Shown: positions 1 to 64,000 of the stretch, one piece after another
Numbering within the stretch: position 1 is the first letter of the stretch
How the letters are laid out: every line of letters begins with the position of its first letter
Source: Nereida ignava
GTDB taxonomy: Bacteria > Pseudomonadota > Alphaproteobacteria > Rhodobacterales > Rhodobacteraceae
Direction of reading: 5' to 3'
Assembly: GCF_001049735.1 (NCBI RefSeq)
Contig: NZ_CVPC01000006.1
Location: forward strand, 1 to 64,000
Length of the DNA: 64,000 nt
Translations under genes and position numbers: made by a program
The notes under the pieces: generated by a model
Seen by the model: the letters and a program-made list of their open reading frames with translations, nothing else
What the model was told of the DNA's origin: nothing
Databases searched by the model: none

Positions 1-56
1 AACTACACAAGTTACGAAAATCTGGATTAAAAATGTTTGTAATGGTTCTTTCTTTG

Positions 57-173
57 GTTTGGTGATCATAGCGCAAGTGAAACACCCAGCCCCATCCCGA
101 ACCTGGCAGTTAAGCACTGTTGCGCCGATGGTACTGCGTCTTAAGGCGTGGGAGAGTAGGTCATCGCCAAACC
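57..173 (+). rRNA. rrf: 5S ribosomal RNA
   Basis: A full-length bacterial 5S rRNA of about 117 nt. The terminal helix is visible as GTTTGGTGAT at the 5' end pairing with ATCGCCAAAC at the 3' end. The internal stretches CCCATCCCGAAC and GGTACTGCG, followed by GGGAGAGTAGGTC, are the strongly conserved 5S core. It is the last rRNA of an operon whose 16S and 23S genes lie left of the window. The exact ends are uncertain by 1-3 nt. Confidence 0.94.
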
Positions 174-214
174 TAACAAAGAACCAATACTCTATATTCG
201 ATTATCATACATTA

Positions 215-248
215 GGCCGCTACGAGCTCAGCTCGTGGCGGCCTTTTT
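215..248 (+). terminator. Terminator-like hairpin downstream of 5S rRNA
   Basis: A 12-bp stem (GGCCGCTACGAG with CTCGTGGCGGCC, one G-U pair) closes a short CTCA-type loop and is followed directly by TTTTT. This is the form of a strong intrinsic terminator. It lies about 40 nt after 5S and 257 nt before tRNA-fMet, so it would separate that tRNA from the rRNA transcript, unless antitermination or processing lets transcription through. Confidence 0.8.
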
Positions 249-504
249 GTGTCTATACCACCTGAAATCTTAGTGCGCGGTGCGAGGCGTGGGGTCTGCT
301 GCGCCGCAGCTACAGATAGCCCCCCTCTGAAACCGGCTATCCTGAGAGCCGCATCATAATCGCACCCCCTGAAATCTGCCCGTCCCAATTGACGCCATGG
401 ACCACAACGCAGCAGACCTCACCTACCTCCCCTAAACAAAATCAACCAAACCCCAAATCCGCCCTTGCAGACAACACAACCCCAAACTAAACAAACCAAG
501 TTGG
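249..504. other. Spacer between rRNA terminator and tRNA-fMet, no gene seen
   Basis: Together with the stretch just after 5S, this leaves about 330 nt between the two RNA genes. I see no convincing reading frame and no further RNA gene. The part from about 425 to 500 is A- and C-rich on this strand, unlike the coding DNA around it. A promoter for the tRNA may lie here, but I could not identify -35/-10 boxes with confidence. Confidence 0.5.
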
Positions 505-581
<77 letters not shown>

Positions 582-593
582 ACGATAACCGAC

Positions 594-626
594 ACCCCGC
601 CCGTAATACGGCGGGGTTCGTCGTTT
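594..626 (+). terminator. Possible terminator after tRNA-fMet
   Basis: ACCCCGCC (594-601) pairs perfectly with GGCGGGGT (610-617) around an 8-nt loop, starting 13 nt after the tRNA. Only a broken T run (TCGTCGTTT) follows, so termination may be weak or Rho-assisted. From 627 to 845 I see no gene. Confidence 0.45.
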
Positions 627-845
627 GTAGGTCCCGATAACTCCAAGATCGCGGCCAATTCTCTATAAAGTACAATGTGATGACCATCTTGAGTGAACTC
701 TGCTGGATCCAGCAGAGCATAAGTCACAAGACCACGCAAAAGCTCCTCTAAGAATAAGATCGACAGTGGGCAAGACGTAAGGGACAGTAGGGAGGGGAGG
801 CCCAGAATAACAACATGGTCACTAGGGATTAAAACCAATACGAAG

Positions 846-1778
846 CTACAGCTTCTCCATGAACTGCTGTTTCAGAATTTCACCAAAAGCATGTGCGTAT
901 CGATCTGTGGCTGTTTGCTGGGCAACGACGTAGCCAAACTCTATTGTCAACTGCTGTTCCCATGGGATTAACACGATACCGTTTGCCAGTTCGGGATCCA
1001 TCGATACAGTATCTGCAAACGTAAAGCCGAGCCCCTGACGAACCAGCCTATATGCCGCATTACACACGGAAACTTCATAGGTAGGTATAGGCAATCCCGT
1101 GACCTGTTGGTCAATCAGGCGTCGCAGTACCGTAGAGTCATCGAGCGCAACATAGGGAACGTCACACAGGTCCTTCGGGCCGAGGGACGCGCGTGATGCC
1201 AGCGGATGATCATGCGCAAGCGCGATACGCAGGGTCGTTGCCCCAAGCGGGTGGGGAGTGAGTTTTTCCACAGGAAATGGCAAAGCTGAAACGCAAACAT
1301 CAAAACGCTGATGCATAATCCGACGACCTAAATCTCGTCGTAGCATAATTTCCAGCTTTACAGGTTGATCCGGATATTGATTTGCAAATTCGGCGATAGC
1401 CGGAAGTACAAGGCCGTTCGCGATCCTAGTCTGTGAAACAATACGTAGGGGACTACGAACCTTCTGCTTCATCTGTTCGAACACAGCGGGAAGGTCATCA
1501 ATCTGCGCAAGCAAACTGAGTGCTTCGGGGTAGAAGGCTTCGGCCTGCTGTGTCGCGATCAGGCGTTTTTGATCGCGACCAAACAAAGCGACATCAAACT
1601 GCTCTTCCAAAAGGGAGAGTTGACGGCTTGCGGCGGATTGGCTGAGGTTCATCCGCTCAGCGGCACGCGCTAGGGTGCCTTCTTCCATCACGTAAACAAA
1701 AAGGCGGAGAGCACGGATATTCAATGTTCCAATTTCTCGATTTATAGATGCGATAATTGCGTTTTTTATATGTGACAC
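846..1778 (-). CDS. LysR-family transcriptional regulator
   Basis: A 310-residue protein with the LysR layout. The N-terminal winged helix-turn-helix lies at roughly residues 20-80, with the signature AAERMNLSQSAASRQLSLLE and the usual hydrophobic core of the LysR dimerisation helix. A periplasmic-binding-protein-like effector domain runs from about residue 105 to the end. It would bind DNA as a tetramer and respond to a small molecule, which I cannot guess. It has no operon partner: it faces the tRNA region on one side and diverges from pgsA on the other, with about 158 bp between start codons. The gene is probably autoregulated, as is common in the family. The start used gives about 20 residues ahead of the HTH, slightly long; an internal start is possible. 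Confidence 0.88.
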   Translation of the reverse strand: MSHIKNAIIASINREIGTLNIRALRLFVYVMEEGTLARAAERMNLSQSAASRQLSLLEEQFDVALFGRDQKRLIATQQAEAFYPEALSLLAQIDDLPAVFEQMKQKVRSPLRIVSQTRIANGLVLPAIAEFANQYPDQPVKLEIMLRRDLGRRIMHQRFDVCVSALPFPVEKLTPHPLGATTLRIALAHDHPLASRASLGPKDLCDVPYVALDDSTVLRRLIDQQVTGLPIPTYEVSVCNAAYRLVRQGLGFTFADTVSMDPELANGIVLIPWEQQLTIEFGYVVAQQTATDRYAHAFGEILKQQFMEKL

Positions 1779-1936
1779 CTTTTGCTAAACTTAACCAGTA
1801 AAGTAAACGGCGCGTTAGTTCAGACGCCGATGTCTGTGGGAGGACACGGGGCTTTGTAATAATTCAGGCGGGAATTGTTTGATTTGTCGCAAAAGAACCT
1901 GTGGCGGCGCAGAGAATCCTAGGCTAGATCAAGGAT

Positions 1937-2602
1937 ATGAATTGGACTTTGCCAAATATCCTGACCGTCTTGCGCCTATTTGCGGCCTTTGGCGTCGTCA
2001 TAATGTTCTTGTATTTCAATCGGCCTTGGGCGGATTGGTTTGCGCTGGTTTTGTTTGGCCTTGCCGCGCTGACAGATTTTTTTGATGGCTACCTTGCGCG
2101 CTTGTGGAACCAAACGAGCCGCTTTGGTGCGATGCTTGATCCGATTGCCGACAAAGCGATGGTGGTAATTGCGCTGCTGATTATTGTTGGCTTTTCTGGG
2201 ATGGACCCGTGGCTGCTCTTACCTGCGAGCGTCATCATATTCCGTGAAGTGTTTGTAAGTGGCTTGCGTGAGTTTTTGGGTGATGACGCCAAAACCCTGG
2301 CGGTTACCAAGCTTGCGAAATGGAAGACGACCGCGCAGATGCTGGCTATTGCGGTTCTCTTTTCGAAGGGTGCGTTTGAACATTACTTCATTGAACAGAC
2401 TGTGGGCATGACGTCTGAGATGGTTGATGGTATTTTGGCAGGGGAAATCGAAGATGTTGTTGGTTTGCGCTGGAAAGAAATGGGCTGGCACCTGAGCTGG
2501 TCCGTAGGTTTGGTTCTTCTTTGGGTTGCGGCGTTGTTGACGTTGATCACAGGCTGGGATTATTTCCGTAAATCGCTACCATTTCTGAGAGATCCGCAAT
2601 GA
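1937..2602 (+). CDS. pgsA: CDP-diacylglycerol--glycerol-3-phosphate 3-phosphatidyltransferase
   Basis: PgsA makes phosphatidylglycerol phosphate from CDP-diacylglycerol and glycerol-3-phosphate in the inner membrane, the committed step to phosphatidylglycerol and cardiolipin. The 221-residue protein has the complete CDP-alcohol phosphotransferase motif: D47, D50-G51, A54-R55, G64, D68 and D72. Several hydrophobic helices lie on both sides. It is somewhat longer than the E. coli enzyme because of an insert around residues 135-170. The stop overlaps the moaD start as ATGA, so it is the first gene of pgsA-moaD-moaE. That lipid/molybdopterin pairing is a familiar rhodobacteral arrangement rather than a functional link. 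Confidence 0.95.
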   Translation: MNWTLPNILTVLRLFAAFGVVIMFLYFNRPWADWFALVLFGLAALTDFFDGYLARLWNQTSRFGAMLDPIADKAMVVIALLIIVGFSGMDPWLLLPASVIIFREVFVSGLREFLGDDAKTLAVTKLAKWKTTAQMLAIAVLFSKGAFEHYFIEQTVGMTSEMVDGILAGEIEDVVGLRWKEMGWHLSWSVGLVLLWVAALLTLITGWDYFRKSLPFLRDPQ

Positions 2603-2844
2603 ATGTTGTTTATTTCGCATGGGTTCGTGAACGTATTGGCCTGCCTCACGAGCAGATCACGACGGATGCTGCAACAGTAGCTGAGCTGGTCGATGAGTTG
2701 CGCGCACGTGAAGCCCGTTATGAGGCGGCATTTGCAGATATCAGCGCGCTGCGTGTTGCGGTTGATCAAGAGTTGTCTGATTTTGACGCATCACTGAAAG
2801 ATGTTCGCGAGGTTGCCTTCTTCCCACCCATGACAGGCGGCTAA
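2599..2844 (+). CDS. moaD: Molybdopterin synthase sulfur carrier subunit
   Basis: An 81-residue ubiquitin-like protein that carries the sulfur for molybdopterin synthase. It ends in the diagnostic Gly80-Gly81, whose terminal glycine is adenylated and then thiocarboxylated. The start overlaps the end of pgsA by 4 bp and moaE follows after 5 nt, so MoaD and MoaE are co-produced as the two halves of the synthase. The length and C-terminus leave little doubt. Confidence 0.94.
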   Translation: MNVVYFAWVRERIGLPHEQITTDAATVAELVDELRAREARYEAAFADISALRVAVDQELSDFDASLKDVREVAFFPPMTGG

Positions 2845-2849
2845 GGGCG

Positions 2850-3284
2850 ATGGACATTCGTGTGCAGCAGGAACGTTTTGATGCGGGTGCTGAGCTGAAT
2901 GGTTTTGATCCGAACGGTGCAGGCGCTGTTGTCACATTCACGGGTTTGGTCCGCGACGTGGCGGGCGGGCTTGAGGAAATGCTGATCGAGCATTATCCGG
3001 CGATGACCGAAAAAGCGTTGCGCGAAATTGCGGCTGAGGCGGAGGCGCGTTGGCAATTAAGCAACGTCCTCGTGATCCACCGCTTTGGATCGCTACAGCC
3101 TGATGAGCCGATCATGATGGTGGCCACGGCCAGTCGTCATAGGGATGCAGCCTTTGAAGCTGCTACGTTTTTGATGGATTATCTGAAGTCTCGCGCGCCG
3201 TTTTGGAAAAAAGAAACAACGGCCACTGGTGAGAACTGGGTGGAGAGTACCGTAAAAGACGAAGAGGCGCTGAAACGCTGGTAG
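2850..3284 (+). CDS. moaE: Molybdopterin synthase catalytic subunit
   Basis: MoaE accepts sulfur from the MoaD thiocarboxylate and builds the dithiolene of molybdopterin from cyclic pyranopterin monophosphate. The 144-residue protein has the family core, including an HRFGSLQPDEP segment in mid-protein and the catalytic lysine region K120-K121-E122 in FWKKETT near the end. It is the last gene of pgsA-moaD-moaE and converges on a minus-strand gene only 4 bp away, leaving no room for an ordinary intrinsic terminator between them. Confidence 0.95.
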   Translation: MDIRVQQERFDAGAELNGFDPNGAGAVVTFTGLVRDVAGGLEEMLIEHYPAMTEKALREIAAEAEARWQLSNVLVIHRFGSLQPDEPIMMVATASRHRDAAFEAATFLMDYLKSRAPFWKKETTATGENWVESTVKDEEALKRW

Positions 3285-3288
3285 GTCG

Positions 3289-3618
3289 CTACTTTGCTTT
3301 GTTGGCGCGTTCGATATAGGCGCGCAATTCTTCAGCCTCGTGCCGTGCATCGCGCAAACCATCCATTGCGGCCCGCAGTTCAGCTTCGGTTTGGGCCATC
3401 TGGTTGCTCATTTCGGCTTCGCGCTGTTGCAAATATGCTATTGCTTGGTCGCGGGTTTCTTCGGCTTCATGCAAAGACTGCGCAAGCTTATCCAGCTCGC
3501 CGACGTCAGATTGTGACACGCGGGTGAAACGGCTGATCAACCAATGGGCGAACCATCCCAGAATGAATGCAACAAACAGGATGGCCGCAATTGCCACGAT
3601 AAACTCAGTTCTGTTCAT
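3289..3618 (-). CDS. Small membrane-anchored coiled-coil protein, unknown function
   Basis: A 109-residue protein with one N-terminal membrane helix (about residues 7-30) and a long charged helix (about 40-105) with the heptad-like pattern of a coiled coil, rich in Glu, Ala and Arg. I do not recognise a named family. Its ATG overlaps the stop of the upstream OmpA/BON gene (TAATG), so the two are translationally coupled. A partner role in the same envelope assembly is therefore a reasonable inference. Orientation by charge suggests the coiled coil is cytoplasmic, but this is not certain. Confidence 0.8.
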   Translation of the reverse strand: MNRTEFIVAIAAILFVAFILGWFAHWLISRFTRVSQSDVGELDKLAQSLHEAEETRDQAIAYLQQREAEMSNQMAQTEAELRAAMDGLRDARHEAEELRAYIERANKAK

Positions 3619-5492
3619 TACTCTTGTCCTGTCTCGTCGGTTGCGGGCTCAGCTTCAGTCGCTTCGGCCTTATCGGTGGTGTTTGCTGAAAGGGTGAATT
3701 CAATGCGGCGGTTTGCTTCACGGCCTTCTTCGGTTCCATTATCAGCAATCGGTGTTGCTTCGCCATAGCCAACCGCTGTCAATCTTTCCGGCGGAATGCG
3801 GCGGGTCACAAGAGATGTGCGCACAGCATCCGCGCGGCTTTGCGAGATGCGCGCATTCAGCTCTTCACTACCTTGGCTATCGGTGTGCCCTGCAATTTCA
3901 ACCGAAACATTCACACAGGCCTTTAGCACCTCGGCAATTCGGTCAATCGTGGTGCGGCCTGCGTCATCAACTGTGCTGGAGCCAGGCTCGAACGTAATTT
4001 TGGTTTGCGCAAGGATCGCATCAATTTGCGCGACGCATTCTTCGGGGGTGGGGATAGACGCGATCGGGTCCAGTTCTTCTTTATAGTCCACGTCAATCTT
4101 GAAAGTGCCTTCGCCATCAAGCTTATCGGCCAGAATGCGGCTGATGATGGACCGGCTGCGCGTATCACCAGTGTTGCCGCGTACTTGGATAACGTCCCCC
4201 TGAACAATCACAGCGCCGTTGTTTACCTCTGACAAGGCTTCAACTGCGGTAAGAACGCGCAAGGGCCAGCCATCTGGCAGACCTGCTTCAACCTTGGTTG
4301 CGTTGTAAACGCGGTCGGCACCAAACTTCGCAAGTGCGAGGCTTTCCACAGATGATTTCAGGAACTCGCTGCTGACCGCTCCGCGCAGTTGCACTTGGCC
4401 TTCAGGCGACAATGTGGCCAGAAATTCCAGCTGCTCAGTGGCGTCGTTCGCGGCGGGGTCTGGCACATAGATGGCTTGAAGCGCGAACACTTCGGGCAGT
4501 TCGTTTTCTAGATCAGATGCAATTGAGTTGAACTTTTCTTCATCAAAACCGGCGGGGCTTTCGAGCGTGACGTCTGTGTCGGAGATCGTGATGCCGCCGC
4601 CGCCCATCTCGGACACTGCCGCGATTGCCGATGCACCAGCACGGCCCCAACGCGGGCTCGGCATGCCAAGGCCCAAGACGCAATCTACATCACCAGTTAG
4701 CCCTGCACTACGTGCTGCACCAACCAATTGTCCGCGTACTTGTTCGGTTCCTGCAGCGCAGGCATCAAATTGCGCGGTGCCTTGCGCGTCAATAATGAAA
4801 CGCAGGGTATAAGGCGAAATGACGGGGCGTGGTGCGGTTATGCTGAGGTCCAGTTCAAGCCCTGCGGGCAACTCCCCCTCAAGAATTTCCTCAACGCGGG
4901 CTTTTTCCTCTTGGCTGTCGGTTGCAGCGATAATCGTGACACGCTCTGCGGTGATTGAAACTTTTGAGCGATCAAGGTTTTGCATTGCCGCCAAGCCAAA
5001 GCGCGTAGCGTCCTCCCAGCCGTTGGGCACGGGATAGTCAGCAACCTCTAGCAGGTCTGAGACTTCTGCGCCGCGTGCCGTGCGCGCAATGTCACGGACT
5101 AAATCATCACGGTCAACTTCAGCGGGGATCAACCCGATCAACGATAGGCCACCGTCATTCTTGAGTAGCTCAATGGAAAAATCCGGCGCGCGGGTCTGAT
5201 CAACTTGCGCAATCACAAAGTTATCAATCAGGCGCGATGCATCCACTGCGGTGCTGGCAACTGAAAGCGCCCTGAAACGTGCGGCTTCATCTGGGGCTTC
5301 GCCTGACAAGATCACACTTAGCCCATCTGTTTCGATACTGGCCCAAGGGACGCTCTCTTCTGAAAACACTTGATCAACCGCAAGCGCAGAGCGGTCTTCC
5401 ACCAATCGGACCACAGCATTCGAGGCTAGGACCGCCCCTGCAGCACCCAAAGTAAGGGCACCAATCGTAGAAATCAGGGCGTTCACAGTCAT
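3618..5492 (-). CDS. OmpA-family protein with BON-like repeats
   Basis: A 624-residue envelope protein. An N-terminal hydrophobic segment (about residues 5-28) serves as signal or anchor. Residues from about 45 to 470 contain several repeats of about 70-80 residues that resemble BON domains (pattern: short beta, G-x-A, amphipathic helix, beta). A C-terminal OmpA-like peptidoglycan-binding domain, about 490-600, includes AGHTDSQGSEELNARISQSR and an RRIEF ending. The last 20 residues are acidic and low in complexity. The likely role is to link membrane and peptidoglycan; BON domains are often lipid-binding. It is the first gene of a two-gene unit with the small coiled-coil protein downstream. 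Confidence 0.85.
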   Translation of the reverse strand: MTVNALISTIGALTLGAAGAVLASNAVVRLVEDRSALAVDQVFSEESVPWASIETDGLSVILSGEAPDEAARFRALSVASTAVDASRLIDNFVIAQVDQTRAPDFSIELLKNDGGLSLIGLIPAEVDRDDLVRDIARTARGAEVSDLLEVADYPVPNGWEDATRFGLAAMQNLDRSKVSITAERVTIIAATDSQEEKARVEEILEGELPAGLELDLSITAPRPVISPYTLRFIIDAQGTAQFDACAAGTEQVRGQLVGAARSAGLTGDVDCVLGLGMPSPRWGRAGASAIAAVSEMGGGGITISDTDVTLESPAGFDEEKFNSIASDLENELPEVFALQAIYVPDPAANDATEQLEFLATLSPEGQVQLRGAVSSEFLKSSVESLALAKFGADRVYNATKVEAGLPDGWPLRVLTAVEALSEVNNGAVIVQGDVIQVRGNTGDTRSRSIISRILADKLDGEGTFKIDVDYKEELDPIASIPTPEECVAQIDAILAQTKITFEPGSSTVDDAGRTTIDRIAEVLKACVNVSVEIAGHTDSQGSEELNARISQSRADAVRTSLVTRRIPPERLTAVGYGEATPIADNGTEEGREANRRIEFTLSANTTDKAEATEAEPATDETGQE

Positions 5493-5553
5493 TATGCGTC
5501 ATGTTCCGTATTAGAGAATGCCAACCTTTACGATGCCCCGTCAGCAGGCGCAA

Positions 5554-6507
5554 TCAGAGCAAAGCAGCAACGGCAAAAAACAGCACAGGGAGCAAGCCTG
5601 CGTTCCGGTTCGAGCGGAACAGCATGATCAAGCGGTCACTGTCATCTGGTATAAAGCGCGTAAGTTGCCACGCCAGATGCCAGCCAAGCGCCCATGCGCC
5701 ACCCAAAGCCACGACCACAGCCAAAACATTACCGCATGGTACGGTGACCATCATGGAGGCTGCGCCAATAATGACGACGGTTAACACCAAAAAGGCACGT
5801 AGCCATTTAGGGCTATTGTCTCCGAACAATCGTGCGGTTGACTTCACGCCGATCAACGCGTCGTCTTCGGTGTCTTGGTGGGCATAGATCGTGTCGTAGA
5901 AAAGCGTCCAGAAAATGCCGCCGACATAAAGTAGAACCGCGGGCCAGCCCAAGCTGCCGGTGTGCGCCGTCCAAGCCAGCAGGGCGCCCCAGTTGAAGGC
6001 AAGCCCCAAGAATACCTGCGGCCACCAAGTGAACCGTTTGGCAAAGGGGTAGATCGCCACGGGCAGCAGGGCCGCTATGCCTAATATAATCGCTGCGGTG
6101 TTGAAGCTGAGCAAAATGGCAAAAGCAACAAGGCACTGGACGACCAGCCAGATCAGCGCGGCCTTCACTGTCACTTGTCCTGACGGAAGTGGCCGCGACC
6201 GTGTGCGCGCAACGGAGGCGTCGATGTGACGGTCTGTGATGTCATTCCATGTGCAACCTGCGCCGCGCATCAGCCACGCACCCGCACTGCATCCCGCCGC
6301 AATCCACAGATCAGCCAGTGACGCGCGCCCCGTAGACAAGATTGCCAAGGCCAAGCCCCACCAGCACGGCAACAGCAAAAGCCATGTCCCGATCGGGCGA
6401 TCCGCACGGGCCAGCCGCAAAAACGGGCGTGTCGCGCGCGGTGCAAATCTGTCGACCCAATTGTCTTTTACGGCATCTGCTACTTGGCCTTGGGGTGTGT
6501 CAGTCAT
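5554..6507 (-). CDS. ubiA: 4-hydroxybenzoate polyprenyltransferase
   Basis: UbiA attaches the polyprenyl tail to 4-hydroxybenzoate in ubiquinone synthesis, in the inner membrane. The 317-residue protein has many membrane helices and both Asp-rich motifs that bind Mg-diphosphate: NDITDRHID and, later, YDTIYAHQDTEDD. The polyprenyl donor may come from the synthase at 37671-38672. The gene diverges from rsmE with only 12 bp between the two start codons, so at least one promoter must lie inside the opposite gene, unless messages start almost at the ATG. Confidence 0.94.
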   Translation of the reverse strand: MTDTPQGQVADAVKDNWVDRFAPRATRPFLRLARADRPIGTWLLLLPCWWGLALAILSTGRASLADLWIAAGCSAGAWLMRGAGCTWNDITDRHIDASVARTRSRPLPSGQVTVKAALIWLVVQCLVAFAILLSFNTAAIILGIAALLPVAIYPFAKRFTWWPQVFLGLAFNWGALLAWTAHTGSLGWPAVLLYVGGIFWTLFYDTIYAHQDTEDDALIGVKSTARLFGDNSPKWLRAFLVLTVVIIGAASMMVTVPCGNVLAVVVALGGAWALGWHLAWQLTRFIPDDSDRLIMLFRSNRNAGLLPVLFFAVAALL

Positions 6508-6519
6508 AGTGTACGCTCC

Positions 6520-7242
6520 ATGGCGAAAGTTCGTTTATATGTAGATCACCCGCTGGGGCAGGATCAAACGGTTCCTTTGGAACAATCACAAGCGCACTAT
6601 TTATTTGGTGTGATGCGATTGGCAGTGGGGCAGGTGATTTCTGTTTTTGACGGTGTGAAAGGCGAATGGGACGCAGAAATCACGCAAGCCGCCAAGCGTG
6701 GTGGGCTTTTGACCTGCGTGGCGCAGACCCAAGAACAAAGCGTGCCGGCTGACCTTTGGTTGATGTTTGCCCCGATCAAAAAGGCGCGCACGGATTTCAT
6801 CGTTGAAAAAGCAGCCGAGATGGGCGCCGCACAAATTCTGCCCGTTCAAACCCAGTTCACCAACGCAGAGCGGATTCGCCAAGACCGGTTGCAAGCGCAT
6901 GCTGTTGAAGCGGCCGAGCAATGCGGCGGAACTTATGTGCCCACCGTGGCCTCTTTGCAAAAGTTAAGCGCGGTTCTGGACGGATGGGATCCGGCGCGAC
7001 AGCTGATCTTTTGCGATGAAACACTGGTGGGGCGCGCAACGGCTGGCCTATCAAGTCTTGCTTCTGCACCCGCTGCTATCTTGATTGGGCCGGAGGGGGG
7101 CTTTTCACCCGAAGAACGGGCCCGCTTGCTTGGGCTACCTTTCGTGCAGACTTTATCGCTTGGGCCTCGCGTGTTGCGCGCAGATACGGCTGCTGTTGCC
7201 GCGCTGACGCTGTGGCAGCAAAGCAAAGGGGATTGGACATGA
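6520..7242 (+). CDS. rsmE: 16S rRNA (uracil(1498)-N(3))-methyltransferase
   Basis: RsmE methylates U1498 of 16S rRNA in the decoding centre, using S-adenosylmethionine. The 240-residue protein has a PUA-like N-terminal domain and a SPOUT-class knot at the end, with the family hallmarks GPEGGFSPEE and LGPRVLRADTA. I chose the ATG at 6520 (MAKVRLYV) because family members begin at this point; an earlier in-frame ATG at 6484 would run back into ubiA. The stop overlaps the next gene as ATGA. Confidence 0.94.
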   Translation: MAKVRLYVDHPLGQDQTVPLEQSQAHYLFGVMRLAVGQVISVFDGVKGEWDAEITQAAKRGGLLTCVAQTQEQSVPADLWLMFAPIKKARTDFIVEKAAEMGAAQILPVQTQFTNAERIRQDRLQAHAVEAAEQCGGTYVPTVASLQKLSAVLDGWDPARQLIFCDETLVGRATAGLSSLASAPAAILIGPEGGFSPEERARLLGLPFVQTLSLGPRVLRADTAAVAALTLWQQSKGDWT

Positions 7243-7760
7243 ATTTTATCCGCCCCGAGGTTGCAGCTTTTCTGGTGAAATGGCGTGAAGTTCTTATGGG
7301 CTTAGGTCTTGTGTTGTTTGGGCTTTACGTGGCGGTGACTTCTTTCGGTTTAACGCCTTGGGCAGGCGGCCTTCTGATGATTGTTGGTGCTGCGGTGATC
7401 GTACAAGGCGTGCAGCGTGCACGTTTTCCGTTTGGCCGTGGTGGCGCAGGCGTTGTCGAGGTCACCGAAAGGCAGATCGCATATTTTGGACCTGACGGAG
7501 GCGGCGTCGTTTCTATCAATGAGTTGATCCGCGTTATGATCCACAAGCACCGCGGTGTTTTGCACTGGCAATTCGATGCGCGCGGCGCGCCGTCGCTGAC
7601 CGTGCCCAACAGTGCCGCGAAAGCAGAGACTTTATATGATGCGCTTGCGTCCCTCGACGGGGTTGATCTTGATGCGGCGCGCCGCGCTATGGCCGAGGAT
7701 GTGCCGATGGTCTTGATCTGGCAGTCCAAAGATGCCCGTGCGCACACGGCTGTGCAGTAA
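7239..7760 (+). CDS. Membrane protein of unknown function
   Basis: A 173-residue protein with two hydrophobic helices near the N-terminus (about residues 14-34 and 40-58), followed by a soluble domain of about 110 residues. I recognise no family. The start overlaps the stop of rsmE (ATGA), which favours this start over a longer in-frame one at 7212 and suggests translational coupling. gshA follows after about 70 bp in the same direction, so the three may share a message. A small domain after paired membrane helices would be cytoplasmic. Confidence 0.8.
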   Translation: MNFIRPEVAAFLVKWREVLMGLGLVLFGLYVAVTSFGLTPWAGGLLMIVGAAVIVQGVQRARFPFGRGGAGVVEVTERQIAYFGPDGGGVVSINELIRVMIHKHRGVLHWQFDARGAPSLTVPNSAAKAETLYDALASLDGVDLDAARRAMAEDVPMVLIWQSKDARAHTAVQ

Positions 7761-7832
7761 CGCCCATTGACAAGCGCGTCTGGCGAGGCCACGCACATTA
7801 TACCTTGATCCACTCCAGCGGAGACTTCGCGT

Positions 7833-9203
7833 ATGTCTATTCCACAAAGCGGCGGCGGCCCAATCGAACACCACGATGATCTTGCGGCGCTTTTGGAGAA
7901 AGGCTGCAAGCCGAAGGATGCTTGGCGCATTGGGACGGAGCATGAGAAATTTGGATATTGCCAGGATAGCCATCTGCCTTTGCCCTATGAGGGCGAGCGG
8001 TCGATCAAGGCAGTCCTAGAAGGGCTTCAAAGGCGCTTTGGATGGTCTCCGGTGGTTGAGGCGGGCAACATCATTGGCCTTGAAAAAGACGGTGCAAACG
8101 TCAGTCTTGAACCGGGTGGCCAGCTTGAGTTGTCTGGCGCACCACTGGAAAATATTCACCAAACTTGTGATGAAGTGAACACCCACCTCGCGGAAGTGCG
8201 CGCGATCGCGGATGAAATTGGCGTTAAGTTTATTGGCCTCGGTGCAGCCCCTGAATGGAGCGGCGCGCAAATGCCCGTCATGCCCAAAGGCCGCTATAAA
8301 CTGATGACGGATTACATGGACCGCGTTGGGACGCACGGCAAACAAATGATGTACCGGACCTGCACTGTTCAGGTGAACCTCGACTTTGGTTCCGAGGCGG
8401 ACATGGTGCAAAAGCTGCGCGTCGCCTTGGCTCTTCAACCTGTTGCCACGGCCCTTTTCGCAAATTCACCGTTCTTTGAAGGTAAGCCAAACGGTCATAA
8501 ATCTTGGCGGAGCCGTATTTGGCGCAATCTGGATGATGCGCGCACAGGCACGCTTCCGTTTGTGTTTGAGCAAGGGTTCGGGTTTGAGGCTTGGGTGCAA
8601 TATGCGCTCGATGTGCCAATGTATTTTGTCTACCGCGACGGAAAGTACGTGGACGCCTTGGGAATGTCGTTCCGTGATTTTCTTAAGGGGCAGCTGCCTG
8701 CGCTCCCTGGTGAAAAGCCGACGCTGTCTGACTGGGCCGATCACCTCACAACAATTTTCCCCGAGGCGCGGATCAAGCAGTTCTTGGAAATGCGTGGAGC
8801 GGATGGTGGCCCATGGCGCAGACTTTGTGCGCTTCCTGCGTTTTGGGTTGGTATTTGTTACGATCAAAACGCGCTGGATGCGGCGTGGGATCTTTGCAAA
8901 GGCTGGAGCGCTGAACAACGTGAAGCGCTTCGCGTGGCCGCATCGGTAGACGGGTTGCAGGCTAAGGTTGACGGTATCGTTATGGCTGATCTGGCGCGTG
9001 AGCTGGTTGCCATTGCCGAAGCTGGCCTGAAGGCGCGCGGCAAAGCGGGCGCAGGTGGCATGGTTCCTGATGAGACGCACTTCCTGAACGCATTGCATGA
9101 GACGCTTGAAACAGGCATGACGCCAGCGGATGAATTGCTTGCGCGCTATAACGGTGAATGGGGTGGTGATCTGTCTCGCATCTACGGCGAATACAGCTAC
9201 TGA
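7833..9203 (+). CDS. gshA: Glutamate--cysteine ligase
   Basis: It catalyses the ATP-dependent joining of L-glutamate and L-cysteine, the first and limiting step of glutathione synthesis. The 456-residue protein belongs to the plant/alphaproteobacterial class of the enzyme. It shows WRIGTEHEKFG at 31-41, the substrate-binding stretch SLEPGGQLE at 91-99, and the YRTCTVQVNLDF region. Length is normal for the class. It converges tail to tail on plsY with no gap. The run of eight residues before the conserved start region fits an ATG at 7833. Confidence 0.94.
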   Translation: MSIPQSGGGPIEHHDDLAALLEKGCKPKDAWRIGTEHEKFGYCQDSHLPLPYEGERSIKAVLEGLQRRFGWSPVVEAGNIIGLEKDGANVSLEPGGQLELSGAPLENIHQTCDEVNTHLAEVRAIADEIGVKFIGLGAAPEWSGAQMPVMPKGRYKLMTDYMDRVGTHGKQMMYRTCTVQVNLDFGSEADMVQKLRVALALQPVATALFANSPFFEGKPNGHKSWRSRIWRNLDDARTGTLPFVFEQGFGFEAWVQYALDVPMYFVYRDGKYVDALGMSFRDFLKGQLPALPGEKPTLSDWADHLTTIFPEARIKQFLEMRGADGGPWRRLCALPAFWVGICYDQNALDAAWDLCKGWSAEQREALRVAASVDGLQAKVDGIVMADLARELVAIAEAGLKARGKAGAGGMVPDETHFLNALHETLETGMTPADELLARYNGEWGGDLSRIYGEYSY

Positions 9204-9794
9204 TTACTTGCTACCGATTTTACCTTCGGTGCCTTTCAACAGGCGCTGAATGTTTTCGGTGTGCCGCCAAAAGATAAGTAGAGCCAAGATGATCAGGAAG
9301 GGCACCATGAGTGTTCCTCCCAGTGCGGCTGCATAGACCGGCGCAAGCGCGCTGGCGATCAATGCCGACAGGGACGAATATCTGCTGAGTGCGGCAATGA
9401 CGAGCCAAGTGGCGCCAGCAGCCAATCCAACAGGCCAGCAAGCGGCGAAAATTAGGCCAAAGAAAGTGGCGACGCCTTTACCGCCTTTGAAGCCCAGCCA
9501 TACTGGATAGCAATGACCGACAAATGCGGCCAGTCCCGCCACCAGTCCTGCGAGTTCTCCGAAAAGAGCACCGGCAAGTAAGACAGCAATGCCCGCTTTG
9601 CCTGCATCAAGGATCAGGGTCAGAAAGGCAGCAAGTTTGTTTCCGGTGCGCAAAACATTTGTCGCACCAATGTTACCGGACCCGATTGCCCGTAAATCAC
9701 CAAGCCCGAACACTTTGGCCATCACAATACCAAACGGAATTGCGCCAAAGAGATAGCCTGCAAGTGCGGCAAGAAGGAGGGTGATAATTGTCAT
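9204..9794 (-). CDS. plsY: Acyl-phosphate--glycerol-3-phosphate acyltransferase
   Basis: PlsY acylates the sn-1 position of glycerol-3-phosphate using acyl-phosphate from PlsX, the first step of phospholipid synthesis, in the inner membrane. The 196-residue protein has the three conserved cytoplasmic loops: GSGNIGATNVLRTG, a glycine-rich FKGGKGVAT, and the later HTENIQRLLKGTE. Several membrane helices are visible. Its ATG overlaps the stop of the pyrC-like gene, making it the last gene of a pyrB-containing unit. Confidence 0.95.
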   Translation of the reverse strand: MTIITLLLAALAGYLFGAIPFGIVMAKVFGLGDLRAIGSGNIGATNVLRTGNKLAAFLTLILDAGKAGIAVLLAGALFGELAGLVAGLAAFVGHCYPVWLGFKGGKGVATFFGLIFAACWPVGLAAGATWLVIAALSRYSSLSALIASALAPVYAAALGGTLMVPFLIILALLIFWRHTENIQRLLKGTEGKIGSK

Positions 9795-11056
9795 AGGGTG
9801 CCGTGGACCAGTTCACCTTCAACAAGTGTTGCGATGATCCGACCTTCCATGCGTTGTCCGTCGAATGGCGTGTTCTTGGATTTCGATTTCAGTTTGAAGC
9901 GATCCATAATGAACGGTGCGCTGGGATCAAACACCACCAGATCGGCAGGGGCACCAACTTCAAGGCGACCTTGCGCAAGGCCTAACCGGTTTGCGGGGTT
10001 TAGTGACAGGGCAGCCCAGAGCGTCGGTAGATCGATCATCCCAGAATTGACGACCCTAAGCGCTGCAGGAAACAGGGTCTCAAGAGCAACCGCACCGCTC
10101 GCGGCTTCCTCAAATGGCAGGCGCTTGCTTTCCTCATCTTGGGGGGTGTGCATGGAATGGATGATGTCGATAGTTCCATCCGCAAGCGCCTCAATCATCG
10201 CAATGCGGTCATCTTCGCAACGTAGAGGAGGCTTGATCTTAAAGAACGTGCGGTAGTTGGCGACGTCCAGTTCGTTCAGCGTTAAGTGATGGATGCTAAC
10301 ACCTGCCGTCACATCCAGACCATTCGCCTTGGCGCGTTTTAGGGGTGGGATCGCACGTGCAGTGGTAATCTGATCGGCGTGATATTTCGCACCGGTCATT
10401 TCGACCAGCGCGATATCACGATCAAGGCCCATACGCTCGGCCATAGGTGAGACAGCCGGCAGCCCCCGCAACGATGCGAATTTGCCGCTTGTCGCACAGG
10501 CGCCTTTGCTCAGGGTTGGCTCTTGCACGTGGCCGATGACCAGTGCGCCAAGTGATCGTGCGTAGGTCAATGCGCGTTGATAGACTTTGGTGTTGGTGAT
10601 GACGTGATCGCAATCTGTGAACGCTACTGCGCCTGCGTCTTGCAGAAAACCGATCTCAACCATTTCGCTGCCTGCGCGTCCCTTTGTTAGGGCGGCCATC
10701 GGGTGCACTTTGACGGGGCTGTCTTTTTCTGCGCGCTTTGCGATGAACTCTAACACTTCGGGTGTATCAATGGCGGGGTCTGTGTCTGGGCGCGTTACAA
10801 TTGTGGTGACCCCACCTGCCGCTGCCGCAGCGCCCGCAGAAGCATAACTCTCTTTGTGGCGCTCTCCTGGCTCACAAATTTTCACGCCAATATCAACGAT
10901 ACCTGGTGCAAGGCATGCCCCGTCCAGATCGACAATAGTCCCAACCTGCGGGCCATCGATCGCTGTGATTTGTCCGTTGGCTACCGTGAGGCCGCCGAGA
11001 GCATCGGTGCGCGTTGCGGGGTTGATCAGGCGGGCGTTGATATAGGTCGTGGTCAT
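9791..11056 (-). CDS. Dihydroorotase-like protein lacking catalytic residues (PyrC')
   Basis: A 421-residue amidohydrolase-fold protein with the overall dihydroorotase sequence, but predicted inactive. In active type I enzymes the N-terminal motif is D-x-H-x-H-x-R-E-P-G; here it reads D55-I-G57-V-K59-I-C61-E-P-G, so both metal histidines and the Arg are gone. The catalytic Asp of T-D-H-A-P-H is replaced by M302 in HSMHTPQ. Loss at two separate sites fits the PyrC' pseudo-dihydroorotases known from pseudomonads, which scaffold aspartate carbamoyltransferase. The gene lies in the same unit as pyrB, separated by one small gene, and overlaps plsY by 4 bp. An active pyrC should exist elsewhere in the genome. 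Automatic annotation would probably call it pyrC. Confidence 0.88.
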   Translation of the reverse strand: MTTTYINARLINPATRTDALGGLTVANGQITAIDGPQVGTIVDLDGACLAPGIVDIGVKICEPGERHKESYASAGAAAAAGGVTTIVTRPDTDPAIDTPEVLEFIAKRAEKDSPVKVHPMAALTKGRAGSEMVEIGFLQDAGAVAFTDCDHVITNTKVYQRALTYARSLGALVIGHVQEPTLSKGACATSGKFASLRGLPAVSPMAERMGLDRDIALVEMTGAKYHADQITTARAIPPLKRAKANGLDVTAGVSIHHLTLNELDVANYRTFFKIKPPLRCEDDRIAMIEALADGTIDIIHSMHTPQDEESKRLPFEEAASGAVALETLFPAALRVVNSGMIDLPTLWAALSLNPANRLGLAQGRLEVGAPADLVVFDPSAPFIMDRFKLKSKSKNTPFDGQRMEGRIIATLVEGELVHGTL

Positions 11057-11063
11057 TTCGTCT

Positions 11064-11615
11064 TTATCCTGCGATCCAGATCATAAGGCCAACAAGGGCA
11101 AACATCGTCAGCAATGCGTAGGTGGCGATCATGCCGCTCATCGCCGCGTCACTTTTCTTCTTTTTCGGCTTACCCCCGAGGCTGGTGTCATCCACCTCTG
11201 GCGGGGTGACAGCCGCATCGCTTTCTAAGGTGATGGTGGGCGTTTGCGCGCCTGCTTCTTTGAAAGCACCAATTGGTCGCAGCGGGTGTTTGTGGGCGAG
11301 TGATGTCATTTGCCCTGCGAATGCCTTGGACAGAACCACGACGACATAGCCGTCTACATCCACAATTCGTTCTGCGTAGGGGTCGATATCACGCGATGCT
11401 ATGCCAAGGCCGGTTTCCATATAGCCGCGCAGGCCGATGTCTTCGAGGTCATTGACGCTAAAGATTTCGACAAAATCTGTATCTAGTTCGGGGGCGTTAA
11501 GGGCCTGCTGTACGTCATATGCCGTTAGGGCTTTCGCGTCAGCCGCAGGGAGAGCGACCTCATAGAGCCGCACGATGCCGGCTTCGTCGGCGTCAACGTG
11601 TTTGAGCCAGCTCAT
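11064..11615 (-). CDS. Tail-anchored membrane protein between pyrB and pyrC'
   Basis: A 183-residue protein that I do not recognise. Residues 1-145 form a soluble part with mixed helix and strand, then a linker with a basic patch (KPKKKK), then a single membrane helix of about 20 residues at the very C-terminus. This is a tail-anchor topology with the N-terminus in the cytoplasm. Its ATG overlaps the pyrB stop (ATGA) and pyrC' follows after 7 bp, so all are probably translated from one message. Position suggests that it may bind the PyrB-PyrC' complex to the membrane, which is inference only. Confidence 0.82.
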
Positions 11616-12562
11616 GTTGCAACCCCTTGGGCTGTTTCGCGGCTGGCTTGGACAAGCAATTCCATCGCGGCCATCCGCACAGCGACGCCCATTTCGACTT
11701 GCTCCTGGATGACCGAACGGTTGATGTCATCGGCAAGTTCGCCGTCGATCTCAACACCTCGGTTCATTGGGCCTGGGTGCATGACAATTGCGTCGCTTGC
11801 CGCGTTATCCAGTTTTGCCTGATCCAGACCATAGCGGTGATAATACTCACGTTCCGACGGGATAAAGCCACCGTCCATCCGCTCGCGCTGAAGGCGCAGC
11901 ATCATCACAACATCAACGTCTTTAAGGCCTTCTTCCATGTTGTCGAACACCTCTACGCCAAAGTGGTCAATCTCTGCGGGCATCAACGTGGGCGGTGCAA
12001 TCAGGCGAATGCGGTTTTCCATCTTGCCCAACAACATAATGTTTGAGCGCGCCACACGGCTGTGAGCGATATCGCCACAAATTGCGATGTTGAGACGATG
12101 AAGCCGCCCCTTGCGCCGCCGAATGGTCAAGGCATCCAGAAGCGCCTGCGTGGGGTGTTCATGGCGTCCATCGCCCGCGTTTAGCACTGCGCAATTTACC
12201 TTTTGCGATAACAGATCAACCGCGCCGGAATGAGGGTGGCGCACCACCAGCAAATCGGGGTGCATTGCGTTCAGGGTCATCGCCGTATCAATCAGCGTTT
12301 CGCCCTTTTTGATCGAGCTGGCCTGCATGGCCATGTTCATCACATCCGCGCCGAGACGTTTGCCTGCCAACTCAAAGCTTGCTTGGGTCCGCGTCGAATT
12401 CTCGAAGAACATATTGATCTGCGTCAGACCCGCCAACACATCGGAATGCTTGTGAGGCTGGCGGTTTAGCGCAACATATTGGTCCGCCAGATCAAGAAGG
12501 GTCGTAATCTCATCAGGGGCGAGTTGTTCGATTCCAAGCAGATGTTTGGCGCGCCATCCCAT
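11612..12562 (-). CDS. pyrB: Aspartate carbamoyltransferase catalytic subunit
   Basis: PyrB condenses carbamoyl phosphate with L-aspartate, the first committed step of pyrimidine synthesis. The 316-residue protein carries the carbamoyl-phosphate loop FENSTRT, the HPTQALLD segment, and the aspartate-site stretch around [12 protein letters not shown]. There is no pyrI in the unit; instead it is followed by a tail-anchored protein and a degenerate dihydroorotase, as expected for the dodecameric PyrB-PyrC' class. It heads the set pyrB / tail-anchored / pyrC' / plsY and diverges from the uracil-DNA glycosylase by about 100 bp. Confidence 0.95.
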
Positions 12563-12663
12563 GTCTTAAGTCCCCTCAACATGATGTTCAGCGCCTTATA
12601 TGAGCCCATCCAAAGCGCGGCAAGGTGTTTACCATCTCAAGGGCTGCGCATAAGTTTAGCCGC

Positions 12664-13431
12664 ATGGAATCATTGGATTGGCACAGCGGCCTTGCCGCGC
12701 TGGAGTGGCAGGTGGAGTTGGGTGCTGATGAATGCATCAGTGACGCGCCGATCAACCGCTATGACGTGCCTGCAGAAGCGCCCAAATTAGCTGCAAAAGG
12801 GGTTAAGCACGCAGCACCTGTTATTACCCCGAAATTAGATGTCGTCGCCGAGGCGCAAAAAGCCGCACAGGCCGCGTCTAATCTGGATGAGTTGAAAGCC
12901 GCAATGGCGGGCTTTGAGCATTGTGATCTGAAAAAAGGCGCGCAAAATTTGGTGTTCAGTGACGGCATTGTGGGCGCGCCGTTGATGGTTGTGGGCGAAG
13001 CACCGGGCCGCGAAGAGGACATTGCAGGCAAGCCTTTCATTGGTGCTGCTGGTGCCATGCTTGACCGGATGTTGGGCGCGATTGACGTTTCGCGCACAAA
13101 AGACGTCTACATCACAAACGTTATCCCGTGGCGGCCCCCGTCTAATCGTGATCCAAAGTCGCTTGAGATTGCGATGATGCAGCCTTTCCTTATGCGTCAT
13201 ATCGCGCTGGCGGCTCCAAAAGTTTTGATCGCGATGGGCAACATCAGTTGTCAGGCCCTGCTTGATCGCAAAGGCGTGACCCGCTTGCGCGGCACATGGG
13301 CCGAGGCAGCAGGATTGCCGTTGATGCCGATGTTCCATCCAGCATATTTGCTTCGTAACCCCGCCGTAAAGCGCGAGGCGTGGGCTGACCTGCTTGATGT
13401 GCGCGCGCGCCTGAAGGGAAATGGCCCATGA
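12664..13431 (+). CDS. Uracil-DNA glycosylase, family 4-like without the Fe-S cysteines
   Basis: It removes uracil from DNA to start base-excision repair. The 255-residue protein has the family 4 core: GEAPGREED at 111-119, GKPFIGAAG at 122-130, and HPAYLLRN at 225-232. Unlike typical family 4 enzymes, the cluster-binding cysteines are missing: the CxxC pair is reduced to C87, the Cys of K-C-R-P-P is W156, and the fourth position is M172. An Fe-S-free relative has, as I recall, been described in Bradyrhizobium. The first 75 residues are a poorly conserved extension. I used the ATG at 12664; an upstream in-frame start at 12625 would add 13 unlikely residues. The stop overlaps moaB (ATGA). Confidence 0.87.
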   Translation: MESLDWHSGLAALEWQVELGADECISDAPINRYDVPAEAPKLAAKGVKHAAPVITPKLDVVAEAQKAAQAASNLDELKAAMAGFEHCDLKKGAQNLVFSDGIVGAPLMVVGEAPGREEDIAGKPFIGAAGAMLDRMLGAIDVSRTKDVYITNVIPWRPPSNRDPKSLEIAMMQPFLMRHIALAAPKVLIAMGNISCQALLDRKGVTRLRGTWAEAAGLPLMPMFHPAYLLRNPAVKREAWADLLDVRARLKGNGP

Positions 13432-13979
13432 GTTCAGCCAGTCGAATTGATGAAACGCGCGAATTCATAGTGGTGCGCATTGCCGTGCTCACGGTCAGTG
13501 ATACGCGCACGTCTGACGATGACCGCTCCGGCGATACGCTTGTCGCGCGTCTCGAAGCGGCAGGTCACCAATTGGCCGCACGTAGCATCGTGAAAGATGA
13601 TCGGACGGAGATCGCGAATATCCTGCGCGCTTGGTGTGATGATGAGGCCGTTGACGTGATTATCTCAACGGGGGGCACGGGCCTGACTGGGCGGGATGTC
13701 ACCGTTGAGGCACACAGGGACGTTTACGAAAAAGAGATCGATGCGTTCGGCACAGTTTTTACCCACGTGAGCATGGCAAAGATCGGCACCAGCGCGGTGC
13801 AATCTAGGGCGACTGGCGGCGTTGCGAACGGGACGTATTTGTTCGCACTCCCGGGCAGCACTGGCGCGTGCAAAGACGCGTGGGACGAGATTTTGGTCAA
13901 ACAACTCGATTACCGCCACCGGCCGTGTAATTTTGTAGAAATCATGCCGCGCCTTGATGAACACAAGCGCCGGAAGTGA
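13428..13979 (+). CDS. moaB: MoaB/Mog-type molybdenum cofactor protein
   Basis: A 183-residue MoCF-fold protein that binds molybdopterin, and in the Mog/MoaB group adenylates it before molybdate insertion. The signature STGGTGLTGRDVT is present, along with the N-terminal IAVLTVSDTR strand and an ALPGS loop. The length fits MoaB of alphaproteobacteria. It overlaps the uracil-DNA glycosylase gene by 4 bp and is far from the other molybdenum genes in this window (2599-3284 and 27511-31635). Confidence 0.92.
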   Translation: MSSASRIDETREFIVVRIAVLTVSDTRTSDDDRSGDTLVARLEAAGHQLAARSIVKDDRTEIANILRAWCDDEAVDVIISTGGTGLTGRDVTVEAHRDVYEKEIDAFGTVFTHVSMAKIGTSAVQSRATGGVANGTYLFALPGSTGACKDAWDEILVKQLDYRHRPCNFVEIMPRLDEHKRRK

Positions 13980-14083
13980 AGTTTTTGTGCAGATGACCGA
14001 CGGAAACGCGGCTCTGGTTCGTTAAAGATTTGGTAAAATGCCAAAAGGGCCTAAGTCTATCCGTAGACAATTAGGATAATGCG

Positions 14084-15535
14084 ATGCGATTCTTGTTGCG
14101 TAGCCTCATGGGCATGGTGATGTTGGCGTTGACGGCAGGCTTGGTAAGCTTTGCTGGCTACTCGGTGGTGAGCGCTGTGCGCGAAAAAGCGGCACAAACG
14201 CCGTTCGCCAGACCAGCACGCGAGCGGACATTTACAGTAAATGTTGTTCCATTTGAGCCGACAACAGTTGTGCCAGAAATGACTGTGTTTGGTCAGATCG
14301 AGAGCCGCCGCACCCTTGATTTGCGCGCCGCCGTCGCAGGTCCCGTTATTGAAGTTTCACCTAACTTTACGGAAGGCGGTCGTGTTTCAGAGGGTGAGTT
14401 GTTGGTACGCATCGACCCGTTTGAAGCGCAAACTGCGTTGGCGCGTGTCAAAGCGGACGTATCTGATGCGCTTGCCGAACAGCGCGAGGCAACAGCGGCT
14501 TTGCTTTTGGCAAAAGATGATCTGGCTGGCGTGACTGCACAGCGCGATTTGCGCAGCCGCGCGCTTGTGCGGCAGCAGGACCTAAAGGATCGCGGTGTCG
14601 GCACAGATGCGGCTGTTGAGGCTGCTGAATTAGCGGTAGCTGCGGCTGATCAAGCTATCTTGACCCGCAGACAAGCGGTGCAGCAGGCGCAGGCACGTGT
14701 GGACCGTGCCGATGCGCAAATTGAGCGACTGGATATTTCGCGCATGGAGGCAGAGCGTCGTCTAGCAGACACGCAGATCCGCGCAAAATTTGATGGCACC
14801 TTGGCGGACGTGGCTGTGGTGGAAGGTACGCGTGCCGCACAGGGGGCAGCGCTTGCGCAGCTTGTTGATCCTGCACAACTGGAGGTAGCTTTTCGTCTGT
14901 CCACGACCCAATATGCACGGCTTTTGGATGATGCTGGCGCTTTGACGCAAGCGCCGGTCACCGTCACGCTCGACGTTCTGGGCACCGATATGAAAAGCAG
15001 CGGCGTGATTGCTCGCGAAGGTGCAAGCGTTGGTGAAGGGCAAACGGGCCGATTGGTATTTGCGCGCCTCAATGACCCACGCGGGATGCGCCCGGGTGAT
15101 TTCGTCAGCGTTAGTATTGCAGAGCCCGCGTTGAACTGGGTTGTCAGCCTGCCCGCTGCGGCGGTGAATGCCAGTGGTGAGCTGCTTGTGCTGGGTGAGG
15201 ATGAGCGCTTGGAAGTAGTGCAGGCTCAGGTTCTTCGTCGTCAGGGCGATTTCGTATTGGTCCGCGCACGTAATATGGAAGGCCGCGAGGTCGTGACTGC
15301 GCGGTCTCCGGTTCTGGGCGCGGGTATCAAAGTCCGTCCGCTGCGCGCTGATGCCGTTGTGGAAGAGCCGCAAACCGTTGCGCTGACGCCGGAACGACGC
15401 GCCAAGCTTGTTGCATTTATCAATGCCAATACGCGCATGCCCAAGGCAGCTAAAGACAGAGTTTTGGCCCAACTCAATCAGGACGTGGTTCCTGCCCGCG
15501 TGGTTGAGCGGATTGAAGCACGGATGGGCAGCTGA
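14084..15535 (+). CDS. RND efflux pump periplasmic adaptor (membrane fusion protein)
   Basis: A 483-residue adaptor that would link the inner-membrane RND pump to an outer-membrane channel. An N-terminal membrane/signal segment (about 7-30) is followed by a lipoyl half-motif, a long alpha-hairpin of heptad-like sequence (about 125-225), the second lipoyl half, and beta-barrel domains. The last 50 residues (about 433-483) form an additional helical tail with many Lys and Arg that most adaptors lack. The stop shares one base with the start of the pump gene (TGATG). No TolC-type gene and no dedicated regulator lie beside the pair. The substrate is unknown. Confidence 0.9.
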   Translation: MRFLLRSLMGMVMLALTAGLVSFAGYSVVSAVREKAAQTPFARPARERTFTVNVVPFEPTTVVPEMTVFGQIESRRTLDLRAAVAGPVIEVSPNFTEGGRVSEGELLVRIDPFEAQTALARVKADVSDALAEQREATAALLLAKDDLAGVTAQRDLRSRALVRQQDLKDRGVGTDAAVEAAELAVAAADQAILTRRQAVQQAQARVDRADAQIERLDISRMEAERRLADTQIRAKFDGTLADVAVVEGTRAAQGAALAQLVDPAQLEVAFRLSTTQYARLLDDAGALTQAPVTVTLDVLGTDMKSSGVIAREGASVGEGQTGRLVFARLNDPRGMRPGDFVSVSIAEPALNWVVSLPAAAVNASGELLVLGEDERLEVVQAQVLRRQGDFVLVRARNMEGREVVTARSPVLGAGIKVRPLRADAVVEEPQTVALTPERRAKLVAFINANTRMPKAAKDRVLAQLNQDVVPARVVERIEARMGS

Positions 15536-18500
15536 TGCGCGATATTGGTGTATCCACAGGCGGGGTCCTGTCGTATTTTACGCGGCACAAAACGGCCGCG
15601 AATTTGTTGTTGGTCGTTATGCTTGTGTTGGGGGCGGCGTCGCTGCCTAAAATGCGTGCGCAGTTTTTCCCTGATGTTGTTGTCGACAACGTTACGGTTT
15701 CGGTGGGCTGGCAAGGTGCGGGCGCCGAAGACGTCGATGCGGCAATCGTACAGGTGGTTGAGCCTGCGTTGTTGGGCGTTGAGGGTGTGCAAAGTTCACG
15801 CGCGGTCTCTCGCGAGGGCAGTGCGTCCGTCACGTTGGATTTTGAGCCCGGCTGGGACATGTCGCGTGCGGCGGATGATGTGCAGGGTGTTGTTGATGCG
15901 ATCAGCACGTTGCCCGAAGACGCCGATGATCCGCGTGTGCGGCGCGGTACGTGGCGCGACCGCGTTACGGATGTTGTAATCACTGGACCCATTGGTGTTG
16001 AGCAGCTTGGGCTGTTGGCTGATGAATTTGTGAACCGCCTTTTTGCTAAAGGGGTGACGCGCGCTACCATTCGCGGTGTTGCGGCTCCCAACACGGTTGT
16101 TGAGGTGAACCAAACGGATTTGATCCGTTTCGATGTGACCATGGCCGACATCGCCCAAGCCATTGGTGCTGAGGTCACGGCTGACCCTGCAGGTGATGTG
16201 GGCGCTACGGCGCGTGTGCGAACGGGTGTTGCGAAACGTGATGCGCGCGCGATTGCAGCGATTGTTTTGCGTTCTGATGTGGGGGGCACTGCGCTGACGA
16301 TTGGTGATGTAGCGCAGGTCCGCGTTGAGGGCATTGACCGCGAGCGTGCCTACTTCGTAGGTGATGCACCTGCGCTTTCCATTCGTGTGGATCGCTCGGA
16401 TCAAGGGGATGCGATTAACATCCAAGAACAGGTCCAAAGCGTGGCCGATGAAATGTCGCTCAATCTACCTGCGGGGGTTAGCGTTGAGTTGATCCGTACC
16501 CGCGCCGAGGCTATCAGTGGCCGCCTCAATATCTTGATTGAAAATGGCCTTACGGGATTGGGCCTTGTGGTGTTGCTGCTATTTTTGTTCCTGAACGCCC
16601 GTACTGCGTTTTGGGTTGCTGCGGGCATTCCAGTGGCCATGCTTTCGGCGATTGCCATCATGTATGCGGCTGGTTTGACAATTAATATGATCAGCCTGTT
16701 CGCGCTTATCATTACGCTTGGTATCGTCGTTGATGATGCGATCGTTGTGGGTGAGCACGCTGATTTCAGAGCGCGACGGCTTGGTGAGACCCCGGTCGTT
16801 GCGGCCGAAAATGCAGCCCGCCGAATGGCGTCTCCTGTGTTCAGCGCCACTGTGACGACTGTCATCGCATTCTTTGGCCTTGTGGCGATTGGCGGGCGAT
16901 TTGGTGATTTGATCAGCGATATTCCCTTTACGGTGATTGCTGTTTTGATTGCTTCTTTAGTTGAGTGCTTCTTGATTTTGCCGCACCACATGGCGGGTGC
17001 GCTGGCGCATGGGGACAAATTGCGTTGGTACGATTTGCCAAGTCGGACTGTGAACCGCGGGTTTGATTGGTTCCGCGAGACCCTGTTCCGCCCGTTCATT
17101 GCGGGTGTGATCAAAGCACGTTACCCCGTTTTTGCAGGCGCACTTGTGATGCTGGCGTTGTCCTCTGTGTTGTTTATCAAGGGCGATGTGCAGTGGCGTT
17201 TCTTCAACGCGCCTGAACGTGGTTCGGTCACGGGTAATTTCGCGATGGTGGATAGTGCTGTGCGGGCTGATACGCTGGCGCAAATGCGGTTGATGCAAAA
17301 GGCGATTGATGAGTTGGGCGCAGAAGTTGAAGCCCGTATCGGGGCAAATCCTGTTGATTACGTTTTGGGCGAAATTGGCGGAAACGCAGGGCGGGCCATT
17401 TCAGGTTCTGAGACAAAAGAGAAAGATCAATTAGGCGGCGTGAGTATTGAGCTTATCGATGCGGACCTGCGGGTCGGCTATTCAAGCCGCGATTTTGTGT
17501 CTGATTTGCAGGACCGCGCTGCACGCCACCCACAGCTTGAGGCAATTAGTTTTCGCAGTTGGGGCAGCGGCCCGGGTGGTGGCGATGCGATTGACGTTCA
17601 GTTTTATGGCGCTGATGCGCAGACACTGAAAGACGCAAGCGACGCCCTCAAAGAACAGCTTGTTCAGTTCCCTGAAGTAAGCGCTGTAGAAGATGATCTG
17701 CCTTATGACAAAGAGGAGCTGATCCTTGAGTTGACGGCAAAAGGGCAGGCTTTGGGCTTTACCATCGACGGGCTTGGCCGTGATCTGCGTGCTCGTCTAA
17801 ATGGCATTGAGGCGGCTACTTATCCGGTTGGTGCGCGCAGTGCGACGATCCGTGTAGAGTTGCCCGAAGCCGCTTTGACCCAAGACTTTCTGAGCCAGAT
17901 GTTGGTTCGCTCGGCTACGGGGCAATACGTACCGCTTGCTGATATCGTTGAGGTTGAGCGGCGCACGGGATTCCGTACGGTGAACCGTGAAAACGGTGTG
18001 GCATTGGTGTCTGTTACCGGTGAGCTGAACCAAGATGATGCCGCCCGTGCCAATGAAATTCTTGATACTATTCGCGAAGTAATCCTTCCCAAAATTGAAG
18101 CGGACCTGCGCGTGTCTTACGAGTTTTCTGGTGCATCTGAGGACGAAGACACGTTTTTGAACGATGCGCGCCTAGGGTTGATGCTATCACTTCTTGGCAT
18201 CTTTTTGGCCCTTGCGTGGGTCTTTGGCAGCTGGACGCGGCCCGTTGTTGTTATGGCCATTATTCCGTTTGGCTTGATCGGAACAATCTATGGCCATTGG
18301 CAGTGGGGGGTTCCGTTGTCGATGTTCACAGTTGTCGGGTTGATCGGGATGATCGGGATTGTGATCAACGATTCAATCGTTCTTGTCACAACCGTTGATG
18401 ACTATGCCAAAGATCGAGGCCTTGGACCGGCAATCATTGACGGGGTGTGCGACCGCTTACGGCCTGTATTGTTGACCACGTTGACAACCGTGTTGGGCCT

Positions 18501-18933
18501 GATGCCGCTGCTTTATGAAACTTCAAGCCAAGCACAGTTCTTGAAGCCAACCGTGATCACGCTTGTCTACGGTCTAGGCGTTGGGATGGCGCTTGTTTTG
18601 TTAATCGTGCCGTCATTAATCGCGATGCAAATGGACGTGCGCCGTTTGTCAGAAGCAGCAAGACGCGCCGTCAGTGCGCGGGGGCGTTTCGGGGCACGTG
18701 CGCGCGGTGTTGTGCTACCAGTTTTGGCGCTTGGTCTGATGGTTGCGTTGGGCTTTGCGGCAACACTTGGTTCGGTCATGGCGACTGGAAATTTGGCGTG
18801 GGGTAGTGCGGCAAGCGCGGTGGCCGCGCTCGGTTGGTTTGCGGGAATTGTTTTGGGTGCGGGTGTGCTGGTCTTTGTGGCGACAGCGATCATGTTCACT
18901 ATGCGCCCCAGCAAAAAGGTCAGTGGCGCTTAA
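15535..18933 (+). CDS. RND efflux pump inner-membrane transporter
   Basis: An AcrB/MexB-type proton-driven exporter of 1132 residues, longer than the usual 1020-1050. The proton-relay aspartates are visible in LGIVVDDAIVVGE in the fourth membrane helix, and the second helical block contains the equivalent GIVINDSIVLV. After the normal twelve helices, residues from about 1058 carry two more strongly hydrophobic segments (about 1061-1083 and 1095-1120), suggesting 14 helices. The gene ends convergently with the next one, sharing the palindrome TTAA as both stop codons. The substrate is unknown; the class includes drug and metal exporters, and no metal-binding stretch is obvious. Confidence 0.93.
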   Translation: MRDIGVSTGGVLSYFTRHKTAANLLLVVMLVLGAASLPKMRAQFFPDVVVDNVTVSVGWQGAGAEDVDAAIVQVVEPALLGVEGVQSSRAVSREGSASVTLDFEPGWDMSRAADDVQGVVDAISTLPEDADDPRVRRGTWRDRVTDVVITGPIGVEQLGLLADEFVNRLFAKGVTRATIRGVAAPNTVVEVNQTDLIRFDVTMADIAQAIGAEVTADPAGDVGATARVRTGVAKRDARAIAAIVLRSDVGGTALTIGDVAQVRVEGIDRERAYFVGDAPALSIRVDRSDQGDAINIQEQVQSVADEMSLNLPAGVSVELIRTRAEAISGRLNILIENGLTGLGLVVLLLFLFLNARTAFWVAAGIPVAMLSAIAIMYAAGLTINMISLFALIITLGIVVDDAIVVGEHADFRARRLGETPVVAAENAARRMASPVFSATVTTVIAFFGLVAIGGRFGDLISDIPFTVIAVLIASLVECFLILPHHMAGALAHGDKLRWYDLPSRTVNRGFDWFRETLFRPFIAGVIKARYPVFAGALVMLALSSVLFIKGDVQWRFFNAPERGSVTGNFAMVDSAVRADTLAQMRLMQKAIDELGAEVEARIGANPVDYVLGEIGGNAGRAISGSETKEKDQLGGVSIELIDADLRVGYSSRDFVSDLQDRAARHPQLEAISFRSWGSGPGGGDAIDVQFYGADAQTLKDASDALKEQLVQFPEVSAVEDDLPYDKEELILELTAKGQALGFTIDGLGRDLRARLNGIEAATYPVGARSATIRVELPEAALTQDFLSQMLVRSATGQYVPLADIVEVERRTGFRTVNRENGVALVSVTGELNQDDAARANEILDTIREVILPKIEADLRVSYEFSGASEDEDTFLNDARLGLMLSLLGIFLALAWVFGSWTRPVVVMAIIPFGLIGTIYGHWQWGVPLSMFTVVGLIGMIGIVINDSIVLVTTVDDYAKDRGLGPAIIDGVCDRLRPVLLTTLTTVLGLMPLLYETSSQAQFLKPTVITLVYGLGVGMALVLLIVPSLIAMQMDVRRLSEAARRAVSARGRFGARARGVVLPVLALGLMVALGFAATLGSVMATGNLAWGSAASAVAALGWFAGIVLGAGVLVFVATAIMFTMRPSKKVSGA

Positions 18934-19742
18934 CCGCCTGTGCATCCTTTGATTTCCACAGCCTGACCACCGGCTAAAACAGTCATAATGACGCCGCTTC
19001 GGTCTATGCTGAAGGGTTTGCCATTCGCCTCAAGCAGCGTTGCAGTTGCCGAAATTGTACTGCCAGTCCGGATAGTTTCGGCCTCCGATACCCACACATT
19101 TGGATTGGCCACCTCAAGCACGCTTATTTCGCCGAGGCCTTGTTTGGGCAATGTAACAGATGCCGTTAAAACAACGCCGTCGTCTGCAGGCGTGATGGTG
19201 CAGACGGGCCGTTTGGCGCCCGCCTCACGCGCGCTTAGGGGTTGCTCAAGAAGTGCGGCGGCGATCTGCCCATCAAGCGCGCCAACTTCGGGTAGCCGCC
19301 CATCAAACCGCAGTGTTGTGGGGATACAGATATCTTTGCACACACCGATTTCTGCCTTGCCCTTGATCCGCATACTGCCATCGTTTTTCGGACTTACAGT
19401 AATCGGGATAACCACTTGATCAGTGTAGCCCAAAGTGCGCATCCCGTTTTGAACATGCACATCAGGGACGGGCCAGTGAAATTTCACAGCATCAACGTTG
19501 CGCGTGCCGCCCCAATGAAACGCAGGCGGTACACCTGCGTCGCCCGGACTGCGCCAATATGTGTGCCATCCATCCGCCAGGGTGATCCGCAGTGCCGCCA
19601 TATGCGTGCCGTCGGCCTCACGCCACCCGCCGAGCACATCAATAGAGGCCGCATCGCTTGCAGCATCTGAGGCGATCGCGGCTGTGCACCCAAAAAGGGT
19701 GGCCACAAATGTGGCTGCGTATTTTGTCAGGGCCTTCGTCAT
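18930..19742 (-). CDS. Periplasmic DsbD N-terminal domain protein
   Basis: A stand-alone relative of the N-terminal domain of DsbD, which moves reducing power from the membrane to periplasmic thiol proteins. From the ATG at 19742 the protein has 270 residues, beginning with a typical signal peptide that ends near AIAS. The redox cysteine pair is seen in GVCKDICIP (C-x3-C). A GTG at 19790 would add 16 residues ahead of the signal peptide and is less likely. There is no DsbD membrane domain next to it. A TlpA-like thioredoxin at 44121-44666 is a possible partner, although far away. Confidence 0.83.
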   Translation of the reverse strand: MTKALTKYAATFVATLFGCTAAIASDAASDAASIDVLGGWREADGTHMAALRITLADGWHTYWRSPGDAGVPPAFHWGGTRNVDAVKFHWPVPDVHVQNGMRTLGYTDQVVIPITVSPKNDGSMRIKGKAEIGVCKDICIPTTLRFDGRLPEVGALDGQIAAALLEQPLSAREAGAKRPVCTITPADDGVVLTASVTLPKQGLGEISVLEVANPNVWVSEAETIRTGSTISATATLLEANGKPFSIDRSGVIMTVLAGGQAVEIKGCTGG

Positions 19743-19851
19743 AGCATCCACTACATACGCAGCTTGCCGCGTTTTGGAAATCACGTTCACGACAAGGATA
19801 TGTCAGTGATGCGCGCTTGCCGATGGTTCTTTGGTGTCTCATGGTGATGAC

Positions 19852-20430
19852 ATGAGCGACCCAAATTTTCCTCTAACCACCTTGGTAGGTCACGTACTGA
19901 TCGCAATGCCCGGCATGGATGATCCAAGATTTGCCGGCAGCGTGGTCTATATTTGCGACCATACGTCTGAAGGTGCGATGGGGCTGATCCTGAATAAGCC
20001 GACCAAGAAGGTGACATTCAAAGGACTGCTAGAGCATCTTGAAATTGAGCCGCTTAAGCCTGTTGAGAGCGTGCCAATGTATTACGGTGGTCCAGTTGAA
20101 CAGGGGCGCGGCTTTGTATTGCACAGTGGTGATTATGCCGGCAACGACAGCACCTTGCAGGTATCAGATAGCGTTGGAATGACTGCAACGCGGGATATTT
20201 TAGAGGATATTGCCGTAGGCGTTGGGCCGCGCAGCATGGTTATGGCGATGGGCTACGCGGGATGGAGCCCCGGCCAACTGGAAGCTGAAATATCGATGAA
20301 CGGGTGGCTTACGGTTGAGGCAGATAGCGCGCTTGTTTTCGATACGCCAAGCGATGACAAAAGATCAGTCGCGCTTGATATGCTGGGGATTGATCCGCGG
20401 CTTTTGTCGGTAGTTGGCGGACAGGCCTAG
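19852..20430 (+). CDS. YqgE/AlgH family protein
   Basis: A 192-residue cytoplasmic protein of the UPF0301 family, whose biochemical role is still unclear. The hallmarks are GHVLIAMPGMDDPRF near the N-terminus, GAMGLILNKPT, YYGGPVEQGRGFVLH, and GYAGWSPGQLEAE. I used the ATG at 19852 (MSDPNFPL), preceded by GGTGATGAC; a TTG at 19831 would add seven residues. It converges on the Sua5 gene with 6 bp between stops. Confidence 0.92.
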   Translation: MSDPNFPLTTLVGHVLIAMPGMDDPRFAGSVVYICDHTSEGAMGLILNKPTKKVTFKGLLEHLEIEPLKPVESVPMYYGGPVEQGRGFVLHSGDYAGNDSTLQVSDSVGMTATRDILEDIAVGVGPRSMVMAMGYAGWSPGQLEAEISMNGWLTVEADSALVFDTPSDDKRSVALDMLGIDPRLLSVVGGQA

Positions 20431-20436
20431 GTCACC

Positions 20437-21360
20437 TTAATCGCGCGGTGCAGCGGCCCGGCGCAAGCGGTCGTTGATAGCGCGGCCAAGTCCGTGATCT
20501 GGAATAGGTGATACGGCGATCGGCTGGTCAAGGCGATCAAGACTGTGCAGATGGGTGAACAAATTGGCCGCCGCTTCCCGCAGATCTGCGCGTGGCGATA
20601 GGTTAAGATCACATTGCACTTCTCCGAAACCCAACAGCACTTCGCCGGCCTCGGCTCTGGCGGCATCCATGCGTAACGCTTGGCGCGGCGCGTAATGGCT
20701 GCTTAGCTGGCCGGGGGCGGCGATGGCGGCGGGTGTCGTGTCGTGGGAAAGTGGGCCGGTGATTGCTTCGATGTCACGCAAGGCCAATCCGCCAAACCGC
20801 AAAACAGTTGGTGTGGGTGCCACAGCAACGATTGTGGACTCCAAGCCCACGCTGCAAGGGCCCCCTTCTAACACGGCGTCAATTCGGCCGCTTAAGCCGT
20901 GCATAACGTGCTGGGCTGTTGTGGCACTGATGCGACCTGACGGGTTTGCGGAGGGCGCTGCGATCGGGGTGCCTGCTGTGCGCAAAACGTCGCGGGCTTG
21001 TTCGTGGTCAGGCACGCGGATTGCCACGGTTGAAAGGCCTGCGGTGACCAGATCGCAAATGCCTGAATTGGGCCTCAGAGGCAGCACAAGTGTTAAGGGG
21101 CCGGGCCAAAATGTGGCGGCAAGGCGTCGTGCGATCTCGTTCATTTCCACGTAGGGTTCGGCATCGGCAAGGCTTGGCACATGGATGATCAGCGGATTGA
21201 AGCTTGGCCGTCCTTTTGCCTCATAAATGCGCGCCACGGCGGTTGCGTTCGTTGCATCGGCGCCAAGCCCATAGACGGTCTCGGTTGCAAACCCCACCAA
21301 CCCGCCTTGGGCCAAAAGTGTGCCTGCGTCTTGGGCGGTCTTGAGCAGTTTCGTTTCCAT
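20437..21360 (-). CDS. L-threonylcarbamoyladenylate synthase (Sua5 type)
   Basis: It makes threonylcarbamoyl-AMP from threonine, bicarbonate and ATP for the t6A37 modification of ANN-decoding tRNAs. The 307-residue protein has the YrdC domain in about residues 10-200 (KGRPSFNPL, ATFWPGPLT, PSANPSGRIS) and a C-terminal Sua5 domain, introduced by the conserved SSHYAP linker. The presence of that second domain distinguishes Sua5 from the shorter TsaC. The start is at METKLL, diverging from the acyl-CoA dehydrogenase gene by 117 bp. Confidence 0.93.
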   Translation of the reverse strand: METKLLKTAQDAGTLLAQGGLVGFATETVYGLGADATNATAVARIYEAKGRPSFNPLIIHVPSLADAEPYVEMNEIARRLAATFWPGPLTLVLPLRPNSGICDLVTAGLSTVAIRVPDHEQARDVLRTAGTPIAAPSANPSGRISATTAQHVMHGLSGRIDAVLEGGPCSVGLESTIVAVAPTPTVLRFGGLALRDIEAITGPLSHDTTPAAIAAPGQLSSHYAPRQALRMDAARAEAGEVLLGFGEVQCDLNLSPRADLREAAANLFTHLHSLDRLDQPIAVSPIPDHGLGRAINDRLRRAAAPRD

Positions 21361-21477
21361 CTATGACGCCGCGTTCCCATTGATTGAGGTCGGTGGCCGT
21401 GCGATGCTGTGGCCGTGCAAACTGACTTACGCTTATGGGGTTGGATTGCCAAGCCTGCGTAAATTACCGGAGTTTTC

Positions 21478-23205
21478 ATGCCATACGTCGCGCCTGTTGC
21501 TGAGTATAAATTTTTGTTCGACCATGTTGTTGGGTTTTCAGACATCTGTGCAACGGCCCGTTTTGAGGACGTGAGCAGCGACATCACCGACGCGCTTTTG
21601 TCTGAGGCTGGTAAAGTCTGCGAAGAAGTTTTGGCCCCGCTGCAGCGGGTAGGTGATATTCAGCATGCGGTGTTGAAAGACGGCGTTGTTGTCATGCCCG
21701 ATGGCTTCAAAGAGGCGTATCGTGCCTTGGCGGATGGCGGTTGGATGGGAATTTCGGCGCACCCTGATGGCGGCGGGATGGGCCTGCCGCTAACGCTGAC
21801 CTCAGCGGTGAACGAGATGATGGCGAGCGCGTGCCTGTCGCTTCAATTGAACCCGCTGATGACCCAAGGCCAGATTGAGGCGCTTGAAGCCCACGCGGAT
21901 GACAAGATTAAGCAGACATATTTGCCCAAGCTGATCAGTGGTGAATGGTCCGGCACGATGAACCTGACCGAGCCACAAGCAGGCAGTGATGTTGGCGCGC
22001 TGACCACCAGAGCGGTGCCGCGCGGGGATGGAACGTTCGAGATTACGGGGCAAAAGATTTACATCAGCTACGGTGATCACGACATGGCGGAAAATATTTG
22101 CCATCTTGTTTTGGCGCGCTTGCCAAATGCACCTGCTGGCACCAAGGGTATTAGCCTTTTCATGGTCCCGAAGTATCTACCCGATGATAATGGCGATGCA
22201 GGCCAAGCCAACGCGCTGCATGTGGTCAGCCTTGAGCATAAGATGGGCCTGCACGCGTCGCCCACTGCGGTGATGCAATATGATGGTGCGACTGGTTGGC
22301 TTGTTGGGGCGGAGCATGCGGGCATGGCGGCAATGTTCACCATGATGAACAACGCCCGCGTCGGTGTGGCAATTCAAGGCACAGGAGTTGCAGAAGGGGC
22401 GCTTCAACACGCGTTAAGCTATGCGCGGGACCGCAAGCAAGGACGCACGAACGTATCAAATGATGCTGTCGCTACTGGCACTATTGTTGACCATGCAGAT
22501 GTGCGTCGGATGTTGGTTGCGATGAAAGCTGATCTATTTGCGGCGCGCGCGATCGCTCTGTCCTGCGCTGCGGCGATTGATATGGGAACGGCCACCAGGG
22601 ATACCTTTTGGCACGCACGGGCCGCGTTTCTGACGCCAATCGCCAAAGCATTTGGAACCGACGTTGGCATGGCCGTGGCGGCTGAGGGCATTCAGGTGCA
22701 CGGCGGAATGGGTTTCATTGAGGAAACAGGTGCCGCTCAATACAGTCGTGATGCGCGCGTCACCGCTATTTACGAGGGCACAAACGGCATTCAGGCGATG
22801 GACCTTGTGGCCAGAAAACTGGCCGACGGCGGAGATGCCGCTTTTGCGCTGATCGAGGAAGTGCAAACCCAAGCGGAAAGCTGCCGCGGTACGCATGAAG
22901 GTCTTGCTGGCCCTCTTTGGGAGGCGTCCGAGACTTTGCGCGAGACAACCGAGTGGATGGTTTCACAATCAGATAGCAACCACCGCTTTGCCGGTGCCGT
23001 ACCTTATTTGCGCGGGTTTGCACGGGTTCTTGGGGGGCATTATCACCTTAAGTCGGCACTTGCTGCGGGACCTGATAGTGGCCGCGCGCGACTTGCGAGG
23101 TTCTACATCAAGCGGTTGTTGCCCGAGCACGCAGGCCTTCTTGCCCATGCGCGCGAGGGAGCCGATGATCTTTATGCGCTTTCCACCGAGGACCTGCTCG
23201 CCTAG
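21478..23205 (+). CDS. Acyl-CoA dehydrogenase, DmdC-like
   Basis: A 575-residue FAD-dependent acyl-CoA dehydrogenase. Its length and N-terminus (YVAPVAEYKFLFDHV) match the long subgroup that includes DmdC, the methylthiopropanoyl-CoA dehydrogenase of DMSP demethylation. The substrate-binding segment MNLTEPQAGSDVG, QVHGGMGFIEETG and YEGTNGIQ with the catalytic glutamate are all present, followed by a C-terminal extension of about 120 residues typical of the subgroup. Roseobacters usually carry several such paralogues, so methylthiopropanoyl-CoA as substrate is only a possibility. An MBL-fold hydrolase starts 9 bp downstream. Electrons would go to ETF and then to the ETF-quinone oxidoreductase at 33346. 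Confidence 0.88.
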   Translation: MPYVAPVAEYKFLFDHVVGFSDICATARFEDVSSDITDALLSEAGKVCEEVLAPLQRVGDIQHAVLKDGVVVMPDGFKEAYRALADGGWMGISAHPDGGGMGLPLTLTSAVNEMMASACLSLQLNPLMTQGQIEALEAHADDKIKQTYLPKLISGEWSGTMNLTEPQAGSDVGALTTRAVPRGDGTFEITGQKIYISYGDHDMAENICHLVLARLPNAPAGTKGISLFMVPKYLPDDNGDAGQANALHVVSLEHKMGLHASPTAVMQYDGATGWLVGAEHAGMAAMFTMMNNARVGVAIQGTGVAEGALQHALSYARDRKQGRTNVSNDAVATGTIVDHADVRRMLVAMKADLFAARAIALSCAAAIDMGTATRDTFWHARAAFLTPIAKAFGTDVGMAVAAEGIQVHGGMGFIEETGAAQYSRDARVTAIYEGTNGIQAMDLVARKLADGGDAAFALIEEVQTQAESCRGTHEGLAGPLWEASETLRETTEWMVSQSDSNHRFAGAVPYLRGFARVLGGHYHLKSALAAGPDSGRARLARFYIKRLLPEHAGLLAHAREGADDLYALSTEDLLA

Positions 23206-23214
23206 ACCTGTGCC

Positions 23215-24255
23215 ATGACAAAACTGGCCTATCCATTCGCGCAAGCGCCCGCCGAGGGTGAAGCAATCGAAGTCGCTCAAGGTGTGCTGTGGATGCGTTT
23301 GCCGCTACCCATGGCGCTTGATCATGTGAATGTTTACGCCCTTGATGATGGCGACAGTTGGACGATCATCGATACGGGGTTTACGTCTAAGCGGAGCCGG
23401 AGTATTTGGCGCGCGTTGAGGGATGGCCCTTTGGTCGGCAAGCCGGTTAAACGTGTTATCGTCACCCATCACCATCCCGATCATGTGGGTCTTGCGGGCT
23501 GGTTTCAGTCCGAATTTGGTGCAGAACTTATTTGTACCCGGACAACATGGCTTTTCTCCCGCATGTTGCAACTGGATGCGCAGGACAGGCCGACTGCGCA
23601 AACAGTTGATTTCTGGCATCGTGCTGGGATGGCGTCTGATATTCTTGAACAACGCCGCAATGAGCGGCCCTTCAACTACGCTGATTGTGTCGCGCCGATG
23701 CCCCTTGGCTACACGCGCATTCAACAGGGTGGATCTATCATTATGGGCGGGCGTACCTGGGACATTCACATCGGTAATGGGCATTCCCCTGAGCATGCAA
23801 CGTTCTGGAGCCGTGATGACAATTTGGTAATTTCTGGCGATCAGATCATTGCTTCAATCAGCTCAAACATTGGTGTCTACGCGACCGAGCCGGAGGCGGA
23901 CCCTGTTGCTGATTGGCTTGAGGCGTGCGAGCGTTTGGGCGCATTGGCCCGCGACGATCATTTTGTTTTAGGGGGTCACAAGTTGCCATTTACAGGCTTG
24001 CCCGTGCGGATGCGGCAGTTGATTGAAAATCACCACGGCGCACTGCGCCGCCTAGAGGCCCATTTGTCAGAGCCGCGAACTGCGGCGCAGTGCTTTATGC
24101 CATTGTTTAAACGGCAGATTGTAGGCGGCGAATACGGGTTGGCGCTTGTTGAGGCCCTCTCGCACTGCTTACATCTTTGGCATCACGGGCGGGCAACGCG
24201 GACCATGTCTAAGGATGGTCAGTGGCTGTTTCAGCGGGTGACAGACACCGCTTAG
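23215..24255 (+). CDS. MBL-fold metallo-hydrolase
   Basis: A 346-residue hydrolase with a two-metal beta-lactamase fold. The metal motif H-x-H-x-D-H is seen in THHHPDH, with further ligands in NGHSPEH, VISGDQ and GGHKLPF. A C-terminal helical extension of about 100 residues resembles that of glyoxalase-II-like thioesterases. It begins 9 bp after the acyl-CoA dehydrogenase, so the pair is one operon. A thioesterase or related acyl-CoA-processing role is plausible from context but not shown. Its last four bases overlap the convergent DUF6356 gene. Confidence 0.88.
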   Translation: MTKLAYPFAQAPAEGEAIEVAQGVLWMRLPLPMALDHVNVYALDDGDSWTIIDTGFTSKRSRSIWRALRDGPLVGKPVKRVIVTHHHPDHVGLAGWFQSEFGAELICTRTTWLFSRMLQLDAQDRPTAQTVDFWHRAGMASDILEQRRNERPFNYADCVAPMPLGYTRIQQGGSIIMGGRTWDIHIGNGHSPEHATFWSRDDNLVISGDQIIASISSNIGVYATEPEADPVADWLEACERLGALARDDHFVLGGHKLPFTGLPVRMRQLIENHHGALRRLEAHLSEPRTAAQCFMPLFKRQIVGGEYGLALVEALSHCLHLWHHGRATRTMSKDGQWLFQRVTDTA

Positions 24256-24461
24256 CGATTGGTGATTTTGTCATTTAGGCGGCGGATAATGTTGCCAGCG
24301 GTCTTTTCGAATAGGGCAGGAATGATTGCGTGCACTGCAGCGCAAAAAGCGGCCGCCATCAGCCAAAATGCAAACGTCGCTGCAAAGCGCATATGCTCAA
24401 AATAGGTCTCGTTCACTGAGGCAGGATGATCAGAGAAAAGGGCAGTGAGGACACGGGTCAT
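24252..24461 (-). CDS. DUF6356-type small membrane protein
   Basis: A 69-residue protein starting MTRVLTALFSDHP. The N-terminal pattern HPASVNETYFEHMRFA is what I recall of the DUF6356 family, found mainly in alphaproteobacteria and of unknown function. One membrane helix follows (about residues 27-50), then a short basic tail. I prefer the ATG at 24461 to a longer frame, because the upstream extension shows no conservation pattern and runs through the promoter region shared with the Lrp gene. It is convergent with the MBL hydrolase. Confidence 0.75.
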   Translation of the reverse strand: MTRVLTALFSDHPASVNETYFEHMRFAATFAFWLMAAAFCAAVHAIIPALFEKTAGNIIRRLNDKITNR

Positions 24462-24556
24462 ATCAGGCTCCGACAGGTGTTGGGGTGGTTGTGTCTTTAC
24501 TATGGCTGCGCGGTTATGAGGCTGTGTCCCAAAATATACTGTCAAAATGGGTAAAG

Positions 24557-24573
24557 TTGGGATAAAATCCCAA
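24557..24573. promoter_or_regulatory. Perfect inverted repeat just before the Lrp-family gene
   Basis: TTGGGAT-AAA-ATCCCAA has perfect 7-bp arms with a 3-bp centre and ends 2 bp before the ATG of the regulator. A further CCCAAAATATACTG element lies about 30 bp upstream, with TATACT as a possible -10 box. The repeat is a good candidate for an autoregulatory operator. In RNA it would fold into a hairpin across the ribosome-binding region. Confidence 0.55.
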
Positions 24574-24575
24574 TT

Positions 24576-25034
24576 ATGGCTAATTTAGATTCTATTGATA
24601 ACGCTTTGCTAGCTGCTTTGCAGGACGACGCTACTGTTAGTCTTGATCAGTTGGCCGAACATGCAAACCTGTCTCGTAATGCGTGCTGGCGGCGAATAAA
24701 GGCGATGGAGGCGACGGGGTTGATACGCAAGCGTGTGACGCTGCTTGATCCAGAACAGGCGGGCTGCCCGCTTTTGGTTTTTGTAATGGTGCGGACGAAT
24801 AATCACGATGCGGAATGGATGCGTTTGTTCAACCGTGCTGTCAGCTTGTTTCCTGAAATTGTTGGTGCACACCGAATGACCGGTGATCTTGATTATGTCC
24901 TGCGCGTGCGTGTCGCGGATGTTGCGGCGTATGATCGGTTTTACAAAAAGTTTATCGCGCAGGTTGCGGTTTCCGATATCTCTGCAAGCTTTGTTATGGA
25001 AGACATCAAGGATACCACTGCGTTGCCGTTATGA
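24576..25034 (+). CDS. Lrp/AsnC-family transcriptional regulator
   Basis: A 152-residue feast/famine regulator. Residues 1-60 hold the helix-turn-helix (DSIDNALLAALQ, then LAEHANLSRNACWRRIKAME), and residues about 65-150 form the RAM ligand-binding domain with GAHRMTGDLDYVLRV. It would act as an octamer sensing an amino acid. No transporter or amino-acid enzyme sits next to it. Autoregulation is suggested by the inverted repeat directly ahead of its start. The ATG has no good Shine-Dalgarno sequence; GGGAT within the repeat is the nearest. Confidence 0.91.
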   Translation: MANLDSIDNALLAALQDDATVSLDQLAEHANLSRNACWRRIKAMEATGLIRKRVTLLDPEQAGCPLLVFVMVRTNNHDAEWMRLFNRAVSLFPEIVGAHRMTGDLDYVLRVRVADVAAYDRFYKKFIAQVAVSDISASFVMEDIKDTTALPL

Positions 25035-25073
25035 TGGTGCGGTGTGGGCGTGTAATTGGCGGAGGAAGTAACG

Positions 25074-25523
25074 ATGGATAACGTGATCAAAACAAGCGCG
25101 GACGCATTGGAAGATGATGTGTTGCCAAAGATGCGCGCCGCAAGCGCGGCAGGCACCGAGGATGAAGAACTGCCATCCGCAATGACCCAAGCGGTCAGTA
25201 AGAAAAGCCCCGCACAATGGGCTTATGAACGGGTGGTTTTGTACCTTAAGAAGTTTGAAGAAACGCTTGACGCCGAGCATGAGGCGGCAATGGGTTTCGC
25301 GGGTGGCGAGGCAGGCGTGCTGCGGATTGAAGGCATGGGATATTTTGACCCTGATATTGTTACGTTCTACGGCACGGACGCAGCAGGCGCCAAGACGCAG
25401 TTGGTACAGCACGTCACCCAGCTTAATGTGATGTTGCGCGCAATTCCCAAAGAGGTTGACGCGCCTGAGCCTAACCGGATTGGCTTCCGCCTTGCCGAGC
25501 AGCTTGAAAAGCCTGTTGCCTAA
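25074..25523 (+). CDS. Conserved protein, probably DUF6173 family
   Basis: A 149-residue soluble protein of unknown function. It appears to match the DUF6173 family, in which a segment like GMGYFDPDIVTFYG is typical; this is from memory. The ATG at 25074 follows the near-ideal ribosome-binding site GGAGGAAG at 7-nt spacing, which decides the start over a TTG 18 bp upstream. It starts about 40 bp after the Lrp-type regulator in the same direction and may be co-transcribed. No membrane helix is present. Confidence 0.8.
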   Translation: MDNVIKTSADALEDDVLPKMRAASAAGTEDEELPSAMTQAVSKKSPAQWAYERVVLYLKKFEETLDAEHEAAMGFAGGEAGVLRIEGMGYFDPDIVTFYGTDAAGAKTQLVQHVTQLNVMLRAIPKEVDAPEPNRIGFRLAEQLEKPVA

Positions 25524-25625
25524 GCCGGTGTGAGCAGTGTCGCAGGGGCAGTGAAATCACTAGAAATGCGTGCAAATATGCTTTATGCGCGCCTCAAGAA
25601 TACTTAGCTAAACGGGAAATTAGAC

Positions 25626-25766
25626 ATGGCTGATGACAAGCACGAGCACGGTAAAATGGACATCGAAGTCCAAGAGAAAACTTTTGCGGGCTTCGTAAAA
25701 TTCACAACGTGGAGTGTGGTGATCATCATTGCGACGTTGATCTTGCTCGCCATTATTGGCGGATAA
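25626..25766 (+). CDS. aa3-type cytochrome c oxidase subunit IV
   Basis: A 46-residue single-helix protein of the small bacterial COX IV family. The sequence begins MADDKHEHGKMDIEVQEKTF, includes the conserved EKTF-GF-KF block, and ends in a hydrophobic helix IIIATLILLAII. In Rhodobacter and Paracoccus this subunit is an accessory part of the aa3 oxidase. No other oxidase subunit is in the window, which is normal, since this gene is often separate. It is easily missed because of its length. Confidence 0.9.
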   Translation: MADDKHEHGKMDIEVQEKTFAGFVKFTTWSVVIIIATLILLAIIGG

Positions 25767-25770
25767 GCGG

Positions 25771-26394
25771 ATGAAAACGCGGAGCATTGCTGCACTTTTC
25801 ACAGCGGCGGTGCTGCTGGCGGGGTGCCTGACACCCCCTCAGGACCTGCCAACCGCGACAGATAGTGAAATCCGCGAGAGCGTTTATCGCCACGACGGCC
25901 CTCCCGCCCTTTCTTTGATTACTGTTGTAAGTAACGGTACTAATTCCGGCGCCCACAGCGCCCTGCTGGTCAACGGATCGCAGCGCGTTTTGTTTGACCC
26001 AGCTGGGAGTTTTGAGGCCAAGTCAATCCCCGAGCGTGGTGATGTGCTTTACGGTATTACGCCACTTTATAAGCGATTTTATATTGGTGCCCATGCCCGC
26101 ATTACCCACCGTGTGGTTGAGCAAACGATCGAAGTGCCCGCGGGTGTGGCCGAGCAAGCCCTTCAGTTGGTGATCAACAACGGCGCTGTCCCTGCGGCGG
26201 GGTGCACCCGAAGCATCACGAGCATCTTGAGCCAGCTTGACGGCTTTGAAAGCATTGGCACGACATACTTTCCCAACAAAGCGCGCGAGCGGTTTGGCGC
26301 ACTTTCCGGTGTAACGGAACAAGAATATTATGAGACGGATGACGGCAATAAAGCCGTGGCGCTTTCGCAGTATATTGATGTTGATCTGGACTAA
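25771..26394 (+). CDS. Putative lipoprotein, possible permuted papain-like fold
   Basis: A 207-residue protein with a lipoprotein signal peptide and lipobox LLAGC (C19). The mature part has a GAHSALLV segment (H62), an FDPAGSF strand, and later AAGCTRSIT (C145). This order, His before Cys at the start of a helix, is that of the permuted NlpC/P60-like enzymes such as LRAT and YiiX. I infer a possible cysteine amidase or acyltransferase in the periplasm; there is no direct proof. I chose the ATG at 25771 because it begins the signal peptide; it lies 4 bp after the oxidase subunit IV stop. Confidence 0.78.
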   Translation: MKTRSIAALFTAAVLLAGCLTPPQDLPTATDSEIRESVYRHDGPPALSLITVVSNGTNSGAHSALLVNGSQRVLFDPAGSFEAKSIPERGDVLYGITPLYKRFYIGAHARITHRVVEQTIEVPAGVAEQALQLVINNGAVPAAGCTRSITSILSQLDGFESIGTTYFPNKARERFGALSGVTEQEYYETDDGNKAVALSQYIDVDLD

Positions 26395-26406
26395 CGCGCT
26401 GGCACT

Positions 26407-26745
26407 TTAACCAAAACCACCAGTGAGATAGAGCATCCCGTAAAGTGTCGCTGCACCCAAAACGATTGCCCAAAGGACGTTGCGTGTCCAAACACCAACG
26501 GCCAACGTGACAATCGCGGCTGACAGGCGCGCGGGGTCCACTTCACCGTTTGTCGCAGGCGGAAACAGCACAACCGGTGCAATCAGCGCGGGCAAAACAG
26601 CAACGGCCGTGTAGCGAAGGTGTCGCAAAATCCATTCTGGCAATTCACGGTCACCGATCAGGCCCAAAAATGAAAAGCGGCTAATGAAGGTCCCAAGCGC
26701 TAAAACACCGATAATTAGCCAAACTTTTACATCATCCGAAATCAT
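26407..26745 (-). CDS. azlD: AzlD-family branched-chain amino acid exporter subunit
   Basis: A 112-residue membrane protein with about four hydrophobic helices. It contains the AzlD pattern TFISRFSFLGL and the RYTAVAVLPALIAPVVL stretch. AzlD works with AzlC as a small exporter of branched-chain amino acids. Its ATG overlaps the azlC stop (ATGA), so the two are coupled. It is convergent with the lipoprotein gene. Confidence 0.9.
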   Translation of the reverse strand: MISDDVKVWLIIGVLALGTFISRFSFLGLIGDRELPEWILRHLRYTAVAVLPALIAPVVLFPPATNGEVDPARLSAAIVTLAVGVWTRNVLWAIVLGAATLYGMLYLTGGFG

Positions 26746-27455
26746 GACTTAGGCTCCTTTTTCAGCATCAACTCAGCCTGAGCGCCCGCGATCATAGCCG
26801 CGATGCCTGCGATGATAATTCCAAGGCTATAGGGCACATTCATGCACAATAGGGCCACTACAACAGACGTCGCCGCGGCAATAACGTGTGGCAGTGTGCG
26901 CAAAGCAGGTGCGATAAGTGCGAGGAACGTAATCGGGATCGCAAAGTCGAGCGCATATTCCGGCGGAATAGAGCTTCCCAGTTTTGCCCCAACGTAGGTC
27001 ATCGCATACCACGTTGAGCAAATGGGTGTGACGGTGCCCGCAAAATAGCGCAGCTTTTGGGGGAGGGTCCAAGCGGTTTCGTCTTGGAATTTTTGATCCG
27101 CAAGTGCGTATGTTTGGTCCACCATCGAATAGCTCACAAGCGCACGTTGCCAAAGGCCGGCTTTGCCCAGATGCGGCACCATTGCGGCGGAATACATGGC
27201 CATGCGCAGGTTCACAGCAAGCGATGTTGCCAGCACGATAAGCGTGGGTGCGTCCTCGACCATAAGCTGCACTGCTGTGAATTGCGCGGCTCCCGCGATG
27301 ACCAAAACGCCAAAGCCCATGACTTCTGCAATGTTTAATCCGGCTTCCGTGCCCACGACCCCAAACAACAGTCCAAATGGTGCGATGACCAAAAGAAACG
27401 GCAGGCCGTCGCGGAAGCCCTGCAGATATGTCGATTTCGCGGTGGTAGATGACAT
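26742..27455 (-). CDS. azlC: AzlC-family branched-chain amino acid exporter
   Basis: A 237-residue inner-membrane protein of the AzlC/YgaZ family. The N-terminal FRDGLPFLLVIAPFGLLFGV and the following GAAQFTAVQLM segment are diagnostic, and the remainder is strongly hydrophobic. With AzlD it would export leucine, isoleucine, valine or analogues. The pair diverges from fdhD with about 55 bp between starts. No regulator is next to it; AzlB-like Lrp proteins control the family in Bacillus, and an Lrp protein is encoded about 1.7 kb away. Confidence 0.92.
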   Translation of the reverse strand: MSSTTAKSTYLQGFRDGLPFLLVIAPFGLLFGVVGTEAGLNIAEVMGFGVLVIAGAAQFTAVQLMVEDAPTLIVLATSLAVNLRMAMYSAAMVPHLGKAGLWQRALVSYSMVDQTYALADQKFQDETAWTLPQKLRYFAGTVTPICSTWYAMTYVGAKLGSSIPPEYALDFAIPITFLALIAPALRTLPHVIAAATSVVVALLCMNVPYSLGIIIAGIAAMIAGAQAELMLKKEPKS

Positions 27456-27510
27456 TGTGACTCTCTAGGTTATTCGAGACATGACTTAGACGAGTGTCAG
27501 GGGGATGCAA

Positions 27511-28398
27511 ATGGCTGATGAGGCAGATTACATTATCGCGCCAGATCCACTGGGTGCGCGCGGTGGTTTGCGCCTGACGCGTTCGGTTGCGGGGGTGGAT
27601 CATACTGGTGCTCAGATTGAGACGCCCGTGGTCGAAGAACGTCCTTTGACCATCTATTTGAACAGTCAGGAAATCGTCACGGCGATGACGATTGGTGACT
27701 TCCCTCAATACCTCGCGCTTGGGTTTTTGCGCAACCAAGGGATGCTTGATGATGCTTCTGACGTCACTGGCGTAGACTACGATGAAGAGCTTGAGACTGT
27801 GGTTGTGCGCACGGCCAATCAGACGGTGTTTGAGGATAAACTCAAGAAAAAGACACGCACCAGCGGCTGTGCTGTTGGGACAGTTTTTGGTGATATGATG
27901 GAGGGCCTTGAGGGCGTGACGTTGCCCCAAGTGCCTGTGAAAACGTCATGGCTTTACGCATTAGCGCATCAGATTAACACGACACCCAGCCTTTATCTGA
28001 CCTCAGGTGCTATTCACGGCACGGTGCTTTGCCAACAAGATCGTCCCCTCGTTTATATGGAGGACGTTGGTCGCCATAACGCAGTTGATAAAGTAGCTGG
28101 CTGGATGCTGTCAGAGGGTGTCAGCCCATCGGACAAGATTTTGTACACCACAGGCCGCCTTACATCGGAGATGGTGATCAAAACAGCGATGATGGGTATT
28201 CCGGCCTTGGTGTCACGTTCTGGCTTTACGGCATGGGGCGTCGAGATTGCCCAGCAAGTTGGTTTGACGTTGATTGGCCGGATGCGTGGGCAGCGGTTTG
28301 TCTGTTTGGCTGGAAATGACCGGTTGGTGCGCGATGCTGATCTTGCCTGCGTTCGCGACGAGCCATCGAAATCTGGCCGTAAGGGAGCGAAGCAATGA
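27511..28398 (+). CDS. fdhD: Formate dehydrogenase accessory sulfurtransferase
   Basis: FdhD passes sulfur from a cysteine desulfurase to the bis-MGD cofactor of formate dehydrogenase. From the ATG at 27511 the protein has 295 residues. The family features MEDVGRHNAVDK and TGRLTSEMVIK are present. The usual C-x-x-C of the mobile loop is reduced: TSGC120-A-V-G123 keeps the first Cys only. I prefer 27511 over 27505 because the AGGGG ribosome-binding site then has normal spacing. It begins the fdhD-mobA-mobB-moeA unit, each junction being a 4-bp overlap. Confidence 0.93.
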   Translation: MADEADYIIAPDPLGARGGLRLTRSVAGVDHTGAQIETPVVEERPLTIYLNSQEIVTAMTIGDFPQYLALGFLRNQGMLDDASDVTGVDYDEELETVVVRTANQTVFEDKLKKKTRTSGCAVGTVFGDMMEGLEGVTLPQVPVKTSWLYALAHQINTTPSLYLTSGAIHGTVLCQQDRPLVYMEDVGRHNAVDKVAGWMLSEGVSPSDKILYTTGRLTSEMVIKTAMMGIPALVSRSGFTAWGVEIAQQVGLTLIGRMRGQRFVCLAGNDRLVRDADLACVRDEPSKSGRKGAKQ

Positions 28399-28985
28399 AG
28401 CAACCCTTCGGTGTTATTCTGGCGGGTGGCCAAGCACGCCGGATGGGCGGCGGGGACAAGGCGCTTTTGCAGCTTGGCGGCACAACGTTGCTTGAGCTGG
28501 TGATTGAGCGTCTTGAACCGCAAGTGGCGGGGCTGTGCCTTAACGCCAATGGTGATTCTGCGCGGTTTGGCCAAATTGGTCATGACGTGGTTGCTGACAG
28601 TATCGGTGGGTTTGTTGGTCCTCTTGCGGGTGTTCTTGCGGGTCTTGATTGGGCGGCTGAGCAGGGTGCGGAAACGGTTGTAAGCGTTGCTGCGGACACG
28701 CCGTTTTTCCCATGTGATTTGACGCCCCGTTTGATGATGGCTGCTGATAATATGACCCACCCGCTGGCTTTGGCGGCAACGGATGGCCGTCATCCTACGT
28801 TTGGAATTTGGCCAGTCGCCTTGCGCGATGATCTGCGCGCGGCCTTGCAAGGGGGCCTGCGCAAAGTCGTCGCGTGGACCGATCAGCATCATGCGGCAGC
28901 CGCTTCGTTTGAAGTTGGCTCTTTTGATCCGTTCTTTAATATCAATACGCCTGAAGATTTGGCGCAGGCGGAGCGGTACTTATGA
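28395..28985 (+). CDS. mobA: Molybdenum cofactor guanylyltransferase
   Basis: MobA transfers GMP from GTP to Mo-molybdopterin to make the bis-MGD cofactor used by DMSO-reductase-family enzymes. The 196-residue protein begins with the nucleotidyltransferase signature ILAGGQARRMGGGDKALL, and the later VAADTPFFP carries the Mg-binding aspartate. It overlaps fdhD and mobB by 4 bp each, as expected for a cell that makes bis-MGD formate dehydrogenase. Confidence 0.95.
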   Translation: MKQPFGVILAGGQARRMGGGDKALLQLGGTTLLELVIERLEPQVAGLCLNANGDSARFGQIGHDVVADSIGGFVGPLAGVLAGLDWAAEQGAETVVSVAADTPFFPCDLTPRLMMAADNMTHPLALAATDGRHPTFGIWPVALRDDLRAALQGGLRKVVAWTDQHHAAAASFEVGSFDPFFNINTPEDLAQAERYL

Positions 28986-29476
28986 CGGAGCAAAAGGTTT
29001 TTGGTGTCATTGGCTGGAAAAACGCAGGAAAGACGGGCCTGATGGAGCGGCTTGTGGCTGAAATTACCGCGCGCGGTTTTTCAGTTAGCACGTTGAAGCA
29101 TGCGCATCATAATTTCGACATCGACCAGCAGGGCAAAGACAGCTACCGCCACCGCGATGCAGGCGCACAACAAGTGCTTTTGGCCAGTGCAAACCGGTGG
29201 GCGTTGATGACTGAATTGCGCGGAGAGGCTGAGCCACCGCTTGAGAAATTGCTGGCACAGCTGGCGCCCGTTGACTTGGTTTTGGTCGAAGGCTTCAAAC
29301 GGGACACGCACCCCAAAGTGTGTGCTTACCGGCAGCAAACATCCCAATCCATGATCGAGGACGCATCGGTATTAGCCTATGCCACTGACACAGTGCTTGA
29401 TACGCCAAAACCGCAATTTGATTTGGATGATACCGTCGCGATTACGGATTTCATCTGCGCAAAGGCGGGTCTGTGA
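28982..29476 (+). CDS. mobB: Molybdopterin-guanine dinucleotide biosynthesis protein B
   Basis: A 164-residue P-loop GTPase-like protein that assists MobA. The Walker A loop GWKNAGKTGLM is near the N-terminus, followed by TLKHAHHNFDID and SYRHRDAGA, all typical of MobB. The GFKRD segment after VLVE is also conserved. It overlaps mobA and the fused moeA gene by 4 bp at each end. Confidence 0.94.
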   Translation: MTEQKVFGVIGWKNAGKTGLMERLVAEITARGFSVSTLKHAHHNFDIDQQGKDSYRHRDAGAQQVLLASANRWALMTELRGEAEPPLEKLLAQLAPVDLVLVEGFKRDTHPKVCAYRQQTSQSMIEDASVLAYATDTVLDTPKPQFDLDDTVAITDFICAKAGL

Positions 29477-31635
29477 GCTTCGATCAGATCATCGCGGTCG
29501 ATTGGTCATCTTCCTCGACGCCATCTTCGGCCAAGCCCGTTGCGAACGCGATTTATGTTGGCTTAAAGGTGCGCGGGCAGCCAGTAGACATGCAGTATTT
29601 TCGAACGCGGCTGTCGGCGATGGATGCTATTTGCGCGATGCTTAATAGGGCGCAAGATGCTGGCTCGCGGGTTCTCGTCGGGTTCGATTTTGGTTTCGGC
29701 TACCCACAGGGTTTTGCACAGGCTCTGACGGGGCAATCTTCTGCGCTTGGCGTATGGGATTGGCTGGCCGAACGCATTGAAGATGGGCCGGACAACAAAA
29801 ATAATCGCTTTGAAGTGGCCGATCAGATCAACCGCGCTTTGGATAGTATCGGACCTTTTTGGGGGTGCCCGAGGGGTGCTGAAACCGATGCGTTGCGCCA
29901 ACGCGGGTCCGAGCGGGACCCCCGGCAGTTCCCTGAGCGCCGCACGGTCGAGGCATTGACCTCAAGCGCGCAACCAATGTGGAAGCTCTACACTCCGGGC
30001 TCTGTTGGTGGGCAGTCTCTTGTGGGGTTGCCGATGTTGGCCAAGCTGCGGGTGCGCTACGGCGGCGGCATTACAGTTTGGCCGTTTGAGACAGGTTTTG
30101 CAAAGCCCGCAACAAATATTGTACTGGCTGAAATTTACCCGTCATTGTTTGATGCAACGCTTCGCATGGGCGATGATGGAACGATATTTGATGTGCTCGA
30201 CGCGCGTCAGGTCCGCGCGGTTTGCGAGGCGTTTGAGAATGCTGAGTTGGACGCGCTTTTTGGCGCAGGTTTCGATCAGACGACGGACGCGAAAGCTGCG
30301 CAGATTGCCTCGGAAGAAGGGTGGATATTGGGTGTGCGAAAGCAAAAAACAGATGGCGACAGCTTGACGCCTCCGCCTCTTGGGAACGACTGTTTTGCGA
30401 TGCCGCAAGGCGTCAGTTGGACGCCCGTGGATCAGGCGCTGGATCAGTTGAAAAAGCGGGTTCGTGCCGTAACAGCTACAGAAACCATTGCGGTGAAAGA
30501 CGCGGTGGGGCGCTACCTTGCGAGTGATGTTTTCGCACAGCGCGCAAACCCACCACACGCTAATTGCGCGGTCGACGGGTATGGGTTTTCGGCAGATGCG
30601 ATCTTGGAAGGGCCCAACGAATTACCCGTTGTTATGGGGCGCGCCGCCGCTGGCGCGCCGTTTTCGGGTGCTGTTCCAAAAGGTCATGCAATCCGTATTT
30701 TGACGGGCGCGGTTGTCCCGATCGGTGTTGATACGGTTGTACTTGAAGAGGATTGCACTGTTGAGGCGGATGAGCAGGGGCAGCCCATTCGCATCGCTTT
30801 CCACGGAGGCCTACGCAAAGGCGCCAACACGCGCAAGGCTGGTGAAGATGTTATGAAAGGTGATGTGATGCTGCGCGCTTCGCGTAAAATCACCCCTGCG
30901 GATGCAGCGTTTCTGACGGCTGGTGGGATTAGTGATATTGACGTTCGCGCACCCCTTCGTGTTGCAGTTATTTCTACCGGTGATGAGTTGGTCGAGGCGG
31001 GCAGTACCGCCAGAGCGGGTCGAATTTTTGATGCAAATCGCCCCATGCTTTTGTCGATGATCACGGCTTGGGGGTTTGAACCTGTTGATATGGGGATCAT
31101 CCGCGATGATCCGGACGCATTGAAGGCAGCACTTGATGAAGCGGCTAAGTCTGCGGATGTGATCCTGACATCAGGTGGCGCATCCGCGGGTGATGAGGAC
31201 CACGTTTCAAAGCTGTTGCAAAGTTCAGGCTCGCTTGCGTGGTGGCGGATTGCGGTCAAACCCGGGCGGCCGCTGGCATTGGCGATGTGGGGCGGTGTGC
31301 CTGTGTTCGGCCTGCCTGGAAATCCCGTTGCAGCCTTTGTCTGCACAGCTATTTTTGCACGTCCCGCGATGATCTGTTTGGCTGGTGGGGATTTCGCAGC
31401 ACCGCAAGCAGTGACCGTACCCGCGGGTTTTTCAAAGCGTAAAAAAGAAGGCCGCCGCGAGTTTCTGCGGGCCCGTCTGCGTAACGGTGTTGCCGAGGTT
31501 TTTGCCTCAGAAGGGTCTGGCCGGATTGGTGGGCTGTCGTGGGCCGAAGGGCTGGTGGAGTTGCCAGACGAGGCGCAGGATATCACCCTTGGGACACCCG
31601 TTCTCTACATTCCGTTTTCAAGTCTTGGTCTGTAG
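29473..31635 (+). CDS. moeA: DUF429-like domain fused to molybdopterin molybdotransferase MoeA
   Basis: A 720-residue fusion. Residues from about 316 to 720 are a complete MoeA, which inserts molybdate into adenylated molybdopterin; PPHANCAVDGYGF, TGDELVEAG, TSGGASAGDEDHV and GLPGNPVAAF are visible. Residues 1-310 are a separate domain whose spaced acidic residues (IAVD10WS, VGFD72FGFGYP, LAE220IYPSLF, D272 in DAKAAQIA) follow the RNase H-fold pattern of DUF429 proteins. Normal MoeA is about 400 residues, so the extra part is a true addition and not a wrong start: codon use and frame are continuous, and the start overlaps mobB (ATGA). The role of the added domain is unknown; cofactor handling is a guess from context. 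Confidence 0.88.
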   Translation: MSFDQIIAVDWSSSSTPSSAKPVANAIYVGLKVRGQPVDMQYFRTRLSAMDAICAMLNRAQDAGSRVLVGFDFGFGYPQGFAQALTGQSSALGVWDWLAERIEDGPDNKNNRFEVADQINRALDSIGPFWGCPRGAETDALRQRGSERDPRQFPERRTVEALTSSAQPMWKLYTPGSVGGQSLVGLPMLAKLRVRYGGGITVWPFETGFAKPATNIVLAEIYPSLFDATLRMGDDGTIFDVLDARQVRAVCEAFENAELDALFGAGFDQTTDAKAAQIASEEGWILGVRKQKTDGDSLTPPPLGNDCFAMPQGVSWTPVDQALDQLKKRVRAVTATETIAVKDAVGRYLASDVFAQRANPPHANCAVDGYGFSADAILEGPNELPVVMGRAAAGAPFSGAVPKGHAIRILTGAVVPIGVDTVVLEEDCTVEADEQGQPIRIAFHGGLRKGANTRKAGEDVMKGDVMLRASRKITPADAAFLTAGGISDIDVRAPLRVAVISTGDELVEAGSTARAGRIFDANRPMLLSMITAWGFEPVDMGIIRDDPDALKAALDEAAKSADVILTSGGASAGDEDHVSKLLQSSGSLAWWRIAVKPGRPLALAMWGGVPVFGLPGNPVAAFVCTAIFARPAMICLAGGDFAAPQAVTVPAGFSKRKKEGRREFLRARLRNGVAEVFASEGSGRIGGLSWAEGLVELPDEAQDITLGTPVLYIPFSSLGL

Positions 31636-31637
31636 GT

Positions 31638-32660
31638 TTAGCTGAACATTCCGGCCACACGACCTAAAAGCATGAATGCCAATGCGGTGCGTGTTGTGGA
31701 CAGTTTTGCCAATTCCGCATCGGATGCGTGTGGTTCAAATTCCATCATGACTTTGTCAAATCGGCGCAAAAAGTGGTGCGCTGCGTCCCGAAAGATGACG
31801 TCTTCTTTCATGCGTCCTGCGGTTAGGGCCAGGGATGATCTGTCGCGTACACCGCCAAGGGCTGCAATCGCGGGGCCGCGCTCACCTTGCGCAAAGCGCC
31901 GCCACAGCTCTGGTTTGGCGCGATCATGGCGCAGGTCGTCCATGTAGATGCCCTCTTGGCTCAGCAGGGTCAGCATGTCTTGTGCGGCGGTGATCAGTTG
32001 GCTGGCGCGGTGATCTTTTAGGGCCTTGCGAAGTGCGGCGAAGCCAACGGTGTCTTCGGCGGTCTCGGGGAAATTGAGTGCGCGGATGAAATCTTCGTTT
32101 TCAAGCGCGGGCTGCAGCGCTTCCATCGGTGTGCCGAGGGGAAGGGCGGTTTGCCCGTCCGCGCTGGTGGTTGCTTTGATTGCATCGATGCTGATGCGCG
32201 GGGCATCAGAACGGCTTGAAGTGAATGTTGCCAGCGCCGAAGATGTTTCGCGCGCTGTGGCTGCGATTTCTTCGAGCTTTTTCTCAACGTCTGGGCGCGT
32301 CGTTTCAGTGACGGCCTTCTGTTGCTCAAGATATGTTTTGCGCATCCCGTCGATGGCCGAATGCAACCTGCCGCTTTCTTCGCGCATCACACGGATCGAA
32401 CGCGCTGCCGTTGCAGCGACCCAAATTAACGCCACGGGCATAAAAACCGCGAGTAGGACCATAACGAACTGAAGGCTGTTGAATGATCCTTCTGTCGGCA
32501 GCATCAAAAAGAATACCGCTGAACCGATTAACCACACAAGCGTCAGCGCTGCTGCGATCACCTCGGTCGAGGAAATCGCGCTGCGTTCGGGCGGGGCAAG
32601 CAAGTCATTTTTCGGCTGTGACTTGGATTGAGGCTGTGAATGCGGTGAGGTTGTGGCCAT
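31638..32660 (-). CDS. Conserved membrane protein of unknown function
   Basis: A 340-residue protein with a Ser/Pro/Gln-rich cytoplasmic start, two membrane helices (about 33-55 and 63-85), a helical coiled-coil-like stretch (about 88-150), and a globular C-terminal half rich in Arg and Asp. I recognise no family. It follows greA by 6 bp on the same strand and may be read with it. Starting at the ATG at 32660 is as likely as at the GTG one codon upstream. It is convergent with the moeA fusion with almost no gap. Confidence 0.78.
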   Translation of the reverse strand: MATTSPHSQPQSKSQPKNDLLAPPERSAISSTEVIAAALTLVWLIGSAVFFLMLPTEGSFNSLQFVMVLLAVFMPVALIWVAATAARSIRVMREESGRLHSAIDGMRKTYLEQQKAVTETTRPDVEKKLEEIAATARETSSALATFTSSRSDAPRISIDAIKATTSADGQTALPLGTPMEALQPALENEDFIRALNFPETAEDTVGFAALRKALKDHRASQLITAAQDMLTLLSQEGIYMDDLRHDRAKPELWRRFAQGERGPAIAALGGVRDRSSLALTAGRMKEDVIFRDAAHHFLRRFDKVMMEFEPHASDAELAKLSTTRTALAFMLLGRVAGMFS

Positions 32661-32666
32661 CACGAG

Positions 32667-33137
32667 TTACGAAAATTTCACGGACAGAATTTCGTAAGAC
32701 CGCGTGCCACCGGGGGTGCGGACCTCGATGCTGTCACCTTCTTCTTTCCCGATCAAAGCGCGCGCCAACGGCGAGGCGATGTTCAGCAGGCCGCGCTCAA
32801 TGTCGGCTTCTGGCTCACCCACAACTTGATAGGTCTTTTCTTCATCGGTGTCTTCGTCAACCAATTCAACATGCGCGCCGAACTTGACGGTGCCCGACAT
32901 TTTTGAGGTGTCAATGATATCTGCACGGCTGAGGATAGCCTCCAGCTCTGCGATGCGGCCTTCGATAAAGCTCTGTTTTTCACGGGCAGAGTGGTACTCG
33001 GCGTTCTCTTTAAGATCGCCCAATTCACGCGCTTCCGCGATCGCTGCGATGATCTCGGGGCGATCCTTAGATTTCAGTCCCTTTAACTCCGCATCAAGTC
33101 GATCTGCGCCAGCTTTTGTGAGAGGAATTTTATCCAT
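32667..33137 (-). CDS. greA: Transcription elongation factor GreA
   Basis: GreA rescues backtracked RNA polymerase by stimulating cleavage of the nascent RNA. The 156-residue protein has the N-terminal antiparallel coiled coil (about 10-75), with the tip acidic residues in [13 protein letters not shown], and the C-terminal FKBP-like domain with [16 protein letters not shown]. Length and motifs are exactly those of the family. It diverges from the ETF-quinone oxidoreductase gene by about 208 bp. Confidence 0.96.
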
Positions 33138-33286
33138 TTTCTGTCTTTCTAAGGCCGTGGTTTTGTTGCTCGATCTATTGCGCTACAAAACGCAAAAGCA
33201 AAGGGAAATGCAAGGAGCAGGCACAGGATTGAGCGACTAATTGCAGCCAAGGCGCCGCGTAATGAAAAACCAGCGCCTTTTTTCAA

Positions 33287-33317
33287 TTGACCCCTTTAAT
33301 TCCTGTCGCCATATATT
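33287..33317 (+). promoter_or_regulatory. Candidate promoter of ETF-quinone oxidoreductase
   Basis: TTGACC (33287-33292) resembles a -35 box and is followed after 17-19 bp by CATATA/TATATT as a -10 box, about 30 bp ahead of the ribosome-binding site TTGGAGC and the ATG at 33346. The spacing is acceptable, but the -10 match is only partial. Confidence 0.4.
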
Positions 33318-33345
33318 TTTGCAACATTTATTGGAGCCGAAAAAA

Positions 33346-34998
33346 ATGTCCCAGATTGAACGTGAAGCAATGGAATATGACGTGGTCATCGTTGGCGCAG
33401 GTCCAGCTGGCTTGTCTGCCGCCATAAAGCTTAAGCAACTTGATGCGGACATGAACGTTGTTGTGCTCGAAAAGGGTTCAGAAGTTGGCGCGCATATTCT
33501 GTCTGGCGCGGTACTTGATCCTGCAGGCCTGAACGCGCTGATCCCTGACTGGAAAGAAAAGGGCGCGCCGCTTAACGTGCCTGTAAAGGACGACAATTTC
33601 TATATGCTTGGCGAAGCCGGTCAGGTGCGCCTGCCCAATTTTGCAATGCCGCCGCTGATGAATAACCACGGCAATTACATCGTCTCAATGGGTAATGTCT
33701 GCCGTTGGATGGCTGAGCAGGCCGAGGAGCTGGGCGTTGAGATTTTCCCAGGCATGGCATGTTCTGAATTGGTTTACGGTGACAACGGTGAGGTCAAAGG
33801 TGTTGTTGCGGGTGAGTTCGGTTTGAATGCCGATGGCACCCCCGGTGATGCTTATGAGCCGGGAATGGAGCTGCATGGCAAATATGTTTTCTTGTCTGAG
33901 GGCGTGCGCGGTTCGCTGTCCAAGGAAGTGATTGCTAAATATGAGTTGGATAAAAACTCAGGGCCGCAAAAATACGGCCTGGGCATGAAAGAGATTTGGG
34001 AAATTGACCCCGAAAAGCACAAAGAAGGCAGCGTCACTCACACAATGGGGTGGCCGCTGAATGGTAATGCGGGTGGCGGGTCTTTCATCTACCACCTCGA
34101 CAATAACCAAGTTTATGTCGGCTTCGTTGTGCACCTGAACTACGAAAATCCGCACTTGTTCCCTTACATGGAATTCCAGCGCTTTAAGCACCATCCGATG
34201 GTTGCGGAGCTACTCAAGGGCGGCAAACGTGTTGCGTATGGCGCGCGTGCGATTACCGAAGGCGGGTATCAGGCGATGCCAGAACTTGCGTTTCCTGGTG
34301 GTGCGCTGCTTGGATGTTCTGCGGGTATGGTCAACGTTCCACGGATCAAGGGCAATCATAACGCAATGCTTTCAGGGATTGCTGCGGCTGAAGCTGCGGT
34401 TGAGGCCATTAAGGCCGATCGCGCGGGTGATGTCCTTGCTGGCTACGCCGAACGTGTGCACAGCGGCCCAATTGCAAAAGACCTTAAGAAGGTGCGCAAC
34501 GTGAAGCCACTTTGGTCAAAATACGGCCTTACTGCTTCGCTGACCCTTGGTGGCTTTGATATGTGGACCAACAACCTCTTTGGGGTCTCTTTGTTGGGCA
34601 CGATGAAGCACGGCGAAAGTGACGCTGCCGCTACGGGCGAGGCGAAAGACCACAAACCAATCGAGTATCCCAAACCAGATGGTGTGTTGTCGTTCGACCG
34701 GCTTACAAATGTAAGCTTTGCAATGACCAACCACGAGGAAAGCCAACCGGCGCACCTCAAGCTGAAAGACCCCAGCATACCTGTGGCCGTGAACCTGCCA
34801 AAATACGCAGGCCCGTCAGCGCGGTATTGCCCCGCTGGGGTTTATGAGTTTGTTGAGGAAGCGGGTGCGGATACGCGGTTTGTGATTAACTTTCAAAACT
34901 GCGTTCATTGCAAAACTTGCGATATCAAAGACCCCAGTCAGAACATCAACTGGACCACGCCGCAGGGCGGCGATGGGCCGAACTATCCCAACATGTGA
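33346..34998 (+). CDS. Electron transfer flavoprotein-ubiquinone oxidoreductase
   Basis: This membrane-bound flavoprotein passes electrons from ETF, and so from acyl-CoA dehydrogenases, to ubiquinone. From the ATG at 33346 it has 550 residues. VVIVGAGPAGLSAA near the N-terminus binds FAD. The C-terminal 4Fe-4S ferredoxin-like part shows CPAGVYEF and NCVHCKTCDIKDP, ending in GGDGPNY as in mitochondrial ETF-QO. An earlier in-frame ATG at 33241 would add 35 non-conserved residues across the promoter region and is rejected. It serves the acyl-CoA dehydrogenase encoded at 21478. Confidence 0.96.
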   Translation: MSQIEREAMEYDVVIVGAGPAGLSAAIKLKQLDADMNVVVLEKGSEVGAHILSGAVLDPAGLNALIPDWKEKGAPLNVPVKDDNFYMLGEAGQVRLPNFAMPPLMNNHGNYIVSMGNVCRWMAEQAEELGVEIFPGMACSELVYGDNGEVKGVVAGEFGLNADGTPGDAYEPGMELHGKYVFLSEGVRGSLSKEVIAKYELDKNSGPQKYGLGMKEIWEIDPEKHKEGSVTHTMGWPLNGNAGGGSFIYHLDNNQVYVGFVVHLNYENPHLFPYMEFQRFKHHPMVAELLKGGKRVAYGARAITEGGYQAMPELAFPGGALLGCSAGMVNVPRIKGNHNAMLSGIAAAEAAVEAIKADRAGDVLAGYAERVHSGPIAKDLKKVRNVKPLWSKYGLTASLTLGGFDMWTNNLFGVSLLGTMKHGESDAAATGEAKDHKPIEYPKPDGVLSFDRLTNVSFAMTNHEESQPAHLKLKDPSIPVAVNLPKYAGPSARYCPAGVYEFVEEAGADTRFVINFQNCVHCKTCDIKDPSQNINWTTPQGGDGPNYPNM

Positions 34999-35035
34999 TC
35001 CTTGTTGGGTCCACTTGACGAAAAGTTCATTGATC

Positions 35036-35062
35036 AGGGCGCTCTGCGGGGCGCCCTTTTTT
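35036..35062 (+). terminator. Intrinsic terminator after ETF-quinone oxidoreductase
   Basis: AGGGCGC (35036-35042) pairs with GCGCCCT (35051-35057) around an 8-nt loop, and the 3' arm runs into six T residues. It lies 38 nt after the stop codon and isolates this gene from the TPR gene downstream. Confidence 0.85.
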
Positions 35063-35124
35063 GTGCCCTTTGCTTGTGGGTGGGGCGCAACTCGGGCAAG
35101 CTGTCCTGACACAGAGGAGACCCC

Positions 35125-36819
35125 ATGCGCCGATACATTCGCCCCATCGTTTTGAGTGCCGCCTTGCTTCTGCCCGCCGTTGGTAACGCGCAGGGCATTG
35201 CGGGGTCCTATCTTGCGGGGCGTCATGCGCAGTTTAACGGTGATTACGCAGCGGTTGGCCAGTATTATTCCCAAGCACAACGCAGCGACGCGACCAACCC
35301 AGCCTTGCTTGAGGCGGCCTTGGCAGGCCGTGCAAATGCCGGTGACGTAGCAGGTGCTGTCGCACTTTTGCGTGGTTCTGATCTTGACATGAACCAAAGC
35401 CAAATCGCGGGATTGATTGCCGTTGCAGGTTTGGCAAAAGGTGAACAATTTACGGAAATTGTCGAAGGGTTCGGGGCAGGCCGACGCATAAGCCCTCTTG
35501 TTGACGGCTTGGTCTTGGCTTGGGCAACCTTGGGCCTAGGCGATGTAAGCGCTGCCACCGATTACTTTGAGGATATGGCCTCAATGAACGGTATGAGCGG
35601 CTTTGCGAATTTGCACCACGCTTTGGCCAAGGGCACATTCGGTGATTTTGAGGGCGCGCTGGGCCTGTTGACTGACGATAAAGTTGGCGCCCTTGGGTAT
35701 ACGCGGCGGTCGATCATGGTGCGCGCTGAATTCTTGAGCCAACTGGGTCGCAACATAGATGCAGCCGCGCTCATTGATGATAACTTTCAAGGGGCACTAG
35801 ACCCTGAATTACAAGAACTGCGCAGTGGTCTTGAGGGGCGCAAGGCCGTACCTCTGACGACAGTTTTGACTGCGCAACAGGGATTGGCTGAAGTTTTCTG
35901 GACTGTTGCATCGGTTCTCCGCGACGAGGCTGGCCCAGATTTTGCGCTTCTTTACGCACGTGCAGCGGCCTATGTGCGGGCTGATTTCGATGAAGCGAAT
36001 TTGCTGATCGCGGGTCTGTTAGATGAGTTGGGCAATCATGTTTTGGCGGCGGATGCTTATGGTCAGATCACGCCGGACAGCACCTCCTTTCATGCCGCAG
36101 AGATCGGTCGTGCAGAGGCGCTTTTTGAAAGCGACCGCAAAGATGAAGCAGTTGAGGCATTGACTGCGTTACAAGACAGTCACGCTGATCTGCAGGTGGT
36201 CCACTCAACCCTTGGAGATATGTTACGGCGTCTTGAGCGGTTTGAGGAAGCAACGGCAGCCTATAGTACCGCGATCAAGCTTTTGGAGCAGGGCGATCCA
36301 AACGCATGGTTCTTGTACTATGCGCGCGGGATATCGTTTGAGCGGCGCGATTTGTGGCCACAGGCAGAGGCTGATTTTCGCAAAGCCTTGGCCCTCAACC
36401 CCGATCAGCCGAACGTGCTGAACTATCTTGGTTATTCACTTGTTGAGAAGAAAATTAAGCTCGATGAAGCATTAGAGATGATCGAGAAGGCCGCAGCTGC
36501 ACGTCCTGACAGCGGCTTTATCCTTGATAGTCTTGGGTGGGTTTTGTACCGGCTCGGACGTTATGACGAGGCCGTAGCCCCGATGGAAGTTGCTGCTTCA
36601 CTTGCTGCGACTGACCCTGTGGTGAACGACCACCTGGGGGATGTGTTGTGGGCTGTTGGTCGACGGACTGAGGCACGTTTTCAGTGGTCACGTGCATTGT
36701 CTTTCGATCCAGCGGAAGATGATTTGCCGCGGATTAGGCGCAAGCTGGAAGTGGGACTTGATGTGGTGCTCGAAGAAGAAGGCGCCCCCGCATTGCCGCC
36801 AGTACAGTCTGGTGGCTGA
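35125..36819 (+). CDS. Periplasmic tetratricopeptide-repeat protein
   Basis: A 564-residue protein with a signal peptide (about residues 1-22, ending NAQG) and tandem TPR helices over most of its length. The clearest repeats are in the C-terminal third: FEEATAAYSTAIKL, PQAEADFRKALALNPDQP, KLDEALEMIEKAA and YDEAVAPMEVAA. Such proteins act as assembly scaffolds in the periplasm or at the outer membrane. A good GGAGAC site lies 5-10 nt before the ATG. ispE follows after about 38 bp in the same direction, so the pair may share transcription, without an obvious functional link. Confidence 0.88.
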   Translation: MRRYIRPIVLSAALLLPAVGNAQGIAGSYLAGRHAQFNGDYAAVGQYYSQAQRSDATNPALLEAALAGRANAGDVAGAVALLRGSDLDMNQSQIAGLIAVAGLAKGEQFTEIVEGFGAGRRISPLVDGLVLAWATLGLGDVSAATDYFEDMASMNGMSGFANLHHALAKGTFGDFEGALGLLTDDKVGALGYTRRSIMVRAEFLSQLGRNIDAAALIDDNFQGALDPELQELRSGLEGRKAVPLTTVLTAQQGLAEVFWTVASVLRDEAGPDFALLYARAAAYVRADFDEANLLIAGLLDELGNHVLAADAYGQITPDSTSFHAAEIGRAEALFESDRKDEAVEALTALQDSHADLQVVHSTLGDMLRRLERFEEATAAYSTAIKLLEQGDPNAWFLYYARGISFERRDLWPQAEADFRKALALNPDQPNVLNYLGYSLVEKKIKLDEALEMIEKAAAARPDSGFILDSLGWVLYRLGRYDEAVAPMEVAASLAATDPVVNDHLGDVLWAVGRRTEARFQWSRALSFDPAEDDLPRIRRKLEVGLDVVLEEEGAPALPPVQSGG

Positions 36820-36857
36820 CCTCCGGTTTTGGATATTTATAAACAAAAGAAGACCTT

Positions 36858-37667
36858 ATGACATCCGAGACACGCCAACTGGCGCCTGCAAAAGTGAACT
36901 TGACCCTGCATGTCACGGGGCAGCGAGATGACGGCTATCATCTTCTTGATAGCTTGGTGGCCTTCGCCGATTTCGGCGATGACGTTTATGTATCGGCTGG
37001 GCCCACACATTTGAGCGTTGAGGGTGATTTGGTCGCAGGTGTACCGACGGGGCCAACAAACCTGATGTGGCGTGCACTTGATGTGATGGGGGCCGAGGCG
37101 TCTTTGAGATTGGTCAAACGTCTGCCTGCTGAGGCCGGCATTGGTGGCGGCTCGTCTGATGCAGCAGCCGTTTTGCGCGTGATCGGTGGCAGTACGGTTG
37201 AACAGCAGATGTCGCTTGGTGCTGACGTGCCTGTTTGTATGCTTGCAACTGCTGCGCGGATGCGCGGCGTGGGTGAGCAGGTGGAAAAAGTTGCACTGCC
37301 GCTACTGCCTGCTCTTTTGGTGAACCCCCGTGTTAGCATGCCGACACCAGCAGTTTTCAGTGCTATGACAAAGCGCACCAACGCTGAAATGCCGGTAATC
37401 CCTACGTTCGAGGGCGTTGCGGATGCGGCGGATTGGCTCGCAACGATGCGCAATGATATGCAAGATGCGGCTATCTCAATCCAGCCAGTAATCGAGCGTG
37501 CGTTGTCTGATTTGCGCTCAACCCGGCAGTGTTTATTGGCGCGCATGTCGGGGTCGGGTGCGACGTGCTTTGCAATTTATCCAACCATGAAGGCTGCACA
37601 TTTTGCGGCCTATGAGCTGGGTGCGATGCATACAGATTGGTGGATCAGGCCCTGCACATTAAGCTGA
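36858..37667 (+). CDS. ispE: 4-diphosphocytidyl-2-C-methyl-D-erythritol kinase
   Basis: IspE phosphorylates CDP-methylerythritol in the non-mevalonate pathway to isoprenoids. The 269-residue protein has the N-terminal substrate region PAKVNLTLHVTGQRDDGYH and the GHMP ATP-binding loop PAEAGIGGGSSDAA, with a late SGSGATCFA. It is slightly shorter than the E. coli enzyme. It converges on a polyprenyl diphosphate synthase 3 bp away, which uses products of the same pathway; the pairing may be coincidental. Confidence 0.94.
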   Translation: MTSETRQLAPAKVNLTLHVTGQRDDGYHLLDSLVAFADFGDDVYVSAGPTHLSVEGDLVAGVPTGPTNLMWRALDVMGAEASLRLVKRLPAEAGIGGGSSDAAAVLRVIGGSTVEQQMSLGADVPVCMLATAARMRGVGEQVEKVALPLLPALLVNPRVSMPTPAVFSAMTKRTNAEMPVIPTFEGVADAADWLATMRNDMQDAAISIQPVIERALSDLRSTRQCLLARMSGSGATCFAIYPTMKAAHFAAYELGAMHTDWWIRPCTLS

Positions 37668-37670
37668 GGT

Positions 37671-38672
37671 CTACCTAACGCGCGCGACCACATAATCAGC
37701 AAGATCAAGAAGCATATCCTTCAACTCACTCTGTTCAATCACGCTTAGTGATGCTTTGGCTTTATCTGCCCAAGCAACTGCGTCGGCGCGGGTCGCATCA
37801 AGTGTGCCGTGGCTATCCATTAGGCGGAGAGCTTCTTCCAAATCACCATCGCGCTGGTCGCCTTTTGCGATGGTGCGGTGCCAAAAATCACGCTCGGTTG
37901 TATCGGCTTTGGCAACGGCTTTGATGACGGGCAGCGTTAGTTTGTGCTCGCGGAAATCGTCCCCAACGTTTTTGCCAGTAGCTTGGGTGTTCCCGCGGTA
38001 ATCCAGCAGGTCGTCGACAATCTGGAATGAAATGCCCAACGCGTCACCATACGCGAAAAGCGCCTTTACCACATCATCGCTTTGGCCTGCGATGACACCA
38101 CCGACTTCCATTGCTGCTGAGAAAAGCGCCGCCGTTTTGCCGCGCACAACCTTGAGGTAAATTTCCTCATCGGTTCCCAAATCAGATGCTGCGGTTAGTT
38201 GCAGCACTTCGCCTTCCGCGATGGTCGCTGACGCGTTTGATAGGATGTCCAGTACGCGCAAATTACCTGTCTCAACCATCAACTGGAACGAGCGGGCAAA
38301 GAGATAATCGCCGACTAAAACGCTTGATTTATTGTCCCAAAGCAAGTTGGCCGTGGGGCGTCCCCGCCGTTGGCCGCTTTCGTCTACAACGTCGTCATGC
38401 AGCAAAGTAGCCGTGTGAATAAATTCAACCGTTGCCGCCAAATGGATATGAAACGGTCCTTCGTAGCCACACATTTTCGCACTGGCCAACGTCAACATGG
38501 GACGTAGGCGTTTGCCGCCAGCATCGACCAGATGCGCGCTGACTTCGGGAATGCGGGGGGCGTGCTCTGATGCCATGCGTTCGCGGATCAATTCATTGAC
38601 TGCAGTCATATCGGCATCAAGTGCGGCGGCGAGGCGCTCGTGTGGCTTTGTTGCGGCGTTATCCAAACCCAT
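37671..38672 (-). CDS. ispB: Polyprenyl diphosphate synthase (long-chain, ubiquinone side chain)
   Basis: A 333-residue trans-prenyltransferase that extends farnesyl diphosphate to the long side chain used by UbiA. Both Asp-rich motifs are visible: LLHDDVVDE (first) and QIVDDLLDY (second), with GGKRLRP earlier in the chain. The chain length is not decided by eye; decaprenyl is usual in this group. The ATG at 38672 follows a strong AAGGAG ribosome-binding site, so I prefer it to a TTG 33 bp upstream. It diverges from the DUF2007 gene. Confidence 0.92.
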   Translation of the reverse strand: MGLDNAATKPHERLAAALDADMTAVNELIRERMASEHAPRIPEVSAHLVDAGGKRLRPMLTLASAKMCGYEGPFHIHLAATVEFIHTATLLHDDVVDESGQRRGRPTANLLWDNKSSVLVGDYLFARSFQLMVETGNLRVLDILSNASATIAEGEVLQLTAASDLGTDEEIYLKVVRGKTAALFSAAMEVGGVIAGQSDDVVKALFAYGDALGISFQIVDDLLDYRGNTQATGKNVGDDFREHKLTLPVIKAVAKADTTERDFWHRTIAKGDQRDGDLEEALRLMDSHGTLDATRADAVAWADKAKASLSVIEQSELKDMLLDLADYVVARVR

Positions 38673-38723
38673 GAAAAGGTCTCCTTGCTCGACAACCCGT
38701 GGCAACTAGCCTTAGATCGGGGG

Positions 38724-38939
38724 ATGAAAGAACTTATGCGCAGCAACGATCCGACGGCCATTGCCTTCGCCAAAGCTTTGCTATCCGGCGAGGGTATAGA
38801 CTGCTTTGAAATGGACGTAAATATCAGCATTCTTGAAGGCAGCATTGGCATTTTGCCGCGCCGGTTGATGGTCCGCCAGGCAGACCATTTCATGGCAGCT
38901 GCTGCGTTGCGTGATAATGGGCTGACGGTTAGCGAATGA
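38724..38939 (+). CDS. DUF2007 domain protein
   Basis: A 71-residue protein beginning MKELMRSND. It resembles the DUF2007 family, predicted small cytoplasmic proteins with a ferredoxin-like fold (putative signal-transducing) of unknown function; IAFAKALLSGEGIDCF and LMVRQADHFMAAAAL fit. A GGGGG stretch just upstream can serve for ribosome binding. The stop overlaps the methyltransferase start (ATGA), an arrangement that links the two in translation. Confidence 0.82.
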   Translation: MKELMRSNDPTAIAFAKALLSGEGIDCFEMDVNISILEGSIGILPRRLMVRQADHFMAAAALRDNGLTVSE

Positions 38940-39664
38940 GCGAAACACGCGATGATTTTCTGGGCGGTAAAGTGAAGGCCTATCAACCTGCGCAAGGGTA
39001 TCGTGCGGGTGTGGACGCGGTGTTGTTGGCGGCTAGTGTGCCCGCAAAACCAGCAGAGACCGCGCTGGAGTTGGGATGCGGCGTGGGTGTGGCTAGTTTG
39101 TGCCTTGCCGCGCGAACAGATGTGGCAGTCACGGGTGTTGAGCGGGACAGTTGTGCGGCGGAATTAGCTGGGCGCAACGGTCTTGATGTGGTCCATGCTG
39201 ATCTTGCGGCGCTTCCCAGTGAGGTACGCGAGCGCAGCTTTCACCATGTGTTCTGTAACCCGCCGTATTTTGATCGCGGGCGGGGAAATAAATCGGATGA
39301 TGCGGCGCGCGAGGCAGCACGCGGTGAGCAAACTCCGCTTTCTGTTTGGCTGGATGTTGCCACAAAGCGGCTTCGGCCAAATGGTACGCTGACTGTCATC
39401 CAAGATATTTCGCGACTGCAAGATGTGTTGGGTTCACTGGATGATCGGCTTGGTCGGGTGACGGTATTGCCGATCGCATCGCGGGTAGGGCAGCCTGCGC
39501 GACTTGTGATTGTCCAAGCAAAGAAAGCCTCGCGCGCGCCATTTTCTTTGTTGGCGCCGTTGATTCTGCATAAGGGTGAGCGGCACGAAGCGGACGAAGA
39601 GACTTACACACCCGAGGTGCGTGGGATTTTGCGGCACGGCGCGCAATTATTCATCCGCAATTAA
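38936..39664 (+). CDS. TrmN6-like SAM-dependent methyltransferase
   Basis: A 242-residue class I methyltransferase. The SAM-binding motif ALELGCGVGVASL and the adenine-N6 signature NPPYF are clear; the N-terminal YQPAQGYRAGVDAVLLAA matches the tRNA1(Val) A37 methyltransferase group (YfiC/TrmN6). An m6A tRNA function is likely but not certain, since the group also contains protein and rRNA methyltransferases. It is coupled to the DUF2007 gene by a 4-bp overlap. Confidence 0.88.
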   Translation: MSETRDDFLGGKVKAYQPAQGYRAGVDAVLLAASVPAKPAETALELGCGVGVASLCLAARTDVAVTGVERDSCAAELAGRNGLDVVHADLAALPSEVRERSFHHVFCNPPYFDRGRGNKSDDAAREAARGEQTPLSVWLDVATKRLRPNGTLTVIQDISRLQDVLGSLDDRLGRVTVLPIASRVGQPARLVIVQAKKASRAPFSLLAPLILHKGERHEADEETYTPEVRGILRHGAQLFIRN

Positions 39665-39787
39665 CCACGTGTGAAGAAATTCGGCTAAATTCAGCTGATT
39701 ACTTGAATCCTTTTGCAGCTGCGGCGTGACACAAGCGGGCTGCGTGTGCTCCACTAAAATCACACATCAGTAGAAAAGGACGCGCCT

Positions 39788-39955
39788 ATGGCATTAAGCA
39801 CGCATATCCAGCAACTGAAACAAAAGCATGAGAATTTATCGGAGACGGTCGCGCGCCTGCAGCGCATGCCTGCCGTTGATGATTTGCAAATTGCGGCGAT
39901 GAAGAAAGAGAAGCTGAAACTCAAAGAAGAGATTTCGCGCCTCGCTTCTGCCTGA
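39788..39955 (+). CDS. YdcH/DUF465 family small protein
   Basis: A 55-residue all-helical protein. It begins MALSTHIQQLKQKHENLSE and contains the MKKEKLKLKEEISRL block that defines DUF465/YdcH proteins. Two short helices form an antiparallel coiled-coil pair. Function is unknown; members are common and abundant in alphaproteobacteria. AAAAGGA lies upstream of the ATG. It stands alone, about 120 bp after the methyltransferase. Confidence 0.88.
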   Translation: MALSTHIQQLKQKHENLSETVARLQRMPAVDDLQIAAMKKEKLKLKEEISRLASA

Positions 39956-39997
39956 AGTATCACGCTGACGCGCAGACCAGTTTGGGTGGCGCGTCAG

Positions 39998-40939
39998 TTA
40001 TTCAACATCTGCTGCATGAAGCAGTGTTCGGCCTTCCGCGAAGGACTTTGAGGTATTGATCTCGTCCAGCAGCCAGTCATGAAACGCTTTCACCTTGGGG
40101 CGGGTCTCGTTGCCTTGTGGGCATACAAATCGAAATTGTGCGGGCGTAATCAGTCCCAGGTCAAAAGGTGCCACAAGTCGTCCTGACGCAAGCGCGCGCG
40201 CAGCAAGCGATACGCGACCCAACACGACGCCCGCGCCCGCAATTGCGGCGTCCAATGCATGATCAGCTTGGCTGAACCTTGCACCGTGATCCGGGTCAAT
40301 GTCGACCTTCGCGGCCCGCGCCCATTTGGCCCAATCACATGTAATTTTAAATGCGTCCATACTGTCATCGTGGATGAGCGGCGCATTAGTTATTGTTTCT
40401 TTGGTGCCGAAATTTGCCGCCATTTCAGGGGTCATCATCGGCGTGACCCATTCGCTTACAAGTGGTTCTGAATAGACGCCGCTGTAGCCGCCTAATCCAA
40501 ACCGAATGGCTACATCGACTTCGTCTCGGTCAAAGTCGACCAATCGTAGGGATGCCGAAAATCGCAACTCAATCGTGGGGTGTGCCTGGGCAAAGTCGAA
40601 CAGTCTTGGGGCCAGCCATTTAGAGGTGAACGCAGGGCCCGCGGTGACTGTAAGGGTCGTGTTGTCGCTTAAGCGGCGTGTGTTGCGCCACGCGGATGTT
40701 ATCGCTGCAAAGCCGTCATGTACGCCGGGGGTTAAGGCGCGACCCGCCTCTGTCAGCTCAACTGCGCGATTAAGTCGAATGAACACTGGTGTGCCCAAAT
40801 CCGCTTCAAGAGATTTGATCTGATAGGATAGTGCTGCAGGTGTTACATTTAACTCATCCGCTGCTTTGGCGAATGACATATGGCGTGCGGCGGCTTCAAA
40901 GGCGCGTAGGGCGGTGAGCGGAGGAAGGCGATCAGACAT
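39998..40939 (-). CDS. LysR-family regulator, GcvA-like
   Basis: A 313-residue regulator. It begins PPLTALRAFEAAARHMSFAKAADELNVTPAALSYQIKSLE, closely matching the GcvA/AmpR subgroup, in which the effector domain starts near residue 90. A substrate-binding domain covers the rest. It diverges from a 49-residue protein gene, with 111 bp between starts, where LysR sites would be expected. Its own target and ligand are unknown. GcvA itself activates glycine cleavage, but no gcv gene is present here. Confidence 0.9.
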   Translation of the reverse strand: MSDRLPPLTALRAFEAAARHMSFAKAADELNVTPAALSYQIKSLEADLGTPVFIRLNRAVELTEAGRALTPGVHDGFAAITSAWRNTRRLSDNTTLTVTAGPAFTSKWLAPRLFDFAQAHPTIELRFSASLRLVDFDRDEVDVAIRFGLGGYSGVYSEPLVSEWVTPMMTPEMAANFGTKETITNAPLIHDDSMDAFKITCDWAKWARAAKVDIDPDHGARFSQADHALDAAIAGAGVVLGRVSLAARALASGRLVAPFDLGLITPAQFRFVCPQGNETRPKVKAFHDWLLDEINTSKSFAEGRTLLHAADVE

Positions 40940-41050
40940 TTCAGTTTAATACAGCTTAACTGACGGTATGGGAAGTCTCGTTTGTAGAGTGCGTGCAAGA
41001 GGCGCATATACAACAGCAGGGAGAGACACATCTCATCAATGGAGTTTAAT

Positions 41051-41200
41051 ATGTTTGAGAGTACAACAAGCGAAATTACACGCAACGCAATGCAAATTGC
41101 CCATGAGGAACGCGCGATTGCGTTTCGTCAATTTTGGGCATGGATGCTGAACCGTTTCAACGAACCTGCACTGCGCACTACGCAAGCCTCAGCTACGTAA
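41051..41200 (+). CDS. 49-residue protein, unknown
   Basis: A short reading frame beginning MFESTTSEITRNAMQIAHEE, with an aromatic helix FRQFWAWMLNRF in the middle and a Thr/Ala-rich tail. GGAGTTTAAT ahead of the ATG is a good ribosome-binding site, and a strong terminator lies 40 bp after the stop, so a dedicated short transcript is likely. It resembles the small roseobacter proteins of about 50 residues found next to regulators, but I cannot name a family. The partner may be the divergent LysR gene. Confidence 0.65.
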   Translation: MFESTTSEITRNAMQIAHEERAIAFRQFWAWMLNRFNEPALRTTQASAT

Positions 41201-41240
41201 GTGGCCGCGCATCCGAATGCGTGATGCAGTTTGTCGAGAA

Positions 41241-41269
41241 AAGGGCCGCTCCTGATGGGGCGGCCCTTT
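41241..41269 (+). terminator. Strong intrinsic terminator
   Basis: AAGGGCCGC (41241-41249) pairs with GCGGCCCTT (41260-41268) around a 10-nt loop, followed by a weak T/A tail (TGCAATTTAG). The stem is GC-rich with A residues on its outer side, so on the minus strand it also ends in T, allowing it to serve phaB, whose stop lies 28 bp away, in the other direction. Confidence 0.75.
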
Positions 41270-41296
41270 GCAATTTAGTTGAGGCAAGCACGAAGC

Positions 41297-42022
41297 TTAG
41301 CTCATATATTGGCCGCCATTCGCGGAGATCGTTGAGCCGGTGACAAAGCCAGCGTCATCAGAGGCAAGGAACACAACGGCCCGCGCCATCTCTTCTGGCT
41401 CACCCAAGCGACCAACAGGGATTTGCGGCAGGATGACTTCGTTCATCACTTTTTCGGGGATAGTCGCCATCATTTCCGTGTTGATATAACCCGGAGCCAC
41501 CACGTTTACTGTAATGCCTGCGCGGGCACCTTCTTGGGCCAAGGCTTTTGTAAAGCCGATGTCGCCTGCTTTTGTAGCGGCATAGTTGGCTTGGGCGAAC
41601 TGACCTTTTTGGCCATTGATCGATGAAATTGTTACGATGCGACCAAATTTACGTTCGCGCATGCTGCCCCATACGTTGTGGGTCATGTTGAACACGCCGT
41701 TCAGGTTTGTGTCGATGCATTCGTGCCATTGTTCGGGCGTCATCTTATGAAATGGCGCGTCGCGGGTGATGCCAGCGTTGTTGACCAAGATATCAACAGG
41801 GCCGAGGTCTTCGGCAATTTGGGCGATGCCAGCTGTACATGCGGCATAGTCGGCAACATTCCACTTGTATGTTTTGATGCCTGTCTCGGCTGTAAAGGCA
41901 GCGGCTTTTTCATCGTTACCAGCATATGTAGCAGCAACTTTGTGGCCTTCTGCGGCCAATGCCTTAGCGATTGCGGCACCAATGCCGCGGGTTCCGCCTG
42001 TGACGAGGGCTACGCGTGTCAT
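41297..42022 (-). CDS. phaB: Acetoacetyl-CoA reductase
   Basis: PhaB reduces acetoacetyl-CoA to (R)-3-hydroxybutyryl-CoA with NADPH, the second step to polyhydroxybutyrate. The 241-residue short-chain dehydrogenase shows the TGGTRGIGAAIA cofactor loop, NNAGITRD, and the Ser-Tyr-Lys triad in SSINGQKGQFAQANYAATK. PROMALS-type alignment is not possible here, but MTPEQWHECIDTNLNGVFN is typical of PhaB rather than FabG. It follows phaA after 95 bp containing a hairpin. No PHA synthase gene is in the window. Confidence 0.94.
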   Translation of the reverse strand: MTRVALVTGGTRGIGAAIAKALAAEGHKVAATYAGNDEKAAAFTAETGIKTYKWNVADYAACTAGIAQIAEDLGPVDILVNNAGITRDAPFHKMTPEQWHECIDTNLNGVFNMTHNVWGSMRERKFGRIVTISSINGQKGQFAQANYAATKAGDIGFTKALAQEGARAGITVNVVAPGYINTEMMATIPEKVMNEVILPQIPVGRLGEPEEMARAVVFLASDDAGFVTGSTISANGGQYMS

Positions 42023-42069
42023 GTTGATTCTCCAGTCAGGGTTATTCGGTAATCTAGTTACAAATTAAA

Positions 42070-42102
42070 AATCCTGCGCGCAACTATATTGCGCACAGGA
42101 TT
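42070..42102 (-). terminator. Hairpin between phaA and phaB
   Basis: AATCCTGCGCGCAA and TTGCGCACAGGATT form a 14-bp stem with one mismatch and a 5-nt loop. Read on the minus strand it is followed by TTTTTAATTTG, the form of an intrinsic terminator downstream of phaA. It could act as a partial terminator that lowers phaB relative to phaA, or as an mRNA-stabilising stem. Confidence 0.75.
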
Positions 42103-42117
42103 GATATTTTTGGTTGG

Positions 42118-43293
42118 TTACGGGCGTTCTACGCACATAGCAACGCCCATACCGCCGCCAATACACAGCGTTGCGAGGCCTTTTTTCGCGCCGCGACGCT
42201 TCATCTCAAAGAGCAGTGTGTTCAAAACGCGGCAGCCTGATGCACCGATCGGGTGGCCAATGGCGATTGCGCCACCGTTTACGTTTACGATGGCCGGATC
42301 CCAACCCATGTCTTTGTTCACTGCGCATGCCTGAGCGGCGAACGCTTCGTTGGCTTCAACCAGATCGAGATCGCTTGCTGACCAGCCCGCTTTATCAAGC
42401 GCCTTGCGGCTTGCGTAAATTGGCCCAACGCCCATGATTGACGGGTCCAAACCTGCGGTGGCGTAGGAAACAATCCGTGCCAGCGGCTCAATGCCGCGCT
42501 TTTCGGCGTCATCTGCGGACATCAAAAGTGTTGCTGCTGCACCGTCGTTAAGGCCTGATGCGTTTGCTGCGGTGACGGACCCTTCGCGTGTAAATGCGGG
42601 GCGTAGCTTTGCCATGGCATCCATTGTCGCGCCGTGGCGAATGTATTCGTCCGCGTCGACGGTATTCTCGCCTTTGCGTGTTTTCACGATGAACGGCACG
42701 ATCTCGTCTTGGAACTTGCCAGCCAATTGTGCGGCCTCTGCCTTGTTTTGCGAGGCCACGGCAAACTCGTCTTGCATCTCACGGGTGATGCCCCATTGAT
42801 CCGCAACGTTTTCAGCTGTTTGGCCCATGTGATAGCCATTGAATGCGTCCCAAAGTCCATCGCGGATCATCGTGTCGATGTACTGCATGTCACCCATCTT
42901 TTGGCCTGCGCGCAATGTTGCGGCATGGGGGCTAAGTGTCATGTTTTCTTGTCCGCCTGCGGCCACGATTGAGGCATCACCCAACTGGATGTGTTGTGCA
43001 GCCAATGCAACGGCGCGCAAACCAGAGCCACAAACTTGGTTGATGCTCCATGCAGCAGACTCTTTGGCGAGGCCTGCGTTGATGTGCGCTTGGCGCGCAG
43101 GGTTTTGACCTTGGGCAGCTGTAAGAACTTGGCCCAAGATTGTCTCGGAGACTTCTGACGCATCGATGCCTGCACGTGCGACGACTTCGCGCAAAACGGC
43201 TGCGCCCAAATCATGTGCTGGTGTGTTGGCAAAGCTGCCCATAAAGCTGCCGACGGCTGTGCGTGCGGCGGATGCAATAACGACGTTGGTCAT
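42118..43293 (-). CDS. phaA: Acetyl-CoA C-acetyltransferase
   Basis: It joins two acetyl-CoA to acetoacetyl-CoA, feeding polyhydroxybutyrate synthesis and the ethylmalonyl-CoA pathway. The 391-residue thiolase has the acyl-accepting cysteine in [11 protein letters not shown], the GGMSxxPHA-like region in [12 protein letters not shown], and the final catalytic cysteine in LCIGGGMG with HPIGASG before it. It is the first gene of phaA-phaB on the minus strand; an 18-bp near-palindrome lies about 35 bp ahead of its start. Confidence 0.96.
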
Positions 43294-43327
43294 ATCCCTG
43301 AGGTCCCATTCTTAGTTGGCTGGCCCT

Positions 43328-43345
43328 CGCAAACTGCAATTTGCG
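43328..43345. promoter_or_regulatory. Near-palindrome ahead of phaA, possible PhaR-type operator
   Basis: CGCAAA-CTGCAA-TTTGCG has perfect 6-bp arms and a TGC-containing centre, 35 bp before the phaA ATG. PhaR repressors of Paracoccus and Rhodobacter bind TGC-rich palindromes at pha promoters. The match is suggestive only, and the phaR gene is not in this window. Confidence 0.45.
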
Positions 43346-43552
43346 CATGTGTTTACGCGCGAAAGGGCCCTGATAATGCCTCTTGCGTAGTGGGAATGGT
43401 CTGATGAGTCACGGAAGTATTTAATGTTTACGCTAGCATAAGCAGTAGATTGCCCGCAAAAATACGCAGAAGTTTCGGATTGGCGTCACCGCTGTGTGAC
43501 TTAGGGTCAACTTTGGTGTGTGTCTGGCAGAAATTGAAATGGGAGAGATGTT

Positions 43553-44143
43553 TTGAATGATGGATTGACGCGATGCGACTGGCTCGATGGATCTGAGATT
43601 TACCGCCACTACCATGACACAGAGTGGGGTGTGCCGGAGTACGACAGTCGCGCACTTTGGGAGAAGCTAATTCTCGATGGCTTTCAGGCCGGTCTGTCGT
43701 GGATCACCATTTTGAAAAAGCGCGAGGCGTTCATTGAGGCGTTTGAAGGGTTTGACCCCCACCGCATCGCTACATGGGGTGAGGCGGATGTTGAGCGTCT
43801 GTTGGCAAACCCTGGCATCGTTCGCCACCGCGGTAAAATCACAGCGGCGATCAGCAATGCGAATGCCTTAATTCGCCTAGAACGTGAACAGAGCTTTAGT
43901 TCCTATTGCTGGTCATTTGTTGGGGGCACACCTATTCAGGGGCATATCATGCGCCCCGAGGACCGGCCCGCCCAAACAGTAGCATCGGCAGCACTCTCAA
44001 AAGACCTGAAAAAGCGCGGTTTCAAGTTTTGCGGCCCCACAATCGTTTATGCATGGATGCAGGCTTGTGGGCTGGTCAACGACCATTCGCTTGATTGCCA
44101 CAGGTTTGAGCCGTGCCGCCTTATGGGGTCAAAAGCGCGCTGA
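43553..44143 (+). CDS. tag: DNA-3-methyladenine glycosylase I
   Basis: Tag removes 3-methyladenine from alkylated DNA. The 196-residue protein begins with RCDW and has HDTEWGVPEYD, EKLILDGFQAGLSW and, near the C-terminus, HSLDCHRF; the Cys/His pairs at both ends are the zinc ligands of the family. The start is a TTG at 43553, preceded by GGGAGAG at suitable spacing; the nearby ATG at 43548 runs into an immediate stop. Its 3' end overlaps the convergent tlpA gene by 23 bp. Confidence 0.92.
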   Translation: MNDGLTRCDWLDGSEIYRHYHDTEWGVPEYDSRALWEKLILDGFQAGLSWITILKKREAFIEAFEGFDPHRIATWGEADVERLLANPGIVRHRGKITAAISNANALIRLEREQSFSSYCWSFVGGTPIQGHIMRPEDRPAQTVASAALSKDLKKRGFKFCGPTIVYAWMQACGLVNDHSLDCHRFEPCRLMGSKAR

Positions 44144-44666
44144 TCATCGCCTTAGCTGACGGGCTGTTCCATTCTGCATCACCAACCATACGTGCAATTT
44201 CGCGCCCCTGTGGATCAAGTATCAAAGTTGCCGGTAAGCCGAGTACGCCGATTTGACGCGACAGGATTTGCTTGGGGTCGCGGTAGAGCGGCAGATTTTC
44301 GACACCGATGTCGTCAAAGAATTTACGCATGGCCGCAGGGTTGTTGCGCCCGGTCGCAATGGTCACCACGGCAAAGTCGTCACCGCCAAACTCTGCCTGT
44401 AATTCTTGAAGCATCGGCATCTCTTTGCGGCATGGTGCGCACCAGGTTGCCCAGAAGTTCAAAACGACGTGTTTACCCTCATAGGCCTCAAGCGTCGCTG
44501 GCGCGCCATCGAAGGTTTGAAACTCTGCCTCTGGCATATCTTTTGCGGCGGCATGGAAGTTCAGCTTTTTCATGCTGCCCATCAGCAAATCTTCCAGCGC
44601 GGGATTGGCCGCAGCATTTGTTGCGATAAGAGCGAAGGCCATATAAAGCGACACAAGATATTTCAT
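44121..44666 (-). CDS. TlpA/ResA-type periplasmic thiol-disulfide oxidoreductase
   Basis: A 181-residue membrane-anchored or exported thioredoxin-like protein. The signal/anchor segment covers residues 1-20. The active site is FWATWC76-A-P-C79, and a cis-Pro is in LGLPATLIL. TlpA/ResA/CcmG proteins keep apocytochrome or oxidase thiols reduced. It diverges from argH with 32 bp between starts, a common rhodobacteral pairing. Exact client unknown; the DsbD-N protein at 18930-19742 could be an electron source. Confidence 0.92.
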   Translation of the reverse strand: MKYLVSLYMAFALIATNAAANPALEDLLMGSMKKLNFHAAAKDMPEAEFQTFDGAPATLEAYEGKHVVLNFWATWCAPCRKEMPMLQELQAEFGGDDFAVVTIATGRNNPAAMRKFFDDIGVENLPLYRDPKQILSRQIGVLGLPATLILDPQGREIARMVGDAEWNSPSAKAMISALLTP

Positions 44667-44698
44667 TTTCGCAGACTTCTTCCTGTTAAAGGGCCGTT

Positions 44699-46087
44699 AT
44701 GACAAAGACATCGAACCAAATGTGGGGTGGCCGTTTTGCCGCCGGTAATTCAGACATCATGGAGGCAATTAACGCGTCCATCGATTTTGACCAGCGGATG
44801 GCGGCACAAGACATTGCAGGCTCGCGTGCCCATGCGGCGATGTTGGGTGCGATGGGCATTGTCACTGATAGCGATGCGACCGCGATGCGGGAAGGGCTGC
44901 TCACAGTATTGTCAGAAATCGAAGCAGGCGATTTTCCGTTTTCAAAGCAACTTGAAGACATTCACATGAATGTCGAAGCGCGCCTGAAAGAGATCATCGG
45001 CGAGCCAGCAGGTCGTCTGCATACGGGGCGTTCGCGCAACGATCAGGTGGCCACTGGGTTCAAGCTTTGGGTGCGGGACCAGTTTGACGCAATTGACGCG
45101 GCATTGGCGGCACTGATGAAAGCGTTCGTTGGTCAGGCAGAGGCCGGCGCAGAGTGGGTGATGCCAGGCTTTACGCATTTGCAAGTGGCACAGCCCGTAA
45201 CTTGGGGTCATCACATGCTGGCTTATGCCGAAATGTTGGACCGTGATCGGGCGCGCTTTGCGGATGCGCGCAAGCGGATGAACACATCGCCTTTGGGGGC
45301 CGCTGCGTTGGCCGGTACGGGTTTTGCGATTGACCGCGACATGACCGCGACTGAACTTGGTTTCGACCGGCCTGCGTCCAACTCGCTTGATGCGGTGTCT
45401 GATCGTGATTTCGCGCTTGAGTTCCTCAGCTCTGCGTCAATTTGTGCGATGCACCTAAGCCGCTTCGCTGAGGAGCTTGTTATCTGGTCGTCTGCGCAAT
45501 TCCGCTTTGTCACCTTGTCCGACAGCTTTTCAACAGGCTCGTCGATCATGCCGCAAAAGAAGAACCCTGATGCGGCCGAATTGATCCGTGCAAAGATTGG
45601 CCGGATTTTCGGCGCCAATGTCGCTTTGATGACTGTGATGAAGGGCCTGCCGCTGGCCTACTCTAAAGACATGCAAGAAGACAAAGAACAGGTCTTTGAT
45701 GCGGCTGATAATTTGATGCTGGCGATTGCTGCGATGGAAGGCATGGTCAGTGATATGACAGCAAATGTCTCAGAACTTGAAAAGGCGGCTGCCACAGGGT
45801 TCAGCACAGCCACAGATTTGGCAGACTGGCTTGTGCGTGAACTTGGGCTACCCTTCCGCGAGGCGCACCACGTGACAGGTGCGCTGGTCGCCATGGCCGA
45901 GAAGGGGGGCTGTGATTTGCCTGACCTCAGCCTTGAGCAGATGAAAACGGTGCATGAGGGCATTACTGTAAGTGTGTTTGACGTATTGGGCGTCCATAAT
46001 TCAGTTGCCTCACGCACATCATTTGGCGGTACAGCGCCCGTTCGCGTACGCGAGCAAGTTGCCCGGTGGAAGGAACATTTGGGATGA
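44699..46087 (+). CDS. argH: Argininosuccinate lyase
   Basis: ArgH cleaves argininosuccinate to arginine and fumarate, the last step of arginine synthesis. The 462-residue protein carries the fumarase/aspartase signature [12 protein letters not shown] and [13 protein letters not shown]. It begins [13 protein letters not shown], as expected. The stop overlaps the start of a small lipoprotein gene (ATGA), which is followed by DUF2834 and lysA in the same direction; the set is a probable operon joining arginine and lysine synthesis. Confidence 0.97.
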
Positions 46088-46257
46088 GAGTAATCGGTAT
46101 TTGTTTAATGGTAGCAACTTTGGCTGGATGCGGTGCTGACGGTCAGCCTGTGCGCCCGACAGGTGGTGTAGGCGTGTCTGTTGGTTCGGGTGGTGTCAGC
46201 GTTGGTGGTAATGTCGGCGTGCGCTCTGGCCCCGTTACCGTAAGCGTTGGGCTTTGA
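46084..46257 (+). CDS. Small Gly/Val-repeat lipoprotein
   Basis: A 57-residue protein. Residues 1-16 are a lipoprotein signal peptide with lipobox LAGC (C16). The mature part of about 41 residues repeats Gly-Val-x-Val units ([20 protein letters not shown], then [10 protein letters not shown]), which would favour a beta or adhesive structure. Function is unknown. The start overlaps argH by 4 bp and so is fixed by coupling. It lies between argH and lysA, an arrangement I recall from other rhodobacteral genomes. Confidence 0.82.
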
Positions 46258-46259
46258 TC

Positions 46260-46595
46260 ATGATGCGCAATGTGCTCCGCCTCATCTTTCTTGCACTGGC
46301 GATTTGGGGTGCCATCCACCCTATGTATTATTTCGTCAGCTGGTTTCAGTCTGAAGGGTGGGCGTTGGGCCCGATGATCGATGCTTGGTACGTCAATGAC
46401 GCCACAAGCGGCCTTGTTTGGGACCTCACCATCGCAGCCATTGCGCTGTCCGTTTGGGTCATCTACCGCGCCTTTGCGGATAGCTTTGTGTATCTGGTGG
46501 TGATCCCCGCAACCTTTTGCATTGGCGTCAGTTGCGGCCTACCGCTTTACTTCTTTATCGCCTTGTCGCGCAGCCCCGCGCACGCATCAACCTAA
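46260..46595 (+). CDS. DUF2834 membrane protein
   Basis: A 111-residue protein with three hydrophobic helices. It resembles DUF2834 (WDLTIAAIALSVWVIY and LPLYFFIALS are typical). Function is unknown. I used the ATG at 46260; a TTG at 46254 is two codons upstream. It is embedded in the argH-lysA gene set, starting 2 bp after the small lipoprotein stop. Confidence 0.85.
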   Translation: MMRNVLRLIFLALAIWGAIHPMYYFVSWFQSEGWALGPMIDAWYVNDATSGLVWDLTIAAIALSVWVIYRAFADSFVYLVVIPATFCIGVSCGLPLYFFIALSRSPAHAST

Positions 46596-46612
46596 GACCA
46601 CAGGGATCACCC

Positions 46613-47878
46613 ATGGATCACTTTCTCTATCGTGACGGCGCACTTTATGCCGAAGACGTTCCCGTCGCTGAAATCGCGGCTGCTGTTGGCACACCGTTTT
46701 ATGTTTATTCATCAGCGACGCTTCTGCGGCACTTCCGTCTCTTTGATGAGGCGCTGGACGGCATGGAGCATCTTGTTTGTTTTGCGATGAAATCTAACAG
46801 CAACCAAGCTGTTCTCAAATTGTTGGGCGATGCGGGTGCGGGCATGGATGTTGTGTCCGGCGGAGAATATCTGCGCGCCAAAGCGGCAGGCGTGTCTGGT
46901 GATAAAATCGTATTTTCGGGCGTTGGTAAAACCGCTGATGAAATGCGCCTCGCGCTGACTGGCGGTGTGCGTCAGTTCAATGTGGAGAGCGAGCCAGAGA
47001 TGCGCCGCCTGTCCGAGGTAGCCACATCATTGGGCATGGTCGCGCCGATTACTGTACGCGTGAATCCTGATGTGGATGCGAAAACCCACGAGAAAATCAG
47101 CACAGGCAAAAAGGGTGATAAATTCGGTATCCCGATTGACCGTGCGTCTGAGGTCTACGCCCTTGCTGCATCACTGCCCGGTCTGAAGGTCGTGGGCATT
47201 GATGTGCACATCGGCAGCCAACTGACACAGCTTGAGCCGTTTGAATTGGCCTATGAGAAAGTTAAAGACCTGACCATTCAGTTGCGCGCCGAAGGTCATG
47301 AAATCATCCGCCTCGATCTGGGTGGCGGTCTTGGCATTCCATACGAGCGCTCGAACGAAGCGCCGCCTTTGCCAACGGATTACGGTGCGATGGTAAAGCG
47401 TGTTCTCGGCGATCTGGATGTTGAGATTGAGATCGAACCGGGCCGCCTTATCTCGGGCAATGCGGGCATCATGGTGTCAAAAGTGATCTACCTCAAAGAA
47501 GGGGATGACCGTCAGTTCCTGATCATTGATGGTGCGATGAATGATCTGGTGCGTCCTGCGATGTACGGCGCATACCACGATATCATCCCTGTTAATGAGC
47601 GCCCTGCGGGTGCGCAAAGCGCAACCTATGATATCGTTGGACCGATTTGTGAAAGTGGTGACACTTTTGCCAAGGGCCGCTCTATGGCTGCTGTCGCACC
47701 GGACGAATTGATCGCGTTCCGCAGCGCGGGTGCATATGGCGCTGTGATGTCGTCTGAGTATAATTCACGTCCCTTGATCCCTGAAGTTCTTGTGCAGGGT
47801 GATCAATTTGCGGTTATCCGCCAGCGGCCCACCTTTGACGAAATGATAAATCGCGATACCATTCCTGAGTGGCTGTGA
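46613..47878 (+). CDS. lysA: Diaminopimelate decarboxylase
   Basis: LysA decarboxylates meso-diaminopimelate to L-lysine using PLP. The 421-residue protein has the PLP lysine in CFAMKSNSN, the phosphate-binding GGGLGIPY and EPGRLISGNAG, and the C-terminal CESGDTFAKGR with the partner-subunit cysteine. The start at 46613 (MDHFLYRDG) is conserved; a frame open from 46517 inside DUF2834 is rejected. It lies 17 bp after DUF2834 and 36 bp before the TIGR02302 gene. Confidence 0.96.
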   Translation: MDHFLYRDGALYAEDVPVAEIAAAVGTPFYVYSSATLLRHFRLFDEALDGMEHLVCFAMKSNSNQAVLKLLGDAGAGMDVVSGGEYLRAKAAGVSGDKIVFSGVGKTADEMRLALTGGVRQFNVESEPEMRRLSEVATSLGMVAPITVRVNPDVDAKTHEKISTGKKGDKFGIPIDRASEVYALAASLPGLKVVGIDVHIGSQLTQLEPFELAYEKVKDLTIQLRAEGHEIIRLDLGGGLGIPYERSNEAPPLPTDYGAMVKRVLGDLDVEIEIEPGRLISGNAGIMVSKVIYLKEGDDRQFLIIDGAMNDLVRPAMYGAYHDIIPVNERPAGAQSATYDIVGPICESGDTFAKGRSMAAVAPDELIAFRSAGAYGAVMSSEYNSRPLIPEVLVQGDQFAVIRQRPTFDEMINRDTIPEWL

Positions 47879-47914
47879 GGGCTATCGTGCGCTCACGTGA
47901 GTGAAAGGTGAGCG

Positions 47915-50524
47915 ATGACTGCCAATTTGGCTCTACCAAAAGCGACGCGAAAAGCACTGCGGCTCACGTGGCTAGGGCTATGGACTGAACGTATCACCCG
48001 TGCTTTTTGGCCGGTTTGGTCGGTTGTTTTTGTGGCTGTTGGTGCGGCTCTTCTTGGTGTTCATCAGGCGTTGTCCGAAATAACCATCGCCGTTGTTGGT
48101 GTTGGGTTCTTTCTGTGTATTCTTGCGGCAATCTTACACGGTGCACGTCAGTTTGAGCGCCCGAAATGGGCGGAGGCGCAAACGCGCTTAGACAAAACCC
48201 TATCGGGCCGTCCGATAAGCTCATTGCTTGATGCACAGGCCATAGGCACAAGAGATCCTGCATCGCAGGCAGTCTGGGAAATTCACCAGAACAGAATGCG
48301 CGCCCAAGCACAGACAGCCAAAGCCGTTGAGCCGGATCTTAGGGTCTCGCGATTTGACCCGTTCGGTTTGCGGTTCGTTGCCCTTTTGGTGTTGTCGGTT
48401 GGGGTATTGTTCGGCTCATTTGGGCAGCTAAGCAGCGTGACAAAAATAACCCAAGCCACTGATGAGCTAGCGATGGGCCCCAGCTGGGAAGGCTGGGTAA
48501 CGCCGCCTGTGTATACGGGGCGGCCTACGATTTATTTGCCTGATGTTCCCGCTGGTCCGCTGCGCGTGCCCGAAGGCAGCGAAGTGACGGTGCGCCTTTA
48601 CGGTGAACTTGGTTCATTAGGTGTGATGCAGAGTGTTACACGCTCGCAAGCTGATCCTAACGCTGCTGAGCAGCGCTTTGTTATTGAGAAAAGCGGTGCT
48701 TTGGCGATTGGTATGGCGGATCAGAACGCAACCAAGGCTGATCGCGCGCCGCAGCAATGGTCTGTGATTATGGAGCCGGATCAGGCCCCATCAATTATTG
48801 CGTCTGCGCCGGTGCGTTCCGAGGCGGATGGGACTTTGCTTCAGCAGTTCTTGGCACAAGATGATTACGGCGTGGTCGCGGGAAGTGGGGTTATCTCGCT
48901 TGATCTTTTGAATGTTGACCGTGCCCATGGCTTGTTGGCAGAGCCCGAAAACCATCCCCAGATCACGCTACAATTGCCAATGACAATCACGGGGGATCGC
49001 GCGCAATTTGAAGAAACCTTGACCGAGAACTTCTCGGAACATGTGTTTGCCAACCTGCCAGTCGTGCTACAAATGCAGGTCGAAGACAGTCTTGGTCAAA
49101 CTGGTCAATCTGCCCCCATCAAGATGACGTTGCCCGGCCGCCGCTTTTTTGATCCGCTTGCAAGTGCGATCATAGAGCAGCGGCGCGATTTGCTGTGGAC
49201 CCGTGAGAATGCCACCCGCGTAGAGCGCCTACTGCGTGCCATTTCATGGCTACCTGATGATATATTTCGCGGAGAAGGGACGTACCTTAGTCTGAGTTTT
49301 ATCATCCGTGATTTGGCCAATTTAGGCCGCCAAATGAGCGACGAAAAACGTGATGAAATTGCGCAAGCCCTTTGGGAATTGGCAATTGAGTTAGAAGACG
49401 GTGATCTTGAAGATGCGCGCCAACGCTTGGCCCGCGCTCAAGAACGGCTGAACGAGGCGATGCGCAACGGTGCCTCCCAAGAAGAGATCGCTGAATTGAT
49501 GCAGGAATTGCGCGACGCGTCACAAGATTATCTGCGCCAACTTGCGCAGGAACAACAGCGCAATGGCGAGGCGGGCGATCAACAGCAAGCGGGAAATAGT
49601 CAAGAAATCACGCCAGATCAGCTTCAGCAGATGATGGATGAAATCCAGCAATTGATGGAAGAAGGGCGCATGGCCGAGGCGCAAGAGCGCATGGCGCAGC
49701 TGAACCGGATGCTTGAGAACATGCGCGTCGCCCAAGGCAGTGGCGAAGGTGGTAGCCAAGGCGAAGGTCAGCAAGCCATGGAAGACTTGGCCGAAACACT
49801 TCGGGATCAACAAGACCTAAGCGATGAAGCGTTCCGCCAACTTCAAGAGCAGTTTGAGCAAAGCGAGCAACAAGGGCAGCAAGGCCAGCAACAAGGTCAG
49901 GACGGACAGCAGGGTGAAGGCGGTCAACAGGGCAATCAGTCGGGTCAACAACAGGGTCAGCAGCCGGGAGAGCAGTCTGGTGGGCAATCAGGTGGGCAAG
50001 GTGGTGCCGAAGGTTTGGGCGATCTTGAAGGGTCACTCCAAAACCGCCAGCAAGCACTCCGTCAAGAGTTAGATGCACAGCGGCGCAACCTACCTGGTGC
50101 GGGCACCCAAGCGGGTGATGATGCACGTGATGCTTTAGGGCGTGCCGAAGGCGCAATGGAGAACGCGGATGAGGCTTTAGGCGAGGGTGATCTGGCCGAG
50201 GCGATTGATCAGCAATCTCGCGCTATTCAGGCGTTGCGCGACGGGTTGCGTGATCTGGGTGAGGCTATGGCCCAAGCCAATGATGGCGCTCCGCAAGAGG
50301 GACAGGGAACGCCCTCAGGTCAAAATGGGGGCGCATCCCGTGATCCGTTGGGCCGTGATCGCGGACAAGGTCGTGCAATAAGTGATGGCGAAGGCCTTTT
50401 GCAGGGCGATGATGCAAACCGTCGCGCACAGGATTTGTTGGATGAAATTCGTCGTCGTTCGGGCGATGCAGAGCGCCCTGAACTTGAGCTTGAGTACCTG
50501 AAGCGTCTGCTTGAACGGTTCTGA
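47915..50524 (+). CDS. TIGR02302/DUF4175 family membrane protein
   Basis: An 869-residue protein of the alphaproteobacterial TIGR02302 family, function unknown. Two N-terminal membrane helices lie at about residues 30-75 and a third at about 150-170. Next comes a predicted periplasmic beta-rich region, then from about residue 430 a long helical Gln/Glu/Ala-rich part. Residues about 648-700 are extreme low complexity (QQGQQGQQQGQDGQQGEGG and similar, then GGQSGGQGG). A conserved acidic/helical C-terminus follows, ending in a QDLLDEIRRRSGD block. It converges on the zinc-ribbon gene with a single base between stops. Confidence 0.9.
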   Translation: MTANLALPKATRKALRLTWLGLWTERITRAFWPVWSVVFVAVGAALLGVHQALSEITIAVVGVGFFLCILAAILHGARQFERPKWAEAQTRLDKTLSGRPISSLLDAQAIGTRDPASQAVWEIHQNRMRAQAQTAKAVEPDLRVSRFDPFGLRFVALLVLSVGVLFGSFGQLSSVTKITQATDELAMGPSWEGWVTPPVYTGRPTIYLPDVPAGPLRVPEGSEVTVRLYGELGSLGVMQSVTRSQADPNAAEQRFVIEKSGALAIGMADQNATKADRAPQQWSVIMEPDQAPSIIASAPVRSEADGTLLQQFLAQDDYGVVAGSGVISLDLLNVDRAHGLLAEPENHPQITLQLPMTITGDRAQFEETLTENFSEHVFANLPVVLQMQVEDSLGQTGQSAPIKMTLPGRRFFDPLASAIIEQRRDLLWTRENATRVERLLRAISWLPDDIFRGEGTYLSLSFIIRDLANLGRQMSDEKRDEIAQALWELAIELEDGDLEDARQRLARAQERLNEAMRNGASQEEIAELMQELRDASQDYLRQLAQEQQRNGEAGDQQQAGNSQEITPDQLQQMMDEIQQLMEEGRMAEAQERMAQLNRMLENMRVAQGSGEGGSQGEGQQAMEDLAETLRDQQDLSDEAFRQLQEQFEQSEQQGQQGQQQGQDGQQGEGGQQGNQSGQQQGQQPGEQSGGQSGGQGGAEGLGDLEGSLQNRQQALRQELDAQRRNLPGAGTQAGDDARDALGRAEGAMENADEALGEGDLAEAIDQQSRAIQALRDGLRDLGEAMAQANDGAPQEGQGTPSGQNGGASRDPLGRDRGQGRAISDGEGLLQGDDANRRAQDLLDEIRRRSGDAERPELELEYLKRLLERF

Positions 50525-50525
50525 G

Positions 50526-51413
50526 TTAACCCGCGTCAGGCTCGGCCGGTAAGGCGGGTGTGTCCCGCGCAGCCGCCCCGTTCACTGAAACAGTCGCCTT
50601 TTCCATCCAAGAGTTGGCGGTTTGGGAAAACGTACTTAGCCCCTCATCTAGCTTGCTGCGAGCCATATCCACAAAGGTCACATAGCCATCTACAGGCTGC
50701 GCAACTTGCGGCAGGGCGTCTTTGGCTTGGGGCGCATACACATAGAGAGCAAGTGCTGCCGCCGTGATGCTTAGCATGCCGAAAAAGCCGGTCCGGAACT
50801 GCTTGCGATCTGCGCGCTCTTGAAGGGTCGTGTCTTGCGCAGATGCCGCTTGGTTTGTGCTGAGCGTTGAGTTGATTTCCTCAATATCTGGCAGCAATTC
50901 ACGGCGTGGTGCCGACGAGGGCGCTTTGGGCGCATTTGTCACCGCCGCAATTTCCTCGGCCTCAATTCCGCGCAATCGTGACAGACGATCTACGGCGCTG
51001 CTTTCTTGGCTCTCGCGGGTTGTGATCTGTGCTGCGCTGTCCTCAAGCCCAAGTTCTGTTTGCGTCTCAAGTGGGGACGTGGGTGCGGCGCGTTGCTTTT
51101 TGTCAAACTCGGCTTCTTGGCGCAGGATGTTCTCAACCTCTGGGGTCATGGTGCTGCGTGGGCCGCCGTCTGCTTGTTGGCCGCGGACCCACGGCGTTGG
51201 ATCTTCTACGCTTTCGCTGGCGATGTCATCCAGAACCGTCTCGGCCATTGATGCCGTCAGAGTGTCATCAAGTGTGCCGTCTGCGGCGGCTTTGGCCGGC
51301 GCTTGAAACCACGTCACATTACAGCTGGAGCACTGCACGTCGCGGCCCTCATCAGGGATCACGTCGTCGGGAACCTCATACGTCGCATCACAGTTCGGAC
51401 AAATCAGCCGCAT
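50526..51413 (-). CDS. Zinc-ribbon (MJ0042-type) membrane protein next to ftsEX
   Basis: A 295-residue protein beginning with an N-terminal zinc ribbon, C5-x2-C8 and C28-x2-C31 (MRLICPNCDATYEVP, QCSSCNVTWF). A long acidic, probably disordered middle (about 40-205) is followed by one membrane helix (about 220-240) and a C-terminal helical segment. I chose the ATG at 51413 because the zinc ribbon begins there; an upstream start would add 38 unrelated residues. It diverges from ftsE by about 143 bp. In alphaproteobacteria this gene is regularly beside ftsEX, but its role is not established. Confidence 0.87.
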   Translation of the reverse strand: MRLICPNCDATYEVPDDVIPDEGRDVQCSSCNVTWFQAPAKAAADGTLDDTLTASMAETVLDDIASESVEDPTPWVRGQQADGGPRSTMTPEVENILRQEAEFDKKQRAAPTSPLETQTELGLEDSAAQITTRESQESSAVDRLSRLRGIEAEEIAAVTNAPKAPSSAPRRELLPDIEEINSTLSTNQAASAQDTTLQERADRKQFRTGFFGMLSITAAALALYVYAPQAKDALPQVAQPVDGYVTFVDMARSKLDEGLSTFSQTANSWMEKATVSVNGAAARDTPALPAEPDAG

Positions 51414-51555
51414 CTTGCTTACCTTACCATTTAACAGACGTATCGCCTGTCCTTCATCGCTAATTGTCCATAAATAAGCAACAATATCAATCAGACAATC
51501 AAAACACAGGCGCTGTGATTGAAACATTGCAAATGTTGCTGCATGAAGGCGTGCA

Positions 51556-52260
51556 ATGCGGCGGATACGCGTGAAGGATGAACAGGCAGTGATTGAATTA
51601 CGCGATACAAGCTACTCCTACCGCGGTGGTGAGCCGTTGTTGCAGGGCATGACTTTGCAGGTTGCGCCCGGCTCTTTTCACTTCCTGACGGGGCCTTCAG
51701 GTGCTGGTAAGTCAACGTTGCTAAAGCTTATGTACGCAGAGCTGCAAGCAACGGGTGGCGCAGTAACACTTTTTGGTCAAGACTCTCGGGTCATGGACCG
51801 CAATGCGGTTGCAGATGTGCGCACGCGCATTGGTGTGGTGCATCAAGACTGTCAATTTTTGGATCATCTGAGCATCGCAGATAATGTGGCCCTTCCGTTG
51901 ATGGTTCAAGGGAAACCTGTGGGCTCTGACCTGCATGATCTACTTGCATGGGTTGGCCTGAGTGATCGGATGCACGCGTTTCCACCCGAACTATCAGGCG
52001 GTGAGCGGCAACGCGCAGCACTCGCGCGGGCAGTTATTTTGTCACCTGATGTGATTTTGGCTGATGAGCCTACGGGCAATATTGATTGGGATATGTCCCA
52101 ACGGGTTCTGCAGTTGTTGGTTGAGCTAAACAAAATGGGCAAAACAGTTATGGTGGCGACCCACGATATTGCGCTTATCCGTGCCGCGAAACCGCAGGTC
52201 TCAACGCGCATTTTGCGGATATCTAACAAACGCCTTCAATCTGCAGGGGCTGAGCTATGA
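51556..52260 (+). CDS. ftsE: Cell division ATP-binding protein FtsE
   Basis: FtsE is the ATPase of the FtsEX complex, which activates peptidoglycan hydrolases at the septum. The 234-residue protein has Walker A GPSGAGKST (46-54), the Q-loop HQDCQFLDHL, LSGGERQRAALARA and Walker B VILADEPTGNID. The stop overlaps the ftsX start (ATGA). The first 12 residues are not well conserved, and a start at a GTG about 15-30 bp downstream is possible. Confidence 0.94.
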   Translation: MRRIRVKDEQAVIELRDTSYSYRGGEPLLQGMTLQVAPGSFHFLTGPSGAGKSTLLKLMYAELQATGGAVTLFGQDSRVMDRNAVADVRTRIGVVHQDCQFLDHLSIADNVALPLMVQGKPVGSDLHDLLAWVGLSDRMHAFPPELSGGERQRAALARAVILSPDVILADEPTGNIDWDMSQRVLQLLVELNKMGKTVMVATHDIALIRAAKPQVSTRILRISNKRLQSAGAEL

Positions 52261-53153
52261 TAGCCGATACATTGCGCCTTATGATTGCGCCCAACAAAGC
52301 CTCGGACACGGTTGTGCCGCCCACTGGGTTTACTGCACGCCTTACGGTTTTTGCCGCCGGTGCAATGGCGTTTTTGGCTGTGTTTGCTTTGGCTTTATCC
52401 GTTTCAACAGGGCGCTTGGCGGACCGTTGGGAAGCCGAGCTGAACAGCAGCGTTACCATCCGGATATCCGCGCCCGCCGATCAGGTTGAAGCGCAAACGT
52501 TGGCCGTATTGAAAGTGCTGGACCAAACCGCAGGTGTGGCCTCGGCGCGCGCGCTTGAGCCTGATGAGCAGCGCGCACTTCTCGCGCCGTGGTTTGGGCC
52601 TGATGTGCCTCTTGAAGAGTTACCACTGCCCCGTTTGGTTGATGTTGTGCAGGGTCCACAAGGTCTTGATGCCGCGGGTCTGCGATTGCGTTTAGCGGCC
52701 GAGGTACCTGGGGCCGTGCTGGACGATCATAGCCGTTGGCGTGCGCCGTTGGTTGATGCTGCGCGGGCTTTGCGGATGCTGGGGTGGATTGCGCTTGGGC
52801 TTATTGGGATCACAACTGCTGCGATGATTACACTGGCGGCTAATGCGGCTTTGGCTGCAAACGCTCAGGTAATTCGTGTGCTGCGGCTTGTTGGTGCCCG
52901 CGATACATTCATTGCTGGGGCGTTTGTGCGTCGCTTTACGCTGCGCGGTTTGATCGGCGCTGCAGCAGGTACTACCGCTGGTATCGTGGCGATTATCTTG
53001 CTTCCGAACGGGGCCGAAGGCGGCTTTTTGACCGGTCTCGGTTTTGAGGGGCTTGGTTGGCTGTCGCCCGTTCTTATTCCGCCGCTTGGTGCTATTGTGG
53101 CCTTCGCCGCAACACGCGCGGCGGCTCTTCGTACTTTGTCAGGACTTCGCTAA
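52257..53153 (+). CDS. ftsX: Cell division protein FtsX
   Basis: The membrane partner of FtsE. The 298-residue protein has an N-terminal membrane helix (about 25-48), a periplasmic domain with SVTIRISAP and LPLPRLVDV (about 60-165), and three further helices (about 170-195, 225-250, 265-285). That is the normal four-helix FtsX topology. It overlaps ftsE by 4 bp, and plsC starts at the base after its stop codon. Confidence 0.92.
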   Translation: MIADTLRLMIAPNKASDTVVPPTGFTARLTVFAAGAMAFLAVFALALSVSTGRLADRWEAELNSSVTIRISAPADQVEAQTLAVLKVLDQTAGVASARALEPDEQRALLAPWFGPDVPLEELPLPRLVDVVQGPQGLDAAGLRLRLAAEVPGAVLDDHSRWRAPLVDAARALRMLGWIALGLIGITTAAMITLAANAALAANAQVIRVLRLVGARDTFIAGAFVRRFTLRGLIGAAAGTTAGIVAIILLPNGAEGGFLTGLGFEGLGWLSPVLIPPLGAIVAFAATRAAALRTLSGLR

Positions 53154-53876
53154 ATGCAGTATTTGCGCTCGCTTGTTTTTGTTGGCCTTATTTATTTTCT
53201 CATGCCGATCGTTGGTTTGCTTTGGATGCCGTGGGCGATTTTTGATCGACGCGGTGCGCTATCTGCGTGCAAGTCTTTCTCACGGATCGTGTTCTTTCTT
53301 GCCCGTCCTATGGTGGGTCTGAAAGTCGAGGTGCGCGGCACACCCCCCTCTGGTGAGGTGATTGTCGCCGCCAAGCACCAGTCGTTCCTCGACATTATGA
53401 TGATCTTTACAGCTTGTCCCTCTGCGCGTTTCATCATGAAAAAGGAAATTCTTTATACGCCGGTTATCGGGCTTTATGCGTGGCGGCTGGATTGCATTGC
53501 TGTTGATCGTGGCAAGAAAATGCAAGCAATTGAGAAGATGAAGACCGACGTACAGGCAGGTGTGAAACACCCCGGTCAGCTGATTATTTACCCCCAAGGA
53601 ACGCGCGTCGCACCGGGTGTCGAGAAGCCCTATAAAGTGGGTACGGCCGTGATCTATGACCAATTGCAACAGCCTTGTGTTCCGGTGGCAACCAACGTTG
53701 GCGTGTTTTGGCCGCGCACGGGCATTATGCGCAAACCAGGTACGGCTGTTGTTGAGTTTTTGCCCGTCATACCTGCAGGCCTGCCGCTTGATGACTTCCG
53801 AAAGCGTTTGCAGTCAGACATTGAAGGCGCATCAGACGCACTTTTGGATGAGGCCGGCTTCAAGCGGCCTCAGTAA
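53154..53876 (+). CDS. plsC: 1-acyl-sn-glycerol-3-phosphate acyltransferase
   Basis: PlsC adds the second acyl chain to lysophosphatidic acid to make phosphatidic acid. The 240-residue protein has the acyltransferase H75-x4-D80 motif (HQSFLD) and the later YPQGTR substrate motif, after an N-terminal membrane segment. It starts immediately after the ftsX stop, so ftsE-ftsX-plsC form one unit. It acts after PlsY, encoded at 9204-9794. Confidence 0.94.
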   Translation: MQYLRSLVFVGLIYFLMPIVGLLWMPWAIFDRRGALSACKSFSRIVFFLARPMVGLKVEVRGTPPSGEVIVAAKHQSFLDIMMIFTACPSARFIMKKEILYTPVIGLYAWRLDCIAVDRGKKMQAIEKMKTDVQAGVKHPGQLIIYPQGTRVAPGVEKPYKVGTAVIYDQLQQPCVPVATNVGVFWPRTGIMRKPGTAVVEFLPVIPAGLPLDDFRKRLQSDIEGASDALLDEAGFKRPQ

Positions 53877-53940
53877 TTTGAATGACGTTCCACGGTGGAA
53901 GCCGCGCGGCGCTAGATGCTGCCTATGACAGGCTGGTTAG

Positions 53941-54906
53941 TTAAGCCGCAAGGCCCTTGCTGCCCAAGTCCAAGAACTTCTGACGGCGCTCTTTGAGCAG
54001 CTCATCAGGGCTCATCTTGCCGAGCGTTGCCATCATCTCGCTGATGCCTTTGCCAACATCGGCGATCGTATCATCAATATTGCGGTGGGCGCCGCCAAGT
54101 GCTTCTTTGATGATGCTGTCGCAAATTCCAAGCTTTGTCAGATCTTGCGCGGTCAAACGCAGTGCTTCTGCGGCTTCGCGCATTTTCTCCGCGTCTTTCC
54201 AAAGGATCGATGCGCAGCCCTCGGGTGAAATGACCGAATAGACAGAGTGCTCCAGCATGATCAGACGGTTGGCCGTGGCAAATGCAACCGCTCCGCCCGA
54301 GCCACCCTCACCGATGACAACTGATACCAGCGGCACGCGTAGCTGAAGGCATTTTTGAGTTGAGCGCGCGATTGCCTCGCTTTGCCCGCGTTCTTCAGCG
54401 CCTTTGCCGGGGTAGGCGCCGGGGGTGTCCACAAGCGTGATAACAGGCAGGCCAAATCGATCTGCCATATCCATCAACCGAACCGCCTTACGGTAGCCTT
54501 CAGGGCGCGCCATGCCGAAATTACGCTCGAGCCGCGTTTTGGTGTCATAGCCCTTTTCGTGGCCGATCACGACAACTGGCGCGTCGTTGAAACGTGCAAG
54601 GCCGCCCATAACGGCATCGTCTTCGCCAAATGCACGGTCACCAGCAAGCGGGGTGTATTCTGTAAAAAGCGCCTCAATGTAATCTTTACAGTGGGGCCGC
54701 TCTGGGTGACGCGCGATCTGGCATTTGCGCCACGGCGTCAGGTTGTTTTTGTAAAGATCGACCAGCATATCTGCTGCTTTTTTATCCAGCGCAGCGGCCT
54801 CTTTAGAGATGTCCATTTCCTCATTGCCACGTGCCATCGCGCGAAGCTCTTCAGCTTTTCCCTCAATCTCGGCGAGGGGTTTTTCAAAATCGAGGTAATG
54901 TGTCAT
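53941..54906 (-). CDS. accA: Acetyl-CoA carboxylase carboxyltransferase subunit alpha
   Basis: AccA and AccD form the carboxyltransferase of acetyl-CoA carboxylase, the first step of fatty-acid synthesis. The 321-residue protein has the typical [14 protein letters not shown] start, [17 protein letters not shown], the GREKG-like [24 protein letters not shown] region split over its first half, TPGAYPG and [11 protein letters not shown]. It stands alone, 140 bp after the mcl1 stop on the same strand, with a GC-rich hairpin between them. Confidence 0.96.
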
Positions 54907-54992
54907 GGTCTACCGCTTTATCTGCCTGTTGCTTGGTTATATGGCGTCAAGGCGCGCATGATGCAACTGCGGATCAGAAAACAGCACAATAG

Positions 54993-55020
54993 AAACGGGG
55001 GCCATCGCGGCCCGCCGTTT
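54993..55020 (-). terminator. GC-rich hairpin downstream of mcl1
   Basis: AAACGG-GGGCC pairs with GGCCC-CCGTTT across a short loop, with one bulged base, 27 nt after the mcl1 stop on the minus strand. It ends in TTTCTATT rather than a clean T run. It is a likely terminator separating mcl1 from accA. Confidence 0.5.
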
Positions 55021-55046
55021 AGGTTTTCTCAATGTCGTGGGCGCGC

Positions 55047-56006
55047 TTATGCGCCGCTGATCATCTCGGATTGCTTTACGATGACTTCGGCTTGTTTGAT
55101 CGAGGCGATATCGACCAGCCGACCTTTATAGACTGTGGCACCTTCACCGTTGGCTTTGGCTTGTTCCATCGCTGCCAGAATTTCGCGTGCTTCCGCGACT
55201 GCCTCGTCTGAGGGGGTGAACACTTGGTTGGCCAGTGCGATTTGCTTGGGGTGGATGGCCCATTTGCCAACCATACCCAAAGTTGCGCTGCGTTTGGCTT
55301 GTGCAATATAGCCTGCGTCATCGCTGAAATCGCCAAAAGGGCCGTCCACGGGCAGAACACCGTGCGTGCGGCATGCCGCAACAATCGCTGCTTGCGCCCA
55401 GTGCCAAGGGTCTGACCAATGCTGTGTTTCGCCGCGCAACATGTAATAGTTTTCTTGGGTGCCGCCGATGCCAGTTGTTTGCATTCCCATGCTTGCCGCA
55501 AAATCAGCCGCACCAAGGCTCATCGCTTCGAGACGGGGGGAGGCGGCAGCGATTTCTTCGACATGTGCAATGCCTGCCGCACTTTCGATGATGACTTCCA
55601 ATGCGATCCGCTTACTGCGGCCTTTCGCGGCCTCCACTGCTGTGACAAGCGCATCAACTGCGTAGATATCAGCCGCGCAGCCAACTTTTGGGATCATGAT
55701 TTGGTCAAGGCGGTCGCCGGCTTGTTCAAGCAGATCAACTACATCGCGGTACCAATAAGGGGTATCGAGTGAGTTAATTCGAACGCTCAGTGTCTTTGTG
55801 TTCCAATCCACTTCATTGATCGCTTCGATGACGTTTTTGCGGGCAACATCTTTGTCCGTTGGGGCGACTGAGTCCTCAAGATCAAGGTTGATCACGTCTG
55901 CTGCAGAGGCCGCCATTTTTTCAAACAGCTTGGTGTTTGAGCCGGGTCCAAACAATTGGCAGCGGTTCGGGCGGGCGGCAGGGCTGGGTTGCAGGGTGAA
56001 AGACAT
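55047..56006 (-). CDS. mcl1: L-malyl-CoA/beta-methylmalyl-CoA lyase
   Basis: Mcl1 cleaves beta-methylmalyl-CoA to glyoxylate and propionyl-CoA, and malyl-CoA to glyoxylate and acetyl-CoA, in the ethylmalonyl-CoA pathway. From the ATG at 56006 it has 319 residues. ARPNRCQLFGPGS, INLDLEDSV, MIPKVGCAADIYAV, GAADFAASMGMQTTG and GKWAIHPKQ match the Rhodobacter enzyme closely. A longer frame from 56141 would add 45 residues lacking any family likeness. It diverges from dgcN across a 212-bp region with two palindromes. Confidence 0.95.
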   Translation of the reverse strand: MSFTLQPSPAARPNRCQLFGPGSNTKLFEKMAASAADVINLDLEDSVAPTDKDVARKNVIEAINEVDWNTKTLSVRINSLDTPYWYRDVVDLLEQAGDRLDQIMIPKVGCAADIYAVDALVTAVEAAKGRSKRIALEVIIESAAGIAHVEEIAAASPRLEAMSLGAADFAASMGMQTTGIGGTQENYYMLRGETQHWSDPWHWAQAAIVAACRTHGVLPVDGPFGDFSDDAGYIAQAKRSATLGMVGKWAIHPKQIALANQVFTPSDEAVAEAREILAAMEQAKANGEGATVYKGRLVDIASIKQAEVIVKQSEMISGA

Positions 56007-56030
56007 ATGTCGGCCTCGTGCGTAATGAAG

Positions 56031-56049
56031 TTGCGTATAATTATCGCAA
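56031..56049. promoter_or_regulatory. Palindrome in the mcl1 promoter region
   Basis: TTGCG-T-ATAATTAT-CGCAA is a near-perfect palindrome of 19 bp, starting 24 bp before the mcl1 ATG. Its centre contains a -10-like TATAAT. A repressor bound here would block mcl1 transcription, and perhaps dgcN. Confidence 0.5.
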
Positions 56050-56136
56050 TTCGATACATTGTTGCCTGCGCGTCTGCAAGGACTGTTTTGCATGTGCAGC
56101 ATTTTCACATTTTTGGGAATTCTTCGAATATTCTTG

Positions 56137-56148
56137 CGCATTAATGCG
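56137..56148. promoter_or_regulatory. Perfect 12-bp palindrome ahead of dgcN
   Basis: CGCATTAATGCG is fully symmetrical and lies 70 bp before the dgcN start, within an AT-rich stretch. GAAT-TTCG-like half sites flank it (TTCGAATATTC at about 56123-56133; AATTCG just after). It is a candidate operator or activator site of the divergent promoter region. Confidence 0.45.
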
Positions 56149-56218
56149 GAAATTCGTCGATTTAGGGAGAATATCTTGCGCCAAACCGTGGATATGTGAG
56201 GAAAATGGAGATTCTAAA

Positions 56219-57220
56219 ATGATTCAGACACCTTACCTTCTGTTCCTCGGCGATGCCCCTGATCAACTTGCAGCAAAAGTGGCGCGCGGCATTGCTGATT
56301 GGCGCCCTGAAAACTCGGTTGGCCAGTTCCGTATGGAAGGCTGCGGTGCGGATGTCGGTCTGCCTGACATGACACTTGAAGAAGGTTTGGCTGCTGGTGC
56401 GAAAACACTCGTGATTGGTGTGGCCAACCGTGGCGGTGTGATTTCTGACGCGTGGAAAGAGATCCTCGTGAAAGCGCTGCAGCTTGGCTATGACATCGCG
56501 TCTGGCCTGCATAATTTGCTGCGTGACGAAGACGAGTTGATGGCCGCTGCCCGCGTGAATGGCCGCACGTTGTTCGACGTACGTATCCCGTCTGTTGCTT
56601 ACCCGATTGCTAACGGCAAAAAGCGCACAGGTAAGCGTTGTCTGGCTGTCGGCACAGATTGCTCTGTGGGCAAGATGTACACTGGTCTGTGCATGGATGC
56701 GGAAATGCGCAAGCGTGGTATGAAGTCGACGTTCCGCCCCACAGGTCAGACGGGTATTCTGATCACCGGTGGTGGCGTGCCGCTTGATGCTGTGGTTGCT
56801 GATTTCATGGCCGGCTCTGTTGAATACCTGACCCCTGACAACGATGCAGATCACTGGGATCACATCGAAGGGCAGGGCAGCTTGTTCCACGTTTCTTATT
56901 CCGGCGTGACGATGGCCTTGATCCACGGTGGTCAGCCTGATGCGATTGTGTTGGCCCATGAACCAACACGCGATCACATGCGCGGTTTACCCGAGTATCA
57001 GCAGCCCACCCTTGAGGAGCTACGCGACATGGCGTTGCCACTGGCCCGCGTTGCCAACCCCGCGTGTCAGGTCATCGGTGTGTCTGTGAACACCCAGCAC
57101 ATGGGCGAAGATGAAGCCAAAGCGTATCTTGCTAACATTGAAAGCCGCATGGGTTTGCCAGCCACAGATCCGTACCGTTTTGGTGCTGAAAAGTTGGTCG
57201 ATGCGCTGGAAGCGCTATGA
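56219..57220 (+). CDS. dgcN: DUF1611-family protein, D-glutamate N-acetyltransferase DgcN
   Basis: A 333-residue DUF1611 protein. Next to an enolase-family racemase it fits DgcN, which acetylates D-glutamate in the recently described D-glutamate catabolic route of marine bacteria. GTDCSVGKMYT is a P-loop-like segment, and FRPTGQTGILITGGGVPLD is typical of the family. I used the ATG at 56219 (MIQTPYLLFLG); an upstream frame from 56018 crosses the promoter region. The stop overlaps dgcA (ATGA). The substrate assignment is by family and context, not proven for this gene. Confidence 0.88.
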   Translation: MIQTPYLLFLGDAPDQLAAKVARGIADWRPENSVGQFRMEGCGADVGLPDMTLEEGLAAGAKTLVIGVANRGGVISDAWKEILVKALQLGYDIASGLHNLLRDEDELMAAARVNGRTLFDVRIPSVAYPIANGKKRTGKRCLAVGTDCSVGKMYTGLCMDAEMRKRGMKSTFRPTGQTGILITGGGVPLDAVVADFMAGSVEYLTPDNDADHWDHIEGQGSLFHVSYSGVTMALIHGGQPDAIVLAHEPTRDHMRGLPEYQQPTLEELRDMALPLARVANPACQVIGVSVNTQHMGEDEAKAYLANIESRMGLPATDPYRFGAEKLVDALEAL

Positions 57221-58179
57221 TCGAAGTCCACGCTGATACGTTCAAGTTAGCGCAGGTTTTTACCATTAGCCGCGGTTCAAGGACCGCGGCCGAAGTGCTT
57301 ACGGTCAAGGTGACGCGCAACGGTGTTACCGGTTGGGGTGAATGTGTGCCCTATGCCCGTTATGATGAAACGCTGCAGTCGGTGACCGATCAGATCAATA
57401 GCCTTCCCGCAGACATTGACCGTACTGCGCTGCAGTCAGCGCTACCTGCCGGCGCTGCGCGGAACGCGGTTGATTGTGCGTTATGGGACCTTGAGGCAAA
57501 GACGAAAGGCCTGCGGGTTTGGGACTTGATCGGCGTCGCCGCGCCTAAGCCCGAGATTACGGCCTACACGCTGTCGCTTGATACACCTGAAAATATGCGT
57601 GCGCAGGCCGCCAAAAATGCCGCGCGCCCGCTTTTGAAGATCAAACTTGGGACACCTGATGACATGCCGCGTCTTGAAGCGGTGCGCGCCGGTGCGCCTG
57701 ATACGCCGATCATCATTGATGCCAACGAAGGCTGGTCTGCCGAGGTATATTCAGAGCTTGCACCGCATTTGATCCGTTTGGGCGTAAAGATGGTTGAGCA
57801 GCCACTTCCCGCGGGTGCCGATGACATGTTGGGCGAGATTGACCGCCCGTTGCCGGTGTGTGCGGATGAGGCGTGCCATGACCGCGCCAGCTTGCCAAAA
57901 TTGGTTGGAAAATACGATATGGTGAACATCAAGCTGGATAAAACCGGTGGTTTAACCGAGGCGCTAGCCCTGAACGCCGCAGCGCGTGAGGCGGGCTTTC
58001 AAGTGATGGTTGGCTGCATGGTCGGATCTTCACTTGCGATGGCACCTGCGACAATTGTTGCCCAGGGTGCAGAGTTCACAGACCTTGACGGGCCGCTTTT
58101 GTTGGCGGAAGACCGCGATACACCACTGTTATTCGATGCGGCGGGCGTGCACGCTCCTGCAGCACCCCTCTGGGGCTAA
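57217..58179 (+). CDS. dgcA: Enolase-superfamily racemase, N-acetyl-D-glutamate racemase DgcA
   Basis: A 320-residue member of the muconate-lactonizing/dipeptide-epimerase group. The metal ligands D168, E194 and D217 and the two lysine acid/base centres (K141-x-K143 and K239/K242 in NIKLDKTGG) are all present, so it should be active. Together with dgcN it would convert D-glutamate through N-acetyl-D-glutamate to N-acetyl-L-glutamate. As a family-level alternative it could be an L-Ala-D/L-Glu epimerase of peptidoglycan recycling. It overlaps dgcN by 4 bp. Confidence 0.87.
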   Translation: MIEVHADTFKLAQVFTISRGSRTAAEVLTVKVTRNGVTGWGECVPYARYDETLQSVTDQINSLPADIDRTALQSALPAGAARNAVDCALWDLEAKTKGLRVWDLIGVAAPKPEITAYTLSLDTPENMRAQAAKNAARPLLKIKLGTPDDMPRLEAVRAGAPDTPIIIDANEGWSAEVYSELAPHLIRLGVKMVEQPLPAGADDMLGEIDRPLPVCADEACHDRASLPKLVGKYDMVNIKLDKTGGLTEALALNAAAREAGFQVMVGCMVGSSLAMAPATIVAQGAEFTDLDGPLLLAEDRDTPLLFDAAGVHAPAAPLWG

Positions 58180-58199
58180 GAAAAAAGAGAGAAACTGAT

Positions 58200-59054
58200 A
58201 TGACACGCACTGTATATGTGAACGGCCAATATCTGCCGGAAAACGAAGCTACTGTTTCGATCTTTGATCGCGGCTTCTTGTTTGCTGATGGGGTCTATGA
58301 GGTCACTTCTGTCATTGGCGGCAAGCTGCTTGATTTTGATGGCCACGCTGTGCGTCTTGAGCGGTCACTGAACGAGCTTGAGATGGCGCATCCGGTCACC
58401 AAAGACGAGCTGCTGGAAATTCACCGCCAATTGGTTGAGCGCAACGAGATCACAGATGGTTTAGTATATCTTCAGATTACACGCGGTGCAGCCGATCGCG
58501 ATTTTGCCTATCCAAAAGATGCAGAGCCTACCATTGTTTTGTTCACGCAAAACAAGCCCGGCCTTGCGCAAAGCCCTGTTGCTGACAAAGGCATGAAAGT
58601 GATCTCAATCGAGGATCAACGCTGGGGCCGTCGTGACATCAAGACTGTTCAGCTGCTTTATCCTTCAATGGGCAAGATGGCTGCAAAAGCGCAGGGTGCT
58701 GATGATGCATGGATGGTAGAAGATGGTTTCGTAACCGAAGGCACCTCAAACAACGCGTATATTATCAAAGACAACGTTCTGATTACGCGTCATTTGGGAA
58801 ATGAAATTCTTCATGGGATTACACGCAAAGCCGTACTTGAGTTTGCGCGCGTTGCACAAATCACCGTCGAGGAACGTTCATTCACGATGGAAGAAGCTAA
58901 GGCGGCGGACGAAGCGTTCATTACGTCTGCGACCACTTTCGTGATGCCCGTGGTGCAAATTGATGACACGCCAATCGGGTCGGGTCAGCCAGGTCCGTTG
59001 ACCAAGCGCCTTCGTGAGATTTACCTCGAAGAAAGCATCAAAGCCGCAATCTAA
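58200..59054 (+). CDS. D-amino-acid transaminase (class IV)
   Basis: A 284-residue fold-type IV PLP enzyme. The catalytic lysine is K148 in RRDIKTVQLL, with the conserved DRGFLFADGVYEV at 23-35 and EGTSNNAYI after it. It would move amino groups between D-amino acids and 2-oxo acids, producing or consuming D-glutamate, which fits the dgcN-dgcA genes directly upstream (20 bp). A strong terminator follows, closing the unit. Confidence 0.9.
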   Translation: MTRTVYVNGQYLPENEATVSIFDRGFLFADGVYEVTSVIGGKLLDFDGHAVRLERSLNELEMAHPVTKDELLEIHRQLVERNEITDGLVYLQITRGAADRDFAYPKDAEPTIVLFTQNKPGLAQSPVADKGMKVISIEDQRWGRRDIKTVQLLYPSMGKMAAKAQGADDAWMVEDGFVTEGTSNNAYIIKDNVLITRHLGNEILHGITRKAVLEFARVAQITVEERSFTMEEAKAADEAFITSATTFVMPVVQIDDTPIGSGQPGPLTKRLREIYLEESIKAAI

Positions 59055-59075
59055 TGCGCCTCTAGATGTAACGGA

Positions 59076-59108
59076 AAAGGCAGGCCTAGCGTGGCCTGCC
59101 TTTTTTTT
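59076..59108 (+). terminator. Intrinsic terminator of the dgc operon
   Basis: AAGGCAGGCC and GGCCTGCCTT form a perfect 10-bp stem with a 6-nt loop, followed by eight T residues. It lies just after the transaminase gene. Because the 5' side has AAAA, it may also stop the convergent DUF1244 transcript on the minus strand. Confidence 0.92.
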
Positions 59109-59130
59109 AGTTACAAATTGATTGTCGCGT

Positions 59131-59424
59131 TCAGCCGTGGCTGTCTTTGAATGCCTCTTTGGCGGCATCGCTGGCGTCTGTTTGGTATTTTTCTTTCCAC
59201 TCCGAGAAGGGCATGCCGTAGAAGCTTTCACGCGCCTTGTCTTTGCTGAGCTCAATGCCTTTCTCTGCAGCAGCTTCTTGGTACCAGCGGCTCAGGCAGT
59301 TGCGGCAAAAACCGGCTAAATTCATCATGTCGATGTTTTGAACGTCTTTGCGGTCTTCCATCAGGTGTTTCTGAAGGCGGCGAAAGGCGGCTGCTTCAAG
59401 TTCGATTTGTGTCTGTGCGTCCAT
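59131..59424 (-). CDS. DUF1244 family protein
   Basis: A 97-residue all-alpha protein of DUF1244 (SMc04047-like). The block NIDMMNLAGFCRNCLSRWY with its C-x2-C and GMPFSEWKEKYQ are diagnostic. The function is unknown. It is downstream of an N-formylglutamate amidohydrolase gene on the same strand (about 47 bp), and this neighbour relation is seen in several rhodobacteral genomes, from memory. Confidence 0.91.
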   Translation of the reverse strand: MDAQTQIELEAAAFRRLQKHLMEDRKDVQNIDMMNLAGFCRNCLSRWYQEAAAEKGIELSKDKARESFYGMPFSEWKEKYQTDASDAAKEAFKDSHG

Positions 59425-59471
59425 TATTGGGATCCTTTTGGGAAGGGGGGGCTTCGTGGCTAGGGTTTATT

Positions 59472-60212
59472 TCAGACTTGGGCATCTGAAAGAGCGGCTT
59501 CAAGAATTGGGGCTAAGCGTTGCGCCCATTCTTTTTGCTGTGCATCAGTTTCAATCAGATCATTGCGAATTTCGATCAGCACGTTAGGGCGACCGTGCTG
59601 AAGTGCATGAGTATCAATAGCATCACCGCGTAAGTGTCCTGCGTATGGCTCGTTATCGCCAACGCATAGGCCAGCGTTTCGCAAATGGGTGAGCGTGGGC
59701 GCGGACAGGCGCGTGTCGCTTGCATAGAGTACACCAACCTCCCACGGGCGTTTTGGCCTGCCGTTAAGTTGCGGTGTGAAACTGTGAATGGCGCAGATCA
59801 CCGTGTCCTCGCGCCGCGCTGCCAGTTCTGCATATTTGGCGTGGTAGGGGGTATAGCACAGCTCCATCCGCTCGGCTGTATTGGCATCGCGGTTTGCTGG
59901 GATCAACGTGCCGTCATAGAGTTTCATCACCAACGTTGGATCATCTGCGCCACGATTTGGATCAATTACCAGCCGCGAAAAGTCGGACCATATCACTGGG
60001 CTATCAAGATATTCCCCAAGCGCGCGGCTGACCCCAAGTGCGCCGATATCATATGCGATGTGGCGTTCCATATCTGCGGGCGCCAAGCCTAACGTGCCGC
60101 CCTCGATGAGCGGTGGAATTTGGTTGGTTGCGTGATCGCAGGTAACAAGCCAGCGGCCTGCGCGCGTTGCACCTTCGGAATGAACAGGGCTGTAGGGGGT
60201 TGATTGTGACAT
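59472..60212 (-). CDS. N-formylglutamate amidohydrolase
   Basis: A 246-residue zinc hydrolase that cleaves N-formyl-L-glutamate to formate and glutamate, known from histidine degradation, or that acts on related N-acyl substrates. The family features WLVTCDHATN, IWSDFSRLVIDPNRG, HSFTP and VLIEIRNDLI are visible. The ATG at 60212 follows AAGGAG at about 10 nt; a TTG 21 bp upstream is rejected. No hut genes lie next to it; a role in N-acylglutamate metabolism along with the dgc genes is an open possibility. Confidence 0.9.
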   Translation of the reverse strand: MSQSTPYSPVHSEGATRAGRWLVTCDHATNQIPPLIEGGTLGLAPADMERHIAYDIGALGVSRALGEYLDSPVIWSDFSRLVIDPNRGADDPTLVMKLYDGTLIPANRDANTAERMELCYTPYHAKYAELAARREDTVICAIHSFTPQLNGRPKRPWEVGVLYASDTRLSAPTLTHLRNAGLCVGDNEPYAGHLRGDAIDTHALQHGRPNVLIEIRNDLIETDAQQKEWAQRLAPILEAALSDAQV

Positions 60213-60339
60213 GCGTGTGAAACTCCTTGGCAACCCTCATACGGCAGTTGTGATAGTTTGGGAATTGGGTCATATAGACATCAACTGATAGCGGTAACAG
60301 GTCACGACGGCCACCGCGCGCCGAACGAAGGATAACGAT

Positions 60340-61788
60340 ATGCGACGTATGCGAAACGTAAAAATTGTAGCGACCCTTGGGCCTGCATCGAATGACTATG
60401 AAATGATCCGCAAGCTGCACGAGGCGGGCGCAGACGTGTTCCGCTTGAACATGAGCCACGGCGATCATGATGAAATCCGCGCACGCCACGAGATCATTCG
60501 TCAGGTTGAAAAAGACCTCGATAGCCCGATTGCGATTCTGGCTGATCTTCAGGGGCCAAAGTTGCGTGTCGGAACGTTTGCTAATCCAGAAGGCGAAGAC
60601 CTTGTCGAGGGCGCTCAGTTCCGTCTTGATCTTGACGAGGCTGAGGGTGACGCAAAACGCGTCCGCCTGCCGCACCCAGAGATTTTTGAGGCGCTGCAAG
60701 CTGGTGCGCATTTGCTGGTCAATGACGGTAAAATTAAGCTTCGCGTTGATGCGTGTGGCAAAGACTTTGCTGACTGCACCGTGCTTGCGGGCGGTGTGAT
60801 TTCGAACCGCAAAGGCGTGAACGTACCCGATGTGGTGTTGCCGCTGAAGGCGCTGTCGGAAAAAGACCGCGCTGATCTTGAGTTTGTTTGCCAGCTTGGT
60901 GTGGATTGGCTTGCGCTGTCTTTCGTTCAGCGCCCCGAGGATGTGTACGAGGCGCGCGCGCTGGCCAACGGTCGTGCAGCTGTGTTGTCGAAGATTGAAA
61001 AACCTGCGGCAGTACAGGCGTTTGATGAAATTTTGCGCGTCAGTGACGGTATCATGGTGGCCCGTGGTGATTTGGGTGTTGAGCTGCCTGTACAGAACGT
61101 GCCGCCAATTCAAAAACAGTTGGTGCGTAAGTGCCGTGCAGCGGCCAAGCCGGTTATTGTTGCAACTCAGATGCTTGAGTCGATGATCGAGAGCCCGATG
61201 CCCACGCGTGCCGAGGTTAGTGATGTCGCAACGGCAATTTATGAAGGCACTGATGCGATCATGCTGTCAGCGGAATCCGCGGCGGGTAACTTTCCGATCG
61301 AAGCGGTGACCACCATGAATAACGTGGCAGTCGAGGTCGAAAATGATCCGACCTACACAGATATTATTGAAAACACGCGTTCAGCTAAACGTACTACTGT
61401 GGCTGATGGTATTGTTGCGGCGGCTCGTGAAATTGCAGAGACGACTGATGTGAAAGCGATTTGCTGTTTTACGCAATCCGGCACCACAGCGCTTTTGACA
61501 GCCCGTGAGCGCCCGCGCGTGCCGATCATCGCATTGACATCTCAGCGTGAAACAGCGCGGCGTTTGTCGCTTTCATGGGGAACGAACTGCACTATGACGC
61601 CGGATGTTGAGCGCTTCAAAATGGCTGTGGTTGCTGCTGCGCGCGCGGCGCGCAAACTGGGTATGGCAACTGAAACGGACCAGATTGTTGTCACCGCAGG
61701 CGTGCCTTTCAACCAAGCAGGTACAACCAACATCCTGCGCGTCGCCCCATGTGAAGAAAGGTTGATTTTCCGCACTGACCCTGAATGA
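60340..61788 (+). CDS. pyk: Pyruvate kinase
   Basis: It makes pyruvate and ATP from phosphoenolpyruvate and ADP. The 482-residue protein shows VATLGPASND, FRLNMSHG, the catalytic lysine in LSKIEKPAAV, VARGDLGVELP, and TQMLESMIESPMPTRAEVSDVA. The C-terminal domain is complete. It diverges from the N-formylglutamate amidohydrolase gene by about 127 bp. A small membrane protein gene follows after 30 bp. Confidence 0.97.
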   Translation: MRRMRNVKIVATLGPASNDYEMIRKLHEAGADVFRLNMSHGDHDEIRARHEIIRQVEKDLDSPIAILADLQGPKLRVGTFANPEGEDLVEGAQFRLDLDEAEGDAKRVRLPHPEIFEALQAGAHLLVNDGKIKLRVDACGKDFADCTVLAGGVISNRKGVNVPDVVLPLKALSEKDRADLEFVCQLGVDWLALSFVQRPEDVYEARALANGRAAVLSKIEKPAAVQAFDEILRVSDGIMVARGDLGVELPVQNVPPIQKQLVRKCRAAAKPVIVATQMLESMIESPMPTRAEVSDVATAIYEGTDAIMLSAESAAGNFPIEAVTTMNNVAVEVENDPTYTDIIENTRSAKRTTVADGIVAAAREIAETTDVKAICCFTQSGTTALLTARERPRVPIIALTSQRETARRLSLSWGTNCTMTPDVERFKMAVVAAARAARKLGMATETDQIVVTAGVPFNQAGTTNILRVAPCEERLIFRTDPE

Positions 61789-61818
61789 TACCAAGTGTAT
61801 TTATTTAAGGGGTAGGGT

Positions 61819-62043
61819 GTGCAAACCGACTTTTATTTTGTGCTGGGACTGGTGTTTGCGGTTCTGGCCGTTCCGTCGATATTTTCCGCTTATGCAGAGG
61901 GGCGCAGTCCGCGCCTTTCTGCTCTTCTTGTTCTGATTTCGGGCGGCCTGTTGGCCTATGCGGTTACCACAAAGCCAGGTGGCTACGAAGTTGCGGAAAT
62001 TCCGTCTGTGGTGATTGCGGTGATTGGTCAGCTTCTTCCCTAG
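61819..62043 (+). CDS. Small membrane protein of unknown function
   Basis: A 74-residue protein starting at GTG with AAGGGGTAGG ahead of it. Two membrane helices (about residues 5-25 and 34-53) enclose a short basic loop, followed by a polar stretch and a hydrophobic end. I recall similar proteins between pyk and rpmI in roseobacters, with no function assigned. It is probably co-transcribed with pyk. Confidence 0.75.
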   Translation: MQTDFYFVLGLVFAVLAVPSIFSAYAEGRSPRLSALLVLISGGLLAYAVTTKPGGYEVAEIPSVVIAVIGQLLP

Positions 62044-62164
62044 TTTGCAGGACTTTTGTCTTGCACTTTTTGCCGCCGCAGCCTAATGCAGCGGTTCCAC
62101 CGACGACAGCGGGCTCATTGGCATGCCTGAGTCGTTTTGAAAACTCTACGATTAGGAGATGAAA

Positions 62165-62365
62165 ATGCCTAAGATGAAGACCAAGTCGAGCTGCAAAAAA
62201 CGGTTCAAGGTCACGGCTAAAGGCCGTGTCAAAGCAGGTCAGGCCGGCAAACGCCACGGTATGATCAAACGTACAAACAAATTCCTCCGCGATGCTCGCG
62301 GGACCACAACGCTCTCGGCACCTGATGAGAAAATCATCAAGTCGATGATGCCCTATTCGCGCTAA
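62165..62365 (+). CDS. rpmI: 50S ribosomal protein L35
   Basis: A 66-residue basic ribosomal protein with the usual [17 protein letters not shown] start and [10 protein letters not shown] core. The ATG at 62165 has AGGAG at 7-nt spacing; an upstream in-frame ATG at 62159 overlaps that site and is rejected. rplT follows after 14 bp. infC, often ahead of rpmI in other bacteria, is not present here. Confidence 0.96.
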
Positions 62366-62379
62366 GGAGGTCCTGATCA

Positions 62380-62742
62380 ATGGCACGCGTTAAAGGTGGG
62401 ACCACAACCCACGCCCGTCACAAAAAAGTCACTGATGCAGCGAAAGGCTACTACGGCCGTCGCAAAAATACCTTCAAGGTAGCGCGTCAAGCAGTCGACA
62501 AAGCTAACCAATATGCAACACGCGACCGTAAGAACCGTAAGCGCCAATTCCGCGCGCTTTGGATCCAACGGATTAATGCTGCAGTTCGTTTGAACGATGA
62601 AGCGCTGACATACAGCAAGTTCATCAACGGTCTGTCCCTTGCGGGTATCGAAGTGGACCGTAAAGTTCTGGCCGATCTGGCCGTGAACGAACCACAAGCG
62701 TTTACAGCCATCGTTGAAAAAGCGAAGGCGGCGCTCGCATAA
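62380..62742 (+). CDS. rplT: 50S ribosomal protein L20
   Basis: A 120-residue basic protein that binds 23S rRNA early in assembly. [29 protein letters not shown] and the [11 protein letters not shown] block are typical. AAGGAGGT lies ahead of the ATG. It is preceded by rpmI and followed by a strong terminator. In E. coli L20 represses its operon by binding the leader; whether that holds here is unknown. Confidence 0.97.
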
Positions 62743-62769
62743 ATCACTCCCTTTGGGATTGAGCATTTT

Positions 62770-62805
62770 AAAGCCGTGCGCCTTTTGGGCGTGCGGCTTT
62801 TCTTA
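62770..62805 (+). terminator. Intrinsic terminator after rplT
   Basis: AAAGCCGTGCGCC pairs with GGCGTGCGGCTTT (two wobble pairs) and is followed by TTCTTATTC, 27 nt after the rplT stop. pheS therefore needs its own promoter in the following 150 bp, which otherwise contains nothing I recognise. Confidence 0.85.
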
Positions 62806-62957
62806 TTCTAAAGCGGACGACTGACGTGATTGCGCCCTTTTATCTTCACAGGCGCAAAAGCGACATGGTGGCTTAATCTGCTCTACGCGGTTGAAACGAA
62901 ACTCTTACGCCGCTAACGAATTGAAAACGACGCAACGCATTGCAAACGGAGTATCTC

Positions 62958-64000
62958 TTGACCGATCTACGTACCAAATACCTTAGCCTGATCGCGGAGG
63001 CGCAGGATGCTGCGGTTCTGGAAGATTTGCGTGTGCAAGCCGTTGGCAAAAAAGGCGAAATCAGCCTTCAGATGCGTGAATTGGGTAAAATGACACCGGA
63101 GCAGCGGCAAGAAGCTGGACCGATGTTGAACGCACTGAAAAACGAAATTAATTCTGCGTTGGCTGCCAAAAAAGAAGCGCTTGAAGATGCGGTTCTTAAT
63201 GAACGTTTGCGTACCGAGTGGCTGGACGTGACATTGCCGTCGCGTGGACGTCCTGCAGGTACGTTGCACCCGATCAGTCAGGTCTGGGAAGAAGTCACCG
63301 CAATTTTCGCCGACATGGGCTTTTCCGTTGCAGAAGGCCCCCAGATCGAGAGCGATTGGTACAACTTTGATGCGCTCAATATCCCGGGGCACCACCCTGC
63401 GCGCGCCGAGATGGACACTTTTTACACTCACCGTGCCGAGGGCGATGATCGCCCGCCGCACGTGTTGCGTACCCACACCAGCCCGGTGCAAATTCGTAGC
63501 ATGGAAGCCAATGGTGCACCGATCCGCGTAATCTGTCCGGGTCGTGTTTACCGCGCTGATTATGACCAAACCCATACGCCCATGTTCCACCAAGTCGAAG
63601 GTTTGGCGCTTGATAAGAACATCTCAATGGCCAACCTCAAGTGGGTTCTTGAAGAGTTCGTGAAGGCATTCTTTGAGGTCGACGACGTTGAGCTTCGGTT
63701 CCGCGCGTCCCACTTCCCGTTCACAGAGCCATCCGCAGAAGTGGACATTCGCTGCTCATGGGAGGGTGGCACGCTTAAAGTGGGTGAAGGGGATGATTGG
63801 CTCGAAATCCTTGGTTCAGGCATGGTGCACCCCAAGGTAATTGCTGCGGGTGGCATTGATCCGGACGTGTACCAAGGCTTTGCGTTTGGTGTTGGTATAG
63901 ACCGCATCGCGATGCTGAAATACGGCATTCCAGACCTGCGTGCGTTCTTTGACAGTGATCTGCGTTGGTTGCGTCACTACGGATTTGCATCGCTCGATCA
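62958..64000 (+). CDS. pheS: Phenylalanine--tRNA ligase alpha subunit, cut by window end
   Basis: PheS and PheT charge tRNA-Phe. The frame runs off the window after 347 residues, only about ten short of a normal end (the last residues read HYGFASLD). The N-terminal coiled coil covers about 1-90, then the class II core: [38 protein letters not shown], and [13 protein letters not shown]. The start is a TTG at 62958 with GGAG at 6-nt spacing; no ATG or GTG is better placed. A TTG start on an essential gene suggests restrained translation. Confidence 0.95.

What the first reader, a model, noticed from the sequence alone, without database searches (positions are those of the whole stretch)
29473..31635. 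RNase H-fold (DUF429-like) domain fused to MoeA
MoeA is normally about 400 residues; here it follows about 310 residues that form a separate domain. The spacing of its acidic residues (D10, D72, E220, D272) matches the RNase H-like pattern of DUF429 proteins. The fusion sits in a tight fdhD-mobA-mobB-moeA operon, which suggests a link with molybdenum cofactor chemistry that I have not seen described.
Basis: partly seen in the sequence, partly recalled or inferred. Interest (0 to 1): 0.65.

Follow-up and report, generated by a model that had tools for sequence, protein, structure and literature searches.

The report
Unknown enzyme domain fused to MoeA
An unstudied RNase H-shaped enzyme domain is joined to the molybdenum-inserting protein MoeA, and relatives of the same domain are joined to a vitamin B12 synthesis enzyme, so one unknown activity may serve two unrelated metal cofactors.

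Summary
In detail: window 29473-31635 is one uninterrupted 720-codon ORF, with a ~290-residue domain (here 'X') before a complete MoeA, in an overlapping fdhD-mobA-mobB-(X-moeA) operon. X is catalogued only as the 'unknown domain' of NCBIfam PRK14495 (a MobB fusion) and has no Pfam family or solved relative. AlphaFold2 (pLDDT 91.9, pTM 0.91) gives RNase H strand/helix order; the best structural neighbours are RuvC/YqgF/Spt6/Cas9-type domains at modest Z (5-7). The tie to DUF429 is only transitive: no direct Pfam hit. New here: X is not a molybdenum specialist. It recurs fused to MoeA (32), MobB (7), MobA (1), the B12 enzyme CobH (14) and hydantoinase A (3); in a class-wide sample it lies in B12 loci in 14 of 42 cases. 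The fused MoeA is a second paralogue, as in 20 of 20 other fused genomes tested, probably serving formate dehydrogenase. Most likely X is a metal-dependent phosphoryl/nucleotidyl hydrolase acting on a nucleotide-bearing cofactor intermediate; its substrate is unknown.

The parts
29473..30342 (+). X domain, aa 1-290: RNase H-like fold, no Pfam family; invariant D10 (29500-29502), R46, D72 (29686-29688), R112, R157, Q181, E220 (30130-30132), D243 (30199-30201), Q246, E282 (30316-30318)
30343..30378 (+). linker aa 291-302 between X and MoeA; lies in the low-confidence stretch 264-313 of the full-length model
30379..31632 (+). MoeA, aa 303-720 (MoeA_N, MoCF_biosynth, MoeA_C), one of two MoeA of this genome, 35.6% identical (379 aligned residues) to the stand-alone one
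28982..29476 (+). mobB (PF03205), overlaps the fused gene by 4 bases
28395..28985 (+). mobA (MobA-like NTP transferase, PF12804)
27505..28398 (+). fdhD (PF02634), first gene of the operon

Best explanation
The ORF is a true two-domain protein. SHOWN by sequence or model: a complete MoeA paralogue carries at its N-terminus a ~290-residue domain X with RNase H strand order and a strictly invariant polar site (five acids, three Arg, two Gln); the gene order is fdhD-mobA-mobB-X-moeA; X is also fused to or beside MobB, MobA, CobH and HyuA, and beside CobU. INFERRED: (1) the fused MoeA is the metal insertase of the branch that makes bis-MGD for formate dehydrogenase, as MoeA1-MobB is in Methylorubrum extorquens, while the second, stand-alone MoeA beside moaC is the housekeeping one; (2) X is catalytically active and uses divalent metal held by D10/D72/E220/D243/E282, as RNase H-like enzymes do, to cleave or transfer a phosphate ester or anhydride; (3) its substrate is not bulk nucleic acid but a nucleotide-bearing intermediate or by-product common to late Moco and cobamide assembly, the best common candidate being products of the GTP-using guanylyltransferases MobA and CobU; (4) the fusion tethers this activity, by a flexible linker, to whichever enzyme makes or uses that intermediate. 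Steps 2-4 are untested.
For: Anatomy. Fold. Invariant site across Mo, B12, hydantoinase and other contexts: 128 of 128 for D10, R46, D72, R112, R157, Q181, E220, D243, Q246; 127 of 128 for E282 (the rows were chosen by a profile of 20 X domains at E 1e-15 or better). Fusions among 128 distinct domains: MoeA 32, CobH 14, MobB 7, HyuA 3, MobA 1. Context: 55 of 80 named loci Mo, 9 B12; 14 of 42 class-sample loci B12, in eight families. Genomes with strong X carry CbiC more often: 34 of 45 against 116 of 342, Fisher p 1.4e-7, not corrected for kinship. Guanylyltransferase link: in 10 of 10 genomes where X lies beside mobA with no mobB or moeA found at the locus, no MobB passes the cut-off anywhere in the genome, yet X stays with MobA; 3 class-sample loci place X directly after cobU, two of them in genomes without CbiC. 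Second MoeA: this genome and 20 of 20 other fused genomes. Formate dehydrogenase alpha present. Tether: full-length pTM 0.53 with pLDDT 34-46 at aa 261-310. MoeA1-MobB branch: PMC13197769, abstract and passages.
Against: No enzyme activity or ligand of any relative was found in the searches made. 23 of 42 class-sample loci have no Mo, B12 or hydantoinase gene within five ORFs, and 11 of 45 strong-X genomes lack CbiC. In three genomes (G012, G443, G444) an fdhD-mobB-moeA cluster, with too little room for X between mobB and moeA, stands elsewhere while X is alone at the old place, so X is not needed inside that operon. CobH itself uses no nucleotide (recalled), so the guanylyl theme does not explain the commonest B12 fusion. 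Foldseek finds no significant structural match, and Z under 8 can mean only a shared arrangement. In M. extorquens the moaC-adjacent copy is MoeA4, while the molybdenum branch depends on MoeA2, so the housekeeping role of the moaC-adjacent copy here is not settled. Several of the ten MobA-X genomes are metagenome bins of untold completeness.
Confidence: 0.4

Rival explanations
1. X is a docking or scaffold module, not an enzyme: it holds MobB, MobA and MoeA (or CobH and its neighbours) together and channels unstable intermediates.
For: Fused to five different partners, two on its N-terminal and three on its C-terminal side; sits between mobB and moeA, whose products interact directly in M. extorquens (PMC13197769); low-confidence linker.
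Against: Ten polar residues including five acids are invariant in 127-128 of 128 relatives, also where X stands alone away from mob or cob genes; a binding surface adapted to different partners would be expected to vary.
Confidence: 0.2
2. X is a genuine nuclease on RNA or DNA that adjusts expression of cofactor genes or has a housekeeping role, and its fusions are incidental co-regulation.
For: Best structural neighbours are mostly nucleases of the RuvC-like group; a 2014 survey predicts DUF429 proteins to be nucleases (PMC3985635); several members of the sister family X' lie just after what reads as rarA, a recombination gene (name recalled).
Against: Repeated in-frame fusion to small-molecule enzymes; no Rfam riboswitch in the window or in 12 Mo and B12 loci at gathering threshold.
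Confidence: 0.15
3. X hydrolyses a general by-product or damaged cofactor (metabolite repair) and is attached to several pathways for the same house-cleaning reason.
For: Wide set of contexts including hydantoinase A and, in one locus, what reads as a nucleoside transporter and deaminase set (L027, names recalled); some DUF429 proteins co-occur with NUDIX or RelA/SpoT domains (PMC3985635); X is retained where mobB and the second moeA are missing.
Against: Does not by itself explain why Mo and B12 are the two preferred partners.
Confidence: 0.2
4. The fusions are neutral products of gene overlap in tight operons and mean nothing.
For: mobB, X and moeA overlap or abut, so single frameshifts can fuse them; fused and unfused states alternate on the tree (25 architecture changes).
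Against: The same domain is fused in the unrelated cob context, on other branches of the tree, and context labels cluster far beyond shuffles (0 of 200 as low).
Confidence: 0.05

Closest known systems
NCBIfam NF011066 / PRK14495, MobB/unknown domain fusion protein
   Same: Its part after MobB (positions 166-443 of 452) is the X domain, 228 bits, E 1.9e-67.
   Different: There X is fused C-terminal to MobB; here it is fused N-terminal to MoeA, and the score is under the model's 596-bit cut-off because MobB is a separate gene.
DUF429 (PF04250; COG2410, COG4328, COG4923), RNase H-like clade D of Majorek et al. 2014
   Same: Strand-1 and strand-4 aspartates and an acid in the C-terminal helix region; linked by way of the X' family, which also shares the terminal EGW motif with X.
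   Different: None of 20 X domains hits DUF429 at E up to 1, no direct profile match; X is longer (about 290 aa against a 214-position model) with its own invariant W, R and Q residues.
RuvC/YqgF/Spt6/terminase RNase H-like domains
   Same: Core order and modest structural similarity, Z 5-7.
   Different: Mostly 5-15% identity; no nucleic-acid role indicated by context.
MoeA1-MobB tungsten branch of Methylorubrum extorquens (PMC13197769)
   Same: A MoeA paralogue beside mobB, separate from a moaC-adjacent copy, with fdhD and a formate dehydrogenase.
   Different: The abstract and passages seen mention no X-like domain; metal preference of the MoeA here is untested.

Membership tests
MoeA | MoeA_N, MoCF_biosynth and MoeA_C domains over Pfam cut-offs in order | tested here: met
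   120.6, 107.9 and 43.5 bits against 30.8, 26.6 and 22.1
MoeA | Molybdate or tungstate insertion activity | not testable with these tools
   needs complementation
RNase H-like superfamily | b1-b2-b3-aA-b4-(aB)-b5-aC core order | tested here: met
   E5-10 E27-33 E39-43 H46-62 E67-71 H178-199 E216-220 H242-255 in a pLDDT 91.9 model
RNase H-like superfamily | Acids at the ends of strands 1 and 4 and in the C-terminal helix | tested here: met
   D10, D72, D243 invariant in 128 of 128
RNase H-like superfamily | Significant match to a solved member | tested here: inconclusive
   Foldseek best E 0.22; VIA-align Z 7.0 to Spt6 and 6.4 to RuvC, below 8
RNase H-like superfamily | Two-metal phosphodiester chemistry | not testable with these tools
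   biochemistry needed
Pfam DUF429 (PF04250) | Score over the curated cut-off of 23 bits | tested here: not met
   no match in the own genome, in the window domain or in any of 20 X domains at E up to 1
Pfam DUF429 (PF04250) | Direct profile-profile similarity | tested here: not met
   hhalign probability 0.8% (X) and 0.4% (X') against ten classic members
DUF429-containing wider group | Homology through intermediate sequences | tested here: met
   X to X' E 4e-36; X plus X' to L165 E 1.5e-11 and L167 E 1.5e-5, both marked over the PF04250 cut-off (L167 with its neighbours in the frame); L166, also over it, only 0.0094, and the classic members nothing
PRK14495 equivalog | Full-length score over 596 bits (MobB plus X) | tested here: not met
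   228 bits, X part only
M. extorquens-type MoeA1-MobB branch | A moeA beside mobB and a further moeA elsewhere | tested here: met
   20 of 20 other fused genomes also have at least two MoeA_N matches
M. extorquens-type MoeA1-MobB branch | Tungsten selectivity | not tested
   the M. extorquens sequence was not fetched

The most novel reading that the evidence does not exclude
X founds an uncharacterised enzyme family of RNase H fold that acts on small-molecule nucleotide cofactor intermediates rather than nucleic acids, and does the same step for two unrelated metal cofactors, molybdopterin guanine dinucleotide and cobamides (for example on the GDP-activated species made by MobA and CobU, or on their by-products).
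Probability: 0.25. Interest if true: 0.85.

Novelty: new variant of a known kind. Interest (0 to 1): 0.6.

Why it matters
Moco and B12 synthesis are regarded as well mapped, yet here is a conserved, apparently catalytic domain repeatedly fused to enzymes of both. If it does the same reaction in each, it would be a missing or accessory step shared by two metal cofactors and a small-molecule function for an RNase H-like fold. It also gives relatives of the DUF429 group, predicted as nucleases in 2014 but without an assigned role that I could find, concrete partners and testable substrates.

Tried and rejected
DUF429 as a plain family assignment: rejected because Pfam, own-genome and direct hhalign tests fail; kept only as distant kin. 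Solved homologues by sequence: none credible for the domain or for profiles A1 and A3 (best hits E 0.14 or worse). Triple MobB-X-MoeA fusion, suspected from long open frames (L003/L041, L074, L077, L104): given up because the MobB hit is not in the frame of X (coordinates for L003; in-frame test for the others). Riboswitch link: no Rfam hit beyond a 5S rRNA and a tRNA in the window, none in 12 related loci. Idea that X needs MobB or the second MoeA: set aside because of genomes that keep X beside MobA without either. Absence of any one family from the VIA-align list is not taken as evidence. Papers searched: DUF429, mobB/moeA/RNase H, precorrin-8X methylmutase with RNase H-like or with gene fusion and molybdenum cofactor, mobA-mobB unknown domain, cobalamin/CobH/CbiX, 'unknown domain fusion protein', predicted nuclease/RNAse H fold/COG4328/cobalamin. 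I saw listings for all, and passages of PMC3985635, PMC13197769, PMC7689651 and PMC8123684; nothing seen there describes X. The library lacks most subscription papers. Two first neighbour surveys picked some wrong-strand ORFs; the scored version replaced them. It still has misses: MobB-X fusions number 8 of 80 and 7 by the filtered count (L090 lost), and L066 and L083 count as 'other' although tblastn finds mobA beside X in them.

Full report
What is there. The ORF at 29473-31635 is open over 720 codons from a GTG. Its last ~418 residues are a complete MoeA: three Pfam domains, all over cut-off. Its first ~290 residues, here called X, match no Pfam family but score 228 bits against the second half of NCBIfam PRK14495, 'MobB/unknown domain fusion protein'. 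The domain is therefore known to databases, only as unknown. fdhD, mobA, mobB and the fused gene overlap by 4 bases at each junction, so they are very probably one operon. This genome has one X.

The fusion is real. The closest relative (58% in X) has the same in-frame gene, and 32 of 128 distinct X domains are fused to MoeA. In other genomes X is a separate gene between mobB and moeA (L015, L018, L019), or fused to the end of MobB (8 of 80 named loci; 7 in the filtered count). A full-length AF2 model from 27 fused proteins gives pTM 0.53 with very low confidence across aa 264-313, against pTM 0.91 for X alone. This fits two folded parts on a flexible tether, but the full-length model is also less sure of parts of X itself (for example aa 151-170), so the tether is inferred, not shown.

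Fold. The X model (20 sequences, pLDDT 91.9) has the RNase H order of strands and helices, with D10 ending strand 1, D72 directly after strand 4, E220 ending the last strand and D243 at the start of the C-terminal helix. Foldseek finds nothing significant (best E 0.22). VIA-align ranks Spt6 first (Z 7.0, the YqgF-like part by recall), then RuvC (6.4), Cas9, Cas12, MOC1 and terminase nucleases. By recalled fold knowledge I count 38 of the 50 rows as RNase H/RuvC-like, 11 as actin-like kin and 1 as an eRF1-type factor. These Z values are below 8, so the consistency of the list, not any one match, is the evidence. Majorek et al. 2014 (PMC3985635, abstract and passages seen) put DUF429 in the same clade as RuvC, YqgF, Tex, Spt6 and terminases.

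DUF429. A direct link fails: no PF04250 hit in the own genome or in any of 20 X domains (four members at most have sub-threshold hits, to other families, E 0.12-0.23), and hhalign gives 0.8%. A sister family X' (21 members, from the weak hits) matches X over its length at E 4e-36. One X' member hits DUF429 at E 0.0047. A joint X plus X' profile finds two proteins marked over the PF04250 cut-off, L165 and L167, at E 1.5e-11 and 1.5e-5 among 206 ORFs; a third, L166, only at 0.0094; the classic members not at all. X is thus a distant cousin of DUF429, not a Pfam member.

The invariant site. Across 128 X domains, D10, R46, D72, R112, R157, Q181, E220, D243 and Q246 are identical in 128, and E282 in 127 with one gap. 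The rows were gathered with a 20-sequence X profile at E 1e-15 or better and at least 200 residues, so more distant kin are left out. The conservation spans molybdenum, B12, hydantoinase and other contexts. That argues for one retained chemistry rather than a mere scaffold.

Context is wider than molybdenum. Among the nearest 61 genomes, 24 have a match. In the 80 best named loci (of 575 relatives; query-biased, mostly Rhodobacterales by title, with two Nitrospinota-type bins), 55 have Mo genes within five ORFs, 9 B12 genes, 3 hydantoinase genes and 13 none of these. In an even sample of the class, 85 of 387 genomes match and 45 match strongly (E at most 1e-40), in 19 families. I classified 42 of those 45: 14 B12, 2 Mo, 3 hydantoinase (one of them on the other strand), 23 none of these. 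Dropped were the window's own genome and G173, both fused X-MoeA, and G406, whose X lies in two pieces. The two sets share some genomes (for example L080 and L220). The B12 loci come from eight families. Pfam confirmed representatives of CbiX, CbiC (CobH), CobQ, CobD/CbiB, CobO, CobU, CobS, CobT and hydantoinase A; the aminotransferase called CobC and the methyltransferase and CobL labels are recalled. X is fused to CobH in 14 of 128 rows and to hydantoinase A in 3. In a phylum sample, 40 of 397 genomes match strongly, all within the same class; outside it only two weak matches appear (E 1.9e-20 and 3.5e-4).

Tree. On a quick tree of 128 rows the context label needs 20 changes (shuffled mean 58.5, 0 of 200 as low). 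B12-linked X appear in two separate parts, and the Mo-linked ones lie in the part with the window. Support is SH-aLRT only, 46 of 125 inner branches are open, and the root is not inferred. Direction is therefore uncertain; the link between X and a pathway has changed more than once.

What X follows when the operon breaks up. In 10 of 10 genomes where X lies beside mobA with no mobB or moeA found at the locus, no MobB passes the cut-off anywhere in the genome; two have a sub-threshold match. Each of the ten has a single MoeA_N match and one fdhD match, in one genome each only a fragment. Several are metagenome bins of untold completeness. In G012, G443 and G444 fdhD, mobB and moeA stand close together elsewhere, with about 150-490 bases between the mobB and moeA matches, too few for X, while X remains alone at the old place. 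In the class sample X directly follows cobU in three loci, two of them in genomes without CbiC. MobA and CobU both transfer GMP from GTP (established knowledge), which suggests, no more, that X works near the guanylylated intermediates. Strong-X genomes carry CbiC in 34 of 45 cases against 116 of 342 others (p 1.4e-7, kinship not removed).

The MoeA half. This genome has a second, stand-alone MoeA (35.6% identical) beside what read as moaC and trpC (names recalled), and 20 of 20 other fused genomes tested have at least two MoeA_N matches. A formate dehydrogenase alpha subunit is present. In Methylorubrum extorquens a MoeA1-MobB pair dedicated to a tungsten formate dehydrogenase stands apart from the molybdenum branch, which depends on MoeA2; the moaC-adjacent MoeA4 there was dispensable for the tungsten enzyme (PMC13197769; abstract and passages). 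The operon here has the same logic; whether it prefers Mo or W is open.

Judgement. Anatomy about 0.95 certain, RNase H-like fold about 0.85, catalytic X about 0.7, small-molecule substrate shared by the Moco and B12 pathways about 0.25-0.3. Nothing seen in the paper searches listed under Tried and rejected describes X, its MoeA or CobH fusions, or a function.

Noticed in passing
L062, L086, L093, L094, L099, L119, L124 and others: The X domain is fused in frame to precorrin-8X methylmutase (CobH/CbiC) in B12 gene clusters, often after a CbiX-type chelatase gene.
   Followed up: partly
L076, L080, L255 (fused); L117 (separate, overlapping genes): X is fused to, or directly before, hydantoinase/oxoprolinase A, followed by what reads as its B subunit, in Alphaproteobacteria bins.
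   Followed up: partly
L199-L216: A sister family X', none of whose 21 aligned members is shown to pass a Pfam cut-off, in several cases directly after a gene whose shadow frame reads like the C-terminus of rarA (name recalled).
   Followed up: partly
L057/L025, L079, L105: X alone persists between the AzlC-like and downstream genes that flank the mob operon in other genomes, while fdhD, mobB and moeA stand together elsewhere without room for X between mobB and moeA.
   Followed up: yes
L088, L102: Two Nitrospinae/Nitrospinota-labelled metagenome bins hold an X 44-45% identical to the window's; transfer or mis-binning not decided.
   Followed up: no
L040/L010 (G010): The moeA part of the X-moeA gene, and fdhD beside it, appear split by frame changes in this assembly.
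   Followed up: no
window 58-172 and 505-578: A 5S rRNA and a tRNA gene at the start of the window, probably the end of a ribosomal RNA operon.
   Followed up: no
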